DNA from: Massilia sp. CF038
GTDB lineage: Bacteria; Pseudomonadota; Gammaproteobacteria; Burkholderiales; Burkholderiaceae_D
Length of the DNA: 64,000 nt
NCBI RefSeq assembly: GCF_900129765.1
Contig: NZ_FQWU01000001.1
Coordinates: forward strand, 1,612,001 to 1,676,000
Direction: 5' to 3'
Within the stretch, counting starts at the first letter, position 1. The number at the start of each line of letters is the position of its first letter. Of this stretch, positions 1 to 64,000 are shown in pieces. Under the pieces are notes generated by a model. That model did not search any database and had not been told where the DNA came from. It worked only from the letters and a program-made list of their open reading frames with translations. The position numbers and the translations under genes are program-made.

Positions 1-2
1 GA

Positions 3-437
3 TCAGCGCGAGCCGGAGGAGCTGCCGGATTTGCCGCCGGAGCGCGACGAGCCGCTATCGGAGTCGGATTGCTTGCTGCTGCCCGACTTGCCGCCCGAGC
101 GCGATGAACCGCTGTCAGAATCCGACTGCTTGTTGCTGCCCGACGAACCGCGCGAGCCGCTGTCCGAACCGCTTTGCTGATTGCCGCCACCGTGGCTCAT
201 CTTGCCTGCCTCGCGTGCTTCTTCCGAGGTGAACTCGTGCGCGTTGCCCGAGGCGTGTGCCGCACGGCCGCCTTCAGCGGCGATTTCACGCTGACGCTCT
301 GGATCCATCGATGCAAAGCCGCGGTTGCTGGTGTCACCGCTCTGGTTGTTGCCACCCTGGTTACCGCCGCGGTTGCCACCCTTGTTGTCCGATTGGTTGT
401 TGCCTTTGTTATTGCCGCCTTGATTGTTCGTTGCCAT
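3..437 (-). CDS. KGG-motif general stress protein, low complexity
   Basis: 144-residue hydrophilic protein with no membrane segment. The N-terminal 35 residues are Asn/Gly/Gln-rich. The central part carries two KGG-type stress motifs, GFASMDPERQREIAAEGGRA near residue 40 and the EEAREAGKMSHGG stretch near residue 72, as in bacterial stress-induced KGG/GsiB-like proteins. The C-terminal third is a Ser/Gly/Asp/Lys repeat in which a unit of about 19 residues beginning KQSDSDSGSS occurs twice. The start at 437 is chosen because GGAG lies 6-7 bases upstream; a longer open frame to 587 has no such support. The family is linked to desiccation and general stress; the role here is inferred by similarity only. 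Confidence 0.85.
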   Translation of the reverse strand: MATNNQGGNNKGNNQSDNKGGNRGGNQGGNNQSGDTSNRGFASMDPERQREIAAEGGRAAHASGNAHEFTSEEAREAGKMSHGGGNQQSGSDSGSRGSSGSNKQSDSDSGSSRSGGKSGSSKQSDSDSGSSRSGGKSGSSSGSR

Positions 438-601
438 GGTTAATCTCCTGATGTTTTCGTTGATGAAACCCGCTTCAAACTTGTGCTCGATTGCGAGAGA
501 CTCCATCGTAGGCGAACGCAGCTGCGCACTGAGTCGGTGCATTTCCAGCGCGCTTGTAGGAAAGCGCTGCCCTGACTCAGTCTGCATTGGACTACGAAAT
601 T

Positions 602-1555
602 TCAGGCTGGAACAAGCTCCTCGTCAACTGCATGCACGCGCACGGACCACACCACACCGACAGTCAGTAAGGCCATCGCCGCGATCTCCAATGGGCGTGG
701 CAAACGGTGCACGTAAATGAACCCGTACAGCAGCGCAAACAAGGTTTCAAACAAGATCAATTGGCCCGACAAGGTGACTGGCACGCGCCGGCTAGCGATG
801 TTCCACAGATGATTGCCGATCACTGATGCACCCAGTGCCAGCAGGGTGTTGGTGATCCAGAACATCGTCCAGTTGCGGCCGCTGGCCGCGCCTGCCGCGC
901 CAGTGACAGCGTCATGCCACACCGCCAGGCACAGCACACCAATCACCAGTGCGATGATGCCGCTGGCCAGGCCGTACAGGGCAGACCACTCGGCGCTGCT
1001 GAAATGGGGATTGCGTTTCAGATAGCGCGCATTGTCGATCGCGTACCAGCTCCAGCACAGCAAGGCGCCCGTTGCGCACAGCAGACCGAGCAAAATGTGG
1101 CCAGGGCGCGCGTCTGCCAGCTGCGCTTGCTGGAATACGTCAAGGTTGATGCATGCAATGCCAATGGCCACGATGATCAAGGGCAGCGCCAGCGATTTGA
1201 GGGGCAGGGCGCCATGGTCCTTGCGGCCCATGAGCGTGACGGCAATTGGCAACACGCCGATGATGAGCGAGGTGGGGGCGACGCCTGCCAGCTTCACGCC
1301 CAGCGCAAGCAACATGTAATAGACGATGTTGCCAGCCAGCGCATGCCGCAGCAAGGCCGCGTAGTCGCTGCGCTCGAGCCGGCCGAACAAGCCTTTCAGC
1401 CGGGGCAGCATCAGGCCGAAGGCGATCGCTCCATACGCTGTGTAGCGGCCAACGGCCAGTTCCACTGGCGTGAACGCCGGCAGCAACTCCGGCACGATGA
1501 ACACCATGCCCCACATGGCCCCGGCCAATAGACCACACAACACGCCTGTCCACAT
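602..1555 (-). CDS. EamA/DMT-family inner-membrane transporter
   Basis: 317 residues with about ten hydrophobic segments from the first residues (GVLCGLLAGAMWGMVFIVPE) to the C-terminus, in the two-fold EamA pattern of drug/metabolite exporters. Substrate cannot be read from sequence. It is transcribed away from the TonB receptor at 1844, and the 288-bp gap between them holds the receptor promoter. No operon partner is visible. Family assignment is solid; a specific substrate would be guesswork. Confidence 0.85.
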   Translation of the reverse strand: MWTGVLCGLLAGAMWGMVFIVPELLPAFTPVELAVGRYTAYGAIAFGLMLPRLKGLFGRLERSDYAALLRHALAGNIVYYMLLALGVKLAGVAPTSLIIGVLPIAVTLMGRKDHGALPLKSLALPLIIVAIGIACINLDVFQQAQLADARPGHILLGLLCATGALLCWSWYAIDNARYLKRNPHFSSAEWSALYGLASGIIALVIGVLCLAVWHDAVTGAAGAASGRNWTMFWITNTLLALGASVIGNHLWNIASRRVPVTLSGQLILFETLFALLYGFIYVHRLPRPLEIAAMALLTVGVVWSVRVHAVDEELVPA

Positions 1556-1646
1556 ACGCCGATCCCATAGAGTGAATCGGCTAGTGTCTCACAGCGTTGC
1601 ACTGTGTGTGAAATGCGAAACTATTGCAACGCCGCATAAAGTCTCG

Positions 1647-1676
1647 TTGACATCGAAAAACAATGGGTGTTATATT
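1647..1676 (+). promoter_or_regulatory. Sigma-70 promoter of the TonB receptor
   Basis: A consensus -35 TTGACA (1647-1652) is separated by 18 bp from a near-consensus -10 TATATT (1671-1676). The predicted start of transcription is about 1683, giving a leader of about 160 nt before the receptor start codon. The LacI-type operator begins only 10 bp after the -10 box, as expected for repression by blocking initiation. Confidence 0.75.
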
Positions 1677-1686
1677 TTGCCATCGA

Positions 1687-1702
1687 TTGGGAGCGTTTCC
1701 AA
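1687..1702 (+). promoter_or_regulatory. LacI-family operator upstream of the TonB receptor
   Basis: TTGGGAGCGTTTCCAA is an imperfect 16-bp palindrome with a central CG, typical of LacI/GalR operators. Closely related sequences lie at 8485-8500 and 12575-12590, in front of the sugar-binding protein and the GH1 glucosidase. The likely ligand is the LacI-family protein encoded at 11526. Binding is inferred from shared sequence and position. Confidence 0.72.
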
Positions 1703-1751
1703 TTAAAAGGAAACAGCTGCTTCCAGTGAGTACTGAACGTTGGTGTGATTC

Positions 1752-1781
1752 ACCGGCGCCGAGGTGGCGCCGGTATTTTTT
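1752..1781 (+). terminator. Intrinsic terminator inside the TonB-receptor leader
   Basis: A perfect 9-bp stem (ACCGGCGCC, 1752-1760, with GGCGCCGGT, 1766-1774), a 5-nt loop GAGGT, and ATTTTTT directly after. It lies about 70 nt downstream of the predicted transcription start and 63 nt before the receptor start codon. No plus-strand gene precedes it, so it can only act on the receptor transcript: either an attenuator or the end of a short leader RNA. Confidence 0.75.
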
Positions 1782-1843
1782 CTCATGCCGGCAAGCTGCG
1801 AGCAGCACCCAGAAGTTGACAACGAAAATAACAAGGAGACGCG

Positions 1844-4504
1844 ATGTTGCACCCGAATACCAAGCGAACACTTATGAGTCTGGCCGTGGCCAGCGTCTGC
1901 GGACTGATTTCCATGTCCGCGCACGCCCAGGCGACAAGTCCGACCCCGCCAGCGGAAGGGCAGGCGGCCGACAAGGACTTCATCCCTGAAGTCAAGGTTA
2001 CGGCCACCCGCTACTCGACCTCGCTGTTGAAGACGCCGATTGCAGTCAGCGCCTTCAGCCAGGACAATCTGTCGCGCCTGGGTGTAACCAGCGCCAAAGA
2101 CCTGGCCAATGAAATCCCGAACGTGAACATCCAGCAGACGGGCGACTCCGCCGTGCAGATCACGATCCGCGGCATCACCTCGTCCAACACCACCGAAATT
2201 GGCGACCCTGCGGTCGGCTTCCACATCGACGGCTTGTATTCGCCACGTCCACAAGGTGCGCAAGCGCTGATGTTCGACGTTGAACAGGTTGAGGTGCTGC
2301 GCGGCCCGCAAGGTACGCTGTTTGGCCGTAACTCCACCGGCGGTAGCGTGAACGTGATTTCGGCTAAGCCGGACTTCAGCGGCAACTACGGCAAGGCGGA
2401 GCTGGACATTGGCAATTACAACAAGCGCCAGCTTAATCTGATTCAGAACATCACCGTCAATGAAAGCCTGGCCCTGCGGGCAGCGGTCACCGCGGTCAAG
2501 CGCGACGGTTACGCCAATCAGATGCAGGACAAGCGCGAGGCCAACGATCCGGCCCGTGGCTGGATCCCGGACGGCATTCCCGATGTCGACCAGCGCTGGA
2601 ACGTGCCAGTCTCGAAAAAAGACTTCTACACCAATCAGGACTCGTACGCAGCGCGTCTGGCCGCGAAGCTGAAGGTTAATCCTGACCTGACCCTGAACGC
2701 CGCTTTCGAAATCTTCCAGGACAATAGCGCCGGCGGCACCAGTTTTGCCGATTGCGACCAGCGTGCTGGCACCCGCTACGCCTGCACCGGTGGCCAGTGG
2801 GATCTGCTGGTGAACGTGCCGGGCCGCACGGACATGACCATCAAGTCGCTGCGTGGTGGCGCCAGCTGGGCCGTCAACAAGAACACCAGCCTCGATTACA
2901 ACTTCATGGTGGCTGACCAGCGCCGCTTCCAGATCTACGACGCCGACAAGGGCCTGACTGCCGCGTTGCCGTTCCAGATCAGCGCTGACTATCCAAACCG
3001 TCCGGACGCCAATAACTGGGGTACCTGGCCGCTGGACGACCGTTATCAGGCCACCTGGGATTCGAAGTACGTCTCGACCGTGCAGGAACTGCAGCTCAAG
3101 CAGCAGTACGACACCATCCAATACGTCGCCGGCCTGTTCTGGATGCACGAGAAAAACCAGATCAACTATGAGGTGGTTGACTTCTTCCGCAAGCCGCACG
3201 CACTGGCATCGGGCGCGTTCTACGCGCAGCCGAACCGTCAGGTCGATGCCAAGGCGATCTTCGCCCAGGCTGACTGGAAATTCCAGCCTACCTGGACGGC
3301 CACTGCCGGCGCACGCTTCTCGCGTGACAGCAAGACCGACAAGGATGGTTTGAATCTGGGTGGCTGGGCCGGCTCCAAGGCCTTCTATAACAACACCTAC
3401 GATCCGGGCACGCCAAACACGCCGGGCTACCGTATCCCGCAGGGCAATGACCTCGGGCCGACCGTGGGCGGCAGCGCGCAAGCGTATGCGCTGTACGGCA
3501 TCCCTTCGCCAAACGACCATTCCGATTCGTGGAAAAAAGTCACCTGGCGCCTTGGTCTGCAAAAGCAGGTCACCGACAACCAGATGGCCTACACCGCGCT
3601 GTCGACCGGCTACAAGGCCGGCGGCTTCGGCGACAAGGTGGATAGCTGCGGCGGTAACATCTGCCTGGACGGCAAACCAGGTACCCCGACCTTCCTGCCT
3701 TACAAGCCAGAGCTGGTCACCAATCTGGAATTTGGCTACAAGGGTAAATTCCTGGACAACCGTCTGAGCCTGTCGGCCGTCGCCTTCATGATGCGCTACA
3801 AGGACCAGCAGCTGACCGGTACCTACTTCGTCACCAAGTTCCAGCCACCGGGCAATGTACCGTGCGCCAGCGACCAGCCGAAGTGCGACGTGTATGAAAC
3901 CTGGCGCACCATCAACGTCGGTAACACCCGCATCTCGGGCCTGGAAGTCGAGTGGGACTACAAGCCATGGAAGGGCGGCAAAGTGGGCGGTTCGTTCTCG
4001 AACCTGAACACCTCGATCCGCGACTATGGTTCGTTCAGCGACGACTACCTGTGCGACGAGCGCGTCGAGTTCAACCAGACCCGCTGCCCAACGCCATACG
4101 CTGGTGCAGGTCCGGACAACGGCAAGCGTCTGTATGACGTGACGGGCAACCGTCTGCCGAACGCGCCAAAGTACACCATGGCGCTGAACTTCTCGCAGGC
4201 GTTCAACCTGGAGAATGGCTACAAGATCACGCCTTACATCAAGGGTAACTGGCGCGACAAAGTGTACTTCGACGTGCGCAATGACGAATTTGCCCACATC
4301 GGCCGCTTCCAGAAGGCGTATGCCACCTTCGATGCATCGCTGCGACTTGACTCGCCGGACAATCGCTTCCATGCTGAGGCTTATGTCCGTAACCTGACCG
4401 ACGAACGCGCCAAGAACTGGGGCGGCAGTGGTCTGGGCGGGCAGATGATCGCCAGCTTCATCGAGCCGCGCATGTACGGTGTACGGATGGGTATCAGCTA
4501 CTAA
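1844..4504 (+). CDS. TonB-dependent outer-membrane receptor
   Basis: 886-residue outer-membrane receptor. A signal peptide ends near AHAQ (residue 29), a TonB-box-like EVKVTA follows at 49-54, then a plug domain with LRGPQGTLFGRNSTGGSVNV, and a long beta-barrel ending in an aromatic residue (GVRMGISY). The start at 1844 has AAGGAG upstream. It imports a ligand across the outer membrane using TonB/proton-motive force. Linked LacI, GH1 and sugar-binding genes, and a shared operator, suggest a glycoside or oligosaccharide ligand rather than a siderophore. That is inference; receptors of this class also carry iron chelates and cobalamin. Receptor-halogenase pairs are familiar from carbohydrate-uptake loci of Xanthomonas and Caulobacter. 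Confidence 0.9.
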   Translation: MLHPNTKRTLMSLAVASVCGLISMSAHAQATSPTPPAEGQAADKDFIPEVKVTATRYSTSLLKTPIAVSAFSQDNLSRLGVTSAKDLANEIPNVNIQQTGDSAVQITIRGITSSNTTEIGDPAVGFHIDGLYSPRPQGAQALMFDVEQVEVLRGPQGTLFGRNSTGGSVNVISAKPDFSGNYGKAELDIGNYNKRQLNLIQNITVNESLALRAAVTAVKRDGYANQMQDKREANDPARGWIPDGIPDVDQRWNVPVSKKDFYTNQDSYAARLAAKLKVNPDLTLNAAFEIFQDNSAGGTSFADCDQRAGTRYACTGGQWDLLVNVPGRTDMTIKSLRGGASWAVNKNTSLDYNFMVADQRRFQIYDADKGLTAALPFQISADYPNRPDANNWGTWPLDDRYQATWDSKYVSTVQELQLKQQYDTIQYVAGLFWMHEKNQINYEVVDFFRKPHALASGAFYAQPNRQVDAKAIFAQADWKFQPTWTATAGARFSRDSKTDKDGLNLGGWAGSKAFYNNTYDPGTPNTPGYRIPQGNDLGPTVGGSAQAYALYGIPSPNDHSDSWKKVTWRLGLQKQVTDNQMAYTALSTGYKAGGFGDKVDSCGGNICLDGKPGTPTFLPYKPELVTNLEFGYKGKFLDNRLSLSAVAFMMRYKDQQLTGTYFVTKFQPPGNVPCASDQPKCDVYETWRTINVGNTRISGLEVEWDYKPWKGGKVGGSFSNLNTSIRDYGSFSDDYLCDERVEFNQTRCPTPYAGAGPDNGKRLYDVTGNRLPNAPKYTMALNFSQAFNLENGYKITPYIKGNWRDKVYFDVRNDEFAHIGRFQKAYATFDASLRLDSPDNRFHAEAYVRNLTDERAKNWGGSGLGGQMIASFIEPRMYGVRMGISY

Positions 4505-4534
4505 GCGTCCCAGAGCCGCCCTTCGGGGCGCGCC

Positions 4535-4578
4535 AGCCGATGTGGTCTTGCCTGGCAGCGGACCGCATCGGCTTTTTT
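4535..4578 (+). terminator. Intrinsic terminator between receptor and first halogenase
   Basis: A 13-bp stem (AGCCGATGTGGTC with GACCGCATCGGCT, one G-U pair), a 13-nt loop, and six T residues at 4573-4578. It lies 31 bp after the receptor stop and 26 bp before the halogenase start, so it probably lowers read-through into the halogenase rather than separating independent units. Confidence 0.75.
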
Positions 4579-4603
4579 GCATTTAACGACACGAGGTTGA
4601 GAT

Positions 4604-6124
4604 ATGGAAGATAAAAAGGTCAGAAAGATTGTCATCGTCGGCGGCGGTACGGCCGGATGGATGGCGGCATCGGCGTTGTCGCAGCTGCTGCCGGCGGGTC
4701 ACAGTTACCAGCTGATCGAATCGGATCAGATCTCGACCATCGGGGTAGGGGAGGCGACCATCCCCAGCATCCGCAACTTCAATCTTCACCTTGGCATCGA
4801 CGAGAACGACTTCATTCGCGCCACCCAGGGCACCTTCAAGCTGGGCATCGAGTTCGTCAACTGGGGCAAAAAAGGCGACAACTATATTCACGGCTTTGGC
4901 TCGGTGGGGCGCGATCAGCCCACCGCCAATTTCTACCAGTACTGGCTCAAGATGAACCAGATGGGGCATGCACCAACCATGGAGCCGTTCTCGATCAACA
5001 CCGTGGCGGCGCGCATGGGCCGCTTCTCGCGCGGCCGGCCGGACCTGCCCAATTCGCCGTTGTCCGACCTGTCATACGCATTTCACTTCGACGCGGGGCT
5101 GTACGCGCGTTACCTGCGCACCTACAGCGAAGCGCGTGGCGTGCAGCGCATCGAGGGCAAGATCGTTGGCACCGTGCTGCGTGAAGGCGACGGCTTCATC
5201 GAAGCGGTCGTGATGGAAAACGGGCAGCGCATCGAGGCTGACTTCTTCATCGACTGCTCCGGCCTGGTCGGGCTGCTGATCGAACAGGCGCTGCACACTG
5301 GTTACGAGGACTGGAGCCACTGGCTCCCGTGCGACCGCGCCATCGCCGTGCCTTGCGAGACGGCCGGCAGCATGCAGGCGCTGACCCGGTCCACCGCCCA
5401 TTCGGCTGGCTGGCAGTGGCGCATTCCGCTGCAGCACCGCACAGGTAACGGACACGTGTTCTCCAGCCGCTTCATGGAACCGGCCGAGGCCGAGAAGATC
5501 CTGATGAATAACCTGGAAGGCAAACCGCTGGCTGAGCCCCGCCTGCTCAAGTTCGTCACGGGTAAGCGCAAGCAGACGTGGAACAAGAACTGCGTGGCCA
5601 TCGGCCTGTCGGGCGGCTTCATGGAGCCGCTGGAGTCGACCAGCATTCATATGGTGAAGACGGCCCTGATGCGCCTGATTACCTTCTTCCCGGACTGCGG
5701 TTTCGACCAGGTCGACATCGATACCTTTAACCGCCTGTGCGACAACGAGTACGCCCAGATCCGCGACTTCCTGATTTGCCACTACAAGGTCAACGCACGC
5801 GACGACTCGGACTTCTGGCGCTACGTGCAGGAGATGGAAGTGCCGGCCGCGCTGCAGCGCAAACTCGACCTGTTTGCCAGCCATGGGCGCATCCTGCGCG
5901 AGAACGAGGAGCTGTTCCCCGAAGACAGCTGGCTGCAGGTCATGCACGGCCAGGGTATGCGCCCGCGTTCCTACAATCCCGTGGTGGACCAGCGCTCGCC
6001 GGAAGAAATTGCGGACTTCCTGCACAACACAGCGGCCGTGATCCGCAAGTGCGTGGATGCGATGCCGGGACACCTGGATTTCATTCGGGCCAATTGTCAG
6101 GCGCCGGTGAAGAAGGCGGCTTGA
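4604..6124 (+). CDS. Tryptophan-halogenase-family flavoprotein 1
   Basis: 506 residues. The N-terminal FAD fold has GGGTAGW at residues 13-19 and GVGEATIP at 47-54. The catalytic lysine of the PrnA/RebH family is conserved (TFKLGIEF, Lys79), as are the family motif WQWRIP (270-275) and the MEPLEST segment (Glu341 region; PrnA Glu346 equivalent). Known members use FADH2, O2 and halide to make lysine-bound hypohalite that attacks tryptophan or other aromatics. Members beside TonB receptors have mostly unknown substrates. It follows the receptor by 99 bp on the same strand. Clearly paralogous to the product at 9779. No reductase partner is nearby. Family certain, substrate unknown. Confidence 0.88.
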   Translation: MEDKKVRKIVIVGGGTAGWMAASALSQLLPAGHSYQLIESDQISTIGVGEATIPSIRNFNLHLGIDENDFIRATQGTFKLGIEFVNWGKKGDNYIHGFGSVGRDQPTANFYQYWLKMNQMGHAPTMEPFSINTVAARMGRFSRGRPDLPNSPLSDLSYAFHFDAGLYARYLRTYSEARGVQRIEGKIVGTVLREGDGFIEAVVMENGQRIEADFFIDCSGLVGLLIEQALHTGYEDWSHWLPCDRAIAVPCETAGSMQALTRSTAHSAGWQWRIPLQHRTGNGHVFSSRFMEPAEAEKILMNNLEGKPLAEPRLLKFVTGKRKQTWNKNCVAIGLSGGFMEPLESTSIHMVKTALMRLITFFPDCGFDQVDIDTFNRLCDNEYAQIRDFLICHYKVNARDDSDFWRYVQEMEVPAALQRKLDLFASHGRILRENEELFPEDSWLQVMHGQGMRPRSYNPVVDQRSPEEIADFLHNTAAVIRKCVDAMPGHLDFIRANCQAPVKKAA

Positions 6125-6155
6125 ACAAAGGTAGCAGGAAGCAAGCGCACTTAGC

Positions 6156-6249
6156 ACCAACATCGCCCTCGCGGAGGCGGGGGGCCATGCCACGTAACCG
6201 AAGTCAGTGAAGTGGTATGGGCCCCCGCCTGCGCGAGGGCGATGTTGGT
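6156..6249. repeat. REP-like imperfect palindrome
   Basis: Long inverted repeat whose outer arms read ACCAACATCGCCCTCGC and its complement, with GC-rich inner arms (GGCGGGGGGCCATGCCAC against GTGGTATGGGCCCCCGCC) and a short loop. Related copies occur at 13998, 33354, 47431 and 51957, with fragments at 6803, 11341 and 34095. It lies 32 bp after the halogenase stop and could form a very strong RNA hairpin. Confidence 0.85.
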
Positions 6250-6312
6250 TTTCGGCTTGCACAGGCGATCAAGTCAACTTTACAACGTGCGCTCGTGTTG
6301 CGATACTGCGCC

Positions 6313-6702
6313 ATGAACGCAACATTCTGTCTCATCTTTATTTTCGCGCTGATTGCGATCTTGGTCGACCGGTTTTACGTGCGGGCGAAGAGCGCAAGAG
6401 CGTTTCGTGCGCGCTTCGACCGCCAGTTTTTGGAAGCAAAACTGGAACTGAGCGACCCACTGTATCAATTCGATGGCGCCAGTGCGACGGTGATCGCTAC
6501 CGTGGAAGAAATGGGAAAACGGGGCAACGCTGGCTTCCTTCTATCAATTGAGCGCTATGCGCGTAACCAGCACGGCGAATATTTCCTGGTGCGCTCAGAC
6601 GAACCGGGCGCGCCTTTTGTCAAGCACGTCTCGCACCGCATTGCGAAAGTGATTTTGGCGGAGAAGTATATCGAATCCAACACCGCGAGCTCGCGCACGT
6701 AG
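6313..6702 (+). CDS. Hypothetical protein, one N-terminal membrane segment
   Basis: 129 residues. Residues 2-16 form one hydrophobic helix (NATFCLIFIFALIAILV) followed by Arg/Lys, so the protein is probably inner-membrane anchored with a cytoplasmic or periplasmic domain of about 105 residues. No family was recognised. The start at 6313 is chosen because the longer frame to 6217 would translate one arm of the REP-like repeat. The gene is bracketed by an intact repeat (6156) and a degenerate one (6803), and does not share the strand context of an obvious operon. Confidence 0.55.
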   Translation: MNATFCLIFIFALIAILVDRFYVRAKSARAFRARFDRQFLEAKLELSDPLYQFDGASATVIATVEEMGKRGNAGFLLSIERYARNQHGEYFLVRSDEPGAPFVKHVSHRIAKVILAEKYIESNTASSRT

Positions 6703-6802
6703 GTGGTAGCTGCGTCACTCCACACGCACGATGGCCCATTCAAGTCCAAATACTCGATAAAGGACGGCCGTTGTGATTAGTTCAATCAAGCGCGCCGACC
6801 AA

Positions 6803-6916
6803 CAACATGGCCCTCGGGCTCGGCGCCCCCCTTGGCGGGGGCCCATTCCACTTCTTCGACTTCGGTTACGTGGCATAGGGAGCTCGCATGCTAGCCGCCT
6901 GCGCGAGCGCGATGTC
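6803..6916. repeat. Degenerate REP-like repeat
   Basis: Scrambled version of the dispersed palindrome: pieces such as GGCGGGGGCCCATTCCAC, ACTTCGGTTACGTGGCAT and GCCTGCGCGAGCGCGATGT match arms or loop of the copy at 6156, but the inverted symmetry is broken. It occupies most of the 236-bp gap between the small membrane protein and the sirtuin. Confidence 0.55.
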
Positions 6917-6938
6917 GTATGTCGATTCCATCGATTTT

Positions 6939-7658
6939 TTAGGCTTGGGATTGAGCCTGGTTTAACCAGGTATTGACGAGCGCCGGCACCACCTCTGTGG
7001 CTTTGCCCTGCATGAACGTGTAACCGAAAGGGACTTTATCAAAGTCGAGACAGTTCAGCACCTTTTCTGCGCGGCCGCGCGCGGCTTTGACGAGCCCCGC
7101 CGCCGGATACACTGATAGCGATGTACCCACCACTAATACTTTTGCGGCGCTTGCCACGTGGGCACGCGCTTCTTCCATGAATTGGGTTGGCTCACCAAAC
7201 CAGACAATGTCGGGACGCAGCTGGGTGCCGTGCTCGCACAGCTGACCCAGTGTGATCGGCGCGGCATCGATCCGGTAGCGCAAGCGCGCATCCGATGTAC
7301 CCCGGGCGTATATGAGTTCTCCGTGCACGTGAAGGATATTGGTCGAACCCGCACGCTCATGCAAATCATCGACGTTCTGCGTAACGACCACAACTTCGTA
7401 CGCTTGTTCAAGCGCAGCAATGGCGCGATGGGCAGCATTTGGCGCCACCGCGGCCGCCTTGGCCCGGCGTTCGTTGTAGAAGGCGAGAACGGCTTCGGGA
7501 CGCGCCTGCCAACCCTCGGGTGACGCCACTTCATGCCATGCATACTGATTCCATAGCCCGTTCGAGTCGCGGAAAGTCGGCAGGCCGCTCTCGGCGCTGA
7601 GACCTGATCCGGACAGTACGACGATTTTGTTGGGTTGGACTTCAGGCTTCATCTTCAC
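6939..7658 (-). CDS. cobB: Sirtuin (NAD-dependent deacylase) lacking zinc cysteines
   Basis: 239 residues, normal for class III sirtuins. Visible: NAD-binding SGSGLSAESGLPTFR (16-30), TQNVDDLHERAG (93-104), catalytic His112 in HVHGEL, VWFGE, and GTSLSVYPAAG. FYNERR (60-65) places Tyr61 and Arg64 like the Tyr-x-x-Arg pair that lets E. coli CobB and SIRT5 remove succinyl or malonyl groups. Between HVHGEL and VWFGE only one Cys (141) is present, so the usual four-cysteine zinc site is gone. Substrates are acyl-lysines; targets here are unknown. It lies on the minus strand within the receptor/halogenase locus, downstream of the DUF6445 gene. Confidence 0.85.
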   Translation of the reverse strand: MKMKPEVQPNKIVVLSGSGLSAESGLPTFRDSNGLWNQYAWHEVASPEGWQARPEAVLAFYNERRAKAAAVAPNAAHRAIAALEQAYEVVVVTQNVDDLHERAGSTNILHVHGELIYARGTSDARLRYRIDAAPITLGQLCEHGTQLRPDIVWFGEPTQFMEEARAHVASAAKVLVVGTSLSVYPAAGLVKAARGRAEKVLNCLDFDKVPFGYTFMQGKATEVVPALVNTWLNQAQSQA

Positions 7659-7742
7659 GTTCTTTTGGCACTGTCACCATTGTCCGGGGGAGGGGTGCGG
7701 CGGATGGACATGGAAGGCTCAAATAATACTGCATCCGATGAA

Positions 7743-8429
7743 TCAGCTTGCAGTCTTGCGATACCTGAAAAACCCATTTACCGTCAAACGTCCGGTTGCC
7801 GGGTCGGCGGTCAGAAGATCGGGGCGGCTGATCTGGGCAGCATGGAACAAGGTGCCATCGTAGAAAATCGCGCGGTTGAATTTCGCTGGCACCGTGCACA
7901 CCTGTTCGAACCATGGAGTCGATTTGCTCAGGTATGCCGCATCCACAGGTTCGCTGCCATCGGCTGCGCGCTGCAGATAATGCGCCGTTTCCTGCGCCGA
8001 CCTGGTCGGGGCATAAAAGCTGGTACCACCCATGTCCGGCGCTTCGAACAGATAGGCCACACTGGCAGCCACGCCTTCGTTGTCGGGCATGGTGACGGCA
8101 TCGCGGTGGCACAGACGCTGCAAAGGACTGAGCTGCGCCGCGGGCAAGGTGGCCATGGCCAGCCGCGCGGATGTATGCAGCGTGCGTCTGCCGCCCAGGG
8201 CCCGCCGCACATGCAGCGAGAAAAACGTCTCCAAAGCGCCGGCAAACGCCGGTCCCAGATCCAGCTCGGGGCCCGGATAGTAATTGTCGGGATCAATGGC
8301 GAAGCGGGAGCGTTCGGCGGCGGCCCATTCGCGCAGATTGTGCGGATCGAGCAGAAAATCGTCGACCACCGCACAGGCTTGCCCGGGGATGATCGGCACA
8401 TAGCGAATTGTGGGGCGGGGGTTGAACAT
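7743..8429 (-). CDS. DUF6445 family protein, probable 2-oxoglutarate/Fe-type fold
   Basis: 228 residues from the start at 8429, which has GGAG 6 bases upstream; an ATG at 8459 would overlap the -35 box of the divergent promoter. The layout CHRDA (about residue 117) then NRAIFYDGTLFHAAQI and the closing TGRLTVNGFFRYR resembles DUF6445 proteins, where H-x-D and a distal His suggest an iron/2-oxoglutarate oxygenase-like site. Such genes recur beside TonB receptors and tryptophan-halogenase homologues in Caulobacter- and Xanthomonas-type loci. It is transcribed divergently from the sugar-binding protein, with one LacI-type operator between. Enzymatic activity is not established. Confidence 0.7.
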   Translation of the reverse strand: MFNPRPTIRYVPIIPGQACAVVDDFLLDPHNLREWAAAERSRFAIDPDNYYPGPELDLGPAFAGALETFFSLHVRRALGGRRTLHTSARLAMATLPAAQLSPLQRLCHRDAVTMPDNEGVAASVAYLFEAPDMGGTSFYAPTRSAQETAHYLQRAADGSEPVDAAYLSKSTPWFEQVCTVPAKFNRAIFYDGTLFHAAQISRPDLLTADPATGRLTVNGFFRYRKTAS

Positions 8430-8442
8430 TTGCAGCTCCGCG

Positions 8443-8472
8443 TTGACACTCAAAATCATTGAATGATATAGT
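8443..8472 (+). promoter_or_regulatory. Promoter of the sugar-binding protein/halogenase 2 operon
   Basis: TTGACA (8443-8448), 18-bp spacer, TATAGT (8467-8472). The spacing and the operator position 12 bp after the -10 box copy the arrangement at the receptor promoter (1647-1702). Confidence 0.7.
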
Positions 8473-8484
8473 CAAATGACTACT

Positions 8485-8500
8485 TTGGAAACCCTTCCAA
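8485..8500 (+). promoter_or_regulatory. LacI-family operator upstream of the sugar-binding protein
   Basis: TTGGAAACCCTTCCAA has 6-bp perfect inverted arms (TTGGAA/TTCCAA). It matches the receptor and glucosidase operators in both arms but has CC instead of CG at the centre. It lies between the divergent DUF6445 and sugar-binding-protein genes and could control both. Confidence 0.68.
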
Positions 8501-8543
8501 TATCAAGCGGGCCAAGATCCGCTCCGCTCACTCAGGAGACACG

Positions 8544-9782
8544 ATGTACAAAGCACGACAACTGGCGGTCGCGGCGATGCTCGCCTGTGCCGCCGCCAGC
8601 GCGCAGGCAGCCGACCCGAAACCCGAAGTCATTCACTGGTGGACCTCCAACAGCGAGGCCGCCGCCGTACGCACCATCGCCGATGCTTACCGCAAGCAGG
8701 GCGGGGTGTGGAACGATACCGCCATTGCCGGCGCCGACCAGGCACGCGCGGTGGCGATCAACCGCATCGTTGGCGGCAATCCGCCCATGGCTGCGCAGTT
8801 CAATACCACCAAACAGTTTACTGATCTGATCGAGCAGGGCATGCTCAATAATGTGGACGACGTGGCGCTCAAGGAAGGGTGGGACAAATTCCTGCCCGAG
8901 CCTATTCTGAACGTTATCCGCGTCAAGGGCCACTACTACGCGGTGCCGGTCAATATTCATATGCAGTCGTGGATCTGGTACTCCAAGGCGGCCTTCAAAA
9001 AGGCAGGCATTGCCAAGGAGCCGGCCTCCATCGAAGAACTCTTTGCCGCCTTCGACAAACTTAAGGCAGCGGGCATTGTGCCGCTGGCGCACGGTGGCCA
9101 GTCGTGGCAGGAGAACATCCTGTTCCTGGCCATGCTGGCGCACGTGGGCGGGACCGATCTGTATCTGAAGGTGCTGCGCGACCGCGATCAGGCTGCAATC
9201 AATTCGGAGGCATTCAAGAAGGTGCTGCTGACCTTCAAACGTCTGCAGACCTATGTCGATGCCGGTTCCCCGGGCCGCAACTGGAACGACGCCACCGCCA
9301 TGGTCATCAGCGGCAAGGCTGGCGTGCAAGTGATGGGCGACTGGGCCAAGGGCGAATTCGCGGCTGCCAAAATGACGGCAGGTAAAGAGTTTGGCTGCAT
9401 CGCCGGATTTAACGCCAAGTCGCCTTATCTGATCCAAGGCGATGCCTTTGTCTTCCCCAAGACGACCAATGCGCAGCAGATCAAGTACCAGAAGCTGTTG
9501 GCCAGCACCATTGTCGCGCCATCGACCCAGGTGGCCTTTAACAAGCTGAAAGGGTCGATCCCGATTCGCGGCGATGTGGACGCGTCGAGCATGGACGAAT
9601 GCGCGCGCATCGGTCTCAATATCATGAAGGACCGCACTCGCCATGTGGGCATCGGCGAGGTGTATCTCACGCCGGACCAGAATGGCGCCATGCAGGACGT
9701 GCTGACCGCGTTCTGGAATACCAAAATGCCGGCTGAGAAGGCGCAAAAAGGCATTGCGGCCGCACTCAGGAACGAACAGTGA
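8544..9782 (+). CDS. ABC sugar-binding periplasmic protein, orphan
   Basis: 412 residues. Signal peptide MYKARQLAVAAMLACAAASAQA, then a mature protein beginning KPEVIHWWTSNSEAAAV with the family-1 solute-binding fold of sugar ABC systems (similar in layout to glucose/mannose-binding GtsA). NPPMAAQFNTTKQF and WIWYSKAAFKKAG are typical segments. It should bind a sugar in the periplasm. No permease or ATPase gene is in the window, so it must borrow one or act otherwise. Its stop overlaps the GTG start of halogenase 2 by 4 bases, implying coupled translation. Controlled by the operator at 8485. Confidence 0.87.
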   Translation: MYKARQLAVAAMLACAAASAQAADPKPEVIHWWTSNSEAAAVRTIADAYRKQGGVWNDTAIAGADQARAVAINRIVGGNPPMAAQFNTTKQFTDLIEQGMLNNVDDVALKEGWDKFLPEPILNVIRVKGHYYAVPVNIHMQSWIWYSKAAFKKAGIAKEPASIEELFAAFDKLKAAGIVPLAHGGQSWQENILFLAMLAHVGGTDLYLKVLRDRDQAAINSEAFKKVLLTFKRLQTYVDAGSPGRNWNDATAMVISGKAGVQVMGDWAKGEFAAAKMTAGKEFGCIAGFNAKSPYLIQGDAFVFPKTTNAQQIKYQKLLASTIVAPSTQVAFNKLKGSIPIRGDVDASSMDECARIGLNIMKDRTRHVGIGEVYLTPDQNGAMQDVLTAFWNTKMPAEKAQKGIAAALRNEQ

Positions 9783-11293
9783 ACGGCCAGCTGGAAGACA
9801 TCGTCATCGTCGGCGGCGGTACTGCCGGCTGGATGACGGCGGCGGCTTTGTCGCGCCTGTTGCCGGCCGGGCATCGGATTCGCCTGGTCGAGTCGGACGC
9901 GATTTCCACCATCGGTGTAGGCGAGGCCACCATTCCCAGCATCCGCGCCTTCAACCATTTGCTTGGGCTGGACGAGAATGAGTTCATGCGCCAGACCCAG
10001 GCCACCTTCAAACTCGGGATCGAGTTTCGCAACTGGGGTGGGGAAGGGGACAATTACATCCATGGCTTCGGGCAGATCGGGCGCGATCAGGTGCTGGCCA
10101 AGTTTTACCAGTACTGGCTCAAGCTGTATCAACTGGGCGAGGCGGATGACCTGGGCGCCTATTCAATCAATACGCTGGCGCCGCGTCACGGCAAATTCAT
10201 GCGGCCCCCGGACGACATGCCCAATTCGCCGCTGGCTGACATTGCGTATGCCTTCCATTTCGACGCCGGGCTGTATGCCAAATTCCTGCGTGGCGTGAGC
10301 GAGGCGCAGGGCGTCAAGCGCATTGAAGGGCGCATCGTCAACACCGAACTGCGCGGCGGCGATGGCTTTATCGAAGCAGTGGTCATGGAAAATGGCGAGA
10401 AGATCAAGGGCGACCTGTTCATTGACTGCTCTGGGCTGAGCGGTCTGCTGATCGAAAAGACGCTGCAGACCGGCTTCGAGGACTGGAGCGCGCTGCTGCC
10501 GGCCGACAGCGCTATTGCCGTGCCTTGCGTGTCAGACGGTTCGCTCGCGCCCTACACGCGTTCGACGGCGCACCGCAGCGGCTGGCAATGGCGCATCCCG
10601 CTGCAGCACCGTACCGGTAATGGCCATGTCTTTTCCAGTAAGTTCATGAGTGCCGACGAAGCGCAGGCGATCCTGATGGCCAATCTGGAAGGGGAGGCAC
10701 TTGCCGAACCGCGCCTGATTCGCTTCACCACGGGCAAGCGCAAGAAGGCGTGGAACCGCAACTGCGTGGCCATCGGACTGGCTGGCGGCTTCATGGAGCC
10801 GCTGGAGTCGACCAGTATTCACATGGTGCAGACGGCGATCATGCGCTTGATCGCGCTGTTCCCGGACCGTTCGTTCCGCCAGGCGGACGTGGACATGTTC
10901 AATGCGCAGTCCGATGATGAATACGAGCGTATTCGCGATTTCCTGATCATGCACTATCACGTGAACCGGCGTACCGATTCGCCTTTCTGGACCTACTGCC
11001 GCGACATGGCGGTGCCGGATTCGGTGCGCGAGCGCATTGCGCTGTACCAGGGGCATGGGCGCATCTTCCGCAAGGGCGATGAGCTGTTTGCCGATGCGAG
11101 CTGGTTGCAGATTATGCATGGCCAGGGGCTGCGTGCGCAGAGCTATCATCCACTGGTTGATCAGCGTAGCAAGGACGATATTGCAGCTTTTGTGGGGGCG
11201 GTGCACAAGACCATTGCGGCTTGTGTTGAGGCGATGCCAAGTCATGCGGAGTATGTGGCGGCGATGTGTCCGGCGCCGAAGATGGCGGCTTGA
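9779..11293 (+). CDS. Tryptophan-halogenase-family flavoprotein 2
   Basis: 504 residues, clearly paralogous to the product at 4604 along its whole length. FAD motif GGGTAGW (12-18), GVGEATIP (46-53), catalytic lysine in TFKLGIEF (Lys78), WQWRIP motif, and FMEPLEST are all intact, so it should be an active flavoprotein; the substrate is unknown. The start is GTG at 9779, overlapping the sugar-binding-protein stop (GTGA). Co-translation with a periplasmic sugar-binding protein is unusual for a halogenase, since the halogenase itself has no signal peptide and should be cytoplasmic. A free FAD reductase would be needed in trans. Confidence 0.88.
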   Translation: MNGQLEDIVIVGGGTAGWMTAAALSRLLPAGHRIRLVESDAISTIGVGEATIPSIRAFNHLLGLDENEFMRQTQATFKLGIEFRNWGGEGDNYIHGFGQIGRDQVLAKFYQYWLKLYQLGEADDLGAYSINTLAPRHGKFMRPPDDMPNSPLADIAYAFHFDAGLYAKFLRGVSEAQGVKRIEGRIVNTELRGGDGFIEAVVMENGEKIKGDLFIDCSGLSGLLIEKTLQTGFEDWSALLPADSAIAVPCVSDGSLAPYTRSTAHRSGWQWRIPLQHRTGNGHVFSSKFMSADEAQAILMANLEGEALAEPRLIRFTTGKRKKAWNRNCVAIGLAGGFMEPLESTSIHMVQTAIMRLIALFPDRSFRQADVDMFNAQSDDEYERIRDFLIMHYHVNRRTDSPFWTYCRDMAVPDSVRERIALYQGHGRIFRKGDELFADASWLQIMHGQGLRAQSYHPLVDQRSKDDIAAFVGAVHKTIAACVEAMPSHAEYVAAMCPAPKMAA

Positions 11294-11340
11294 GGATCGG
11301 CCGCGGGTGGGCGACGGTAAGGCGCAGCGGACTGGTTCTA

Positions 11341-11394
11341 CCTTCCGAAGTCGGATAGGTGGTATGGGTCCCCGCCTGCGCGAGGACGGTGTGT
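11341..11394. repeat. Half copy of the REP-like palindrome
   Basis: One arm only: GTGGTATGGGTCCCCGCC followed by TGCGCGAGGAC, plus loop-like CTTCCGAAGTCGG. It lies in the 232-bp gap between halogenase 2 and the LacI gene; apart from this fragment nothing else recognisable was seen there. Confidence 0.65.
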
Positions 11395-11525
11395 GGTTAT
11401 TCTGGGGGTGTCGGCCATGTTAGCGGTAGCATGGGGTGGGGCCCCCGTGCACGGCAGTCTTGCCTACTTGTACAGCCCCCCTTCATTGCAGTATCCTTAG
11501 CCCGTTATTACGGACGAAAGCACGC

Positions 11526-12542
11526 GTGGCAACCCTTAAAGACGTAGCACAGCTGGCCGGTGTCGGCCTTGGAACCGCATCACGCGTCGTCAGCGGGAAG
11601 GGCGCCGTATCGCCGAAGACGCTGGCCCGCGTACGCAAGGCGATCGAGGAACTCGACTTCCAGCCTTCCCACGCGGCCCGTTCCCTCATGTCGGGTAATT
11701 CGCAGATGGTGGGGGTGTACATCCCCTTCCTGAGCGGTACCTTTTATACCCCGATTCTGCAGCTGGTCTATGCCGAGCTGCGTGCGGCTGGCCTGAACAT
11801 GGTGGTCGGTTTTGGCACCGGCAGTGTCGATGAACGCCAGCAGGCTGTGGAGGGCATCGATTTTCTGAATCAGCGCGGCTGCGATGGCGTACTGGTGATG
11901 ACCAACGCGCTCAAGGCCGAGGACATTGCCGCGCTGGGTCCGCGCAAATCGCGCATGGTCCTGCTTAACCACAGCCTGCCCGGCATGGAAGAGCGCTGCT
12001 TCACGGTCGACCATCATCTGGGCGGGCGCATGGCCGCGCGCGCACTGCTCGACAAAAAGCACAAGAAGATCGCCGTCATTACAGGTCCCAATCACGCGCC
12101 CGATAACGTGGAACGCATCGACGGCTTCATGCAGGAATTGCGCGAAGCGGGCATCAACACCGACAAGTTGTGGGTCACCGAAAGTAATTTCGCGCCTGAG
12201 GGTGGCTGGGATTCGGCCAAGGCGCTGCTGGACTCGGGCCATGAATTTACTGCCGTCTTCTGTGCCAACGACGAGATGGCAGTAGGGGCGCTTTCGTACT
12301 TCCAGCAGGCTGGCGTGGACGTGCCGGGCAAGGTATCGGTGCTTGGCTACGACGATACGCACAGCGCCGATTTCACCGCGCCGCGCTTATCCTCAGTGCA
12401 TATGCCCTGGACCGAAATGACGCTCAATGGCTTGAACTGCCTGCTCAATCGCTGCTACGACATGAACCGGCCGTACACCCACGAGTATGCAGTCAGCGTG
12501 ACCGAACGTGCTTCGCTCGCCAAAGCAAAAAAACCGGACTAA
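11526..12542 (+). CDS. LacI-family transcriptional regulator
   Basis: 338 residues. Helix-turn-helix at the N-terminus (MATLKDVAQLAGVGLGTASR, then VVSGKGAVSPKT), hinge helix with PSHAARSLMSGNS, then a periplasmic-binding-protein-like effector domain (VGVYIPFLSGTFYTPIL to GYDDTHSADFTAPRLSSVH). The start is GTG at 11526; upstream in-frame codons would only add an unrelated tail. It should bind a sugar or glycoside and release palindromic operators. Three similar palindromes in this window (1687, 8485, 12575) fit a LacI site and flank the receptor, sugar-binding and glucosidase genes, so this protein is the obvious local repressor. The link is inferred, not shown. Confidence 0.87.
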   Translation: MATLKDVAQLAGVGLGTASRVVSGKGAVSPKTLARVRKAIEELDFQPSHAARSLMSGNSQMVGVYIPFLSGTFYTPILQLVYAELRAAGLNMVVGFGTGSVDERQQAVEGIDFLNQRGCDGVLVMTNALKAEDIAALGPRKSRMVLLNHSLPGMEERCFTVDHHLGGRMAARALLDKKHKKIAVITGPNHAPDNVERIDGFMQELREAGINTDKLWVTESNFAPEGGWDSAKALLDSGHEFTAVFCANDEMAVGALSYFQQAGVDVPGKVSVLGYDDTHSADFTAPRLSSVHMPWTEMTLNGLNCLLNRCYDMNRPYTHEYAVSVTERASLAKAKKPD

Positions 12543-12566
12543 TTTGGCTCATGGCCGGTTTTTTTT
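12527..12566. terminator. Terminator at the end of the LacI gene
   Basis: AAAAAAACCGG (12527-12537) pairs with CCGGTTTTTTTT (12555-12566) across a 17-nt loop, giving a stem closed by A-U pairs and a T run on the plus strand. It overlaps the last codons and stop of the LacI gene and ends 9 bp before the glucosidase operator. Confidence 0.65.
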
Positions 12567-12574
12567 GTGTTAAA

Positions 12575-12590
12575 GTGGAAGCGATTCCAA
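12575..12590 (+). promoter_or_regulatory. LacI-family operator upstream of the GH1 gene
   Basis: GTGGAAGCGATTCCAA, with perfect arms TGGAA/TTCCA around a central CG. It lies 37 bp before the GH1 start codon. A weak promoter (TTGGCT at 12544, TGTTAA at 12568, 18-bp spacer) would place transcription start close to the operator, as at the other two sites. Confidence 0.7.
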
Positions 12591-12626
12591 TTTATTGGTA
12601 AGCAACTTTCAACACACGATAATTTC

Positions 12627-13988
12627 ATGACGACTCCAAATCCTGAAGTGCACGGTCCCTTGTCCCGCTCCGATTTCGGTGACGAATTCCAATGGGGCTG
12701 CTCGACGTCGGCCTTCCAGATCGAAGGTGGTGCGAGCGAGGGCGGGCGTGTCCCGTCCATCTGGGACACCTTCTGCGAGACCCCAGGCAAGATCCGTGAT
12801 GCCTCCAATGGCAAGGTCGCCTGCGATCATTTCCATCGCTGGCCGGACGATATGGCGCTGGCGCAGTCGCTGGGCCTGAATGCTTACCGCTTCTCGATTT
12901 CGTGGCCGCGCATTTTCAGTGCGCGCGGCGCCGCGCCCAACGAAGAAGGCCTGGCCTTTTATTCGGACATGATCGATGGCATGCTGGCGCGCGGGCTAGT
13001 GCCATGGGTCACGCTGTATCACTGGGATTTGCCGCAGTATCTGCAGGACCAGGGCGGCTGGACCAACCGCGATACGGTGGCGGCCTTCGTTGAATATGCC
13101 GACGTGGTGACCAAGCGCCTGGGCGACCGCGTCAAGAATTGGATTACACACAACGAGCCATGGTGCACGGCCATCCATGGCAATCTCGATGGCATGCATG
13201 CGCCGGGCATCAAGAGCGTGCCAACCGCGCTGCAGGTATGCCATAACGTGCTGCTCTCGCACGGTCTGGCGGTGCCGGTCATTCGCGCCAATGTGCCCGG
13301 TGCGCGGGTTGGTATCGCGCTGTCGCTGCATCCGGTCGAACCGGCCAGCGATTCCGTGGCCGACCGCGATGCAGTCGTGCGCCACGATGCGTTCCGCAAT
13401 CGCTGGTTCCTCGATGCTTTGTATGGCCGTGGCTATCCGTCCGTGCCGATGACGATGCTGGGTAAGGACGCGCCGCATATCGCGCCGGGCGACATGGAGG
13501 CGATTGCCGTCCGCACCGACTTCCTGGGAGTGAATTACTACTTCCCCGAGGTGGTGAAGCATGATGCCGAAGGCGGCTTCCTGGAGACGACGGTGGTGCT
13601 GCCCGAAGGCCGCCAGCGTACCGATTTTGGCTGGGAGGTGGCGCCGGCTGGTTTGACCGCGCTGCTGGCACGTATCGCGCGCGAGTACGATGCCGGCGAC
13701 TTGTACGTGACCGAGAATGGCTCGTGCTACGACGATCATCCAGATGCAGCAGGCAATGTGGCTGACAGCGCGCGGCGCGATTATCTGGTGCGGCATTTGC
13801 ACGCGGTGCGTGCCGCGCGCGAGCAGGGCGCGCCAGTGAAGGGGTATTTTGCCTGGAGCTTGCTGGATAATTTCGAGTGGTCGGAAGGGTATTTGCGGCG
13901 CTTCGGGATTGCGTATGTGGATTTTGAGACGCAGCGGCGGACGCTCAAGTCGAGCGGGCAGTGGTATAAGGGCTTCCTGCGCGGTTAA
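12627..13988 (+). CDS. GH1 family beta-glucosidase
   Basis: 453 residues, the standard length for GH1. Catalytic acid/base Glu177 in THNEPW and nucleophile Glu363 in VTENG; FQWGCSTSAFQIEGG at the N-terminus and WSLLDNFEWSEGYLRRFG near the C-terminus complete the family signature. It hydrolyses beta-linked glucosides or galactosides with retention. There is no signal peptide, so it acts on imported glycosides in the cytoplasm. The start at 12627 is preferred over a GTG at 12567 because the latter would place the operator and terminator tail inside the gene. Predicted member of the local LacI regulon. Confidence 0.92.
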   Translation: MTTPNPEVHGPLSRSDFGDEFQWGCSTSAFQIEGGASEGGRVPSIWDTFCETPGKIRDASNGKVACDHFHRWPDDMALAQSLGLNAYRFSISWPRIFSARGAAPNEEGLAFYSDMIDGMLARGLVPWVTLYHWDLPQYLQDQGGWTNRDTVAAFVEYADVVTKRLGDRVKNWITHNEPWCTAIHGNLDGMHAPGIKSVPTALQVCHNVLLSHGLAVPVIRANVPGARVGIALSLHPVEPASDSVADRDAVVRHDAFRNRWFLDALYGRGYPSVPMTMLGKDAPHIAPGDMEAIAVRTDFLGVNYYFPEVVKHDAEGGFLETTVVLPEGRQRTDFGWEVAPAGLTALLARIAREYDAGDLYVTENGSCYDDHPDAAGNVADSARRDYLVRHLHAVRAAREQGAPVKGYFAWSLLDNFEWSEGYLRRFGIAYVDFETQRRTLKSSGQWYKGFLRG

Positions 13989-13997
13989 ATCCATCAC

Positions 13998-14091
13998 CAC
14001 ATCGTCCTCGCGGAGGCGGGGACCTATACCACGCATGCGGTAGCGTTAATGCACGCGTGGTATAGGTCCCCGCCTTCGCGAGGACGATGTG
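13998..14091. repeat. REP-like palindrome between glucosidase and catalase genes
   Basis: CACATCGTCCTCGCGGAGGC and its complement form the outer arms, with inner arms GGGGACCTATACCACGC and GCGTGGTATAGGTCCCC around a 19-nt loop. It lies between two convergent genes and could terminate transcription from both sides. Confidence 0.88.
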
Positions 14092-14098
14092 ACTTCGG

Positions 14099-16510
14099 TT
14101 AAACCCTCGGCGGATCTGTCTCGCGCTCGTACACACGGTGCCTGGCCAGCATCTCCTTGAACTGCAGCAGTCCAGCCTCGCTTTCACCACCATCCACAAT
14201 GATCACCCCCGGATCGGTCCCGCCATCCGGCAGCGGCAGCACCACCCCCGCGACGATCAGCAACTCCGACCCATCCCCCACACCCAGCATCGGCTTGCCA
14301 TGCCGGTACTGCTGACGCAGGAATTCAAGCGCATTCGCGTCTACCCCCAGGGTGCCCGCCAATTCGCCTCCGTCGGGCACGATCACCGCGTCAAACAGCA
14401 CCGATGGCATGGCCTCGAACGTGGTCTCCACATCCAGCGGACAACCGTCAAGCGAAGACACTTTGCCCAGGCGCTGTCCGACCAGACGCGGTTGCACGCT
14501 GTCGGCCAGCAGCGAGGCGTACATCGCCCGCACCATCGCGCCATCGACGCCATTCCCGACCAGGATCGCCACGCGCCGCGCCTGGATGCTCTTGACGCCA
14601 GGGCGGCTCAATAGCGACAGCGAAGGCGAGGGCGGGTAATCCGGAATCGGCAATTCCGTCGCGCGCGGCAGCGGTTCCGGCACCGGCAGGCCCAGGCCAT
14701 CGGCCACTGCGGCAGCCAGCAACGGATCCACATTCACCAGCCCGGCCAGCATGCGCACCCTGATTGCCGGCACCTGCACCCGCGTCAGCTCGAAGCGGAA
14801 CGCGTTGATGATGTGCTGCTGCTCGGGCGCGCTCTGGCTTTCCCAAAACAGGCGCGCTTGCCCGTAATGTTCGCCGAACAGCTCGGGCTTGCCGCGCACC
14901 TTGTCCTCGGCAATCGGTTCGGGGAAGGTGACAAAGCCGGCCCGGCCCACCTGGAACGGACAGCCGCCCGCCAGCGAATTGGGCTCGTAATTAACGCGGC
15001 CACGATTGATCGACTGGCGGTGGAAGCCTTCGCGCTGGTTGTTGTGGATCTCGACAATCGGCGTGTTGATGGGAATTTCGTGGAAGTTGGGCCCGCCCAG
15101 TCGGCTGATCTGGGTGTCGATATAGGAGTGGTTGCGGCCCTGCAGCAGCGGGTCATTGCTGAAGTCGATGCCTGGGATGACGTGCGCCGTGCAAAACGCC
15201 ACCTGCTCGGTCTCTGCGAAAAAATTGTCGGGATTGCGGTTGAGTACCAGCTTACCGACCGGGATCACCGGAATCAATTCCTCGGGCACGATCTTGGTGG
15301 CGTCAAGCACGTCAAAGGGGAAGCTGGCTGCCTGTTCCTCTGTGAATACCTGCAAGCCCATCTCGTACTCGGGGAAGTTGCCGGATTCAATGGCTTCCCA
15401 CAGGTCGCGCCGATGGAAGTCGGGATCGGCGCCAGAGATTTTAACGGCTTCATCCCACACCACCGAATGGGTGCCCTGCAGCGGCGTCCAGTGGAACTTG
15501 ACGAAGCGCGACTCGTTCGCAGCATTCACCAGCCGGAAGGTGTTCACGCCAAAGCCTTGCATGGTGCGGTAGCTGCGGGGGATTGCGCGGTCCGACATGA
15601 CCCACATCAGCATGTGAGTAATTTCTGGACTCAGTGACGCGAAGTCCCAAAAGGTGTCGTGTGCGCTCGATGCTTGCGGCATGTGGTGATGCGGTTCGGG
15701 CTTGACGGCATGGACCAGGTCAGGGAACTTCATCGCATCTTGAATGAAGAAGACAGGGATATTATTGGCGACCAGGTCCCAGTTGCCTTCATCGCTATAG
15801 AACTTGGTGGCAAAGCCGCGCACATCGCGCGCCAGGTCGGTGGAGCCGCGCTCTCCCACCACGGTGGAGAAACGCACAAACACCGGTGTGCGCTTGCCTT
15901 CGGCTGCGAATACGGTGGCACGGGTGATGTCAGCCAGGCAGCGATAGGACTCAAAGTAACCATGGGCTGCCGAGCCGCGGGCATGCACTACCCGCTCGGG
16001 AATGCGCTCATGGTCGAAATGGGTGATTTTTTCGCGCAGGATGAAGTCTTCCATCTGCGTAGGGCCGCGCAGGCCGATCTTGAGCGAATCCTGGTTGTTC
16101 GACACCGGTATGCCCTGGTTGGTGGTCAGCCGTTCACCCGTGTCATCCACGCGCACCCGGTCCAGCGGTGCGGTCAGGCGGTTTTCGCCTAGCGGGGGAA
16201 TGCCGCTGCCGACTTTGGGCGAGGCGATGTTTTCGGTGCTGGTGCTGGCTGTGGCCAGCGGCGTCGGGGGCGGGAACTGCTCACCAACATGCGGTTCGCG
16301 CGAGTCTTCGCCATACTCCAGTGGCTTGGTGCCGTTGAACGGGCGCTCGGCAGACAGGTCGTCATTGCCAACGCGTTTTTCAAGCAGGCGTTCGGCAATC
16401 GGATCGGGGGTGCCCAGGCTGGTGGGCGGCTGGTCGGTCGAGGGACCGGAGATGGTGCTGAGGATGGAACCGGCGCCGTCAAGCGCGCCGTTCTTGTTTC
16501 GTGTGGCCAT
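14099..16510 (-). CDS. katE: Large-subunit monofunctional catalase (HPII type)
   Basis: 803 residues, in the range of clade-2 large catalases. An N-terminal extension of about 100 residues precedes the core. Catalytic His176 lies in RVVHARG, the distal Asn region in [15 protein letters not shown], and the heme-ligand tyrosine in [15 protein letters not shown]. The last 150 residues ([20 protein letters not shown] onward) form the glutamine-amidotransferase/DJ-1-like domain seen in E. coli KatE. It disproportionates hydrogen peroxide in the cytoplasm. The start at 16510 has GAGGTG upstream. Single-gene unit, convergent with the GH1 gene. Confidence 0.95.
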
Positions 16511-16628
16511 GGAACACCTCGCAATAATGGAAGGGAACGATGGCCGTGCGCTGGTCCCGCACGGTCAATGGCTGAGTTTGCCTTGCCGGGTCGGGACGCT
16601 TGTTGATGCCGCGTAAGTGGCGGTGGCC

Positions 16629-17726
16629 TTAGTACATCAAGCCGCCACCACGTTTGAATAGTGCAATGTCAACATATTGCGAGAGGTTGTTGTCGCGATC
16701 GCCCTGGACGATGGTCATGCCGCCCAGATCGATGGGCGCCTTGCCGGCGCTGCCCGGTTGCATGGTCCGCACCAGCGTCTTGGCCACCGCAAAGCCTTCC
16801 AGGGTCAGAGCGGAAGCGGGTTCATCGCGGAACTTTTTCATCATGTTGATGTGTTCACTTTGCAGCACGGACGCGGTACTGCCCGGGTTGGGCACCACCT
16901 GGGAAAACACGGTGAACTCGGTGGCCTTGCTGCCGGCGATTTGCGACAGCATTTCAAGGTTGATCAGCGATGTGCCGGCAACGAAGGTGGATGGGTTCTG
17001 TTTGCGGAAGGCCTTCAAAAACTGGGCCGAGGCGACTGTATCGGCAATCGTGATGACCATCTTTGCACCGTTGTCGTTCAGGCGGCGGGCGCCTGCGTCG
17101 GTGGCCGCCGCCGTGGCGCCAATGTCGACCATGGCAGCCAGCGTCATGCCGCGCTTTTGCAATTCGTCGACCACGACCTGGTACGACCGGTCATTTTGCG
17201 CATTGCGCTGCAGCGCTACGCCGACCCGGGTGACGCCGAGATTTTTGAAGTAGGCCAGGATGAACTGAAACTCGCGGTCTGCGCTGGGGCGCCAGAATAC
17301 CGCGCGGCCATTCGGCACCGTGAACGAATCGGCCAAGGGGGCAAACAGCGCGTGTTTCGACTGGCGGAAGGCGGGCGCTGCCAGTTGGGCCTTGGTGGCC
17401 TCGGCGCCGATAGCGCCAAGCAGGTAGTCAGCCTGGTCCTGCGTGATCAAGCCGTCGACCAGTTTTGCGCTCTCGGCCGCAATGCCGCGGTCGTCGCGCA
17501 CGATGTAACGGATCTTCTTGCCGTTCACGCCGCCCTTGGCGTTGATGCTGTCGAAGTAGGTGGTAATGCCAGCGACATAGTCGCGTCCAATGCTGCCATT
17601 CGGGCCCGACAGGTCGATCGCCTGGCCGACCGTGATCACACTCTCGGCCGCGCCGGCTTGGGCCGCCAGCATCAGACTGCCGCCCAGCAGCAATCGCGCA
17701 CACAAACTTCTTACACTCACAGCCAA
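16629..17726 (-). CDS. LivK-like ABC periplasmic binding protein, orphan
   Basis: 365 residues. N-terminal signal peptide (ARLLLGGSLMLAAQAGAAES), then ITVGQAIDLSGPNGSIGRDYVAGITTYF, the entry segment of family-6 periplasmic binding proteins for branched-chain amino acids and related ligands. No permease or ATPase genes are adjacent, so the ligand is unknown; many orphan members in betaproteobacteria bind aromatic or aliphatic acids or amides, or feed sensor kinases. It lies 62 bp upstream of the DUF1275 gene's stop on the same strand but the two do not look functionally linked. Confidence 0.85.
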   Translation of the reverse strand: MAVSVRSLCARLLLGGSLMLAAQAGAAESVITVGQAIDLSGPNGSIGRDYVAGITTYFDSINAKGGVNGKKIRYIVRDDRGIAAESAKLVDGLITQDQADYLLGAIGAEATKAQLAAPAFRQSKHALFAPLADSFTVPNGRAVFWRPSADREFQFILAYFKNLGVTRVGVALQRNAQNDRSYQVVVDELQKRGMTLAAMVDIGATAAATDAGARRLNDNGAKMVITIADTVASAQFLKAFRKQNPSTFVAGTSLINLEMLSQIAGSKATEFTVFSQVVPNPGSTASVLQSEHINMMKKFRDEPASALTLEGFAVAKTLVRTMQPGSAGKAPIDLGGMTIVQGDRDNNLSQYVDIALFKRGGGLMY

Positions 17727-17788
17727 CCTCCCGCATGGAAAGCGCAGATCGTACGCGGGCTGTGTGACCGGATGATGACGCCCGGGAC

Positions 17789-18547
17789 TTACGATTTATT
17801 CCGGCGCAAAAGGATGCGCAGATCATCCAGAATCGGCACGCTGGCCAGCGCGACCAGCATCAGCGCCAGCGGTACGGTGGCGCTGTAGCCGACGTGCTTG
17901 AACCCGAGCGCGCCCAGTACGCCGCCGCCGAAAAACGCCAGTACCAGCCAGGTTAGCAACGCCAGGCGCGGTCGGTTGGCAGCGACGCGCTCTGCCGGGG
18001 CGGTGCCCGGTGCGTTGCGGTAGGCCAGTTTGCCGATCTCAATGCCAATATCAGTTACGATGCCGGTGATATGGGTGGTGCGAATTTCGGCGTTCGATAA
18101 TTTGGTGATCACCGCATTCTGCAGGCCCATCATGAACGACAACAGCATAACCGTGACGGAGACGAACAGCCCGTCAATGTCCGATAGCCGGGCGCCCAGC
18201 AAGCCGAACAGCAGCAGCAGGCAGGCTTCCAGCATGAGTGGCAGCGCGTATTGGCTGTGCAGGGCGTGCACGCGCGAATAATTGACCAGAATTGCCGAAG
18301 TGGCCGCGCCGATGACAAACGAGAGCAGGGCGCCGAATGCCGCCATCACCAGTGGCAATTGCGCGAGGGCGAGATTGTCCGCCATCGATGAGACGATCCC
18401 GGTCATGTGTGAGGTGTACGTCTGGACTGCGAGAAAACCGCCGGCATTGGTGGCGCCGGCGACGAACGCCAGCGCCAGACCGAGCTGGCGGTTGGCATCC
18501 GTACTACGATGCCTACCGGTCAGTTTGCGGGAGTAGTTGAGTGGCAT
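17789..18547 (-). CDS. DUF1275 (YoaK-like) membrane protein
   Basis: 252 residues with about six hydrophobic segments. GLALAFVAGATNAGGFLAV and YTSHMTGIVSSMADNLA near the N-terminus, and FMMGLQNAVITKLSNAEIRTTHITGIVTDIG in the centre, are the two hallmark segments of DUF1275. Function is not established for the family. The start at 18547 (MPLNYSRK) is chosen because codons further upstream run into the repetitive non-coding stretch and give an unrelated Cys/Arg-rich tail. Confidence 0.85.
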   Translation of the reverse strand: MPLNYSRKLTGRHRSTDANRQLGLALAFVAGATNAGGFLAVQTYTSHMTGIVSSMADNLALAQLPLVMAAFGALLSFVIGAATSAILVNYSRVHALHSQYALPLMLEACLLLLFGLLGARLSDIDGLFVSVTVMLLSFMMGLQNAVITKLSNAEIRTTHITGIVTDIGIEIGKLAYRNAPGTAPAERVAANRPRLALLTWLVLAFFGGGVLGALGFKHVGYSATVPLALMLVALASVPILDDLRILLRRNKS

Positions 18548-18892
18548 GTCAGCTTTCGGGGACTGGACCTGGGGACGGTGTTTTGCGGACCGAATCAAAA
18601 AAACGCGCGCAAACGAACGATGCTGTTCGATTCCCCGCGGGGTGGGTACGGAATCGCGCGCACAGCGCACGCAAGCGCACGATTTTTGCACGATTTTGCA
18701 CGCGCGCTTCACGATTTTTCACGACGTGCGGCAAAAGGGCGATCGCGAAAAACCGTGCGCCGCGCGTACGATTTCGCGCAGAAATCGTGCGCTTTCGTGC
18801 GCCTTGCGCGCCTTATCGTACGCTTTTCGTGGCATCGCGCACGCGCTTCGTGCGGATGCGCGCGGTTTTGGGCATTTGGCGCGTGGCGCGAT
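18548..18892. other. Non-coding stretch dense in CACGA/TCGTG motifs
   Basis: 345 bp between two minus-strand genes, with no credible gene. CACGA occurs at 18678, 18689, 18710 and 18720, followed by TCGTG at 18785, 18795, 18827 and 18848, so the motif points inward from both sides. The centre is a stem-loop (GTACGATTTC, 18766-18775, with GAAATCGTGC, 18781-18790; loop GCGCA). Alternating GCGC tracts fill the rest. It could be a protein-binding array, a structured RNA or a decayed repeat. Confidence 0.6.
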
Positions 18893-19300
18893 TTATTTGG
18901 TCCTCTCCACCCCGTCGAACAAGGGTTTGGACTTGTCCACCACATGCACCGTGTATAGCTTGAGGGGCTTGGGGCCGATCACCTTAAAGCCGCCGTGAAA
19001 GATACCTGGCAAATTCCAGATGGGTGCGCCGGTTGCCATCAGTTGCGGTTCCTTGCCCGGCAGCTGAATCGTCGCGCCCTCCAGTGCATACCCGCTCTCG
19101 ATGCCATTGTGAAAATGGCGTGGCACGGTGGCGCCAGGCTGTACTTCCAAAATGCTGCTGATCACTTCCATGCCGGGCGCGCCAGGCAAGTCGGCGCGAT
19201 TCAGGATGGTGCGGGTTGAACCGTCCTGGGCACTGGCGACCAGGGGCAACAACAGGCTGAAGATAAGAAAGGTAGCGAGACGACGATGCAGAGCGTTCAT
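18893..19300 (-). CDS. Secreted cupin-domain protein
   Basis: 135 residues. Signal peptide ending at VASAQD, then one cupin barrel: GATVPRHFHNGIESGYALEG supplies His-x-His and Glu of the metal site, and NLPGIFHGGFKV the second motif His. Such small periplasmic cupins bind a metal; function beyond that is unknown. The start at 19300 has GGAG 7 bases upstream; a codon at 19315 is possible but less well placed. No close partner. Confidence 0.8.
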   Translation of the reverse strand: MNALHRRLATFLIFSLLLPLVASAQDGSTRTILNRADLPGAPGMEVISSILEVQPGATVPRHFHNGIESGYALEGATIQLPGKEPQLMATGAPIWNLPGIFHGGFKVIGPKPLKLYTVHVVDKSKPLFDGVERTK

Positions 19301-19360
19301 ACGGTCTCCATGCAAGATTAAATGGCGGAAACCATACTATGCCGCATCCGTGCGGCAAAG

Positions 19361-20140
19361 CTATTGCAATTTTTCCAGACGCTCGCTGGGTATCCAGCCT
19401 TCAATCTGCTTGCCGGTGCGCGGGTCGCGGAAGTAGGCAAAGCGGAAGTCATCCGCATCGAGCGTGAGCACCAGCAGGTCGCCGGGTGCGACACTCAGAT
19501 CCTTGAGCTGGCAACCAGGGCTGGGTGCGCTCGACAGGTACACCGGCCCGACGCCTTTTACGCGCCGCTCGTCGCGCCGGGTCGCGCCGGACAAATCCAC
19601 ATTGGTACGGGCCACGAAATCGGCGGTATTGCAGGGATTGGTGGACGAGAACACTTCACTGATCTTGCCGCGCTTGAGCAGATAGGTGGTAATCAGAGGC
19701 TGTCCCTTGCGCGCTTCGCTTGCCGAACCGCGCAGGTGGACCACAGGATCGCTGCCGATGAAACCAGCGCCGGCCATGTCCAGACAATCGCCAAACTGCG
19801 CCGATACTTGCGGCAAGCCCTTCGAGAGGGCGACGATGCGATAGAAGTGGCGGCAGGCAGTACCTGCCTGCCAGCCTTGCAGTAGCACGAAATCGCGGTT
19901 CTCGTTCTTGGGCGTGATGCGGTAGACAGCGGCGCGTTTGTCGGCCAGCGTGAGGACGGTTTTGCCGCGATAGACGATCGACGTATTGCCCGCATCGGAG
20001 CGCACCTCGACAGTCCCGAAGCGGGTTTTGACGCTGTCGCCCACCGAGGACGCAGCCTGTGCCCGCCACGGAAACGCCGACAGCGCGAGCGCGCCGCACA
20101 GCAGACCTAGCGCGCCCCGCCAGCGCCAAACTTTTTCCAT
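19361..20140 (-). CDS. Secreted hypothetical protein
   Basis: 259 residues from the start at 20140, which has GGAGG upstream. The N-terminus (WRWRGALGLLCGALALSAFPWRAQA) is a signal peptide. The mature part has paired cysteines (GTACRHF, FGDCLD, TNPCNTA, SPGCQL) likely to form disulfides, and the C-terminus (GDLLVLTLDADDFRFAYFRDPRTGKQIEGWIPSERL) resembles an SH3b-like segment. I do not recognise the family. Periplasmic or extracellular location is likely. The 280 bp upstream are AT-rich and shared with the divergent metalloprotease promoter. Confidence 0.65.
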   Translation of the reverse strand: MEKVWRWRGALGLLCGALALSAFPWRAQAASSVGDSVKTRFGTVEVRSDAGNTSIVYRGKTVLTLADKRAAVYRITPKNENRDFVLLQGWQAGTACRHFYRIVALSKGLPQVSAQFGDCLDMAGAGFIGSDPVVHLRGSASEARKGQPLITTYLLKRGKISEVFSSTNPCNTADFVARTNVDLSGATRRDERRVKGVGPVYLSSAPSPGCQLKDLSVAPGDLLVLTLDADDFRFAYFRDPRTGKQIEGWIPSERLEKLQ

Positions 20141-20445
20141 AAAACGCGACCTCCGATGATGCACAAAAAGCCAGATTGCTTAGGCATCATGGTTTCCGCG
20201 AGCGTGCTTGTCAACACCGTTATGCGGCAAGAATTTTTTCAAATAGATCCATTGCGCATTGACCACCGATCAAATCAAGCCCAAACCCGCCGAAATTGGC
20301 ACAAAGTGTGGTCTTTTTCGTACATACAAACCGTTAACTTGGTGTTAATGTTGTCAATTCGGAACAGGAGCGCCGAAATCAAGACGACTGCCCTGTGCAC
20401 AAGGACAGCGAACCGAAATCGTTCCATCTCTAAAACGGGAAGACC

Positions 20446-22275
20446 ATGAAGACGAAAACTACCTCGCTGCTGTTACTCGCCGCAGCCTTCGGCACCAGCG
20501 CCAATGCGCAAAACGCGACGCCCGCCGCTGCACCTGCGAAAGGCGTGCTGATCGGCGATGCCTCGACCGTTCTGCAAGGCTTTGCCAACCAGCGCGCCAA
20601 TGCGCGTTCCATGGTGGCCCACTCGGTCCAGGGCGCGTCGGTTGCCACCAGCATCCGCGACTACTTCGAGAAAAACGGGGTCGTGTCGATCACCGGTACC
20701 GCATCGGATACCCCGAATTCGGTATTCGTGATGAAAGGTAACAAGAAGAAGGTATACGGCTACCTGGTCAAGTACGACAGCAAGAAAGCGTTCGAATACA
20801 CGACCGATGCCGCCGGCAAGGTTTGGCTGACGGAAGTCGACATCACCAAGATCATTCCCGACTTCGACCCCGAATTCCGCGACAAGCGCACCAGCGCGAT
20901 GTTGCTGGCAGGCGTAGCGCACCCGGTCTACAGCCCGATGGCTAACCGTCAGGCCCGCCACATTGGCCCGTACAACAATGAAGATGTGACCCAGCTGCAA
21001 AGCAAGCCGGGCAGCCCATGGGTGTTCTACCTGAACACCACCGCCGTCATGAGCGGAAACACGCCACTGAATGGCGTGACCAAGGAAAACATGTACCGCG
21101 CCTGGCAGTCGGTGGCCGACCAGTACTCGATGCTCCAGATGAACATCACCACCAACCGCGCCGTGTATGACGCCGCGCGCGCTGCCAACCCGCTGCGCAC
21201 CGGCATCATCAACTTTGTGAATCAGGATGGCCGCTCGTTCGCGCCAATCCATTCCTTCGGCACCACCGCGGCCGGTACCTTGTACCGCAATCCGGCATCC
21301 GGCTGGGACTACGGCTACGGCATCGGCATGACCGGCTCGCACGAAATCGGCCACCAGATGGGCATGTACCACGACCACGGCGGCAGCGGCGGCGAATACT
21401 TCGAAGGCATCGCGGCCTTCCAGTGGGGCCCAATCATGGGTAACTACTGGATGGGCGGCAGCTGGGCCAATCAGCTGTTCACCTGGAGCAAAGGCGAGTA
21501 CACCACCGCCACCAACTTCGAGGACGATCTGAACATCATGACGGCCGAGGAGCAAGTGCCGTACGTGGTGGACGACAACCCGACTTCCAAGCCGCTGACC
21601 TTTGCTACCGGCGGCGTCATTGATCCGCTGCGCAATTTCGGCCAGATCGAGCGCAACAGCGATACCGATACCTTCACTTTCACCACCAGCGGCACCTCGA
21701 CCCTGAACCTGCGTATCGATCCGCTTGAATACCTGCGCATGCTCGACGTTGATGCCACGATTTACAACGCAGCCAATGCCGTCGTCGCCCGCAGCAATCT
21801 GTCGGTCAACCGTTCGGCCGAGTTCAAGAGCTTGTCGCTGGCAGCGGGTAACTACCGTCTGGTGATCCGCGGCGGTGCGGAAGGTACGCCGCAGAATGGC
21901 TTCTCGAACTACTCGTCGCTGGGCTTCTACGGCATCAAGGGCACCCTGACGGGCGCCGTGACCACCTACCCAGGCTTGATCAACAACATCGCGACCACCG
22001 GCCAGGCTGGTGCAACGGGCACCTGGAAGTACTACTATATCGACGTACCAGTCGGCAAAACCAACGTGTCCTTCACGCTCGACGGTGCCAACGGCGACGC
22101 CGACATGTTCGTACGCCGTGGCGACCTGCCAAACGCAACGACGTACAACTGCAAGTCGGACGGCCCAACCAGCAAGGAAACTTGCAGCATCGGTTCGCCC
22201 GTCAATGGCCGCTACTATGTCGGTATCTACGCCTACACCGCCTTCAGCGACCTGAAAGTGACGGCCAAGTACTAA
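20446..22275 (+). CDS. Secreted zinc metalloprotease with PPC-like C-terminus
   Basis: 609 residues. Signal peptide ending at ANAQN. The metzincin zinc motif HEIGHQMGMYHDHG places His299, Glu300, His303 and His309; IMGNYWMGG downstream may be the Met-turn. The part from about residue 395 holds two beta-rich domains (DTDTFTFTTSGTSTLNLRI and WKYYYIDVPVGKTNVSFTL) of the pre-peptidase C-terminal type, commonly found on secreted proteases and removed on maturation. A propeptide probably covers residues 22 to about 160. Expected to digest extracellular protein. Tail-to-tail with the thiolase gene, 12 bp apart. Confidence 0.9.
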   Translation: MKTKTTSLLLLAAAFGTSANAQNATPAAAPAKGVLIGDASTVLQGFANQRANARSMVAHSVQGASVATSIRDYFEKNGVVSITGTASDTPNSVFVMKGNKKKVYGYLVKYDSKKAFEYTTDAAGKVWLTEVDITKIIPDFDPEFRDKRTSAMLLAGVAHPVYSPMANRQARHIGPYNNEDVTQLQSKPGSPWVFYLNTTAVMSGNTPLNGVTKENMYRAWQSVADQYSMLQMNITTNRAVYDAARAANPLRTGIINFVNQDGRSFAPIHSFGTTAAGTLYRNPASGWDYGYGIGMTGSHEIGHQMGMYHDHGGSGGEYFEGIAAFQWGPIMGNYWMGGSWANQLFTWSKGEYTTATNFEDDLNIMTAEEQVPYVVDDNPTSKPLTFATGGVIDPLRNFGQIERNSDTDTFTFTTSGTSTLNLRIDPLEYLRMLDVDATIYNAANAVVARSNLSVNRSAEFKSLSLAAGNYRLVIRGGAEGTPQNGFSNYSSLGFYGIKGTLTGAVTTYPGLINNIATTGQAGATGTWKYYYIDVPVGKTNVSFTLDGANGDADMFVRRGDLPNATTYNCKSDGPTSKETCSIGSPVNGRYYVGIYAYTAFSDLKVTAKY

Positions 22276-22287
22276 GCAGAAAACGCT

Positions 22288-23418
22288 TCACATCGCTTCG
22301 AGTATCGTCGCGATGCCCTGGCCGCCCCCGATGCACTGGGTGGCCAGGGCGTAACGGCCGCCTTCACGGACCAGCAGCGCCGCTGCCTTGCCCGTGATGC
22401 GCGCGCCGGTTGCGCCCAGCGGATGGCCAATCGCCAGCCCGCCCCCGTCCAGGTTGACCCTGGCCGGTTCCAGACCCAGCTCACGGATGCAGGCCAAGGC
22501 TTGTGAACCGAAGGCTTCATTGATTTCCACCACATCCAGATCGTCCACGGTCAGACCGGCACGTTGCAGCGCCAGCCGGCTTGCGGGCACCGGCCCCATG
22601 CCCATGAAGGCAGGATCGACGCCAATGGTGGCCATGGCCTTGATGCGCGCCGATGGCTGCAGGCCATGACGCTGTGCAAACGCCTCGCTCGTGACGAGAA
22701 CCGCAGCGGCCCCATCGGTCAAGGGGGACGACGTGCCGGCGGTCACCACGCCGTCTTCCAGAAAGACTGGTTTCAGCGCCGCCAGTGCGTCCAATGTCGT
22801 GCCGGGGCGAATGCAGCCATCTTCCGCCACCACGCCGTCGGCCACCGAAATCGGCACAATTTCATCTTGCAGCAGGGCAGCGCTGCGCACAGTGGCGGCC
22901 TTGCGGTGCGAGTCGGCCGCCAGTTGCTCCTGGTCGGCGCGCGCCACGGCATAGTGCCGTGCCACGTTTTCCGCCGTCATGCCCATGCCGATGTAGGTAT
23001 CCGTCTCGGCGAGTAGTCCAGGATGGGGCGAAAAGTTAAAGCCGCCCTGGGGCACCATCGTCATCGATTCGACCCCGATGCACAGGTAAGCCTCGCCAAT
23101 GCCCGCTTCGATTTGTGCCGCCGCGATATGGATGGCCGACATGGACGAGCCGCAGAAGCGGTTGATGGTCATGCCGCCCACTTCCTGCGGAATGCCTGCC
23201 AGCAGCGAGACGATGCGCGCCAGGTTATTGCCTTGGGATGCCTCGGGATAGGCGACGCCCAGAATCACGTCGTCAAGCAGGGCAGGGTCCAGCCCGGTGC
23301 GTTGCAACAAGCCGCGCACGACCTGGGCGGCCAGATCATCGGGCCGGACATTGGCCAGCGCGCCTTTGCGGGCGAAGTGGAAGGGGGACCGGGCATACCC
23401 GGACAGAACTGCTTTCAT
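22288..23418 (-). CDS. Acetyl-CoA acyltransferase (thiolase)
   Basis: 376 residues, normal for thiolases. The acyl-accepting cysteine is in NRFCGSSMSAIH, the catalytic His in GHPLGATGAR and the second Cys in CIGGGQG. It condenses or cleaves beta-ketoacyl-CoA, probably in fatty-acid degradation. The start at 23418 has GGAGAAAACC directly before it; an upstream frame to 23529 overlaps the neighbouring gene. It is the second gene of a minus-strand pair with the aldo/keto reductase, 16 bp apart, under the TetR-type regulator transcribed in the other direction. Confidence 0.92.
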   Translation of the reverse strand: MKAVLSGYARSPFHFARKGALANVRPDDLAAQVVRGLLQRTGLDPALLDDVILGVAYPEASQGNNLARIVSLLAGIPQEVGGMTINRFCGSSMSAIHIAAAQIEAGIGEAYLCIGVESMTMVPQGGFNFSPHPGLLAETDTYIGMGMTAENVARHYAVARADQEQLAADSHRKAATVRSAALLQDEIVPISVADGVVAEDGCIRPGTTLDALAALKPVFLEDGVVTAGTSSPLTDGAAAVLVTSEAFAQRHGLQPSARIKAMATIGVDPAFMGMGPVPASRLALQRAGLTVDDLDVVEINEAFGSQALACIRELGLEPARVNLDGGGLAIGHPLGATGARITGKAAALLVREGGRYALATQCIGGGQGIATILEAM

Positions 23419-23434
23419 GGTTTTCTCCGTTGAC

Positions 23435-24490
23435 TCAGGCGACTGGGTGCAGTTTGGGCGAGCGCAGCGATGGCTGGCCACCGGCGATGGTGTCGGCACT
23501 GTCGGCAATCTGGCGGTAAGGCGTACCAAGGTCGACCGCGCTCACATGGTCCAGGCGCGCAATGTGCGCCGGGCTCAGCGTCAGTTTGAGCGCGCCCAGG
23601 GTGGCATCGAGCTGGGCCTTGGTGCGCGGTCCCAGCAGCGGCACCAATGCGGTCGACGATTGCGCATCGCGTGCCAGCAGCCAGGCAATGGCCACGTGGG
23701 CGGGCGGGGCGTCCGCTTCCGCTGCAATCGCCAGCACTGTGTCGAGAATGGCTGTCTCGCGGCCGGACGATTCGCTGTGGACCAGCTTGCCCAGATTCTG
23801 CAGGCGCGATTCGCCCGTTGGCGCGCGGTATTTGCCAGTCAAGAAGCCGCCTGCCAGGGGCGACCACAAGGTCCCGCCCAGGCCCAGGGCTTCGGTCATC
23901 GGCAGCAGCTCGCGGTCGGCAGTGCGCTCGGCAAGACTGTATTCGAATTGCAGACCAATCAGGGGCGACCAACCGCGCAACTCGGCCATCAGGTCGGCAC
24001 GGGCGACACGCCATGCGGGAAAGTTGGACAGACCCGCATACAAAATCTTGCCGGAGCGGACCAGGTCATCAAAACCGCGCAAGATTTCTTCTATGGGCGT
24101 CAGGCCATCTGCAAAGTGGGCCCAGTACAGGTCAATGCGGTCGGTGCCCATACGCTTGAGGCTGGCGTCGACCGCTTGCATCATGTTCTTGCGGCTGTTG
24201 CCGGTGGTGCCAGGGTGTTTGCCGTTGAGTGTGTACTTGGTGGCGATGACCAGATTGTCGCGCTCGGCGGCCATGAGTTCGCCCAGAAACTGTTCGGACT
24301 GCCCGCCCTGATACACGTCGGCCGTGTCGATGAAGTTGCCGCCGGCATCTATATAAGTGTCAAACATGGCCTTGGCTTCTGCCTTGTCGGCGCCATGGCC
24401 CCAGCCTGTTCCAAAGTTGCCGGCGCCGAGGGCCAGTTGGGAAACGCGCAGGCCGCTGCGGCGGCCGAAGGTTTTGTATTGCATGCTCAT
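23435..24490 (-). CDS. Aldo/keto reductase
   Basis: 351 residues with the AKR barrel: FIDTADVYQGGQSEQFLG contains the catalytic Asp and Tyr, ATKYTLNG the Lys, and YWAHFADG the His position. GLSNFPAWRVARADL is also typical. It should reduce aldehydes or ketones with NADPH in the cytoplasm; substrate unknown. The start ATG at 24490 has GGGAG 7 bases upstream. First gene of the operon with the thiolase; its promoter region contains two copies of a TetR-like operator. Confidence 0.9.
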   Translation of the reverse strand: MSMQYKTFGRRSGLRVSQLALGAGNFGTGWGHGADKAEAKAMFDTYIDAGGNFIDTADVYQGGQSEQFLGELMAAERDNLVIATKYTLNGKHPGTTGNSRKNMMQAVDASLKRMGTDRIDLYWAHFADGLTPIEEILRGFDDLVRSGKILYAGLSNFPAWRVARADLMAELRGWSPLIGLQFEYSLAERTADRELLPMTEALGLGGTLWSPLAGGFLTGKYRAPTGESRLQNLGKLVHSESSGRETAILDTVLAIAAEADAPPAHVAIAWLLARDAQSSTALVPLLGPRTKAQLDATLGALKLTLSPAHIARLDHVSAVDLGTPYRQIADSADTIAGGQPSLRSPKLHPVA

Positions 24491-24507
24491 GGACACTCCC
24501 TTTTTAA

Positions 24508-24548
24508 ATTACGATCATAATCAATGCGTCTTATATTACGCTCATAAT
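24508..24548. promoter_or_regulatory. Twin operators between AKR and TetR genes
   Basis: ATTACGATCATAAT (24508-24521) and ATTACGCTCATAAT (24535-24548) are near-identical, near-palindromic 14-mers 27 bp apart in the divergent intergenic region. The likely binder is the adjacent TetR-family regulator, which would repress itself and the AKR-thiolase pair. Confidence 0.7.
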
Positions 24549-24588
24549 GTATAATGTCAAGACCGATCCGAAAAAATGTGGGGGAGTC

Positions 24589-25167
24589 ATGAAAGTGAGC
24601 AAAGAGCAGGCCGCGCAGAACCGCGAGCGCGTGGTCGAGACGGCGGCGCGGCTGTTTCGCGAGCATGGTTACAACGGCATTGGCGTGGCCGACTTGATGA
24701 AGGGGGCAGGGCTCACGCATGGCGGCTTCTACGGCAACTTCGGCTCCAAGGAGGCACTATTGGCCGAGGCCGCAACCCAGGCCGTCGATGCTTCATTGGT
24801 GCAATGGGATGCGATGGAGTCGCGGCACCCCGAAGCGCCGCTCAAGGCAGTCACACAGGCGTATCTGTCGGCCCGGCACCGCGATCATCCCGGGCTCGGC
24901 TGCACAGTGGCCGCACTCGGGCCCGAGGTGGCGAGGCTGTCGCCCGAAGTGCGTCATGCTGTGAGTGAGGGCGTCAGCCGGCAGGTGGGCAAGCTCGCTT
25001 CCCTGATGCCGCCCGGTAGTGAAGAGCAGCGCCGCAAGGATGCGTTGGCAACCTATGCAGCCATGGTCGGCGCGCTGGTGATTGCCCGTGCCGTCAATGA
25101 CGAAGCGCTGTCGCAGGAGGTGCTTTCCGCGGCATTGGAAGCAATTAACAGAAATACCGAGGAATAG
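24589..25167 (+). CDS. TetR-family transcriptional regulator
   Basis: 192 residues. N-terminal helix-turn-helix region ETAARLFREHGYNGIGVADL then AGLTHGGFYGNFGSKEALL, typical of TetR/AcrR proteins. The C-terminal ligand domain (GLGCTVAALGPEVARLSPEVR) resembles the subgroup that regulates neighbouring oxidoreductases. The start at 24589 has GGGGAG 3-8 bases upstream; a start at 24547 would lie in the operator. Divergent from the AKR-thiolase operon, its probable target. Confidence 0.9.
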   Translation: MKVSKEQAAQNRERVVETAARLFREHGYNGIGVADLMKGAGLTHGGFYGNFGSKEALLAEAATQAVDASLVQWDAMESRHPEAPLKAVTQAYLSARHRDHPGLGCTVAALGPEVARLSPEVRHAVSEGVSRQVGKLASLMPPGSEEQRRKDALATYAAMVGALVIARAVNDEALSQEVLSAALEAINRNTEE

Positions 25168-25187
25168 TTCCAGTACGCGAAGTCCGT

Positions 25188-25213
25188 AAAGACGGTAGAA
25201 TCCGTCTTTTTTT
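25188..25213 (+). terminator. Intrinsic terminator after the TetR gene
   Basis: AAAGACGG (25188-25195) pairs with CCGTCTTT (25202-25209) over loop TAGAAT, followed by further T residues to 25213. It ends 13 bp before the next start codon. Confidence 0.85.
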
Positions 25214-25226
25214 CGCGGGAAATATT

Positions 25227-26291
25227 ATGAGTTTGGTAAGAAGTGCAGCGATGGTGACGCTGTTGGCATGCGCAGCGCTGCCGCTCAAGGCAGCCGAGAT
25301 CAAGGGCGCAGGTTCCTCTGCCGCACAGCCGCTGTACGTGGCCTTGTCTGGCGTGTATGCCAAGAAGCAGCCGATGACGCTGGTGTACGAACCAAGCGGT
25401 TCGACCGATGGTTTTCGCAAGATGCGCGGCAATACCGTCGACTTTGGCGCTACTGACGTGGCCTTGACGGCCGACCAGCGCAAGTCCGCCAAGATGCTCT
25501 GCTTCCCCACGGCGATTTCAGGTGTGGTGCCGGTTGTGAACATTCCTGGGGTAGAAAAGGGCAAGCTGAAGCTGACGGGCGAAGTGCTGGCCGACCTGTT
25601 TGCACGCAAGGTCGTCAAATGGAATGATTCGAAGATCAAGGCACTCAATCCCGGCCTGGCGCTGCCGGATCTGGCCGTTACCGTCATCGTGCGCGAAGAG
25701 GGCTCTGGCTCGACCTTCAACTTTACCGATTACCTGAGCAAAGCCAGCCCTGACTGGTCCGGCACGATCGGACGCAACTTCCGCGTGGTCTGGCCTGACG
25801 GCGTCACCAAGATCAAGGGCAGCAGCGGTGTTGTTGCCGAACTGAAGAAGACCAGCGGCGCGATTGCATATGTGGACTACCAGTACGCGGTCAAAAATGA
25901 TCTGGTGTCGGCAGCACTGAAAAACCGCGAAGGCAAGTTTGTCACTGCCGGCCGCTCGAGCTTCTCGTCAGCCTTGAACAACAGCGCCTGGATCGTCGCC
26001 GGTACCTATGAAGAGTTGCTGACCAATCGTCCGGGCAACGCGAGCTGGCCAATCACCACCAGCACCTTTGTGCTGATTCCGCAGGTGAGCGAAAATCCGG
26101 AAAAGACAATTGCCGCGATTAAGTTCTTTACCTGGGGCTTCATCCACGGCGACGGCGCAGTCGGCAAGGCTGACTTTGTGCGGCTGCCGGATGTGGTACA
26201 AGGCCGTATCTTCGGCGAACTGACCACCGTGACCGACACCAGCGGCGTGCCGCTCAAATGGTCGCTGTCGGAAGTGCTGGCACAGATGTAA
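25227..26291 (+). CDS. PstS-like phosphate-binding protein, orphan
   Basis: 354 residues. Signal peptide ending at PLKAAE, then IKGAGSSAAQPLYVALSGVY, YEPSGSTDGFRKM and the phosphate-contacting EEGSGSTFNFTDYL of PstS. WSGTIGRNFRVVWPDGVTKIKGSSGVV is also family-like. It should bind phosphate in the periplasm. No pstC, pstA, pstB or phoU is adjacent, and no Pho-box-like sequence was recognised in the short gap upstream, so it may be a secondary PstS or have a modified role. Confidence 0.85.
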   Translation: MSLVRSAAMVTLLACAALPLKAAEIKGAGSSAAQPLYVALSGVYAKKQPMTLVYEPSGSTDGFRKMRGNTVDFGATDVALTADQRKSAKMLCFPTAISGVVPVVNIPGVEKGKLKLTGEVLADLFARKVVKWNDSKIKALNPGLALPDLAVTVIVREEGSGSTFNFTDYLSKASPDWSGTIGRNFRVVWPDGVTKIKGSSGVVAELKKTSGAIAYVDYQYAVKNDLVSAALKNREGKFVTAGRSSFSSALNNSAWIVAGTYEELLTNRPGNASWPITTSTFVLIPQVSENPEKTIAAIKFFTWGFIHGDGAVGKADFVRLPDVVQGRIFGELTTVTDTSGVPLKWSLSEVLAQM

Positions 26292-26326
26292 GATGGCAGT
26301 CCTTTAACGAGCATCAGGCCGGCGTC

Positions 26327-27703
26327 ATGTCACTGAAACTATCCAGGATTTTGCACGCCGGCTATGTGTTTGAATGCGAAGGCAGGCAGATCGCCTTCGA
26401 CCCCATCTTCGAAAACCCCTTCAGCCGCAATTGCCACGCCTTCCCCGACGTGCGCTTCGATCTGGACCAGATCCGGCAGGCACGCTTCGCGGCCGTCTTC
26501 ATTTCCCACTTCCACGATGACCATTGCTCTATGGAGAGCCTGGACTTGCTGGACCGCAGCACCCCCATTTACCTGTATTGCCAGTTCGAGGCCATGTTCG
26601 ACATGATCCGCGCGCTTGGCTTCCGGCAGGTGCACGCCTTGCAAGTCGATGTGGAGGTCACCCTTGGTCCATTTACCGTGACCGCGCGGGAAGCCATCGA
26701 TGCCGACGTTGACGCCATGTTCCAGGTACGCGCGGGCGGCATGAATGTGTTGAACGTGGTCGATGCCTGGATTGCGCCGGTAGCAATGCGCGAGCTGGCA
26801 GCGCAGGCGCCCTGGGACATGGTGCTGTGGCCGTTTCAGACCATGCGTGAAGTCGAAGTCTTGTCCCCCTCGCGCGCCCGGCCCGAACCGGTAACTTTGC
26901 CGGAAGAATGGATAGACCAGCTGCGCAAGCTCGATCCGCGCTACATCGTGCCCAGTTCCTGTCAGTTCGTGCAGGAAACCTGGTCCTGGTATAACCATGC
27001 GTTTTTCCCGATCAGCTACCGCCAGTTTCAAGCCGATATCGAGGCTGCGCTCCCGGGCGCACGCGTGGCCCGTCTGAATCCGGGCGTGGCAGTCGTGCTG
27101 GACGCAACCGGTCTCAGCACGGCGGCGCCCCTGTCCTGGGTGCTGCCCGTGGGCGAGCAAGACGTCGATTATGATTACCGGCCCGACCTGCCAGCACCCA
27201 CCAGCGCGCAGATTGCCACGCGCTTTCCGGCGCTGGATGCAGCCCAGGCGGCGCGCGTGCAAGCCTTCTGCCAGCATGGCTTGCTGGAGAAATACCGGGC
27301 GATGGAGCTGGAAGAGGGCGGCTACTTCGATCAGCCGCGTCTGTGGCGACTGTCTCTATACGACCACGAGGGTGCATGTGTGCAATGGCATTACCGGGTT
27401 GTGGGCGACTCCATTGCGCTCGCGCAAGAGGGGAGTGCGCCGCTGGCCTGGACCACGGAGATATCGCAGCACAAGCTGTATGCAGCCCTGGAACTGGGCG
27501 AATCGCTCACGTCGCTGTACCTGCGCATCAACGATATGGTGTTTGCTCCACCCGAGGAAGCGGCGCTGGAAGACGCCGAACTGGTCGACGATCCGCTGAT
27601 CCGCTGCCTGTTCAATGACGCTTTCGGCGCCTACCAGGCTGCGCAGTTGCGGCGCCTGGGTGTGCGGTGGCAGGATTGTACGGATCAGGAAACTGGAGGA
27701 TAA
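26327..27703 (+). CDS. Metallo-beta-lactamase-fold hydrolase
   Basis: 458 residues. AVFISHFHDDHCSME provides the H-x-H-x-D-H metal signature near residue 70, preceded by QIAFDPIFENPF. This N-terminal lactamase-like domain covers roughly 220 residues. The remainder (PRYIVPSSCQFVQETWSWYNHAFFP onward) is unusual for the fold and not recognised; the last 150 residues look like a separate domain. The start at 26327 is preferred because a longer frame overlaps the PstS gene. Substrate unknown. It is 35 bp after pstS and 9 bp before the DUF3297 gene, so co-transcription is possible. Confidence 0.75.
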   Translation: MSLKLSRILHAGYVFECEGRQIAFDPIFENPFSRNCHAFPDVRFDLDQIRQARFAAVFISHFHDDHCSMESLDLLDRSTPIYLYCQFEAMFDMIRALGFRQVHALQVDVEVTLGPFTVTAREAIDADVDAMFQVRAGGMNVLNVVDAWIAPVAMRELAAQAPWDMVLWPFQTMREVEVLSPSRARPEPVTLPEEWIDQLRKLDPRYIVPSSCQFVQETWSWYNHAFFPISYRQFQADIEAALPGARVARLNPGVAVVLDATGLSTAAPLSWVLPVGEQDVDYDYRPDLPAPTSAQIATRFPALDAAQAARVQAFCQHGLLEKYRAMELEEGGYFDQPRLWRLSLYDHEGACVQWHYRVVGDSIALAQEGSAPLAWTTEISQHKLYAALELGESLTSLYLRINDMVFAPPEEAALEDAELVDDPLIRCLFNDAFGAYQAAQLRRLGVRWQDCTDQETGG

Positions 27704-27712
27704 TGAGCCCCC

Positions 27713-27961
27713 ATGAACGATACCACCACACTCCCCCCACTGCCGGACCGTCTGTCCATCGATCCACGTAGCCCGTATCACAACGCCGATGTATTCCAGC
27801 GCGATGTGGGCATTATGCTCAACGGCAAAGAGCGCACCAATGTCGACGAGTACTGCATCAGCGAAGGCTGGATCAAGGTATCCGGCGGCAAGGCACTCGA
27901 CCGTAAAGGCAACCCCATGCAGATCAAGCTCAAGGGTACGGTCGAGGCGTTTTACAAGTAA
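27713..27961 (+). CDS. DUF3297 family protein
   Basis: 82 residues. LPDRLSIDPRSPYHN, GIMLNGKERTNVDEYCISEGWIKV and the final IKLKGTVEAFYK are characteristic of DUF3297, a small conserved proteobacterial family without known function. Soluble, no signal peptide. It follows the hydrolase gene by 9 bp and ends 3 bp from the stop of the convergent L,D-transpeptidase. Confidence 0.85.
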   Translation: MNDTTTLPPLPDRLSIDPRSPYHNADVFQRDVGIMLNGKERTNVDEYCISEGWIKVSGGKALDRKGNPMQIKLKGTVEAFYK

Positions 27962-27964
27962 GGC

Positions 27965-29590
27965 TTAACGCTTGACGGGTTTCGGATAGCGACCCGTCAA
28001 CGCTGCTTCCAGGGCCGGATCGCGCCCGTAAATGTCTTGTGCAAACAGCGCCGTGCCATGCTGGTCCGTGATGGCAGTGGCGTAGAACAGCACCACCGGG
28101 ATCACCGGCTTCACACTGACCGTGCGCATGGGCGCCGGTTCCATCGCCTTTTCGATATCTTCTGCCGTCATGGTGGCATGGCCGCCCAGGACGAACTGCG
28201 CCAATTCCACCGGTTTTTCCACGCGAATGCAGCCGTGGCTCAGGTCGCGCCGAGTTTTCTTGAACAGCTCGCGCGCCGAGGTGGAGTGCAGGTAGATGTT
28301 GTCCGGGTTGGGCATGGCAAACTTGACTGCGCCCAGCGCATTGCTCGGGCCCGGACGCTGGCGCACGCGGAACTTGCCCTCGACCAGACCCTGCATGGTG
28401 GCCGCATCAACGGACTGGATGGGCGCGCCGGCGCCGCTCAACGGCACCAGCTCCATCTGATTGTCGACCAGGTAATTCGGCTTAGCCCGCAGTTTCGGGA
28501 TGATTTCTGCCTTCTCGATACTCTTTGGCACGTTCCAGTACGGGTTGAACTCAACGTAGCGCATGGTCCCAATGAACAGCGGGGTCTGATTCTTGACGGC
28601 GGTGCCCACGATGACGCGCATTTCCAGCGGTGGCGGCGGTTCGGCCATGCCCAGCTGGAAGGCCCACAGGCGGAAGGTCGGCAGGTTGACGGCAATGATC
28701 GGGCCGGGGCCAAAATCGGGCAGCCAGCGCAGGCGCTCGAGCGTCAGTTCCAGCTGGCGCACGCGTACCCGCAGTGGCACGTTCAGGGCGGCAATGGTGC
28801 CACGGCCGAGCACGCCGTCATCGGTCAGGCCGTTGCGCGCCTGGAATTTGCGCACAGCGTCCGCCAGTGGTTTGGCGTAGACATCGTTGGCCGTGGCAGG
28901 CGCATCGGCAGCCAGGTCGCCCAGCAGGGCCAGGCGCTGGCGCAGCAATCCCGCATGCGGGTAAGGATTGCCTTCCTCGATCTTGGTCTTGTCGGCCAGA
29001 GCAGGAAGCGGTGTTTCAGCTTGCTTGGCCAGCTCGCGGTACTGGGCCAGCAAGACTTTGACTTTTTTGTACAGGAACACCTTGGGCTGGGCCGCCTCGA
29101 CCGCGGCAGGTAGCTGGTTCTGGTTCAGTGCGGCACGCAGTTGCTCCACCGGATCGAAAGCGGAGAGGCGCGGATCGGGCAGGGTGGTGTGATATTCGGA
29201 GCGGACCCGGCCCACTTTCAGGTCGGCCAGAAAGTGCAGCATCGATTCGGTCAGCGCCACGTCGGTCGCGGGGGCAATGGCGTCGCCGCGCAGGGCGGTG
29301 GCCAGCCCGTCGGCGTTGTAGTCTTCGCTCGACAGGCCATTGGCCGGCGCATCCTTGAGCAAGGCCAGCGCGGCGCGGGCGGTGCCGATTTTCCAGGCGG
29401 GTGCATAACTGTTTTTGCCGTAGAAGCGTTCCAGCCAGTCCTGTTCTTCGTAAGGGCTGTCGTGATGCTTGGTCTGGCTGGCGGCTGCGGCCAGGGCGCG
29501 GATATCGTCGGCCGGGGCGGCCTGCAGCGAGCCCGTGGACAGTAACAGCAGCAAGATGAGGGCGAGGGCGTTTCCGTGTTTGGTTTTCAT
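27965..29590 (-). CDS. L,D-transpeptidase (YcbB/LdtD type)
   Basis: 541 residues. Signal peptide to LQAAPAD, an N-terminal scaffold domain, a peptidoglycan-binding domain around KFQARNGLTDDGVLGRGTIAALN, and a YkuD catalytic domain with the active cysteine in SHGCIRV and an upstream His in YLHSTSARELF. It forms 3-3 cross-links or attaches proteins to peptidoglycan in the periplasm, and resembles E. coli LdtD in layout. Divergent from the SUV3-type helicase gene; the 160-bp gap is AT-rich and holds both promoters. Confidence 0.92.
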   Translation of the reverse strand: MKTKHGNALALILLLLLSTGSLQAAPADDIRALAAAASQTKHHDSPYEEQDWLERFYGKNSYAPAWKIGTARAALALLKDAPANGLSSEDYNADGLATALRGDAIAPATDVALTESMLHFLADLKVGRVRSEYHTTLPDPRLSAFDPVEQLRAALNQNQLPAAVEAAQPKVFLYKKVKVLLAQYRELAKQAETPLPALADKTKIEEGNPYPHAGLLRQRLALLGDLAADAPATANDVYAKPLADAVRKFQARNGLTDDGVLGRGTIAALNVPLRVRVRQLELTLERLRWLPDFGPGPIIAVNLPTFRLWAFQLGMAEPPPPLEMRVIVGTAVKNQTPLFIGTMRYVEFNPYWNVPKSIEKAEIIPKLRAKPNYLVDNQMELVPLSGAGAPIQSVDAATMQGLVEGKFRVRQRPGPSNALGAVKFAMPNPDNIYLHSTSARELFKKTRRDLSHGCIRVEKPVELAQFVLGGHATMTAEDIEKAMEPAPMRTVSVKPVIPVVLFYATAITDQHGTALFAQDIYGRDPALEAALTGRYPKPVKR

Positions 29591-29750
29591 GCTGCTTCTT
29601 TTAAATTCAACAGGCTAAATATTACCACTCAGAACGTTATCAGACAATTAATAATCATGGTTGTTGTTTCCACGTTTATGCGCATCGGTGCACGCATCGC
29701 GTGCGGCGCGTTATAGTGGCGGCCAGCCTGCGTAATCAAAGCAAAACGAG

Positions 29751-31712
29751 ATGACAGAACCAATTTTAGATGATGGCAGCGACGACGTCCTGCTGGGCGA
29801 ACTGGGGCTCGATGCCCTGGGCGCGCGCCTGGTCAAAATGGAAGGACGGGTGTTCTTCCGCTTTGCCGGGGTGGTGGAAGCGGGCGGCTTGCGCGTGCCC
29901 TACGAACTGGTGCCGCCACAAGGCGTGCTGGCCAAGCCGTCCAAGTGGCGCAAGCTCGAGCGCGACGCACGCGCTGCCTTGCTGCAGGAGCGTGTGACGG
30001 CCGACGTGGCAGACGCGCTCAATGCCAGCGTGGCCGAGTTTGTAGACGCTATTTCCGCCCAGTGCGAAGACGCGAACCTCGATCCAGTGGTGTTTCTGGC
30101 GCCGCTGGCCGAACTGAAAACGTCGGAACCGGCCAGCTTCCTGTTCGAGCGCATTGGCCAGCGGGTGGAACACGCGATCGAGCGCGAAGCCGAGGAACGG
30201 CACGCCGAACGCACCAAGCAGAGCATCAACCTGGCTGAGTATCCCGACACCTTCGAGGTGGCGCGCCGCATGCCGCGCCGCTTCATTGCCTTGCTTGGTC
30301 CCACCAATTCGGGCAAGACCCATCGCGCCATGGAAGCGCTGGCAAAAGCGTCGTCGGGTGTCTATCTTGCCCCCTTGCGTTTGCTGGCGCTGGAAAACTT
30401 CGAGCGCTTGCAGGCAGCCCGGCCGCACGGCAAGGAACTGGCCGTCAGCCTGGTCACGGGCGAAGAGCGGCGCCTGGCCGAGGGCGCGACCCATGTGGCC
30501 AGCACGGTGGAGATGCTGGATACCCGTACCCGCGTCGAAGTCGCCGTGATCGACGAGATCCAGATGCTGGCCGACCGCGACCGCGGCTCGGCCTGGACTG
30601 CTGCCGTGTGCGGCGCGCCAGCGTCGGTCGTGTACCTGGTCGGCGCCCCGGAAGCGCGCCGCGCCATCGAGGCATTGGCCGAGCGGCTGGATTGTCCGCT
30701 CGAAGTGCACGTGTTAAAACGCATGGGTCCGCTGTCGATGGAAAACACGGCGGTGCGCAAGCTGCGCAACATCCAGCGCGGCGATGCGGTAATTGCTTTT
30801 TCGCGGCGCGAAGTGCTGATGTGGCGCGACATGATTACCGAGATGGGTTTGTCGGTCGCCACTGTGTACGGCAACCTGGCGCCGGAAGTGCGGCGCGCCC
30901 AGGCTGAACGGTTCCGTGACGGCACGGCTGACGTGGTGGTGGCAACCGATGCGCTGGCCATGGGTTTGAACATGCCGATCGCCCGCATCGTCATGACCAC
31001 AACGGTCAAGTTCAACGGGGTGGAGGAGGAAGAAATTTCGGCCTCGCTGGCGCGCCAGATTGCCGGCCGGGCCGGCCGCTACGGCGTGCACGAGGAAGGC
31101 CTGGTCGCCGGCTACGACGACGATACCCACGAGGTCATGCGCGCATTGCTGCGTGAGAAGCTGGCCCCCATCAGTGCCAGCGGCTTCATGGTCGCCCCCA
31201 CGCTGGAGCATTTGCATCGCATTGCTTCCGTTACCGGGGAAACGTCGCTGTCCAAACTGCTCAAGCGCTTTGTGCATAATATTGACGTGCCGGATGGCTT
31301 CTTCTATCCGCGCATCACCGAGGAACAAGCCGAGCGCGCGCTCTGGCTTGACACCTTGTCGCTCTCGGTGGCGGAAAAGTTCATGCTCTCGCTGGTGCCG
31401 GTCTCGACCAAGGTGCCGTCCTTGCAGCGGGCCTGGGAACAGTGGGCGCACGCGCTGGCCAAAAAGAAGATCTGCAAACTGCAGCCCGAGCAGACCGACC
31501 TGTACGGCCGCAATTTGCAGGAGGTGGAAGACGCCTGCCGCCTGTATTCCGCCTATGCCTGGCTGGCCTACCGTTCGCCCGAGTATTTCCCTAGCGTGGA
31601 ACAGGCGCAAAGCCTGGCGCGCACGGCCTCGGAACGGGTCGATTCGATCCTGCATGCGCAGAACGCTGCCAGCCGCAAAAAACACGATAAAAAATTCGGG
31701 CGGGGGCGCTGA
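29751..31712 (+). CDS. SUV3-type DExH RNA helicase
   Basis: 653 residues. After a 180-residue N-terminal region come Walker A GPTNSGKT (183-190), the DEIQ box in VIDEIQMLADRDRG, GAPEARRAIEAL, ATDALAMGLNMPI and QIAGRAGRYG, which match the mitochondrial degradosome helicase SUV3 more than bacterial RhlB or DEAD proteins. A SUV3-like C-terminal domain follows (KKICKLQPEQTDLYGRNLQE) and a basic tail. It should unwind structured RNA with ATP. Bacterial homologues occur in alpha- and some betaproteobacteria. Single gene, divergent from the L,D-transpeptidase. Confidence 0.87.
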   Translation: MTEPILDDGSDDVLLGELGLDALGARLVKMEGRVFFRFAGVVEAGGLRVPYELVPPQGVLAKPSKWRKLERDARAALLQERVTADVADALNASVAEFVDAISAQCEDANLDPVVFLAPLAELKTSEPASFLFERIGQRVEHAIEREAEERHAERTKQSINLAEYPDTFEVARRMPRRFIALLGPTNSGKTHRAMEALAKASSGVYLAPLRLLALENFERLQAARPHGKELAVSLVTGEERRLAEGATHVASTVEMLDTRTRVEVAVIDEIQMLADRDRGSAWTAAVCGAPASVVYLVGAPEARRAIEALAERLDCPLEVHVLKRMGPLSMENTAVRKLRNIQRGDAVIAFSRREVLMWRDMITEMGLSVATVYGNLAPEVRRAQAERFRDGTADVVVATDALAMGLNMPIARIVMTTTVKFNGVEEEEISASLARQIAGRAGRYGVHEEGLVAGYDDDTHEVMRALLREKLAPISASGFMVAPTLEHLHRIASVTGETSLSKLLKRFVHNIDVPDGFFYPRITEEQAERALWLDTLSLSVAEKFMLSLVPVSTKVPSLQRAWEQWAHALAKKKICKLQPEQTDLYGRNLQEVEDACRLYSAYAWLAYRSPEYFPSVEQAQSLARTASERVDSILHAQNAASRKKHDKKFGRGR

Positions 31713-31781
31713 ACACGGCTTGACCTTCCCACAATGGGAACCATTAAAGTGCAGCGCATTCACCCTCATCAAGGATTCGAC

Positions 31782-32087
31782 ATGAACAAATTTCGCGTGC
31801 TCTTTCTGAGTCTGGCTGTTGCGTTGAATGCGCCAGCGCTGGCCAACCCGGCCGAGAACATGGCCGACGGAGAAATTCGCAAAGTCGACATGGACGCCGG
31901 CAAACTGACGATCCGTCACGGAGAGCTGAAAAACCTCGACATGGCGCCCATGACGATGGTATTTCGCGTCAAGGACAAGGCCATGCTCGGTCAGGTCGCT
32001 GCCGGTGACAAGGTACGCTTCAGCGCCGAAAAGATTGAAGGCGCATTGACGGTGACGGCGCTGGAGAAATCGACGCCGGCCAGGTAA
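31782..32087 (+). CDS. CusF-like periplasmic copper-binding protein
   Basis: 101 residues. Signal peptide to ALAN, then one CusF barrel: EIRKVDMDAGKLTIRHGELK with the metal His, and LDMAPMTMVFRV with Met ligands. The tryptophan that caps Cu(I) in E. coli CusF is Met here, as in many CusF-domain proteins. It may chaperone copper or silver in the periplasm. No cusCBA-type efflux genes are adjacent, so it stands alone. AAGGA lies 7 bases before the start at 31782. Confidence 0.82.
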   Translation: MNKFRVLFLSLAVALNAPALANPAENMADGEIRKVDMDAGKLTIRHGELKNLDMAPMTMVFRVKDKAMLGQVAAGDKVRFSAEKIEGALTVTALEKSTPAR

Positions 32088-32111
32088 AAAAATCCCACGC
32101 GCACGTGGGAT
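32086..32111 (-). terminator. Minus-strand terminator of the PEP-CTERM gene
   Basis: ATCCCACG (32092-32099) pairs with CGTGGGAT (32104-32111) over a CGCA loop. Read on the minus strand, the stem is followed by a run of T residues (32086-32091), 24 bp beyond the PEP-CTERM stop. On the plus strand no T run follows. Confidence 0.78.
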
Positions 32112-32134
32112 CAAGGCCAACCGCGACGCGACGC

Positions 32135-33172
32135 CTACCGGCGGCGCCGTGCGCGCAGCACACTGATGGTACCAATCAGCATGCCCAGGGCAATCAAAGG
32201 CAAGGAGCCGGGTTCCGGCACCTGACGCTCGCGGTCGATCGTGCAATCGCTGCAGATCCACAGCTGTTCGGCGCCGCCGTTATTGCTGTAATACTTGATG
32301 TTCAGTTGCAGGAACCATTCGCCGTTTTCGACCTTGGTGGCAGCGTCGTGCAAGGCCTGGTTGAAGGCCGCGAATTCGGCCACGCCGGTGCTGGTGTTGT
32401 TGTCGACGTAGTAGCCGCCCGTGGGGTGGCCAGCGGAGACCTTGCAGTCGTTGTCATTGCCTGCACCGCCAATGTTATAGGCGACACCAGTTCCCTTATC
32501 GACGCAGAAATTGGTCGCGCCAGCAACGTATTTGGCATTGGCTGGCGTCGGGTTGGCGCCCGTGTCGGCGCAGCCCGCGTTACCGGTGCTGAGTTCCCAG
32601 CAGCCGCCCACGGTGTTGCCATTCACGTCGACAATGCGTGCCTGGCCCCACAGGAAGATGAAGGCAGCCGTGCGGCTCTGCGCCTGGTTGTTGTCGAACA
32701 TGAAGACCAGGTCGTGGCCATCCAGGTAGGACTGCAGCAAACTCAGTTTGATCTCCCAGCGGTTGGCCTGGTCGCCTGTGAACAGGCCGCCGGGTTCGGG
32801 CTCAAAGCCGCCCATGGTGTAGGTGCTGCTTTGATTGCCTGTGGGCGTGAGCATGCGTTCGTCGACTTGCGAACCAGCAGGGAAAGGATCGGGGAAGTTG
32901 GTTTGGCCGTCGGCGGTTTGCAGTACCACGGCTTGGTCGGCAATTTGACCCGGGCCCGAGTGGACTGGCAATCCATTGCTGGGCAGGCAGCGCGGATCCA
33001 GGGCGGCAGCGCAACTTTTTAGCAGGTCCAGCGAATAGACAGTGAAGCTGTTGTACGTGCCCGTCGACATTTCATTTGCAGCGGGCAAATCGATTGCGTC
33101 GGCGCGCACAGCGGAAGAGGCCAACAGCGCGGCGGCGAGGGCCGCACTTCTTACTAAGGTCGACAGTTTCAT
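32135..33172 (-). CDS. PEP-CTERM exported protein
   Basis: 345 residues. Signal peptide to AVRADA, a Gly/Asn/Thr-rich extracellular body with three cysteine pairs (LKSCAAALDPRCLP, GGCWELSTGNAGCAD, LWICSDCTI), and a C-terminal sorting signal VPEPGSLPLIALGMLIG then arginines. Such proteins are processed by an exosortase (EpsH/XrtA type) and are tied to exopolysaccharide; none of those genes is in the window. The 276 bp upstream are AT-rich with an AGCGTTTCCAA element at 33312 identical to half of the receptor operator. Function of the body is unknown. Confidence 0.88.
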   Translation of the reverse strand: MKLSTLVRSAALAAALLASSAVRADAIDLPAANEMSTGTYNSFTVYSLDLLKSCAAALDPRCLPSNGLPVHSGPGQIADQAVVLQTADGQTNFPDPFPAGSQVDERMLTPTGNQSSTYTMGGFEPEPGGLFTGDQANRWEIKLSLLQSYLDGHDLVFMFDNNQAQSRTAAFIFLWGQARIVDVNGNTVGGCWELSTGNAGCADTGANPTPANAKYVAGATNFCVDKGTGVAYNIGGAGNDNDCKVSAGHPTGGYYVDNNTSTGVAEFAAFNQALHDAATKVENGEWFLQLNIKYYSNNGGAEQLWICSDCTIDRERQVPEPGSLPLIALGMLIGTISVLRARRRR

Positions 33173-33353
33173 GGGACACCCTTATCGGTAGAGTTATGCA
33201 GACAGATAATGCACAAAGCATGCCAATAATAAATATCCCTACTGAATCAGCAACTTATCAATAGGCTATTTTTATTGATAACATTGCATGTAAATTTATT
33301 CGACAGAAAGAAGCGTTTCCAATGTAAAAACTGGTTAAGCGCGAGGAAACAAA

Positions 33354-33441
33354 CACATCGCCCTCGCGTAGGCGGGGGCCCATACCACGCTTCCGAATCC
33401 GGGAGCGTGGTATGGGCCCCCGCCTACGCGAGGGCGATGTG
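33354..33441. repeat. REP-like palindrome with 38-bp perfect arms
   Basis: Arms 33354-33391 and 33404-33441 are exact reverse complements over 38 bp (outer end CACATCGCCCTCGCG) around a 12-nt loop. It is the best-preserved copy of the dispersed repeat. It ends 7 bp from the hemerythrin stop. Confidence 0.92.
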
Positions 33442-33448
33442 CTTCTGA

Positions 33449-33949
33449 TTACATGGTGATCTGTGCTTTGCGCTCAGCAATTTGCTGGCCCAGCATTTCC
33501 AGATCCAGCTTGGCATCACGGGCCTTCTTGAACATTTCGTTCTCTTCTTCCTCAACGTGGTGCTCAATCAGCTCGGACAGCACTTTGACCTTGGCATCGA
33601 ACAAGTCCTCAGTCGCTTCCATTTCCATGATCTGAGCGATCAAGTCTTTGGCGGAGGCATGTTCAACCACGGCCTCATCGACCATGTCTTCCTTATCCTT
33701 GCCTGCCGCACGCACGGCTGGATAGAAGATTTCTTCTTCAGCGGTCGCATGCTTGGTCAGCTCGGTGCAGATCTCGGTGGCCAGTTTCTTTTTGCTTGCA
33801 TGGGCACGGTCGCCCAAACCTTCATATTTCTCGAACAGCGCTTTGACGTTTTCATGGTCTTCGGTCAGAAGGGTGATCGCGTCAATGCCTTCTTCCGACT
33901 TCGACATGTTTTTCGGCGTGTTACGGGTAGTCGTGGATGAGGTTCTCAT
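33449..33949 (-). CDS. Hemerythrin-domain protein
   Basis: 166 residues, one HHE domain. Metal-binding pattern: His in LLTEDHENV, His and Glu in LTKHATAEEEIFYP, His in VVEHASAKDL, and LIEHHVEEEENEMF. This spacing fits a di-iron site that could bind oxygen or nitric oxide or act in iron/redox sensing. The start at 33949 has GGAGCAATC directly before it. Cytoplasmic; single gene. Confidence 0.88.
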   Translation of the reverse strand: MRTSSTTTRNTPKNMSKSEEGIDAITLLTEDHENVKALFEKYEGLGDRAHASKKKLATEICTELTKHATAEEEIFYPAVRAAGKDKEDMVDEAVVEHASAKDLIAQIMEMEATEDLFDAKVKVLSELIEHHVEEEENEMFKKARDAKLDLEMLGQQIAERKAQITM

Positions 33950-34094
33950 GATTGCTCCTGTTAGTGTCATGTATCAGTCTCGCTGGAAACATCGCTGTTT
34001 CGTGGCAGAGTTTCATGTTAGGCGAACGGAAACAGAGGACGAGTAGGCGCACCCCCAGCAGCAACGTAGGACTTCACCTCAAGGCTTGCCATCC

Positions 34095-34126
34095 ACCACA
34101 TCGCCCCCGCCTGCGCAAGGGCGATG
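34095..34126. repeat. Fragment of the REP-like palindrome
   Basis: CACCACATCGCCCCCGCC followed by TGCGCAAGGGCGATGG: the two outer arms are present but the inner arms and loop are deleted. It lies in the 254-bp gap between the divergent hemerythrin and PBP genes; nothing else clear was found in that gap. Confidence 0.65.
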
Positions 34127-34203
34127 GAGATTCGCGCGGCCTCTTCCTTGCACCGTCGGATATACTTGCCCGCTGGGATTAACTACATTAGAACGGGCAA
34201 CAC

Positions 34204-36642
34204 GTGGATCAAGACCGCAAGCCATCGGACCCTGCGCGCCAGGGTGTGAAGCACTACCTTGCGACCGCTACGGCATGGGCGCGCGCGCGCACAGCGCAGG
34301 CACGCGCCTACCTGATGGCCAGACCGGCATGGAAGCGGGTGGCGCTGGTGGGATTGTGGGGCGGTGGCGGTCTGTGCGTCCTGTTACTGGCGTACGTGCT
34401 GATCCTGATCCCAATGACACCTGGCATCAAGGACCTCAAACAGGCGCGCACGGCCAAAGCGTCGGCCATTCTGTCGGCAGACGGCAACCAGCTGGCGACC
34501 TTCGAGGAGGGCTTGCACGAACGCGTCAAGCTCGATCAGATTTCGCCGTTTGTGCTGCAAGCGCTGATTGCCACGGAAGACCATCGCTTCTACGACCACA
34601 ACGGCATTGATTACCGGCGCACCGTGGGATCGGTGCTGCACACCCTGGGTGGCGATCCGCAAGGTGGCTCGACCATTACCCAGCAGCTGGCCCGCAATAT
34701 GTTCCCGGAAGAGATCGGGCGCTCGCGCAGTCTGAATCGCAAGCTCAAGGAAATGATTACCGCGGTCAAGATCGAGTCCACCTACAGCAAGACGGAGATT
34801 CTCGAAACGTACCTCAACACCGTGCCGTTCCTGTACAACACCTTCGGCATCGAAACGGCAGCGCGCACCTATTTCGACAAACCCGCGCTCAAGCTCGATA
34901 TTCTGGAAGCGGCCACTCTGGTTGGCATGCTCAAGGGAACGAGTTACTACAATCCGGTATCGCGCCCCGAGCGGTCCGTCGAGCGGCGCAATGTGGTACT
35001 GGGGCAAATGCTCAAGCATGGCATCATCGATGAGAAGCGTTTTCAGGTGCTCAAGAAACGCCCCTTGCGCCTGCACTTCACGCGCCAGTCGGAACGCAAT
35101 GCGTCCGACAGCCATTTCACCTCTTATGTGCGCAAGTGGCTGATCCAGTGGGCCGACGAGAACGATTACAACTTGCAGCTCGATGGCCTGGTGGTGCACA
35201 CCACGCTGGACTACACGCTGCAAACGGCGGCCATGCGTGCTGTCGACCGCCAGGGCGCGGCGCTGCAGATGGTGGCCGACGTCGAATGGGCGCAGGCCGA
35301 CAGCGGCTCGTCGTCCTCCATCGGTTCGTACGCCGGCATGCACGGCTCGGTCACGCCGTTTGAGTATTTCTGGCGTACCAAGGGCAATCTGGTCAGCAAC
35401 TTCATTCGTGAAACACCCGAATTCAAGAACGCGGTGGAGGAAGGGGGCGATGGCGCCGTCGTGCTCAAGCGCCTGCGCGCCGACAAGGCGTTCATGGCCC
35501 AGCTGCGGCGCGCCAAAACACGCCTGGAAACGGGTTTTGTAGCGATGGATCCCAGCAGCGGCGAAGTACGAGCCTGGGTCGGCAGCCGCGACTTCCAGAA
35601 AGACCAGTTTGACCACGTGGCGCAAGCGTCGCGTCAGCCGGGCTCGACTTTCAAGCCCTTCGTGTACGGTGCCGCACTGGAAAAGGGCATCTCGCCCGAA
35701 CGGACCTACACCGATGAAGTGATGGCCATTAAGGCGGGCGACGGCACCGTCTGGCGCCCGACCGACATGAGTGGCGCCAGCGGCAACCAGATGACGCTGC
35801 GCGAAGGTTTGATCATGTCGAAAAACACGATTACGGCCCAGGTGATGCAGGACGTGGGCTTGCCCAGCATCGTCAAACTGGCCCGCGACCTGGGCATTCG
35901 TGACAGCAAGCTCGACCCCGTGCCCTCGCTGGCGCTGGGCACCAGTCCGGTCACGCTGCTGGAAATGGTGTCGGCCTACAGCACCATTGCGGCCCAGGGT
36001 GAATACCACAAGCCAGTGTTCGTCAAGCGCATTACCGATCGCGCAGGCAACATCGTTGCCGAATTCGGCAAGGAGGTGCCGCAGCGCGCCATGACCAGCG
36101 AAGGCGCGGTCCAGCTGATTGACATGATGCGTGGCGTGATCAATCGCGGCACCGGCACAGCCATCCGCTACCGCTTTGGCATCACGGGCGACGTGGCCGG
36201 CAAGACGGGTACCACCCAGAACAACACCGACGGCTGGTTCATCATGATGCATCCAAACCTGGTGGCCGGTGCGTGGGTCGGGTTCAACGATAATCGCGTG
36301 ACCATGCGCAGCAGTTACTGGGGCCAGGGCGGCCACAACGCGATTCTGGTGGTTGGCGACTTCTTCAAGGCGGCACTGGACAGCGGCAAGGTGCCCACCG
36401 GCGCCGCCTTCCCCGGCGCGCCACGCCAAGCGCCGGCGCCGGTCGAGGAAGAGGCGCCCGATGTGATCGAAGAAGGTGGTGTCATGCAACAGGATGGTGT
36501 CGCACCCGAACCTGAACCCGCGCCCGAGGAAATGCTCGAAGACGATGGCAGCGGCGAACCGCCGCCGCCGGAACTGGAGCAGCAAGCCGCGCCGGCAGCA
36601 CCGCTGGAGCGCGGCGACCGGGTCGAGCCAGTGCAAAATTGA
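34204..36642 (+). CDS. Bifunctional penicillin-binding protein (class A)
   Basis: 812 residues. One N-terminal membrane helix (ALVGLWGGGGLCVLLLAYVL). The GT51 transglycosylase domain has Glu125 in ATEDHRFYDHNGID and GGSTITQQLARNMF. The transpeptidase has STFK (Ser481), SKN and KTGTT (Lys667). It polymerises and cross-links peptidoglycan. The C-terminal 75 residues are Pro/Glu-rich and disordered. The start is GTG at 34204 with AACGGG upstream. Similar in order to PBP1A-type proteins, but the family cannot be split further by eye. Confidence 0.92.
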   Translation: MDQDRKPSDPARQGVKHYLATATAWARARTAQARAYLMARPAWKRVALVGLWGGGGLCVLLLAYVLILIPMTPGIKDLKQARTAKASAILSADGNQLATFEEGLHERVKLDQISPFVLQALIATEDHRFYDHNGIDYRRTVGSVLHTLGGDPQGGSTITQQLARNMFPEEIGRSRSLNRKLKEMITAVKIESTYSKTEILETYLNTVPFLYNTFGIETAARTYFDKPALKLDILEAATLVGMLKGTSYYNPVSRPERSVERRNVVLGQMLKHGIIDEKRFQVLKKRPLRLHFTRQSERNASDSHFTSYVRKWLIQWADENDYNLQLDGLVVHTTLDYTLQTAAMRAVDRQGAALQMVADVEWAQADSGSSSSIGSYAGMHGSVTPFEYFWRTKGNLVSNFIRETPEFKNAVEEGGDGAVVLKRLRADKAFMAQLRRAKTRLETGFVAMDPSSGEVRAWVGSRDFQKDQFDHVAQASRQPGSTFKPFVYGAALEKGISPERTYTDEVMAIKAGDGTVWRPTDMSGASGNQMTLREGLIMSKNTITAQVMQDVGLPSIVKLARDLGIRDSKLDPVPSLALGTSPVTLLEMVSAYSTIAAQGEYHKPVFVKRITDRAGNIVAEFGKEVPQRAMTSEGAVQLIDMMRGVINRGTGTAIRYRFGITGDVAGKTGTTQNNTDGWFIMMHPNLVAGAWVGFNDNRVTMRSSYWGQGGHNAILVVGDFFKAALDSGKVPTGAAFPGAPRQAPAPVEEEAPDVIEEGGVMQQDGVAPEPEPAPEEMLEDDGSGEPPPPELEQQAAPAAPLERGDRVEPVQN

Positions 36643-36655
36643 TAAGTTCTAGTAA

Positions 36656-36680
36656 GGAATAGTTGTAAAATGACTATTCC
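36656..36680. promoter_or_regulatory. Inverted repeat before the small membrane protein
   Basis: GGAATAGT (36656-36663), 9-bp spacer TGTAAAATG, ACTATTCC (36673-36680). The arms match perfectly and the AT-rich spacer could contain a -10 element. There is no T run, so an operator is more likely than a terminator. Confidence 0.5.
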
Positions 36681-36700
36681 CTTCACTTTGAAAGCGCTGC

Positions 36701-37051
36701 ATGAACACCCACCACCGGATTGCTGGCATCCTGCACATCGTTCTTGGCGCTCTCGCCACGGGCGGGATCCTGCTCTTCATGATTTTCATGAATGCCATGT
36801 TTGGCGCAGTCCAGGAAGCGCCGATGTGGGCAATGCGGCTGGCCAATGTGCTGGCCGTGCCTTTCCTGCTGCTGGCCGCAGGCCAGGTGGTTGCCGGCAT
36901 TTGTTTCCTGAACGGTAAGCCGCTGGCGCGCGTGTTCCTGCTGATTTACGCCTGCTTGAGCTTGCTCAATTTCCCGTTCGGCACCCTCGTTGGTGCCTAC
37001 ACCATCTGGGCTTTGGCCATCCGCGACCAGAGCACCCCCAGCGTCGCCTGA
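36701..37051 (+). CDS. Small integral membrane protein, unknown family
   Basis: 116 residues with three clear hydrophobic segments (GILHIVLGALATGGILLFMI, LANVLAVPFLLLAAGQVVAG, VFLLIYACLSLLNFPFGTLV). No domain recognised. It begins 58 bp after the PBP gene, just past the inverted repeat at 36656, and is convergent with eutC 6 bp away. Confidence 0.75.
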   Translation: MNTHHRIAGILHIVLGALATGGILLFMIFMNAMFGAVQEAPMWAMRLANVLAVPFLLLAAGQVVAGICFLNGKPLARVFLLIYACLSLLNFPFGTLVGAYTIWALAIRDQSTPSVA

Positions 37052-37057
37052 GCGAGG

Positions 37058-37843
37058 TCAGCGCAGCAGAAAATTGCGGCCCGGGTTGGCGAGCGTGCTC
37101 GCCTCGGCCGGTGTCTCGTCCTTGAGTGCCACGCCGGACAATTGCCGCTCGCGCGCCTGTGACAACAGCCAGCGCAGCTTGTGCGCCGCGCTGTCGTACG
37201 ACAGGCCTGCCGGCCTGACATTCGAGATGCAATTGCGCTGCGCGTCGCTGCAACCGCGCTGCGGCGCCCAGGTCAGGTACAAGCCCATGCTGTCGGGCGA
37301 ACTGAGCCCCGGACGTTCGCCAATCATGACCACCACTGCTTTCACGCCCAGGGCAGCGCCGATATCGTCGCCGATCGCCACCCGCGCCTGGGTCGCCACC
37401 ACCAGGGGCGCGCAGGTCCAGCCATCGACAGCCAGATCGTCGTACAGCCGGCGCAGGAAGGGCAGTGCATTCTGCTCGATGGCCAGCGCCGACAAGCCAT
37501 CGGCCACCACCAGCGCCAGATCCCAGGGGCTAGACTGCAGGCTGGCGCGATCCTGCTCCGCCAGCTGCCTTCCCAGATCGGGACGCTGCAAATAAGTGGC
37601 ACGGTCCGGGCAGGCGCTGCGCACGCACACTACCGGCATGCCAACCTGCGCCAAACTGGCCGCCAGCGCGGGCGCGTCGAGCGCCTGGTGCACGGCGTCG
37701 CGCGCACGTGCATGGGCCAGTTGAAATTCGAGCTGGCGCGCGCTGGGCACGCTCACCCCGGCGCGGCCGAGCGCGATGCGGGCGTCGGTCAGCGCACGCA
37801 GCGCATGCCAGGCATTGGGAATGACGTGGCGCGGCGCGCTCAT
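37058..37843 (-). CDS. eutC: Ethanolamine ammonia-lyase small subunit
   Basis: 261 residues. ARIALGRAGVSVPSARQLEFQ and FQLAHARARDAVHQAL are conserved N-terminal segments; LALVVADGLSALAIE, VVMIGERPGLSSPDSMGLYL and RNCISNVRP match the EutC cobalamin-binding region. With EutB it forms the adenosylcobalamin-dependent lyase that converts ethanolamine to acetaldehyde and ammonia. The start at 37843 overlaps the eutB stop by 4 bases, so the subunits are translationally coupled. Confidence 0.93.
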   Translation of the reverse strand: MSAPRHVIPNAWHALRALTDARIALGRAGVSVPSARQLEFQLAHARARDAVHQALDAPALAASLAQVGMPVVCVRSACPDRATYLQRPDLGRQLAEQDRASLQSSPWDLALVVADGLSALAIEQNALPFLRRLYDDLAVDGWTCAPLVVATQARVAIGDDIGAALGVKAVVVMIGERPGLSSPDSMGLYLTWAPQRGCSDAQRNCISNVRPAGLSYDSAAHKLRWLLSQARERQLSGVALKDETPAEASTLANPGRNFLLR

Positions 37844-39225
37844 AGCCGCGCCAGCGCCTGCTGAAAGCGGCCCGGCAGCGCGGTTTCCAGCTTGCCGTCG
37901 CCAAAAATGCCCACGCTGTGCAGCCATTGTTCGAACTCGGGCGCAGGTCGCAGCCCCAGCACCTGGCGCACATACAGCGCATCATGAAACGAGGTACTTT
38001 GGTAATTGAGCATGATGTCGTCCGAGCCGGGCACGCCCATGATGAAATTGCAGCCGGCCGCGCCCAGCATGGTCAGCAGCACATCCATGTCGTCCTGATC
38101 GGCTTCGGCATGGTTGGTGTAGCACACGTCGCAGCCCATCGGCAGTCCCAGCAGCTTGGCGCAGAAGTGGTCTTCCAGACCGGCGCGCAGAATCTGCTTG
38201 CCGTCATATAAATACTCGGGCCCGATGAAGCCCACCACCGAATTGACTAGCAGCGGATCAAAGGCGCGCGCCACCGCGTAGGCGCGCGCTTCGCAGGTTT
38301 GCTGATCGACGCCGTGATGGGCATTGGCCGACAGCGCGCTACCCTGGCCGGTTTCGAAATACATGACGTTGCTGCCGACCGTGCCGCGGCCCAGGGCCAG
38401 CGCAGCAGCCTGCGCCTCGGCCAGCAGCGACAGCGAAATGCCGAAGCCGGCATTGGCAGCCTCGGTGCCCGCAATCGACTGGAACACCAGATCAACCGGC
38501 GCGCCCTGTTCAATGGCGGCCATGGTATTGGTCACATGGGTCAGCACGCAAGACTGGGTGGGAATGCCGTACTCGCTGATGATGGCGTCGAGCATGTGCA
38601 GCAGCGCCACCACCTGCGGCACATTGTCGGTGGCCGGGTTGATGCCGATGACGGCGTCGCCGCTGCCGTACAGCAGACCGTCCAGGATGCTGGCGGCAAT
38701 GCCGGTGGCGTCGTCGGTGGGATGGTTCGGCTGCAGGCGCGTGGCGATGCGCTGCTCCAGGCCCAGGGTATTGCGAAAGGCGGTGGTGACGCGGCATTTG
38801 CGCGCCACCAGCACCAGGTCCTGCACGCGCATGATCTTCGATACGGCCGCCGCCATTTCCGGGGTGATGCCGGGCGCCAGGCGGGCCAGGGTAGCGCTGT
38901 CGGCGCTATCGCCCAGCAGCCAGTTGCGCAAGTCGCCGACCGTCAGGTCCCCAATGATGGCCAGGGCGCGCGCGTCGTGGCTGTCGATGATCAGGCGCGT
39001 GACTTCGTCGTCTTCGTAGGGAATCAGGGCATGCTGCAGAAAGGTCGACAGGGGCAGGGCAGCGAGCGTCATTTGCGCGGCCACCCGTTCTTCGGCGCTG
39101 TGGGCCGCCAGGCCGGCCAGATGGTCGCCCGAGCGTGCCGGCGACGCCTTGGACATCAGGGCGCGCAGGTCGGCAAACGCATATGTGCGCGCGCCGACGA
39201 TATGGGAATAGGCAGGTCCGGTCAC
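37840..39225 (-). CDS. eutB: Ethanolamine ammonia-lyase large subunit
   Basis: 461 residues. YSHIVGARTYAFADL near the N-terminus, GDAVIGINPATDN, THVTNTMAAIEQGAPVDLVF, GQGSALSANAHHGVDQQTCE and MGCDVCYTNHAEADQDD are landmark EutB segments. It carries the active site for radical deamination of ethanolamine. The start is taken as GTG at 39225, where homologues begin; GTG at 39270 would add 15 residues. Only eutBC is present: no reactivase, permease, aldehyde dehydrogenase or microcompartment gene lies in the window, so acetaldehyde must be handled elsewhere. Confidence 0.92.
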   Translation of the reverse strand: MTGPAYSHIVGARTYAFADLRALMSKASPARSGDHLAGLAAHSAEERVAAQMTLAALPLSTFLQHALIPYEDDEVTRLIIDSHDARALAIIGDLTVGDLRNWLLGDSADSATLARLAPGITPEMAAAVSKIMRVQDLVLVARKCRVTTAFRNTLGLEQRIATRLQPNHPTDDATGIAASILDGLLYGSGDAVIGINPATDNVPQVVALLHMLDAIISEYGIPTQSCVLTHVTNTMAAIEQGAPVDLVFQSIAGTEAANAGFGISLSLLAEAQAAALALGRGTVGSNVMYFETGQGSALSANAHHGVDQQTCEARAYAVARAFDPLLVNSVVGFIGPEYLYDGKQILRAGLEDHFCAKLLGLPMGCDVCYTNHAEADQDDMDVLLTMLGAAGCNFIMGVPGSDDIMLNYQSTSFHDALYVRQVLGLRPAPEFEQWLHSVGIFGDGKLETALPGRFQQALARL

Positions 39226-39395
39226 GTGGCATCCAGGTGGCAAGGAAATGCCAGCATAGCATGCAGGCACATATATGCATGTTGCGCGCCGTCTTCATCG
39301 TTCTGCAACAAATTTTGGCGGGATTGCGCAGTTTTTTGCTCAGCAGGTGCATAATCGGCGGACACCGTGCGATGTTAAAAATTCGGAGACCAGGC

Positions 39396-40967
39396 GTGCA
39401 AATAGAAAATAAAATGAAGCGGTTCCAGTATGCAGCCGGCGCGCTGTGCGCAGCCTTGCTGCTGGCCTCATGTGGTGGCGGCGGGGGTGGCAATCCACCG
39501 CCGGCCGTACCAGTCACGCCAGGCTTGCCGGGTTCGTATGCCGATCCCATCACCTATTCCAGTGCCGCCAATGGCAGCCTGAGCGCGCCCGCCGAAGGCG
39601 CTGCCGTGGTGCCGATGCGCATCACGCTGGCCGGTAAAACGCTGGACTACACCGCCACCACCGGCCACCTGACGGCCACCGATCCAGTCTCGGGCCAGCC
39701 CGTGGTGTCCTTCTTTTACGTGGCTTACACGGCAGGCACGCTCGATCCGTCCAAACGCCCGGTCACCTTCTTTTATAACGGCGGCCCCGGTTCATCGAGC
39801 CTGTGGCTGCACCTGGGTTCCTTTGGACCGAAGCGCATCGTGACGGCCATTCCATCAAGCGTGATGCCGTCGCCGGTGCAGCTGGTCGAGAACCAGGAAA
39901 CGCTGCTGGCCAATTCCGACCTGGTGTTCGTGGACGCGATTGGCACCGGTTTCAGTCAGGCCGTGGCGCCGCGCACCAATCTGCAATTCTGGGGCGTGGA
40001 CAGCGATGCGGGCGCCTTCCGCGACTTTGTGCGCCGTTACGTGACCGTTAATAACCGCCAGACTTCGCCCAAATATCTGTTCGGCGAGTCGTATGGCGCG
40101 CCGCGCACGGGCGTGCTGGCCAATCTGCTGGAAGTGGCCGGGGTTAAACTGAGCGGGATCGTGCTGCAATCTGCCATCATGAACTACAGCTCGAACTGCG
40201 GCGTGCTCACGCCCGGTACCACCAGTTGCGAGGGTTACATTCCCAGCTACGCCGCCGTCAGCGCGTACTACAAGCTGACCACGCCGCCGGGTGACTTCAA
40301 TACCTACCTGAAGGATGTGCGCGACTTCAGCGCGGCCAGTTACCGCCCGGCCGTGGCGACCTGGCTGCAGACGCATGCCACGCCACCGGTAAATGTGGTG
40401 TCGCAGCTGATTAGCTACAGCGGTCTGGACAGTACCTTATGGAACCAGAATTTCGCCCTGGGGCCGGATTTGTACCGCACCCGCGTGGCGTCGAACACCA
40501 TGATCGGGCGCTACGACGCACGCGTCAGTGCCGTGAACGGCAGCGCGCTGACAGTGGACAACGACCCCTCGCTGACGGTGGTCAACGCCGCGTTCAACAA
40601 CACCATCCAGGCTTACATTCTGAATGACTTGCGCTATTCAGCGCGTTCATCGTACGTGCCATTCAATGACATCATTGGCCGCTGGAATTTCAGCCACGAT
40701 GGCAAGACACTGCCCGATACCATTCCCGATGTGGCCGCCGCCATGACTTTGAATCCGGCGCTGAAAGTGGTGGCCATGAGCGGCTACTACGATCTGGCCA
40801 CCCCGTTCTACCAGACCGAGCTGGATCTGGCACGCCTGGGCAACAATCCCAACATCCAAATCAAGAACTACGCCAGTGGCCACATGTCCTACCTGGACGA
40901 CGCCACGCGGCGCGCCCAGCGCGACGACATGCTCACTCTCTACAACAGCGAATCGGTGGCAAAATGA
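39396..40967 (+). CDS. S10-family serine carboxypeptidase lipoprotein
   Basis: 523 residues. Lipoprotein signal (CAALLLASC, then six Gly) indicates membrane anchoring. VTFFYNGGPGSSSLWLHLGS forms the oxyanion region; the catalytic Ser is in GESYGAPR, Asp in SGYYDLATP and His in YASGHMSY, the S10 triad. It should remove C-terminal residues from periplasmic peptides. GTG at 39396 has GGAG 7 bases upstream; ATG at 39414 is the alternative and would leave the lipobox intact. The stop overlaps the next gene by 4 bases. Confidence 0.87.
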   Translation: MQIENKMKRFQYAAGALCAALLLASCGGGGGGNPPPAVPVTPGLPGSYADPITYSSAANGSLSAPAEGAAVVPMRITLAGKTLDYTATTGHLTATDPVSGQPVVSFFYVAYTAGTLDPSKRPVTFFYNGGPGSSSLWLHLGSFGPKRIVTAIPSSVMPSPVQLVENQETLLANSDLVFVDAIGTGFSQAVAPRTNLQFWGVDSDAGAFRDFVRRYVTVNNRQTSPKYLFGESYGAPRTGVLANLLEVAGVKLSGIVLQSAIMNYSSNCGVLTPGTTSCEGYIPSYAAVSAYYKLTTPPGDFNTYLKDVRDFSAASYRPAVATWLQTHATPPVNVVSQLISYSGLDSTLWNQNFALGPDLYRTRVASNTMIGRYDARVSAVNGSALTVDNDPSLTVVNAAFNNTIQAYILNDLRYSARSSYVPFNDIIGRWNFSHDGKTLPDTIPDVAAAMTLNPALKVVAMSGYYDLATPFYQTELDLARLGNNPNIQIKNYASGHMSYLDDATRRAQRDDMLTLYNSESVAK

Positions 40968-41317
40968 CGATCACACCCCGTACCTTTTTCAGCGCTGTGG
41001 CATGCGCTCTGCTGTCGTTGAATGCCTGCGCGCAGACACCCGCCAATCACCAGGGGCCCTATCTGCCGCCCGAATTGCGCACGCCCGCGCCCAGCAAGCC
41101 CGCCTCGGGCCAGGCCTTGCATAACGAAGCGATGGCCAAACTCAAGCAGCGCTTCGACCAGGCAGATCTCGACGCCGACCGCAGCATCACGCGCGAGGAG
41201 GCGAAACGCGCCGGGCTGGGTTTTATCGATGCCAATTTCGACGACATCGACGTGAGCGGGCGCGGCAAGGTCAGCTTCGACGACGTCCGCAAATTCCTGG
41301 CCCAACGCGGCAAGTGA
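40964..41317 (+). CDS. EF-hand lipoprotein
   Basis: 117 residues. Lipobox SLNAC near residue 22. One clear EF-hand (DQADLDADRSITREEA) with Asp at loop positions 1, 3 and 5 and Glu at the end, and a weaker second loop (DDIDVSGRGKVSFDD). Likely binds calcium in the periplasm. Its ATG overlaps the carboxypeptidase stop (ATGA), so the two are made together; a calcium-linked role with the peptidase is inference. Confidence 0.8.
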   Translation: MTITPRTFFSAVACALLSLNACAQTPANHQGPYLPPELRTPAPSKPASGQALHNEAMAKLKQRFDQADLDADRSITREEAKRAGLGFIDANFDDIDVSGRGKVSFDDVRKFLAQRGK

Positions 41318-41415
41318 GTCCCGGCATGGCTTGAGGGGCCTCAAACGCGCTCGCGCGTGCGGGCCTATCCTGAGTGCTTGCGCCGCCTCCGAGCGGCTTA
41401 CCGGCAGGGGACAGC

Positions 41416-42075
41416 ATGACTAGCGGCCATCGGCAACTGCTCACTTTATCGGTCGATTCGGTGGTGCTCGAAGGCGTGCTGGCCTTGCCACCTGCGCCGC
41501 GCGGCATGGTGCTGTTTGCCCATGGCAGCGGCAGCAGCCGGCTCAGTCCGCGCAACAACGCCGTGGCCGCACACTTGCGCGAGGCCGGCATGGGCACCTT
41601 GCTGATGGACCTGCTGGGCGAGCACGAACAGCCCGACACCGCGGCCCGTTTCAATATCGCTTTGCTGGCGCGCCGCCTCGGCGTGGCCGCCGACTGGCTG
41701 GCCGACCACAGCGCCACCCACCATCTGCCATTGGGCTTGTTCGGTGCCAGCACCGGTGCCGCCGCCGCGCTGTCGCTGGCGGCCGAGCGCGCCGCATTGG
41801 TCAGGGCCGTGGTGTCGCGCGGCGGGCGCCCTGAACTGGCCGATGGCGCGGTGCTGCCTGCCGTGCGCGCACCCACCTTGCTCATCGTCGGTGCGCTCGA
41901 TGCCGAAGTCGCTGCACTGAACCGGCGCGCCCTGGCGCTGCTGCAATGCGAAAAGCGGCTCGACATCGTGCCTGCCGCCACCCATTTGTTCGAAGAAGCA
42001 GGCGCCTTGCAAACGGTGGCGCAGCTTGCTGCTGGCTGGTTCAGTCAGCACCTGGCCGGTGACGTGCCTGCTTAG
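41416..42075 (+). CDS. Dienelactone-hydrolase-like alpha/beta hydrolase
   Basis: 219 residues. RGMVLFAHGSGSSRLSPRNN provides the oxyanion-hole region, GLFGASTGAAAAL the nucleophile Ser (G-x-S-x-G), VGALDAEV the Asp and PAATHLFEE the His. Cytoplasmic; substrate unknown. The start at 41416 is supported by AGGGGAC just upstream. Tail-to-tail with the YbaK-type gene, overlapping by 4 bases. Confidence 0.85.
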   Translation: MTSGHRQLLTLSVDSVVLEGVLALPPAPRGMVLFAHGSGSSRLSPRNNAVAAHLREAGMGTLLMDLLGEHEQPDTAARFNIALLARRLGVAADWLADHSATHHLPLGLFGASTGAAAALSLAAERAALVRAVVSRGGRPELADGAVLPAVRAPTLLIVGALDAEVAALNRRALALLQCEKRLDIVPAATHLFEEAGALQTVAQLAAGWFSQHLAGDVPA

Positions 42076-42566
42076 GCGGGGTTCTGGCGTACGTCGACCG
42101 TGGGCGCGCCGGTCATGGCTTGCAGCTGCGCCGGTGTCAGGTTGAATACCGCATGCGGATGGCCTGCCGCGGCCCAAACGCTGGCGTAGCGCAATAACTG
42201 GCCGTCAATCAGCACCACGCTTTCTTGCAGGTGCCCGATCGGGCACACCCCGCCAATGGCATAGCCGATTTTATCTTTCACAAAGCGGGCGTCTGCCTTG
42301 CCCACGGCACCCACCAGCGCCGCTACCTTGGCTTCATCGATGCGGTCGGCGCCGCTGGCGATCACCATCACCGCGGCGTCGTCCTGCAGGCGCCGAAATA
42401 CGATGGACTTGGCAATCTCGGCCACATCGCATCCCAGCTCGGCGGCCGCTTCGGCCGAGCTTTTGCCGGTGGAAGGCAACATCACCACCGGCTTGTCGTG
42501 ACCGAGTTCGCGCAGCAAACGGGCGACCCGGGCTGCGCTTTCCGGCATTGCACTTGTGCTATCCAT
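42072..42566 (-). CDS. YbaK/EbsC-family aminoacyl-tRNA deacylase
   Basis: 164 residues. CDVAEIAKSIVFRRL contains the catalytic-region Lys, and VKDKIGYAIGGVCPIGH is the substrate-pocket signature of the YbaK/ProX editing family. It probably clears mischarged tRNA (Cys-, Ala- or Ser-tRNA species). The start at 42566 has AGGAA 6 bases before it; an ATG at 42584 is possible. Divergent from the diguanylate cyclase. Confidence 0.87.
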   Translation of the reverse strand: MDSTSAMPESAARVARLLRELGHDKPVVMLPSTGKSSAEAAAELGCDVAEIAKSIVFRRLQDDAAVMVIASGADRIDEAKVAALVGAVGKADARFVKDKIGYAIGGVCPIGHLQESVVLIDGQLLRYASVWAAAGHPHAVFNLTPAQLQAMTGAPTVDVRQNPA

Positions 42567-42685
42567 GCGATTCCTGTTGTTCATTTTGATTTGGATATTA
42601 TGCATTGAACATGCAGCCGTGTGGCATTTGCCCTTGTACCCTTGTTCGCGGTAAGCTTGTTTCATCGCGACACGAGAGGATGCCG

Positions 42686-43828
42686 ATGACTGCCGACGTC
42701 AGCAGGAACGAAATTGCAAAGCAACAAGCACTGCGCATGCGGCGCGTGCTGCTCGCCTCGATCTCGTATTTATTTACCTTGACGCTGGTCGCCATTTTTT
42801 GCTGGCTCGGGTATTTCGGCGTGCCGGTTCTGATCAACTATTTCCTTGCCGTCCTCGCACTCAACCTTGTTTTCTGCCTGGCCATCCGCACCAATCTGAA
42901 TTTGCGCTTTGCCGACCCCAGCATGACGCTGGTGCAGATTTGCGCATCCATCCTGCCGGGTTTGTACGTGATGTATCACGCCCAGCAGCCGCGCACCGTG
43001 TTTTTGCTGTTGTGCATTTCGGCTGCCATGTATGGACTGTTCCAGTTCCGCCCGCGCGACTTTGTCATCATGACGCTGGCCATCGTGGGCGGCTACGCCA
43101 GTCTGATTGCGCTGGTGTACCTGAACCGGCCAGGCGAAATCACGCTCCAGGTGGAAATCCTGCAACTGTTTGCCGTGTTCGCGACCTTTATCCAGTTTAG
43201 CGGGCTGGGTATCTATATTGCGGGCCTGCGCACCAAGGTCAAGGACAAGCACAAGGAGCTGGCCGCCCGCAACGGCGAACTGGAAACGGCCCTGGCCAGG
43301 ATTGAGGAACTGGCCATGCGCGACGAGCTGACCGGTGTCTTCAACCGGCGCTACCTGATGGAGTCGATCAGGAATGAAAAACTGCGCTGCGAGCGCAGCG
43401 GCGGCGTGTTTTCAATCTGCATTCTTGACGTCGACTGGTTCAAGCAAGTCAATGACACCCACGGCCACCTGGCGGGCGACCAGATCCTGCAGGCGATTGC
43501 CCGCTGCGGCCAAGGCGCGCTGCGCCAGAGCGATCTGTTTGGCCGCTACGGCGGCGAAGAATTCGTCATGGTACTGACCAGCACCATGGTCGAAGGCGCG
43601 ATGATTACTGCCGAACGGCTGCGCGCGCGCATCGAGGCGCTGACGTTTCCTGCCATCGATCCGCAGCTGCGCGTAACGGTCTCGATCGGGATCGCGGAGT
43701 CGCGCGCCTTTGAAGACACTGCATTGACCTTCAAGCGCGCCGATGAAGCGCTGTACCGCGCCAAGCAGGCCGGCCGCAACCGCAGCGTGATTGCCGCTCC
43801 GGCGCAGCCATCGGAAGCGCTGGCCTGA
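42686..43828 (+). CDS. Membrane diguanylate cyclase
   Basis: 380 residues. About six N-terminal membrane segments (SISYLFTLTLVAIFCWLGYF to LFAVFATFIQFSGLGIYIAG), a short coiled linker (KDKHKELAARNGELETALA) and a GGDEF domain with active-site GGEEF at 289-293. The cyclase should make c-di-GMP. An inhibitory RxxD site is not obvious. GAGAGG lies 6 bases before ATG 42686, which is preferred over ATG 42680. Single gene. Confidence 0.92.
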   Translation: MTADVSRNEIAKQQALRMRRVLLASISYLFTLTLVAIFCWLGYFGVPVLINYFLAVLALNLVFCLAIRTNLNLRFADPSMTLVQICASILPGLYVMYHAQQPRTVFLLLCISAAMYGLFQFRPRDFVIMTLAIVGGYASLIALVYLNRPGEITLQVEILQLFAVFATFIQFSGLGIYIAGLRTKVKDKHKELAARNGELETALARIEELAMRDELTGVFNRRYLMESIRNEKLRCERSGGVFSICILDVDWFKQVNDTHGHLAGDQILQAIARCGQGALRQSDLFGRYGGEEFVMVLTSTMVEGAMITAERLRARIEALTFPAIDPQLRVTVSIGIAESRAFEDTALTFKRADEALYRAKQAGRNRSVIAAPAQPSEALA

Positions 43829-43843
43829 TGCCGGCCGCTGCGG

Positions 43844-44608
43844 CTATTTGCAGGCGTAAAGCTGGTCGTTGCGGCCCTTGCCCTCGAGTCCTGCAAGCTG
43901 GCCGCGTTCATCGATATTCATTTTGATCAGGCGGCCGTCGGCCAGCGTGGCCGAATAGAACAGCTTGCTCAAGCCGTCGGTGAACAGGGCGCTCTGGCGC
44001 CGGCTGGTACCAATGTCGAACTGCTCGGCGTCGAGCGAGAGGACGCCGTTTTCGAGTGCAAACATGACTTCCGCGCTCTTCAGGGCGCCAGTGGGGATGC
44101 AGCTGAGCGGGCGCCGGGGCGTATCGATTACGCGGGCAATCAGCGCGTACACGTTCAAGCCGTGCAGGGCGGCTGGTGCGGTGGCTTGTTCGCAGGCCAC
44201 GGCCTGGTCGCCATTGGCCACCATGGCCGTCAGCCCGCGCTGGGCCCCTTTGTCGGCCAACATCAAGGTGAATTCGCCCACGCCCGCATTGATGGCGGCT
44301 GTCGGCACCTCGTTGTCCATTGCGCTGGACAGCGAGATGTCGGCGCTGCGCAAATCGCCGCTCAATTTGCCGGCACTGACCTTGCCGCCCGCTGCAATCA
44401 CGATTGGGCCGGGGAAGGGTGCCGGATCGGGTGGGCGCAGGCACTGGCCGCCATAGCTGCCCGCCACCAGTGGCGCAATCAGAGTCCAGTAGTTGACGCT
44501 CGGTGTGGCTGGCACGGAAGCTGCGGCAGGTGCATCGCTGCTCTTGCCCTGGCATGCGCTGAGCATGACCGCGGTCAGAAAAATAAACCGCGCAGGGCTG
44601 CTTGGCAT
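43844..44608 (-). CDS. Hypothetical lipoprotein
   Basis: 254 residues. Lipobox VMLSAC near residue 19 (FIFLTAVMLSACQG). The mature protein has no recognised domain; SYGGQCLRPP, AVACEQA and LSCIPTG contribute cysteines that may pair. Convergent with the cyclase gene 15 bp away. No functional clue from context. Confidence 0.75.
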   Translation of the reverse strand: MPSSPARFIFLTAVMLSACQGKSSDAPAAASVPATPSVNYWTLIAPLVAGSYGGQCLRPPDPAPFPGPIVIAAGGKVSAGKLSGDLRSADISLSSAMDNEVPTAAINAGVGEFTLMLADKGAQRGLTAMVANGDQAVACEQATAPAALHGLNVYALIARVIDTPRRPLSCIPTGALKSAEVMFALENGVLSLDAEQFDIGTSRRQSALFTDGLSKLFYSATLADGRLIKMNIDERGQLAGLEGKGRNDQLYACK

Positions 44609-44696
44609 GCTGATGCTCCTCGAGTAAATTGAAACCTTAGCATGGAATTATTCGCCAGTGCTAGAATTCAAGCACTTCGTCAGACTTGGACATGCC

Positions 44697-45509
44697 ATGC
44701 AATTTGACACCCTGTCGGTCACGCTTGACCAGCACATTGCCACCATCACGCTGAATCGGCCGGACAAGGCCAATGCCATGAACCTGGCGATGTGGCACGA
44801 CATTCGCAGCGCGTTTCGCTGGGTCGACGCCACCCCCGAGGCGCGGGTCGCCATCCTGCAGGGAGAAGGCAGCAACTTCACCGCCGGGATCGACCTGCAG
44901 ATGATGATGGGACTGGGCGCGCAGATCCAGAACGATTGCGAAGGGCGCATGCGCGAATCGCTGCGCGCCGTCATTCTCGACCTGCAGGATACCCTGAGCA
45001 GTCTGGAACGCTGCCGCAAGCCGGTGCTGGCCGCCATTCACGGCGCCTGCATTGGCGGCGGCATCGATCTGATTGCCTGCGCCGACATGCGCTACTGCGC
45101 GGCTGACGCGACCTTTTCAATCAAGGAAATCGATATCGGCATGGTGGCAGACGTCGGTACCCTGCAGCGCTTGCCGCGCCTGATTGGCGAAGGCATGCTG
45201 CGCGAGCTGGCCTACACCGGGCGCCGCATCGATGCCGCCGAAGCGCGCGCCATTGGCCTGGTCAACCGCGTGTTCGATACCCGTGCGGCCCTGCAGGAAG
45301 GCGTGCGCGCGATTGCCGCGACCATCGCCGCCAAGTCGCCATTGTCGATCCGCGGCTCGAAAGAAATGATCAATTACGCGCGCGACCATACAGTAGCCGA
45401 TGGCTTGAACTATGTCGCGACCTGGAACGCTGCCATGCTGATGTCCGATGATTTGCAAAAGGCGTTGATGGCGGGGATGAGCAAGCAGCCACCGGAGTTT
45501 ACAAATTGA
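44697..45509 (+). CDS. Crotonase, dienoyl-CoA-isomerase-like
   Basis: 270 residues of the enoyl-CoA hydratase/isomerase fold. HGACIGGGIDLIACADMRY forms the oxyanion loop. Asp124, Glu144 (FSIKEIDIG) and Asp152 (VADVGTLQRLP) correspond to Asp176, Glu196 and Asp204 of rat delta3,5-delta2,4-dienoyl-CoA isomerase, so isomerase rather than hydratase activity is likely, in oxidation of odd-position unsaturated fatty acids. The stop overlaps the acetyltransferase start. Confidence 0.87.
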   Translation: MQFDTLSVTLDQHIATITLNRPDKANAMNLAMWHDIRSAFRWVDATPEARVAILQGEGSNFTAGIDLQMMMGLGAQIQNDCEGRMRESLRAVILDLQDTLSSLERCRKPVLAAIHGACIGGGIDLIACADMRYCAADATFSIKEIDIGMVADVGTLQRLPRLIGEGMLRELAYTGRRIDAAEARAIGLVNRVFDTRAALQEGVRAIAATIAAKSPLSIRGSKEMINYARDHTVADGLNYVATWNAAMLMSDDLQKALMAGMSKQPPEFTN

Positions 45510-46045
45510 CGACGATTCGGATCCGAACCCTGACGCGCGACGATGCGCCAGCGCTGTACACCTTCGAGATGGCCAACCGCAAATGGTTCGAGCAGCACAT
45601 CGACGCGCGCGGCGATGCGTTCTACACCCAGGACGCGGTGCGCCGCCATGTGGGTGAGCTGGTCGATGCGCACACGCGCGGCCAGTGGCATGCCTGCGTG
45701 CTGGCAGACGAAAACGGTACCATTGTCGGCCGTGCCAACCTGAAGGAAATCGACATCGTCGCCGGAAGGGCCGAAGTGGGCTACCGCATTGCCGGCACCC
45801 ATATCGGGCGCGGCCTGGCCACCATGGCGCTGCGCCATCTGATCGACCTGGCGCGCGACCAGTGGAAGCTGCACACCTTGACAGGGGTGGCCACGGAACA
45901 GAATGCCGCCTCGTTCAAAGTACTGGAAAAATGCGGCTTTCGGCTGCTGGTGCCGTTGCCCGGCGTGGCCGTGGTTCTGGGCACGCCGGTCAACGGCCGG
46001 GTCTACGAGCTGGCAATTGCCGGGTACGTGAAACCGACAAAGTGA
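45506..46045 (+). CDS. GNAT-family N-acetyltransferase (RimJ/RimL type)
   Basis: 179 residues. IRTLTRDDAPALYTFEMAN opens the fold; VGYRIAGTHIGRGLATMALRHLI contains the acetyl-CoA pyrophosphate loop, and NAASFKVLEKCGFR the closing motif. Target unknown. The start is TTG at 45506, overlapping the crotonase stop by 4 bases (TTGA); no ATG is suitably placed. Its 3' end overlaps the convergent CPBP-protease gene by 43 bp. Confidence 0.85.
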   Translation: MTTIRIRTLTRDDAPALYTFEMANRKWFEQHIDARGDAFYTQDAVRRHVGELVDAHTRGQWHACVLADENGTIVGRANLKEIDIVAGRAEVGYRIAGTHIGRGLATMALRHLIDLARDQWKLHTLTGVATEQNAASFKVLEKCGFRLLVPLPGVAVVLGTPVNGRVYELAIAGYVKPTK

Positions 46046-46896
46046 ATCGCGTTGAACGCGAAGTGGGTCAGGATGGCCGCTTCAGTGCGGCCGGTGGCCG
46101 CGAAGGCCGCGCCGTAACCGACACCGCACAGCGTTGCCAGCATGGCGTAAGCCGCGCCGCCGCCCAGATGGGCCACACCGAACAAGACGGCTGACAATAG
46201 CAGCGCCGCTACCTGCCAGCTGCGGCTGTCGGGCTTGCGCTGCGCCAGAAGGTGCTGCAGAAAGCCGCGAAAGAACGCCTCTTCTGCCACGCAGGTCAAC
46301 AGCAGATTGGTCACCAAAAACACCAGGGTGTAGTCGGGCCACTTCAACGCAGGGCGCACGACCTGCGTCAGTATCGCCACCAGCATGACGCTGCTGACCG
46401 TTACTGCCGCGATGGGCCAGCTGCGGCGCAGCAGGGTGCGCCATTCGGCACCGCTGGCCGCTCGCGGGCACACGAATGCCAGCAAGAGCAGACCGACGGC
46501 GCCCTTGTCGAAATTGGCGTACTGCGTGAAGGGCAGCGCGTCTGGCGTGAAGCGCACTCCCGCGATCAGCTGTGGATTAGCAAAGCCGGGTACCTTGTGC
46601 ACGGCCAGCGCCAGACCAAGCAGCGCCGTGCCGATGCCGGCCACAATCCGCAGCGCAGGCGTCCATTGCGCAGACCCGGTTGCCTGCGCCAGGGCGCCAA
46701 ATACGGCCAGCGCGGCCAGGCCGGTCAGCGTCAGCACGCCACTGAAGAGGGCCCACACCACGGCGGCGCCAAACAAGGCAATCCAGGGTGGGACCGCAAC
46801 CGTGGCAGACAGGCGCACAGGTGGCAGCCACAGGGCCAGGATCGCCAGGCCGAGCAAGCCGAACGTGAAAAGCTGCAGTGCCGGTAGCGGCGTCAC
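46003..46896 (-). CDS. CPBP-family intramembrane protease
   Basis: 297 residues, about eight hydrophobic segments. The three family motifs are present: AEEAFFRGFLQ (Glu-Glu-x3-Arg), VLFGVAHLGGG and LTHFAFNAIHF. CPBP/Abi proteins are glutamate-type intramembrane endopeptidases; in bacteria they mature peptides, protect against bacteriocins or act on unknown substrates. The start overlaps the histidine-phosphatase stop by 4 bases. A specific role is not evident. Confidence 0.85.
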   Translation of the reverse strand: MTPLPALQLFTFGLLGLAILALWLPPVRLSATVAVPPWIALFGAAVVWALFSGVLTLTGLAALAVFGALAQATGSAQWTPALRIVAGIGTALLGLALAVHKVPGFANPQLIAGVRFTPDALPFTQYANFDKGAVGLLLLAFVCPRAASGAEWRTLLRRSWPIAAVTVSSVMLVAILTQVVRPALKWPDYTLVFLVTNLLLTCVAEEAFFRGFLQHLLAQRKPDSRSWQVAALLLSAVLFGVAHLGGGAAYAMLATLCGVGYGAAFAATGRTEAAILTHFAFNAIHFVGFTYPAIASS

Positions 46897-47393
46897 TGGG
46901 CGGCGATCGAGGTCAGAAGCACCGTGCTGACGGTACCGTCGGCGCCGATCGTCACCTGATACAGGCGGTCGAATTCATCGTCGCCGATCGGCGTGCCGGG
47001 CGCGCCGCCAAGCAGCTTGACCAGCTCAGGTACGGTGTTTGAATGGCCGACCAGCAGGGTCGGGCCAGGCGTGGCCTTGATTTTGGCGATTACCGCTTCC
47101 GGTTTGGCCGGGTCGTAGGTCTGGACCGCGACACCGGCCTTGCTGGCCAGCGGGCCGGCAGTTTGCTGGGTGCGCAGCGTGGCGGTGCTGTACACCTGGC
47201 GAATGCCCACTTTGCCCAGCAGGGTTGCCAGCATCGCCGCGCGGGCCTGGCCTTGCGTGGTCAGCTCGGGATCCTTGCCCGCACCTTTTTCGCCGTGGCG
47301 GGTCACATAGACCGTGGTCGGTTCGGCCAGAGCCAGTGCCGGTGCCAATAAGGCGCCTGCCATCAGGATTGCGGCAATCAATCGTCTACGCAT
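46893..47393 (-). CDS. Exported histidine phosphatase (SixA/PGM-like)
   Basis: 166 residues. Signal peptide to LALAEP, then VYVTRHGEKG with the catalytic His, and LLVGHSNTVPELV with the second His, the branch-2-like pattern of small histidine phosphatases. It should act in the periplasm on an unknown phosphoester. The start at 47393 lacks a strong ribosome site; a longer frame would begin in the REP-like repeat. Upstream gene of the pair with the CPBP protease. Confidence 0.82.
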   Translation of the reverse strand: MRRRLIAAILMAGALLAPALALAEPTTVYVTRHGEKGAGKDPELTTQGQARAAMLATLLGKVGIRQVYSTATLRTQQTAGPLASKAGVAVQTYDPAKPEAVIAKIKATPGPTLLVGHSNTVPELVKLLGGAPGTPIGDDEFDRLYQVTIGADGTVSTVLLTSIAAQ

Positions 47394-47430
47394 GGGAGAA
47401 ATGCTTTCGTTATAAAAAGGCGGAAACGTC

Positions 47431-47532
47431 ATCGTCCTCGCGAAGGCGCAGTCGCATGCGACTGCCCCATGCCACATTTGCTCCATCGCTGAACATGCGT
47501 GGCATAGGTCCCCGCCTCCGCGAGGACGATGT
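47431..47532. repeat. REP-like palindrome with a palindromic insert
   Basis: Outer arms ATCGTCCTCGCGAAGGCG and CGCCTCCGCGAGGACGAT match. In the left arm the usual GGGACC block is replaced by CAGTCGCATGCGACTG (47449-47464), a perfect 16-bp palindrome. It lies upstream of the histidine-phosphatase gene. Confidence 0.8.
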
Positions 47533-47727
47533 GGGTTTAGGTAATGTCGTCTAAAAAAAGACTGACATATATACCATGCCTGCCCAATGGGGAGCAGGGC
47601 TGTCGACCCCTCCGGCCCCTGCGATACGCGCAATTTTGGCGAAAATACAACGACTACCGTTCCCTCCGTGGTCTGAATGTTATTTTATATGCTGATAGAA
47701 TTGCACTTCTGCTAAAAGGTTCTATCA

Positions 47728-49986
47728 ATGGTTTTCCGTATTGGCCCCAATTCAGCCCCCCGGCCGCGCACCTCCGACCTCGCCCTGCGCGCGAAGGTGC
47801 CGGATGCAGCCGCGCGCGCGGCCGGTTTTGGGCGCTGGTGGTATGAGGCGGATTGCCAGGCAATGGTGTTCTCGCTGGAGGCGGCGCAGCTGATCGGCGA
47901 ACCGCCCGGTGTCCACGTCAGTCTGGCCGATTGCTTCACCAGCGTGGTGCCGGAAGATCTGGTGCAGCTCACTGCCAGCCTGGGTACGGGCGCCGAGTGC
48001 GAGTTTCGCATCGTAACTGGCAGCGACGGGCTGCGCTTTCTGCGTCTGGTGGTGCTGTCGCCCGCCGGCGCAAGCCAGGACGAAGCCGTCGAGGGCATCC
48101 TGATCGATATCACCGCCGTCAAGTACGCGGCCATGCGCGAGCAATTCAGTTTTGAGTCGACCCAGCTGATGATCGGCGCCACCACGCTCGATGATGCAGT
48201 CAGCAAGATGATCGCGCTGGTGTGCACCAATCTGGGCTGGGATTGCGGCATGTACTGGTCGATCGCGCAGTCAGGCTCCGAAGCAGGGCGCCTGGTCCTT
48301 AGCCATTACTGGAGCGGCGAGGCGCGCGCGCCGGCCGAGGTGTTCGAGAAAACGGGTGGCCACCGCCTTAGCATCGCCCCGCGCGAAGGCGTCGTTGGCG
48401 CGGTCTGGAGTACTGGTAAAGCGCGCTGGATCGAGGATATCGCTACCGATCCCCAGTTCCTGTATCCGGCCTATGCCCAGCAGTCGGGCATCCATTCCGG
48501 CTATGCCTTCCCGGTCGCGTACGACAGTGATGACGGCCGGCGCCACCGGCCCGGCGTGCTGATTTTCTTCAGCTGTCTGGCGCGCCAGCGCACGGCGCAG
48601 CTGCCGCGCCTGTCCGAAGCCATTGGCGGCTTGATTGCGCAAACCGCGCAGCGCCTGTCGCAACAGGAAAATATCCGCGAACTGGCCCAGGTCGACGCCT
48701 TGTCCGGCCTGGCCAACCGGCGCCACTTCCATGATCTGCTGGACCTGGCCTGCCAGCGCGCCAGCGCACGCGAAGTACCGCTCGGGGTGCTGTTCATTGA
48801 CCTGGACCGCTTTAAACCAATCAACGATGGCCTCGGTCACGCGGTGGGCGACGCTGTCTTGAGCATGTTTGCCCAGCGCCTGTCGGACCTGACCCCGCGC
48901 GCGGCCCACGCAGGCCGGGTCGGCGGCGATGAATTTGCCCTGTTCCTGTACCCTGGCGATTCGCTCACGCGCATGCGGGAAATGGCCGAGAAGGTGCTGG
49001 CGGCAGCGCGCACGCCGTTCATGGTGGACGGGCGCGAACTGGTGATCTCGGCCAGCGTCGGTGTGAGCATGTACCCGGCCGACGGCGCCACCTCCGCCGA
49101 ACTGCTGCGCAATGCCGATACCGCCATGTACCGCGTCAAGCGCGGCGGGCGCAATGGGATTGGCTACTTTACCGACGACGGTTCGCACGGCGACGCCGGC
49201 TCGCAAGACGCGCTGCTGCTGCAGTTGACGGTGGAGGTCGAGCTGATTCACGCGCTGGCGGGCCAGCGCCTGTTCCTTGAATACCAGCCGGTGATCGATG
49301 CCGATACGGGCCGGGTGCGCGCGGTCGAGGCGCTGGTGCGCTGGCGCCGCCATGACGGCAGCGTGGTCGCGCCTGACGTATTTATTCCGATCGCCGAAAA
49401 GAGCCATTTGATTGTTGACGTGGGCCGCTGGGTGATTCGGCAGGCCTGTCGCGACCTGCCGCGCATGCACGGCGCTGGCTTGCATGGCCTGCAGCTCAAC
49501 GTCAACATGGCGGCGCGCGAATTCATGAACGAAGCGCTGCCCGCGGAAATGGAAGAGATCACGCTGGAAGCAGGCGTCGAGCCGCGCTTCGTGTGCCTGG
49601 AGCTGACCGAAGGGATGATGATGAATCACCCCGAGCAGGTCATTCCGGTGATGCAGGCGCTGCGCGGGCACGGCTTCAAGATCAGCGTAGATGATTTCGG
49701 CATGGGCTACTCCTCGCTCTCGCGCCTGAAGGACTTGCCAATTTCTTCGCTCAAGATCGACCGTTCCTTCGTCAGCGGCCTGCCGGCGGACCACCAGGAC
49801 CGCGCCATGGTGCAAACCATTGTCGACATCGGCCGCAACATGCATCTCGATGTGATTGCCGAAGGCGTGGAGAACGACGATCAGCTGCAATTGCTGCGCA
49901 AGCTGGGCTGCAACTTGATTCAAGGCTATTACACGGGCCGTCCGATGTCGTTGGAACAATTAATTCAGGAGCACGGAAGCGCTTAG
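47728..49986 (+). CDS. PAS/GAF sensor with GGDEF and EAL domains
   Basis: 752 residues, soluble. A PAS-like region (about 25-130), a GAF domain (about 145-310; GMYWSIAQSGSEAGRLVL to SGYAFPVAYDSDD), GGDEF with intact GGDEF at 399-403, and EAL with Glu534 in VEALVRW, NVNMAA, LTEGMMM, DDFGMGYSSLSRLKDLP and GVEN all present. Both cyclase and phosphodiesterase sites look functional. It probably turns c-di-GMP over in response to a cytoplasmic signal. Followed by nasT but separated by 66 bp. Confidence 0.92.
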   Translation: MVFRIGPNSAPRPRTSDLALRAKVPDAAARAAGFGRWWYEADCQAMVFSLEAAQLIGEPPGVHVSLADCFTSVVPEDLVQLTASLGTGAECEFRIVTGSDGLRFLRLVVLSPAGASQDEAVEGILIDITAVKYAAMREQFSFESTQLMIGATTLDDAVSKMIALVCTNLGWDCGMYWSIAQSGSEAGRLVLSHYWSGEARAPAEVFEKTGGHRLSIAPREGVVGAVWSTGKARWIEDIATDPQFLYPAYAQQSGIHSGYAFPVAYDSDDGRRHRPGVLIFFSCLARQRTAQLPRLSEAIGGLIAQTAQRLSQQENIRELAQVDALSGLANRRHFHDLLDLACQRASAREVPLGVLFIDLDRFKPINDGLGHAVGDAVLSMFAQRLSDLTPRAAHAGRVGGDEFALFLYPGDSLTRMREMAEKVLAAARTPFMVDGRELVISASVGVSMYPADGATSAELLRNADTAMYRVKRGGRNGIGYFTDDGSHGDAGSQDALLLQLTVEVELIHALAGQRLFLEYQPVIDADTGRVRAVEALVRWRRHDGSVVAPDVFIPIAEKSHLIVDVGRWVIRQACRDLPRMHGAGLHGLQLNVNMAAREFMNEALPAEMEEITLEAGVEPRFVCLELTEGMMMNHPEQVIPVMQALRGHGFKISVDDFGMGYSSLSRLKDLPISSLKIDRSFVSGLPADHQDRAMVQTIVDIGRNMHLDVIAEGVENDDQLQLLRKLGCNLIQGYYTGRPMSLEQLIQEHGSA

Positions 49987-50052
49987 CGCTGGCCTGCATC
50001 TTGCTTGGGTAGTGGGTCATGTGCAGTCATGCTTAACCCTTAATCGCCCACA

Positions 50053-50700
50053 ATGTCTAAAACCGCCTCAGCGCCGCCACGCCAATTGCGCATCGTGGTG
50101 GTCAATCCCGTTCTCGCCGACGGCGATGAACACGATGCCGCACTCGCGGCCCAGGTCCGGCGCGGCAGTGCGCTGCGTATCGGCCTGCTCGAATCGGGCT
50201 ACGATATCGTCGCCTCGCTCCCCGCCGACGTCTATCTGCCCGAGCGCGTCGCTCAGCTCCAGCCCGACATGATCATCATTGATGCCGAATCGGACGCGCG
50301 CGATGTGCTCGAGCATATCGTTATCGTCAGCCGCGACGCGCGCCGTCCCATCGTGCTGTTTACCGAAGACGAAGACACTGGCAGCATGGACGCGGCCATG
50401 GCCGCCGGGGTGTCGGCCTATATCGTTGCCGGCCTGCAGGCTGAACGCATCAAGCCGGTGCTGAACGTGGCGCTGGCGCGCTTCCGCCAGGAGCAGAAGC
50501 TGCTGGCCGAATTGTCCGAGACGCGCCACAAACTGGCTGAACGCAAGGTGATTGACCGCGCCAAGGGCATCTTGATGAGCAACCAGCGTCTGACGGAAGA
50601 CCAGGCTTACCAGAAGCTGCGCAGTATGGCCATGAACAAGAACCTCAAGCTGGCGGAAATCGCCCAACGCATCATTGACGTGGAAGACCTGTTGGGATGA
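50053..50700 (+). CDS. nasT: NasT-type ANTAR antiterminator
   Basis: 215 residues. Pseudo-receiver domain (MIIIDAESDARDVLEHIVIV) and a C-terminal ANTAR domain (LAERKVIDRAKGILMSNQRL then DQAYQKLRSMAMNKNLKLAEI). NasT binds paired hairpins in the leader of nitrate-assimilation mRNA and prevents termination when nitrate is present. Such hairpins occur at 52188-52253 upstream of the nitrate transporter. The stop overlaps nasS by 4 bases, so sensor and effector are co-translated. Confidence 0.92.
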   Translation: MSKTASAPPRQLRIVVVNPVLADGDEHDAALAAQVRRGSALRIGLLESGYDIVASLPADVYLPERVAQLQPDMIIIDAESDARDVLEHIVIVSRDARRPIVLFTEDEDTGSMDAAMAAGVSAYIVAGLQAERIKPVLNVALARFRQEQKLLAELSETRHKLAERKVIDRAKGILMSNQRLTEDQAYQKLRSMAMNKNLKLAEIAQRIIDVEDLLG

Positions 50701-51797
50701 ACAGCACTGCCAGACCCCTGCGTATCGGCTACATGCCGCTGACCGATGCTGCCGCCCTGGTGATGGCGGTGGAGCGCGGCTTCGACCGCCGTCACGGCAT
50801 CGCCATCGAATTGTCCCGCGAAAGCTCGTGGGCCAGTGTGCGCGACAAGCTGCGCAGCGGCGCCCTCGATGCCGCCCACGCCCTGTACGGCATGGTCTGC
50901 GGCGTCGAACTGGGCATAGGCGCGCCGCCCCAGGCCATGGCCGTGCTGATGAACCTGAGCCAGAATGGGCAGGCCATCACCTTGTCGAAGGTACTGGCCG
51001 AGCGTGGCCAGGTCAGTGGCGCCCAGGGCTACAGCTTTGCCCACACCTTCCCGACCGGGAACCATGCGATGCTGCTGTATTACTGGCTGGCGGCGCTGGG
51101 CGTCGATCCGCTGCGCGACGTGCGCACGCTGACGGTGCCGCCGCCGCAGATGGTGGCTAACCTGCGTGCTGGCACCATCGACGGCTTCTGCGTCGGCGAA
51201 CCCTGGGGCGAGCGCGCCGTGCAGGACGGCATTGGCGTGACTGCCGTGACAAGCCAGCAAATCTGGCCTGACCATCCGGGCAAGGTGCTGGGGGCCACGG
51301 CAGCCTGGGTCGACGCCAATCGTGATAGTGCACGGGCGCTGGTGGCCGCGCTGCTGGACGCATCGCGCTGGATTGACGCATCCGAGGCCAACAAGCGCGC
51401 CACCGCCGAGGCGATGGCACAGGCGGGCGTGCTGGCCACGCCGTATGCCAGCATCGCGCCGCGGCTGCTGGGCCACTATGAAGACGGTCTTGGCAAGCGC
51501 TGGGACGACCCGAATGCGCTGGCCTTTTTCCGCGCCGGCAGCGTCAACTTTCCGTATCTGTCCGACGCCATGTGGTTCATGACCCAGCACCGGCGCTGGG
51601 GATTGCTGAGCCAGGACCCGGACTACCGGGCCGTGGCCGAGCGCCTGTGCCGCATCGACGTGTACCAGGAGGCGGCACGCCTGGTCGGGGTAGAACTGCC
51701 CGCCACGGCACTGCGCAGCAGTACCTTGTGCGACGGCGTACTCTGGGACGGCAGCGACCCGGCAGGCTACGCCGCCAGCTTCCCCATCCGCAGCTGA
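50697..51797 (+). CDS. nasS: NasS nitrate sensor, cytoplasmic NrtA-like protein
   Basis: 366 residues. RPLRIGYMPLTDAAALVMAV, LLYYWLAALGVDP, MVANLRAGTIDGFCVGEPWG and a YLSDAMWFMTQHRRWG segment match NrtA/NasS. There is no signal peptide, so it works in the cytoplasm, holding NasT until nitrate or nitrite binds. The last codons (GYAASFPIRS) are repeated as non-coding DNA in the 53-bp tandem array that follows, so the 3' end of this gene was copied downstream. Confidence 0.9.
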   Translation: MNSTARPLRIGYMPLTDAAALVMAVERGFDRRHGIAIELSRESSWASVRDKLRSGALDAAHALYGMVCGVELGIGAPPQAMAVLMNLSQNGQAITLSKVLAERGQVSGAQGYSFAHTFPTGNHAMLLYYWLAALGVDPLRDVRTLTVPPPQMVANLRAGTIDGFCVGEPWGERAVQDGIGVTAVTSQQIWPDHPGKVLGATAAWVDANRDSARALVAALLDASRWIDASEANKRATAEAMAQAGVLATPYASIAPRLLGHYEDGLGKRWDDPNALAFFRAGSVNFPYLSDAMWFMTQHRRWGLLSQDPDYRAVAERLCRIDVYQEAARLVGVELPATALRSSTLCDGVLWDGSDPAGYAASFPIRS

Positions 51798-51976
51798 CCC
51801 ATCGCGAAGGCGGGGCGGGCTACACCGCCAGCTTCCTCATCCGCAGCTGACACATCGCGAAGGCGGGGTGGGCTACACCGCCAGCTTCCTCATCCGCAGC
51901 TGACGCATCGCGAAGGCGGGGCGGGCTACACCGCCAGCTTCCTCATCCGCAGCTAACACATCGCCCTCGCGGAGGC
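51765..51976. repeat. Four tandem copies of a 53-bp unit
   Basis: Units begin with GGCTAC at 51765, 51818, 51871 and 51924, an exact 53-bp period. Each contains the end of nasS including its stop codon (CCGCAGCTGA or a variant) and GCGAAGGCGGGG, a fragment of the REP-like repeat. Only the first copy is coding; the last merges into the intact repeat at 51957. Confidence 0.9.
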
Positions 51977-52042
51977 GGGCCTATGCCACTTGACCGAATT
52001 CAGTATCGTGCTATGGGCCCCCGCCTTCGCGAGGGCGATGTG
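51957..52042. repeat. REP-like palindrome downstream of nasS
   Basis: CACATCGCCCTCGCGGAGGC with its complement as outer arms; inner arms are imperfect (GGGCCTATGCCAC against GTGCTATGGGCCC). It separates nasS from the nitrate operon promoter. Confidence 0.85.
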
Positions 52043-52156
52043 GTGGATTTTTATCCTATGTAGGTTTGCACGCCTCCACGCATCATTTTCGGGCGCTTGT
52101 GCACCGCAATGTAGCGCGTAAGGCCTCGAACCCCTCCGCACACCCCTTAATCCACA

Positions 52157-52172
52157 TGGCACGCCAATTGCT
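52157..52172 (+). promoter_or_regulatory. Sigma-54 promoter of the nitrate operon
   Basis: TGGCACGCCAATTGCT matches the sigma-54 consensus TGGCACG-N4-TTGCW at every defined position, with GG and GC 10 bp apart. Transcription would begin near 52183, just before the first leader hairpin. TGCACC at 52100 is a possible half-site for NtrC, but not convincing alone. Confidence 0.82.
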
Positions 52173-52187
52173 AACCATGTCATTACA

Positions 52188-52253
52188 GGATCAATGGCGA
52201 TCCCCTGAACACAAACGCTGACCCAACGACGGATCGGCAGGACAACGGCGTCC
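52188..52253 (+). promoter_or_regulatory. ANTAR-target twin hairpins in the nitrate leader
   Basis: Hairpin 1: GGATC, loop AATGGC (52193-52198), GATCC. Hairpin 2: GGAC, loop AACGGC (52244-52249), GTCC. Both hexaloops have A at position 1 and G at position 4, the bases ANTAR proteins require. The 3' side of hairpin 2 is also the 5' side of the terminator, so the two folds are exclusive. NasT encoded at 50053 is the expected binder. Confidence 0.85.
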
Positions 52254-52297
52254 GTCCAACCAGCTTTTTGCAAGCTGGGTTGGTCGGACGCTTTTTT
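52248..52297 (+). terminator. Leader terminator controlled by NasT
   Basis: GCGTCCG (52248-52254) pairs with CGGACGC (52285-52291), CCAACC with GGTTGG and AGCTT with AAGCT, followed by six T (52292-52297). It ends 20 nt before the transporter start codon, so without antitermination the operon is shut off. Confidence 0.9.
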
Positions 52298-52316
52298 GTT
52301 TTTAACGGGATAAAAC

Positions 52317-53621
52317 ATGGCCACCAAGTCAAACAGCATCGAGCTCTTTACCTTCAACACGCCGCACATGCGTGCCTTCCATCTGACCTGGATGGCATTT
52401 TTCATCTGCTTCTTCGCCTGGTTCGCCTGCGCGCCGCTGATGCCCATCATCAAAGGCGAATTTGGCCTGACCCTGGCCCAGGTGGCCAACATCAACATCG
52501 CTGCCGTCGCCATCACGATTCTGGTGCGCCTGATTGTGGGCCCGATGTGCGACCGTTTTGGTCCGCGTAAAACCTACACCGGCTTGCTGCTTGCAGGTGC
52601 CATTCCGGTGCTGGGCGTGGCGGCGGCGCAGAGCTACGAAAGCTTCCTGTTCTTCCGCCTCGGAATCGGCGCCGTGGGCGCGTCCTTCGTCATCACCCAG
52701 TACCATACCTCGGTCATGTTCGGCTCCAAAGTAGTGGGCACCGCCAACGCGGCAGCCGCCGGCTGGGGCAATGCGGGCGGCGGCGCAGCACAGGCCTTGA
52801 TGCCCCTGCTGGTGGCCGCAGTGCTGATGCTGGGGGTGAGCGAGACGGCCGGCTGGCGCGTGGCGCTCCTGGTGCCAGGTGTGCTGATGGTGGTGATGGC
52901 CTTCGTCTACTGGAAGTTCACCCAGGATTGCCCGCAAGGGAACTACGATGCGCTGCGCCGCGCCGGGATTGCCATTGAAGGTGGCAAGGCCGGGGGCTGG
53001 GCCAGCTTCAAGGCGGCCAGTGCCAACCACCGTGTGTGGCTGCTGTTTGTCACCTACGGCGCCTGCTTCGGCATTGAGATCTTCATCCACAATATCGCCG
53101 CTGTCTATTATGTGGACCATTTCAGCCTTTCGCTCAAGCAGGCTGGCCTGGCGGCAGGCAGCTTCGGTTTGCTGGCACTGTTTGCCCGTGCCCTGGGCGG
53201 CTGGCTGTCGGACAAAATGGCGTTGCGCGGTACCCTTAACAGCCGCGTCACGGTTCTGTTCCTGATGATGATCGGCGAAGGCCTTGGCCTGCTCTGGTTC
53301 GCCAAAGCCGACAGTGTGACCTTCGCCGTGATTGCGATGCTGGTATTCGGTCTGTTCACCCACATGGCGTGTGGCGCAACGTATGCACTGGTGCCGTTCA
53401 TCGATAACAAGGCGCTGGGCGGGGTCGCAGGCATCATCGGCGCGGGCGGCAACGTGGGCGCCGTGGCGGCAGGCTTTCTCATGAAAGGTACCGGCAACAT
53501 CCAGCAGACGCTGTCGATCCTGGCCGCACTGGTGCTGGTGTCGGCCGGCTGTGCCATCGCAGTGCGGCTGAGCGGCAGCGCCGACGCTGCCCCCGCCGCT
53601 GCCAGCAGCGCCATCGCTTAA
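52317..53621 (+). CDS. MFS nitrate/nitrite transporter (NarK/NasA type)
   Basis: 434 residues, about twelve membrane helices. FHLTWMAFFICFFAWFACAP, VGPMCDRFGPRKTYTGLLL and the nitrate-signature glycines in ANAAAAGWGNAGGGAAQALMP and GIIGAGGNVGAVAAGFLM are characteristic of nitrate/nitrite porters. It should import nitrate for assimilation. First gene after the NasT-controlled leader; nirB starts 10 bp downstream. Confidence 0.93.
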   Translation: MATKSNSIELFTFNTPHMRAFHLTWMAFFICFFAWFACAPLMPIIKGEFGLTLAQVANINIAAVAITILVRLIVGPMCDRFGPRKTYTGLLLAGAIPVLGVAAAQSYESFLFFRLGIGAVGASFVITQYHTSVMFGSKVVGTANAAAAGWGNAGGGAAQALMPLLVAAVLMLGVSETAGWRVALLVPGVLMVVMAFVYWKFTQDCPQGNYDALRRAGIAIEGGKAGGWASFKAASANHRVWLLFVTYGACFGIEIFIHNIAAVYYVDHFSLSLKQAGLAAGSFGLLALFARALGGWLSDKMALRGTLNSRVTVLFLMMIGEGLGLLWFAKADSVTFAVIAMLVFGLFTHMACGATYALVPFIDNKALGGVAGIIGAGGNVGAVAAGFLMKGTGNIQQTLSILAALVLVSAGCAIAVRLSGSADAAPAAASSAIA

Positions 53622-53631
53622 GGAGACCCGC

Positions 53632-56166
53632 ATGAAAATCATCGTCATAGGCCACGGCATGGTGGGCCACAAATTCCTTGAGTCGCTGAGCGGCGGCATG
53701 CTGCCCGGGATGGACGTGACGGTGCTGTGCGAAGAGCCGCGCGCGGCCTACGACCGCGTGCACCTGTCCGAATTTTTTGCCGGTAAATCGGCGCAGGACC
53801 TGTCGCTGGTACCAGCCGGCTTTTTCGACAGCGGCAACATGCTGCTCAAGCTGAATGCCCGCGCCACCGCCGTCGACCTGGCCGCCAAAACCGTTACGGT
53901 CGGCACGGGCGAAGTGCTGGCCTACGACAAACTGGTGTTTGCTACCGGTTCGTATCCTTTTGTGCCGCCGCTGCCAGGCAAGGACCGCAAGGACTGCTTC
54001 GTCTACCGCACCATTGAAGACCTGGAAGCGATGCTCGAATGCGGCAGCCGTGCCAAAAGCGGCGTGGTCATTGGTGGTGGCCTGCTTGGTCTGGAATGCG
54101 CCAAGGCCCTGCGCGACATGAAGCTGGCTACCCACGTGGTCGAATTTGCGCCCCGTCTGATGGCGGTGCAGGTGGACGACAGCGGCGCCCGCGTACTGCG
54201 CGCCAAGATCGAAGATCTGGGCGTCACGGTCCACACCCAGAAAAACACGCTCAAGATTGTCGATGGCGAAGAGGGCACGCACCGCATGCGCTTTGCCGAC
54301 GGCAGTCACCTCGACACTGACATGATCGTGTTCTCGGCCGGGATTCGTCCGCGTGACGACCTGGCGCGCCAGTGTGGTCTGGCCGTCGGTCCGCGCGGCG
54401 GTATTTCGATTGATGACAGCTGCCTCACCTCCGACCCGCACGTGTACGCGATTGGCGAATGCGCCCTGTGGAACGGCCAGGTGTTTGGGCTGGTTGCGCC
54501 GGGCTACGACATGGCGCGCGTGGCGGCGCGCCATCTGCTGGGCGAGCAGGCGGCCCGCTTCAGCGGTGCCGACATGAGTACCAAACTCAAACTGATGGGC
54601 GTCGATGTTGCCAGTATTGGCGATCCACACGGCGTTGCCCCGGGCAGCCGTTCCTACCAGTTCACGGATGAGCGCAAGCAGGTCTACAAGAAAATCGTGG
54701 TGTCCGAATGCGGCAAATACCTGCTGGGCGGCGTGATGGTGGGTGACGCGGCCGAATACGGCACCTTGCTGCAGATGATGCTCAACAAAATCGCACTACC
54801 CGAGGCGCCCGAGTTTTTGATCCTGCCGCAAAGCGATGGCAAGGCCAGGCCGGGGCTGGGCGTGGACGCTTTGCCCGACAGTGCCCAGATCTGTTCCTGC
54901 AATGATGTGTCGAAAGGCGACTTGTGCGCCGCCGTGTGCGCGGGCGCAACCACCATCGGCGCATTGAAAAGCTGTACCAATGCCGGTACCAGTTGCGGCG
55001 GCTGCGTACAACTGGTCACGCAGGTGATGAAGGCCGAAATGAAGAAGCAGGGCATGGCGGTCAACAATCACCTGTGCGAGCACTTCCCGTACTCGCGCCA
55101 GGAGATTTTCCATCTGGTGAAGGTGGGCCACATCAAGACCTTTGCGGACCTGCTGGCCGAACATGGCAAGGGCCTGGGCTGCGACATCTGCAAGCCCGTG
55201 GCAGCCAGCGTACTGGCCTCGACCTGGAATGACTTCGTGCTCAAGCCGGAACACGCGAGCCTGCAGGATTCGAACGACTACTTCCTCGGTAATATTCAGA
55301 AAGACGGCACCTATTCAGTGGTGCCGCGCATGCCCGGCGGCGAAGTGACGGCCGATGGCTTGATTGCAGTCGGGATGGTGGCCAAAAAATATGGCCTCTA
55401 CACCAAGATCACGGGCGGCCAGCGGGTCGATCTGTTTGGCGCCCGTGTCGAGCAATTGCCGGTCATTTGGGAAGAACTGATTGCGGCCGGCTTCGAGTCG
55501 GGCCACGCGTACGGCAAATCGCTGCGCACCGTCAAATCCTGCGTCGGCTCCACCTGGTGCCGCTACGGCGTGGCCGACAGCGTCGGGTTCGCAATCGAAC
55601 TGGAGAACCGCTACAAGGGTTTGCGCACGCCGCACAAGATCAAGTTCGGGGTATCGGGCTGTACCCGCGAGTGCGCCGAGGCACAGGGCAAGGATGTGGG
55701 CCTGATCGCGACCGAAAAGGGCTGGAATCTTTACGTTTGTGGCAATGGCGGCATGAAGCCGCGCCACGCCGAATTGATCGCCTCCGACCTGGACGAAGCG
55801 AGCGTGGTGCGCTACATCGACCGCTTCCTGATGTTCTACACTCGCACTGCCGACCGCCTGCAGCGTACCAGCGTCTGGCGCGACAACCTCGAAGGTGGCC
55901 TGGACTACCTCAAGGCAGTGATCATTGACGACAAATTGGGCCTGGCCGCGGACCTGGAACGCGACATGCAGCACGTGGTCAACACCTACGCTTGCGAGTG
56001 GAAGGCCGCCGTCAACGACCCCGCCACACGCCAGCGCTTCCGCCACTTTGTCAACAGCGACGAGCCGGACCAGAACGTCGTGTTCATGCCCGAACGCGGC
56101 CAAATTCGTCCCGCCACGATCGAAGAGCGCAAGCGGGTCATCCCGATTGCCATTAAATCAGCCTGA
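53632..56166 (+). CDS. nirB: NAD(P)H nitrite reductase large subunit
   Basis: 844 residues. FAD domain from the start (IIVIGHGMVGHKFLESL), NAD-binding GVVIGGGLLGLECAKAL, a BFD-type [2Fe-2S] region (ICSCNDVSKGDLC and CTNAGTSCGGC), and the siroheme/[4Fe-4S] part with SCVGSTWCRYG and VSGCTRECAEAQGKDVG. It reduces nitrite to ammonium with six electrons from NAD(P)H. The start has GGAGACCCGC upstream. Second gene of the nitrate operon, 11 bp before nirD. Confidence 0.95.
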   Translation: MKIIVIGHGMVGHKFLESLSGGMLPGMDVTVLCEEPRAAYDRVHLSEFFAGKSAQDLSLVPAGFFDSGNMLLKLNARATAVDLAAKTVTVGTGEVLAYDKLVFATGSYPFVPPLPGKDRKDCFVYRTIEDLEAMLECGSRAKSGVVIGGGLLGLECAKALRDMKLATHVVEFAPRLMAVQVDDSGARVLRAKIEDLGVTVHTQKNTLKIVDGEEGTHRMRFADGSHLDTDMIVFSAGIRPRDDLARQCGLAVGPRGGISIDDSCLTSDPHVYAIGECALWNGQVFGLVAPGYDMARVAARHLLGEQAARFSGADMSTKLKLMGVDVASIGDPHGVAPGSRSYQFTDERKQVYKKIVVSECGKYLLGGVMVGDAAEYGTLLQMMLNKIALPEAPEFLILPQSDGKARPGLGVDALPDSAQICSCNDVSKGDLCAAVCAGATTIGALKSCTNAGTSCGGCVQLVTQVMKAEMKKQGMAVNNHLCEHFPYSRQEIFHLVKVGHIKTFADLLAEHGKGLGCDICKPVAASVLASTWNDFVLKPEHASLQDSNDYFLGNIQKDGTYSVVPRMPGGEVTADGLIAVGMVAKKYGLYTKITGGQRVDLFGARVEQLPVIWEELIAAGFESGHAYGKSLRTVKSCVGSTWCRYGVADSVGFAIELENRYKGLRTPHKIKFGVSGCTRECAEAQGKDVGLIATEKGWNLYVCGNGGMKPRHAELIASDLDEASVVRYIDRFLMFYTRTADRLQRTSVWRDNLEGGLDYLKAVIIDDKLGLAADLERDMQHVVNTYACEWKAAVNDPATRQRFRHFVNSDEPDQNVVFMPERGQIRPATIEERKRVIPIAIKSA

Positions 56167-56177
56167 AGGAGAACAGC

Positions 56178-56525
56178 ATGCACCGCGATATTCAATTCGA
56201 TAACTGGACCGCCGTTTGCGCGCTTGACGAGATTGTCCCCAACACGGGCGTGTGCGCCTTGCTGGGCGGCGAACAGGTGGCCGTATTCCATGTGGCTGGC
56301 GACGAACAGCGCGTTTTCGCGATCGGTAATTTTGATCCAAACAGCGGCGCCGCCGTCCTCTCGCGTGGCCTGGTGGGCAACCTGGGCGAGCGCATTGTCG
56401 TGGCATCGCCCATCTACAAACACCATTTTGATCTGGAGACGGGCGAATGCCTGGAAGCGCCAGAGCATTCAGTGGCCAGCTACCGCACCCGCATCGACGG
56501 CGGAAAGGTGTGGGTCGGGGCATGA
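56178..56525 (+). CDS. nirD: Nitrite reductase small subunit
   Basis: 115 residues. WTAVCALDEIVPNTGVCALL, VFHVAGDEQRVFAIGNFDP and ASPIYKHHFDLETGECLEAP fit NirD, a Rieske-like fold that has lost iron-sulfur ligands. Needed with NirB for assimilatory nitrite reduction. AGGAGAACAGC precedes the start. Its stop overlaps the next gene's ATG by 4 bases. Confidence 0.93.
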   Translation: MHRDIQFDNWTAVCALDEIVPNTGVCALLGGEQVAVFHVAGDEQRVFAIGNFDPNSGAAVLSRGLVGNLGERIVVASPIYKHHFDLETGECLEAPEHSVASYRTRIDGGKVWVGA

Positions 56526-57751
56526 TGCCGGTACCGGTCAGGCAGTCGCTGGTTGTGATCGGCAACGGCATGGCTGGCATGCGCACGGTCGAAGAGCTGC
56601 TCAAGCTGGCGCCGGATCTGTACGAGATTACGGTGTTCGGCGCCGAACCGCATGGCAATTACAACCGCATCCTGCTCTCGCCGGTGCTGGCGGGCGACAA
56701 GTCGATGGATGACATCATGATCCACAGCCGCCAGTGGTACCAGGAGCAGGGGATTACTCTGCACGCGGGCGACCCGGTGGTGCACATTGACCGGCGCCGG
56801 CGCATGGTGCGCGCCAAGTCCGGGCGCGAGGTCTGGTACGACCGCTTGCTGATGGCGACCGGATCAAGCCCGTTCATCATTCCGGTACCTGGCCACAAAC
56901 TCGATGGTGTGGTCGGTTTTCGGGACGTGAACGACGTCGACACCATGCTGGCGGCGGCCCGCAGCGGTGGCCGCGCAGTGGTGATCGGCGGCGGCTTGCT
57001 CGGACTGGAAGCGGCCAACGGGCTGCAGCGGCGCGGCATGGACGTGACGGTGGTGCACGTGACCGACAGCCTGATGAACATGCAGCTCGATAAACCTGCG
57101 TCGGCGCTGCTCAAGCAGGCTCTCGAATCAAAAGGTCTGCGCTTCATGCTGGACGCGCATACCAGCGAGATCGTGGGCGACAAACGGGTGCGCGCGGTGC
57201 GCTTTAAAGATGGCAGCGAACTGCCGGCCGACCTGGTGGTCATGGCAGCCGGCGTGCGCCCGAACATTGCGCTGGCCATGGAAGCGGGCCTGCACTGCGA
57301 GCGCGCCATTGTGGTGGACGACACCTTGCAAACCTACGATCCGCGTGTGTACGCCGTGGGGGAATGTGTGCAGCACCGCAGTGCCACCTTCGGGCTGGTG
57401 GCGCCGATCTGGGAGCAGGCGAAGGTGTGCGGCGCCCATCTGGCGCAAAAGGGCCACCGGCGCTACGTGCAAAGCGCCACGCCAACCAAGCTGAAAGTCA
57501 CCGGCGTCGACCTGTATTCAGTGGGCGACTTCATTGGTGGCGAAGGCAGCGAAGACCTGGTGCTGCGCGACCCGCGCCGCGGTGTCTACAAGCGCCTGGT
57601 CCTGGCCGGCAACCGCATCGCCGGCGCGGTGCTGTATGGCGACGTGCAGGACGGGCCGTGGTACTTCGGCCTGATACAGAACCGCACCGATATTTCGGCA
57701 ATGCGCAGCCGCCTGTTGTTTGGCGAGGCCTTGTGCGCCCAGGCTGCATGA
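56522..57751 (+). CDS. FAD-dependent oxidoreductase, nitrate reductase electron donor
   Basis: 409 residues. Two dinucleotide-binding motifs (LVVIGNGMAGMRTVEELL and AVVIGGGLLGLEAANGL), PHGNYNRILLSPVLAG, and YAVGECVQHRSATFGLVAP resemble the NirB N-terminal half. In other nitrate clusters such a protein passes NAD(P)H electrons to the catalytic subunit that lies directly downstream. It starts with ATG at 56522 inside the nirD stop (ATGA). Whether it alone suffices or ferredoxin/flavodoxin also serves is not determinable here. Confidence 0.87.
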   Translation: MMPVPVRQSLVVIGNGMAGMRTVEELLKLAPDLYEITVFGAEPHGNYNRILLSPVLAGDKSMDDIMIHSRQWYQEQGITLHAGDPVVHIDRRRRMVRAKSGREVWYDRLLMATGSSPFIIPVPGHKLDGVVGFRDVNDVDTMLAAARSGGRAVVIGGGLLGLEAANGLQRRGMDVTVVHVTDSLMNMQLDKPASALLKQALESKGLRFMLDAHTSEIVGDKRVRAVRFKDGSELPADLVVMAAGVRPNIALAMEAGLHCERAIVVDDTLQTYDPRVYAVGECVQHRSATFGLVAPIWEQAKVCGAHLAQKGHRRYVQSATPTKLKVTGVDLYSVGDFIGGEGSEDLVLRDPRRGVYKRLVLAGNRIAGAVLYGDVQDGPWYFGLIQNRTDISAMRSRLLFGEALCAQAA

Positions 57752-57764
57752 TACGGAGCTGACC

Positions 57765-60458
57765 TTGAATTTATCCCCCATTCCCCTGGCCGTTAAAAGC
57801 ACCTGTCCGTATTGCGGCGTGGGCTGCGGCGTGACTGCGACACCGCTGCCCGATGGCGCCATTGCCATCGCGGGCGACACCAGCCATCCGGCCAATGCGG
57901 GGCGCCTTTGCGTCAAGGGCGCGGCTCTGGGCGAAACGATTGATCTGGAGGGGCGCCTGCTGCACCCGACGCTGCGTGAAGATGGCGCGCTGCGGCAGGC
58001 AACATGGAGCGAGGCGATTGACCGCGTCGCCGCAGGACTGCAGGGCATCATTGCAGAGCACGGGCCGGATGCGGTGGCATTTTACGTATCCGGCCAGTTG
58101 CTGACCGAGGACTACTACGTCGCCAACAAATTCATGAAGGGCTACGTCGGCAGTGCCAATATCGACACCAACTCGCGCCTGTGCATGTCGTCCGCGGTGG
58201 CGGGGCACAAGCGCGCGTTCGGTGCGGATCTGGTGCCCGGCAACTACGAGGACTTCGATCTGGCTGACATGATCGTGCTGGTGGGGGCGAACAGCGCGTG
58301 GTGCCATCCGATCCTGTTTCAGCGCATCGCCCGTCTGAAGGAAGCACGCCCGCAAGTGCAGGTGGTGGTCATTGACCCACGCCGAACCGCAACCTGCGAG
58401 GTAGCCGACCTGCATCTGCCAGTCAAGCCGGGGACCGATGTGTGGCTGTTCAATGGTCTGCTCAGCTACCTGGCGCGCGAAGGCAAGAGCGATGCCGCGT
58501 TTGTGGCGGATCATACCAGTGGCCTGGATGCGGCCCTGGCGGCAGCCGATCTGTCGGTGGCAGAGGTGGCGGCCGCATGCCGGCTCGACCCAGACGCGGT
58601 GCTGCGCTTTTACCGGCTGTTTGGCGCGACCGAGAAGGTGGTGACCGGTTTTTCGCAAGGCGTGAATCAATCCTCGGCCGGCACCGACAAAGTCAACAGC
58701 ATCATCAACTGCCACCTGCTGACGGGGCGCATCGGCAAGCCGGGCATGGGGCCGTTTTCGCTGACGGGCCAGCCAAACGCAATGGGCGGGCGCGAAGTGG
58801 GCGGCCTGGCCAACATGCTCGCGGCGCACATGGACTTGCACGATGGCGCGCACCGCGCGCTGGTGCAGCAGTTCTGGCAGTCGCCCCGCATTGCCGAACA
58901 TGGCGGACTGAAAGCCGTGGACCTGTTTCAAGCCATTGAAGCGGGCAAGGTCAAGGCGGTCTGGATCATGGCCACCAACCCCATGGTCAGCCTGCCCGAC
59001 GCAAACCAGGTGCAGCGCGCGCTGGAAAAGTGCGAACTGGTGATCGTTTCCGACATCATCGGCAAGACCGATACCAACGCTTTTGCCGATGTGCTGCTGC
59101 CGGCACTGGGCTGGGGTGAAAAAGATGGCACGGTCACCAATTCGGAGCGGCGCATTTCACGCCAGCGTGCTTTTTTGCCGGCGCCAGGCGAGGCCCGGGC
59201 CGATTGGCAAATCATGTGCGACGTGGCCAGGCGCATGGGCTTCGCGGGTTTCGATTTTGCGAACGCTGGTGAAGTGTTTGACGAACACGCGCGCCTGTCT
59301 GCCTGGCGCAACGACAGCGATGGCGTTGCGCGCGTCTTTAATCTGGCGGGTCTTAGCGGCATGACACGGCGCCAGTACGATCAACTGGACCCGGTGCAGT
59401 GGCCTGTTCCCGCGCCGGGCGCGGGCAGCGCGCGCCTGTTCGGCGACGCCCGCTTTGCCCATCCGGACGGGCGTGCGCGCCTGGTGCCGACGCCGCCGCG
59501 CGCACCGGCGCACGCCACCGACGCCGAGTTTCCACTGGTGCTCAACACGGGCCGCGTGCGCGACCAGTGGCACACCATGAGCCGCACCGGACGCGCGCCG
59601 CGCCTGGCCGAACATACGGCAGAAGCCTTCATTGACATGCATCCGCAGGACGCGCTGCTATGCGGCGTGCGCGAAGGCGAACTGGCGCGCGTTGCCAGCG
59701 CCTGGGGCGCCATGGTGGCACGGGTGCAGCACGGCGGCGGTATCGCCCGCGGCGCGGTGTTCGTGCCGATTCACTGGAATGGCCAGACGGCGTCGGATGC
59801 GCGCGTCGGCACCCTGGTCAACCCGGCCGTCGATCCTGTTTCGGGTGAACCTGAATTCAAGCATACGCCGGTACGCGTTGAGCGCTTTGGCGTGGCATGG
59901 CACGGGTTTGTGCTGAGCCGCAGCGAACTGGCGCTGGATGAAGTGGCCCACTGGACCCGCGTGCAGGGGCGGGGTTTCGCGCGCTACGAACTGGCCGGAC
60001 GCCAGCAGATCAAGGATCGCGGGGCCTGGGCGCGGGCGCTGCTGGGCGTGACTGACCCGGACGCGGACTGGATCGACTACGAAGACCGCAGCGCGGGCGT
60101 GTACCGGGCAGTGCACGTGGTGGGCGACCGGATCGCACAATGCATCTTCCTGTCGCCGCGCCAGGATCTGCCGGCGCGCGCCTGGCTGGCCAGCCTGTTC
60201 GCCCTCGAAACGCTAGGTCAAGCCGAGCGGGCCGGCATGCTGGCCGGGCAGGCGCTGGGACATCGTGCCGACACGGGGCCGACCGTTTGCTCCTGCTTTG
60301 GCGTGGGACGCCACACCATCTGCGACGCCATCCGCGCGCACGACCTGAAAACAGTACCGGAGATCACGGCCTGTCTGAAGGCGGGCGGCAATTGTGGATC
60401 TTGTGTGCCCGAACTGAAAGTGATTTTGCTGGAAACCCGGGTGCGGGCAGCGGCCTGA
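57765..60458 (+). CDS. nasA: Assimilatory nitrate reductase catalytic subunit
   Basis: 897 residues. [4Fe-4S] ligands Cys14, Cys17, Cys21 and Cys49 (CPYCGVGCG, LCVKG), then the molybdopterin domains (YVSGQLLTEDYYVANKFMKG, CMSSAVAGHKRAFG, TGQPNAMGGREVGGL, the dinucleotide-binding LNTGRVRDQWHTMSRTG). A C-terminal BFD-like [2Fe-2S] domain (VCSCFGVGRHTICDAI, GGNCGSCVPELK) follows. Reduces nitrate to nitrite in the cytoplasm. The start is TTG at 57765 with ACGGAG 7 bases upstream; no ATG is placed before the cluster cysteines without overlapping the previous gene. Confidence 0.92.
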   Translation: MNLSPIPLAVKSTCPYCGVGCGVTATPLPDGAIAIAGDTSHPANAGRLCVKGAALGETIDLEGRLLHPTLREDGALRQATWSEAIDRVAAGLQGIIAEHGPDAVAFYVSGQLLTEDYYVANKFMKGYVGSANIDTNSRLCMSSAVAGHKRAFGADLVPGNYEDFDLADMIVLVGANSAWCHPILFQRIARLKEARPQVQVVVIDPRRTATCEVADLHLPVKPGTDVWLFNGLLSYLAREGKSDAAFVADHTSGLDAALAAADLSVAEVAAACRLDPDAVLRFYRLFGATEKVVTGFSQGVNQSSAGTDKVNSIINCHLLTGRIGKPGMGPFSLTGQPNAMGGREVGGLANMLAAHMDLHDGAHRALVQQFWQSPRIAEHGGLKAVDLFQAIEAGKVKAVWIMATNPMVSLPDANQVQRALEKCELVIVSDIIGKTDTNAFADVLLPALGWGEKDGTVTNSERRISRQRAFLPAPGEARADWQIMCDVARRMGFAGFDFANAGEVFDEHARLSAWRNDSDGVARVFNLAGLSGMTRRQYDQLDPVQWPVPAPGAGSARLFGDARFAHPDGRARLVPTPPRAPAHATDAEFPLVLNTGRVRDQWHTMSRTGRAPRLAEHTAEAFIDMHPQDALLCGVREGELARVASAWGAMVARVQHGGGIARGAVFVPIHWNGQTASDARVGTLVNPAVDPVSGEPEFKHTPVRVERFGVAWHGFVLSRSELALDEVAHWTRVQGRGFARYELAGRQQIKDRGAWARALLGVTDPDADWIDYEDRSAGVYRAVHVVGDRIAQCIFLSPRQDLPARAWLASLFALETLGQAERAGMLAGQALGHRADTGPTVCSCFGVGRHTICDAIRAHDLKTVPEITACLKAGGNCGSCVPELKVILLETRVRAAA

Positions 60459-60460
60459 TC

Positions 60461-60485
60461 CAATGGTATTATTTCCGCATTGAAT
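60461..60485 (+). promoter_or_regulatory. Element shared by two small membrane genes, copy 1
   Basis: Contains TATTATTTCCG flanked by CAATGG and CATTGAAT. A 25-bp copy at 60739-60763 differs at 3 positions. Both end 16-20 bp before a small membrane-protein gene; the element may be a promoter with TATTAT as -10. Confidence 0.5.
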
Positions 60486-60504
60486 CGCGTGAAACGCGCT
60501 GGGG

Positions 60505-60726
60505 ATGGGTATGCTGGACAAAATCGGCTTCGGCTGTTGTACCGTCGGGGCCTCACTGGGCGTGGCGGGGATGCTGTGGCAAGGCTTGCACCTGGGAAAA
60601 ATAGCGCTTGGCTTGATTTTTCTGGGCTTGCTGTTGCAGTGGATCGCCCACCGCAGCGGTGAAGCCAAACGCGAGGCAATGGGCGAAGCCATGGCAGATC
60701 TATCGGACGGCATCGATCTTGACTGA
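60505..60726 (+). CDS. Small membrane protein
   Basis: 73 residues. Two hydrophobic stretches (IGFGCCTVGASLGVAGMLW, KIALGLIFLGLLLQWIAH) then a charged tail ending DGIDLD. No family recognised. The start could be ATG 60505 or ATG 60511; GGGGATGGGT before the second makes it plausible. Similar in size, layout and upstream element to the gene at 60779. Confidence 0.6.
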   Translation: MGMLDKIGFGCCTVGASLGVAGMLWQGLHLGKIALGLIFLGLLLQWIAHRSGEAKREAMGEAMADLSDGIDLD

Positions 60727-60738
60727 GACCGCTTAAAA

Positions 60739-60763
60739 CAATGCTATTATTTCCGTACTGAAT
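60739..60763 (+). promoter_or_regulatory. Element shared by two small membrane genes, copy 2
   Basis: TATTATTTCCG flanked by CAATGC and TACTGAAT, 22 of 25 bases identical to 60461-60485. A shorter match (TATTATTTCCGTGC) lies at 61450, 71 bp before the acyltransferase gene. Confidence 0.5.
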
Positions 60764-60778
60764 TTTACGGATGCCATC

Positions 60779-61000
60779 ATGCGCGTCATTTTTGGTTTGA
60801 TTACCTGCCTGGCCGGCGTGATTACCGCGATTTGCGCCCTGAACTACGCCAGCTGGACCATGTTTTTCGCCGCTGTGGTCTTGCTGCTGCTGGGCGCATG
60901 GCTGATCTGGGAAGGCCTGCGCCAGGCAGACGATTCCCGCAGCAATGCCATCGACGTCGCCGACGTTGTGATTGACGTGATCGGCGAAGTGCTGGACTGA
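60779..61000 (+). CDS. Small membrane protein
   Basis: 73 residues. VIFGLITCLAGVITAICAL and FFAAVVLLLLGAWLIWEGL span the membrane, followed by a tail ending DVVIDVIGEVLD. No family recognised. Overall layout (two helices and an acidic tail of similar length) parallels the product at 60505, suggesting paired function, though sequence similarity is low by eye. Convergent with the PhnA-like gene. Confidence 0.65.
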   Translation: MRVIFGLITCLAGVITAICALNYASWTMFFAAVVLLLLGAWLIWEGLRQADDSRSNAIDVADVVIDVIGEVLD

Positions 61001-61006
61001 GCCCGA

Positions 61007-61348
61007 TTACACCTTCCTGACAAACTCCGTCTTCAAGCTCATCGACCCGAAGCCATCGATCTTGCAGTCGATGTCGTGGTCGCTGTCGACCAGGCGAATG
61101 TTTTTGACCTTGGTCCCCATTTTGACGGTCCCGCCGCCACCCTTCAGTTTCAGATCCTTGATCACCGTGACGGTGTCGCCATCCTGTAACAAATTGCCGG
61201 ACGCATCCTTGTAGATCCGCGCCGTTTCGCCAGTGGCTGCTGCTGCCGAGGCTTGCCACTCATGTCCGCACTCGGGACACACATAATTGCTTCCATCCTC
61301 ATAGGTAAATGCGGACGCGCATTGGGGGCAGGGTGGAAGTGCACTCAT
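61007..61348 (-). CDS. PhnA/YjdM zinc-ribbon protein
   Basis: 113 residues. N-terminal zinc ribbon [15 protein letters not shown] and [10 protein letters not shown], then the PhnA domain ([20 protein letters not shown] and [20 protein letters not shown]). The family was once linked to alkylphosphonate use, but E. coli YjdM has no proven role in it. No phosphonate genes are nearby. Confidence 0.92.
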
Positions 61349-61475
61349 ATAAATTCCTGATAAATAATTGGTTAAATTCTAAAGTTCCAAAAGGAAACTG
61401 ATAGTTCTTTGCGTAAACAGATGGGCAAAAGTGCATTTCCTCAAAGCTTTATTATTTCCGTGCGGATACATAATT

Positions 61476-61496
61476 GGAACACGGTCAAGCCGTTCC
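61476..61496. promoter_or_regulatory. Inverted repeat before the acyltransferase gene
   Basis: GGAAC (61476-61480) and GTTCC (61492-61496) around an 11-bp spacer, 25 bp before the start codon. Could be an operator; no regulator is adjacent. Confidence 0.35.
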
Positions 61497-61520
61497 ATGA
61501 TTATCCCAAGGAGTACTGCC

Positions 61521-62318
61521 ATGAAGCCTGCACAACCTTCCCACATCGCCCAACGTCTGATGGACCACGTCGCCCGCATTCAGAGCGAGCGCGAGCGCGA
61601 GCAGGCCAAACCGGTGGAACGCTTGCCGTTCACGATACGGCGCGTGCAGACCCATGCGCAGTTGTCGAAAGCTGTCGCCATCCGTCACAAGGCCTATGCG
61701 CGCCATATTCCCGCGTTTGCCCAATCGCTGATCGTGCCGGAAGCGTGTGATTTTGACAGCGATGCCGTCATTTTACTCGCTGAATCCAAGCTCGACGGCT
61801 CGGCGCTGGGGAGCGTGCGGATTCAAACCAATCTGGAGCAGAGCCTGCACGTGGAATCGTCGCTGACCCTGCCGCGCTGGCTGCAAGGACAACGTCTTGC
61901 CGAAGTGACGCGCCTGGGCATCGAGGAAGGACGCGTGGGCCGTCTGGTGAAGGTGGCCTTGATCAAGGCATGTTTTGAATTTTGCGAACAAAACCAGATT
62001 GAATGGGCCGTGGTGACCGGACGCGCCCCGATTGATCGCCAGTACGAGCAACTGCTGTTTACCGATGTGTGTGCCGACCGCCAGCCGGTCCCCCTGCGCC
62101 ATGTCGGCAATATCCCGCACCGGGTCATGGCATTCGAGATCGCGTCCGGCGAAGCGCGCTGGAGCGCGGCCGCCCATCCGCTGCTGAACTTCTTCCGCCA
62201 CACGCGCCACCCCGACATCGATATTGGCGCGCGTACTGCCTTGTTCGGCCGCGCGCTGGCGCCGCGCAAGATGCAGCATCAGGCGATTGGGCCGACCTTC
62301 GGCCTGGTGGCAGCCTGA
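61521..62318 (+). CDS. FeeM/autoinducer-synthase-like acyltransferase
   Basis: 265 residues. TIRRVQTHAQLSKAVAIRHK opens a GNAT-type fold; GSVRIQTN, LAEVTRLGIEEGRVGRLVK and the following FCEQNQIEWAVVTGRAP resemble N-acyl amino acid synthases (FeeM) and, more distantly, acyl-homoserine-lactone synthases. It might link an acyl-ACP chain to an amino acid or amine. The start at 61521 has AAGGAG 9 bases upstream. The next gene is a membrane sensor cyclase, 85 bp downstream. Family placement is moderate. Confidence 0.6.
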   Translation: MKPAQPSHIAQRLMDHVARIQSEREREQAKPVERLPFTIRRVQTHAQLSKAVAIRHKAYARHIPAFAQSLIVPEACDFDSDAVILLAESKLDGSALGSVRIQTNLEQSLHVESSLTLPRWLQGQRLAEVTRLGIEEGRVGRLVKVALIKACFEFCEQNQIEWAVVTGRAPIDRQYEQLLFTDVCADRQPVPLRHVGNIPHRVMAFEIASGEARWSAAAHPLLNFFRHTRHPDIDIGARTALFGRALAPRKMQHQAIGPTFGLVAA

Positions 62319-62403
62319 CAACGTTGCCTGGGATTGGTGGCCGAAACCGGCCGCAATCAGCATACAATGAGGGATCATTCCATGCAGTGTGGACTCCCCG
62401 CTT

Positions 62404-64000
62404 ATGCCAAAGCCGCCGGTTCCTTCGAGCGCGCCATTCCTGGCGCGCGCACATCTCGCGCTCGATGCGGTCTTGCGCTTTACCGCGTTTTACCTGATTC
62501 CCCTGTTTATCGCTGCCATGTCGCTGCTGGCACTGGCGTTCTGGAACGACCAGTATGTTGCCAGTGGTGAGCAAGCGCTCGCGCTGAAAGTGGTGCGCCA
62601 GGACGGCGCGCCCTTGCCACATGCCGCATTGATGACACGCCTGGACGCGGCCAAGCCAGTCCGGCAGTTCGAAGTGGGCTTGCAACAGGCGCCATTCTGG
62701 TTCCGTTTTTCCACGCTGGGCCCGGCGGGCGAGCCTGCCGTGATCGAGCTGCCCTCGCGCCACGCGGTCCAGATCGCTTGCTGGGATCCGCGGACCATGG
62801 CCGAGCTGGGGCAATCGACACGCAGCCGATCAAGCGGCGCGCTGGCGCCGGCCAAGTCCGGGTTTGCCCTGGAGCTGGCCAATACACCTGCCAGCGTACT
62901 GTGCCGCGCCACGTTCGCGGGTCCGGCCCGCTTGTCGGCCTTGCAGTGGCCACCGGACCAGATGGCACTGTCGGTGCAGCAATTTCACCGCAAATCGGGC
63001 TTGCTGGACGGCGGCATGATTGTGCTGACGCTGTTTGTGCTGACGACGGCGCTGATCAACCGCCAGCTGCTGTACGTCATGTTTGCTGGTTGGCTGATCC
63101 TGAACTTGCGCATTGGCGCCTTGTCCGCTGGCTGGGACATTCAATGGCTGGGCCAGGTCGTGCCGGAAGCCTTGCTGCTGCCCAGCCGCGCCATCACCAT
63201 CACCCTGTACGCCTTGTCGAGCCTGACGCTCTATCTGACCCTGTTTGGACAGGAATTATCGCGTACGCGCTACCGCGTCCCGCTGCAGGTGGCGCAGTGG
63301 CTGTGCCTGCCGTTACTGCTGTGTTCGATCGTCCTGCCCTACAACGTCTTCCTGCCATTGATGTGGGGCGTGGTGGCCGTCGCGCTGGTGCTGATGACGC
63401 TGGGACTGGTGTCAGTCATGCTCAGTTCGGCCACGCGGGTGGCGTTCTGGTTTGCCGCCTCGTTTGCAGTGACCTTCCTGTCCGGCTTGTCGGAAGTCAT
63501 TGCTGCGGCCATTGGCGTGCGCGAACTGATCGGGGTCGTCAACAGCGTGACGGCAGCGCTCGCATCGAGCTTGCTGGCGGCGCTGGCGGTGGCCGAACAG
63601 ATGCGCCTGGAAACCCAGCGCCGCATTGCCGCCCAGGCGGAACTGGAACATGCCTACGAGGCCATGCCGGTTGGCCTGTTCACCCTGGACGTGTATGGCC
63701 ATTTCCTGAGCACCAATCCGGCATTGTGCAAAATGCTGGGCGCGCAAGAGATCGTGCCGGGCCGCACGCGCTGGAAGCAATTTTTCGCCGAAGGTGTATG
63801 GAGCCGCTTGCACGAACTGGTGCACGCGCAGGAAGACGCCGAGCTGGCGATCGAAAACCGGGACGGCAACCGCCATTTCCTGGTCCGTGCCACGCTGGCG
63901 CGCGGCAAGATCGAAGGCGTGCTGCAAGACACTACCGAGCAGACCAAGGCCACCGAGCAGCTCCATTTCATGGCCAACAACGACCCGCTGACCAAGGTCT
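62404..64000 (+). CDS. 7TM sensor with PAS and GGDEF, truncated by window end
   Basis: 532 residues visible, no stop before the window edge. One N-terminal membrane helix (FTAFYLIPLFIAAMSLLALA), a periplasmic domain of about 160 residues, then about seven helices (GGMIVLTLFVLTTALINRQL to the LASSLLAALAVAEQ region) in the 7TMR-DISM style, a PAS domain (YEAMPVGLFTLDVYGHFLST) and the first residues of a GGDEF domain (FMANNDPLTKV). An EAL domain may follow outside. Likely senses an outside signal and makes c-di-GMP. Confidence 0.85.
   Translation, partial: MPKPPVPSSAPFLARAHLALDAVLRFTAFYLIPLFIAAMSLLALAFWNDQYVASGEQALALKVVRQDGAPLPHAALMTRLDAAKPVRQFEVGLQQAPFWFRFSTLGPAGEPAVIELPSRHAVQIACWDPRTMAELGQSTRSRSSGALAPAKSGFALELANTPASVLCRATFAGPARLSALQWPPDQMALSVQQFHRKSGLLDGGMIVLTLFVLTTALINRQLLYVMFAGWLILNLRIGALSAGWDIQWLGQVVPEALLLPSRAITITLYALSSLTLYLTLFGQELSRTRYRVPLQVAQWLCLPLLLCSIVLPYNVFLPLMWGVVAVALVLMTLGLVSVMLSSATRVAFWFAASFAVTFLSGLSEVIAAAIGVRELIGVVNSVTAALASSLLAALAVAEQMRLETQRRIAAQAELEHAYEAMPVGLFTLDVYGHFLSTNPALCKMLGAQEIVPGRTRWKQFFAEGVWSRLHELVHAQEDAELAIENRDGNRHFLVRATLARGKIEGVLQDTTEQTKATEQLHFMANNDPLTKV

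Follow-up and report, generated by a model that had tools for sequence, protein, structure and literature searches.

What are two flavin-dependent halogenase-like proteins doing among genes for sugar uptake and cleavage? The question is posed by the window, the whole 64,000-nucleotide stretch of Massilia sp. CF038 DNA analysed here, in which we delineated the following features.

1688..1701, + strand: putative LacI-type operator, TGGGAGCGTTTCCA, upstream of the TonB receptor
1844..4504, + strand: TonB-dependent receptor, 886 aa (Plug 5.6e-18, barrel 1.1e-30)
4604..6124, + strand: Hal1, flavin-dependent halogenase-like protein, 506 aa
7743..8459, - strand: DUF6445 protein (8.5e-63), predicted to be a 2-oxoglutarate/Fe(II) oxygenase and oriented divergently to the binding-protein gene
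8486..8499, + strand: putative LacI-type operator, TGGAAACCCTTCCA, between DUF6445 and the binding protein
8544..9782, + strand: ABC sugar-binding protein, 412 aa (SBP_bac_1 3.6e-26), with a signal-peptide-like start as judged by eye
9779..11293, + strand: Hal2, flavin-dependent halogenase-like protein, 504 aa, its GTG start overlapping the binding-protein stop codon
11526..12542, + strand: LacI-family regulator (LacI 3.2e-15, Peripla_BP_3 2.3e-29); GTG start at 11526 picked by eye in an ORF open from 11436
12576..12589, + strand: putative LacI-type operator, TGGAAGCGATTCCA, upstream of GH1
12627..13988, + strand: GH1 family beta-glucosidase (TIGR03356 592.7 bits, cut-off 478.5); ATG start at 12627 picked by eye in an ORF open from 12567

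The initial annotation of this DNA was silent on the LacI-family regulator and on the three operator-like palindromes. Its description of two paralogous flavin-dependent halogenases was borne out: both proteins match the PF04820 profile over their full length, with 636 bits for Hal1 and 646 bits for Hal2 (cut-off 21), and they are 64.8% identical. The catalytic lysine, the WQWRIP motif (WxWxIP) and the FAD motif GGGTAGWM (GxGxxG), all claimed previously, are intact in both proteins, as is the catalytic glutamate. In Hal2 these two residues are K78 and E343, which we take to be catalytic from PrnA and RebH, consistent with the aligned PDB chains. The last position of the Fx.Px.Sx.G motif is a serine, rather than glycine, in Hal1 and Hal2, and likewise in BrvH. 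By profile and motifs, Hal1 and Hal2 are flavin-dependent halogenase-like enzymes with predicted halogenating activity.

Hal2 does begin within the stop codon of the binding-protein gene, which ends in ...CAGTGA while Hal2 opens with GTGAAC, giving a four-base GTG/TGA overlap. The term 'translationally fused' was nonetheless wrong, because the overlap joins two separate ORFs, and we rejected a fusion of the two proteins.

Relatives of Hal1 and Hal2

We found 174 halogenase profile matches, 172 of them scoring at least 200 bits, and placed the 166 of those measuring 400-800 aa, together with five PDB segments, in a midpoint-rooted FastTree phylogeny that included two tryptophan-type enzymes. 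In this tree, of a kind that the initial annotation had proposed, Hal1 and Hal2 fall in a 99-leaf clade with Xcc4156 and 9luq (support 0.86), outside which BrvH joins their branch at 128 leaves (support 0.80), and they are separated from the two tryptophan-type enzymes.

Secondary metabolism is the classical role of the flavin-dependent halogenase family, and Hal1 and Hal2 might accordingly serve a diffusible metabolite or signal, with the rest of its pathway encoded at other loci, a reading with which a weak NCBIfam similarity to CmlS (42 bits) would agree. However, that score is far under the CmlS cut-off of 900, the tree sets Hal1 and Hal2 apart from the tryptophan-type enzymes, and no antibiotic or other biosynthetic gene was found among the ten window proteins that were profile-scanned (up to position 13988), the neighbours being a TonB receptor, a glucosidase and DUF6445, as first described. 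We regard such a role as very unlikely.

Xcc4156 (Xanthomonas campestris, PDB 6y1w) and 9luq ('Tryptophan halogenase') are 47-48% identical to Hal1 and Hal2, retain the catalytic residues and show no RebH-type loop insert when aligned to Hal2; they differ at the motif position, where Xcc4156 has an asparagine and 9luq, like Hal1 and Hal2, a serine. BrvH (PDB 6frl) is 47-49% identical and has the same serine. LooH (9lmg) and 6ul2 (Tryptophan 6-halogenase) share the family, the lysine, the glutamate and WxWxIP with Hal1 and Hal2, but are just 32-40% identical and have a glycine in place of the serine; 6ul2 also carries an insert, the RebH-type tryptophan-binding loop, that is absent from Hal2 in the alignment, which covered Hal2 only. 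Both group with lower-scoring relatives, for 27 of 39 of which a TonB receptor likewise lies no more than three genes away.

In PMC7336383, BrvH and Xcc4156 are described as inactive on free tryptophan, with open active sites, and a peptide substrate is proposed; BrvH and the Xcc enzymes accept indoles, BrvH halogenates indole derivatives in vitro with a preference for bromide, and what BrvH and three X. campestris enzymes act on in nature is stated to be unknown. The significance of a non-glycine residue at the end of Fx.Px.Sx.G is taken from the same paper. This residue bears on whether Hal1 and Hal2 could be flavin monooxygenase-like proteins that no longer halogenate and instead oxidise, for example, a sugar-derived or protein group. 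Replacement of the glycine by serine in 121 of the 166 relatives and by alanine in 33, along with the oxygenase-like nature of the partner families, would fit such a loss; set against it are the near invariance of the catalytic lysine (165 of 166) and glutamate (164) and the in vitro activity reported for BrvH despite its serine, and we consider it distinctly unlikely.

A putative beta-glucan regulon

The 14-base operator pattern matched three times in the window against 0.04 expected from shuffling, the pattern itself having been built from these sites. Genome-wide it occurs at 13 places and a reversed control pattern at none. Ten of the 13 adjoin GH16, GH5, GH3, GH1, ABC, receptor or binding-protein genes, while the remaining three have no evident beta-glucan gene; several of the marked GH16, GH5, GH3 and GH1 genes carry CBM6 or CBM56, and glucokinase genes are also putative members. 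Because the operator stands at these glycoside hydrolase and uptake genes, the marked set is probably a regulon for beta-glucan utilisation, with beta-1,3-glucan as the probable substrate, and not an aryl-glucoside locus. Loci for the utilisation of laminarin, a beta-1,3-glucan, likewise combine GH16, GH5, GH3 and GH1 enzymes with CBM6 or CBM56, a TonB receptor and a LacI regulator; unlike them, the Massilia set is spread over five contigs and includes two halogenases and DUF6445.

On another contig (G000:C10), the same operator precedes ABC genes that are 80, 80 and 71% identical to ABC genes of Undibacterium, and a further copy lies before the next gene, a GH3. The permeases and ATPase encoded there are likely partners of the window binding protein. 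The earlier remark that this protein has no permease or ATPase therefore holds for its immediate neighbours in the window, where we found neither, but the label 'orphan' was rejected, since matching genes are present at G000:C10.

A plant phenolic glycoside, suggested at first as the halogenase substrate, fares poorly against a regulon with GH16, GH5 and GH3 enzymes and CBM6 and CBM56 modules. More broadly, the substrate might be a small aromatic compound entering with the glycan, such as a phenolic aglycone, ferulate or a lignin-linked sugar, which Hal1 and Hal2 would halogenate or hydroxylate. GH1 enzymes can cleave aryl glucosides, which would fit this reading. So would the open, indole-accepting sites reported for BrvH and the Xcc enzymes in PMC7336383. 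Against this, no aromatic-catabolism family turned up among the 19 proteins of this genome that were scanned near operators, and the wider distribution of related halogenases, described below, makes an aromatic substrate of this type unlikely.

Linkage of halogenases to glycan uptake

In four of four Undibacterium genomes, the orthologous receptor is preceded by two operator copies and followed by a Hal1 orthologue 77-80% identical to Hal1. The Hal2 orthologue follows an ABC importer in four Undibacterium genomes; in Undibacterium L004 it comes after the ABC ATPase and is 79% identical to Hal2. These loci also hold GH16, GH5, GH1 and GH3. In Undibacterium, then, Hal1 goes with the predicted outer-membrane receptor and Hal2 with the predicted inner-membrane importer; as Hal2 is paired with an ABC operon, the receptor cannot be the sole partner. 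Massilia sp. H-1 (L013) has the same gene order with broken ORFs and was left out of the identities.

The proximity of halogenases to a TonB receptor, presented initially as an oddity, proved common in the family. A receptor lies within three genes of the halogenase in 44 of 56 phylum loci, against 3 of 40 control regions, and was not seen at that distance in the other 12; for family, class and genome_contigs loci the corresponding counts are 17 of 20, 9 of 13 and 25 of 35, against the same controls. These denominators retain four loci (L067, L090, L146 and L151) in which the gene caller missed the halogenase. In eight chosen genomes, 62 of 75 halogenase genes have a TIGR01782 receptor no more than 7 kb away. 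The three halogenases of the source genome are not near such receptors, and the window receptor has no match to TIGR01782 above the cut-off (310 bits), placing it outside that subfamily. We did not find halogenase or SapC linkage to TonB receptors or glycan utilisation among the titles and abstract starts listed from open-licence papers, one such listing covering 20 of 260 papers.

The pairing thus occurs with two different receptor subfamilies, and together with the phylum-wide linkage and the almost invariant catalytic residues it argues against the halogenases being hitch-hikers irrelevant to uptake. Two observations speak for hitch-hiking and also count against the reading that we favour below: in a congener (G094, L149) the binding protein is followed by LacI without Hal2, and next to seven homologues of the window receptor, 43-61% identical to it, no halogenase lies within 1.5 kb. 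Even so, we hold hitch-hiking to be highly improbable.

Related halogenases also occur in loci with GH13, GH31, GH97 and GH20 enzymes, and a single genome can carry as many as 16 halogenase genes, a number that aglycones poorly explain; both observations weigh against phenolic or other small aromatic substrates. In a neighbour census, 72 scanned proteins yielded seven alpha-amylases, compared with one among 72 of 278 candidate control genes; the 72 remained of 90 drawn from 194 unassigned neighbours after 18 edge-running ones were dropped, while the controls keep assigned families.

Candidate targets of halogenation

That Hal1 and Hal2 form an uptake-linked branch within a beta-glucan regulon is, for both assignments jointly, something of which we are fairly sure. 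The fuller reading, in which these halogenases belong to the LacI-type regulon and modify an uptake-system peptide or protein, is the one we lean towards. GH16 and GH5 enzymes would cleave the beta-glucan, the TonB receptor and ABC importer would take up the oligosaccharides, and GH1 and GH3 would release glucose, with LacI relieved by an inducing sugar. Hal1 and Hal2 would work in the cytoplasm with FADH2, forming HOX at the flavin and passing it to the conserved lysine, so that an electron-rich aromatic group is halogenated in the open active site. This group would most likely belong to an uptake-system peptide or protein rather than a free small molecule, although the identity of the target, considered by itself, is a tentative guess. 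The receptor linkage points to the glycan-uptake system as the place to seek the native target, and it calls the annotation 'tryptophan halogenase' into question.

The loci often also hold SapC or Cupin_8, and the frequent partners Cupin_8 and DUF6445 both have HxD...H oxygenase motifs. In DUF6445, the H118xD120...H206...R224 set (HxD...H triad plus arginine) is invariant in 22 of 22 sequences. Its structure model (pLDDT 88.5) gave 44 Foldseek matches at E<=0.001, by title mostly 2-oxoglutarate/Fe(II) oxygenases with exceptions including 8fnc_14, and query TM-scores of just 0.28-0.51 among the matches listed. This suggests a resemblance to 2-oxoglutarate oxygenases, with predicted turnover. 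The SapC model, built from two sequences, has a mean pLDDT of 36, too low for any structural reading. More speculatively, and with considerable doubt, receptor-linked halogenases, SapC, Cupin_8 and DUF6445 could constitute a halogenation and hydroxylation system that tailors glycan-uptake proteins or peptides, with one halogenase here for each membrane machine, the receptor and the importer.

A conserved tryptophan in the linked receptors was considered as the halogenation site and found unsupported, no tryptophan being strongly conserved. The top tryptophan column reached 0.69 in 85 linked against 0.53 in 40 unlinked TIGR01782 receptors, the latter hand-picked to have no halogenase within 7 kb (one, G636:C2:306539, is 8.6 kb from one). 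One other column was enriched in linked receptors (0.56 against 0.07) and is present in little over half of them. In the window receptor family, a comparison of only 6 linked with 7 unlinked sequences gave 103 linked-specific invariant positions, of which 3 are tryptophan. Tyrosine columns do show a contrast, for example 0.84 in linked against 0.23 in unlinked TIGR01782 receptors and 0.68 against 0.05, which may reflect receptor phylogeny alone.

The two halogenases and their family

The window encodes two flavin-dependent halogenase-like proteins that share 64.8% identity:

Hal1, 4604-6124, intact PF04820 protein
Hal2, 9779-11293, intact PF04820 protein

In the phylogeny of homologues that the initial annotation had asked for (FastTree; 166 relatives of 400-800 aa and five PDB segments; arbitrary midpoint root), Hal1 and Hal2 stand apart from LooH and 6ul2, the only two Trp-type enzymes included. 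Both fall with Xcc4156 and 9luq in one 99-leaf clade (support 0.86), whereas BrvH lies outside it, joining next at 128 leaves (support 0.80). Across the root, a 41-leaf group comprises LooH, the 6ul2 Trp 6-halogenase and 39 lower-scoring relatives. The catalytic Lys is kept in 165 of the 166 relatives and the Glu in 164; where the Fx.Px.Sx.G motif usually ends in Gly, 121 carry Ser, 33 Ala and 10 Gly. One study (PMC7336383) describes Ser or Asn at this position in BrvH and the X. campestris enzymes; for BrvH and Xcc4156 it reports that the active sites are open and that free Trp is not a substrate. Native substrates are given there as unknown, and a peptide substrate is proposed. Halogenation by the window enzymes would take place in the cytoplasm, with a protein or peptide as the putative target. 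A conserved receptor Trp was sought as the halogenation site and the test came out against it, weakening the simplest form of this idea. At locus L061 (G258:C15:16000-33000), a 247-bit halogenase copy (G258:C15:23805-25187), perhaps diverged in function, is flanked by two high-scoring ones.

Hal2 had been described as fused to the sugar-binding protein (8544-9782). Its GTG start and the binding-protein stop have four bases in common, an overlap rather than a fusion. Nine ABC-linked loci, six from named Undibacterium and three from Oxalobacteraceae MAGs, have a halogenase start codon located after the ATPase stop, and the window's overlap therefore looks like a local, derived state.

Between Hal1 and the DUF6445 gene lie two further features:

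6217-6702, plus strand, 161-aa ORF without a Pfam match
6939-7658, minus strand, Sir2-family protein

REP/BIME-like imperfect palindromes with the core GCGARGRCGATGT occur at 6156-6249 and 13998-14091, with further copies of the core near 6834-6915, 11345-11401, 33355-33440, 34098, 47429-47532 and 51958-52041 (13 matches in the window against 0.59 expected, one mismatch allowed).

Operator-marked genes

Three LacI-like palindromes, spotted by eye in the window, yielded an operator pattern with 3 matches there against 0.04 expected, a partly circular figure since the pattern derives from these sites. Less circularly, the 5.66-Mb genome holds 15 matches at 13 places and none to the reversed pattern.

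Genes neighbouring operator matches in the genome
C2:1611890, just left of the window: GH16
Window: receptor-Hal1
Window: DUF6445/binding protein-Hal2
Window: GH1
C2:1351201 and C12: GH5-CBM6
C3 and C6:527129: GH16 with CBM56
C10:199549: ABC permeases and ATPase
C10:203495: GH3, then glucokinase and MFS carrier
Remaining three places: Na+/H+ exchanger; DUF418 protein; PKD/di-haem pair

CBM56 binds beta-1,3-glucan. Some sites lie just within ORFs as called, perhaps because the called starts are too early. The marked genes would be regulated together, judging from sequence. The binding protein had been taken for an orphan, a view contradicted by the C10 permeases (80% identical to Undibacterium-locus proteins) and ATPase (71%), which a second LacI gene adjoins.

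Among relatives, the pattern marks the same three genes in Massilia sp. H-1 (L013), the receptor and GH1 in a congener (G094, L149), and is present in Undibacterium-type loci; none was found in loci L014, L017 and L074. Receptor-Hal1, the binding protein, LacI and GH1 are all present in the congener, but Hal2 is missing. L013 (568-13596) keeps the window gene order, its receptor, halogenases and binding protein being split into short ORFs, perhaps by sequencing errors.

Receptor and importer partners in relatives

Undibacterium-type loci comprise DUF6445, GH16, binding protein, two permeases, ATPase, Hal2, LacI, GH5, GH1, GH3 and MFS; LacI was not called in L006, nor DUF6445 in L011, and the L005 stretch begins within the operon. 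Homologues of the window receptor (1844-4504), sought in eight genomes, occurred in six. Each of four Undibacterium genomes has one, 70-71% identical; two operators precede it, and the halogenase gene that comes after it encodes a protein sharing 77-80% identity with Hal1 and 66-68% with Hal2. The contigs that carry these four receptor-Hal1 pairs match those of the ABC-Hal2 loci in length, and the two kinds of stretch lie 0.9 to 18.7 kb apart if contig coordinates agree. Because Undibacterium pairs the receptor with the Hal1 orthologue and the ABC genes with Hal2, sequence comparison indicates that one halogenase with a receptor and one with an importer is common to two genera, and that this arrangement probably predates the split between ABC genes and binding protein in the lineage leading to the window. 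Neither a halogenase nor operators occur within 1.5 kb of seven other receptor homologues (L263-L269); L270, a distant homologue, adjoins a halogenase 37% identical to Hal1, plus GH1.

Linkage across the phylum

Among 398 genomes, 63 were halogenase-positive (four best candidates scored per genome, matches hand-picked), and one locus was taken from each of 56. A TonB receptor lay within three genes of the halogenase in 44 of the 56, directly adjoining in 32; SapC was found in 19, Cupin_8 in 14, LacI in 12 and DUF6445 in 6. Forty control regions, drawn from 40 of these genomes at a distance of 100-500 kb, gave 3 receptors and none of the other four families, a comparison somewhat favouring linkage since multi-halogenase loci scan a wider span. 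Receptor linkage held in 17/20 loci of the window's family, 9/13 of its class and 25/35 of the genome_contigs sample, whose main misses are Undibacterium-type loci fetched without the receptor. It is present on both sides of the midpoint root, in 73/97 genes of the 99-leaf clade and 27/39 of the lower-scoring group (genes not independent, several per locus). TonB receptor, SapC and Cupin_8 were all missing near the halogenase in five loci of family f210 (L123, L124, L126-L128); these relatives may have a different association.

In eight chosen genomes, a TIGR01782 receptor lay within 3 kb of 54 of 75 halogenase genes (at most 0.009-0.058 by chance, depending on genome) and within 7 kb of 62. 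Across the 398 genomes, 53 had both, 10 halogenase only, 25 receptor only and 310 neither (Fisher p about 3e-36, uncorrected for kinship, few candidates scored per genome). As the window receptor is not TIGR01782, the halogenase family, by sequence assignment, pairs with at least two receptor subfamilies.

Of the partner families, DUF6445 keeps HxD...H and Arg in 22/22 sequences, and most structural matches to its model (pLDDT 88.5) are 2-oxoglutarate oxygenases, although the TM-scores are modest; Cupin_8 keeps H174xD176...H258 in 23/23. In Rugamonas (L018:7969-9873), a Peptidase_M2 (angiotensin-converting-enzyme-like) gene directly adjoins the halogenase, with GH31 also present; its cluster (c18) was found in 6 loci. 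The genome's own third halogenase, of the lower-scoring subgroup (G000:C2:1268745-1270148, in L074, G000:C2:1262000-1277000), neighbours a TonB receptor 30% identical to the window receptor, GH1, glucokinase and LacI.
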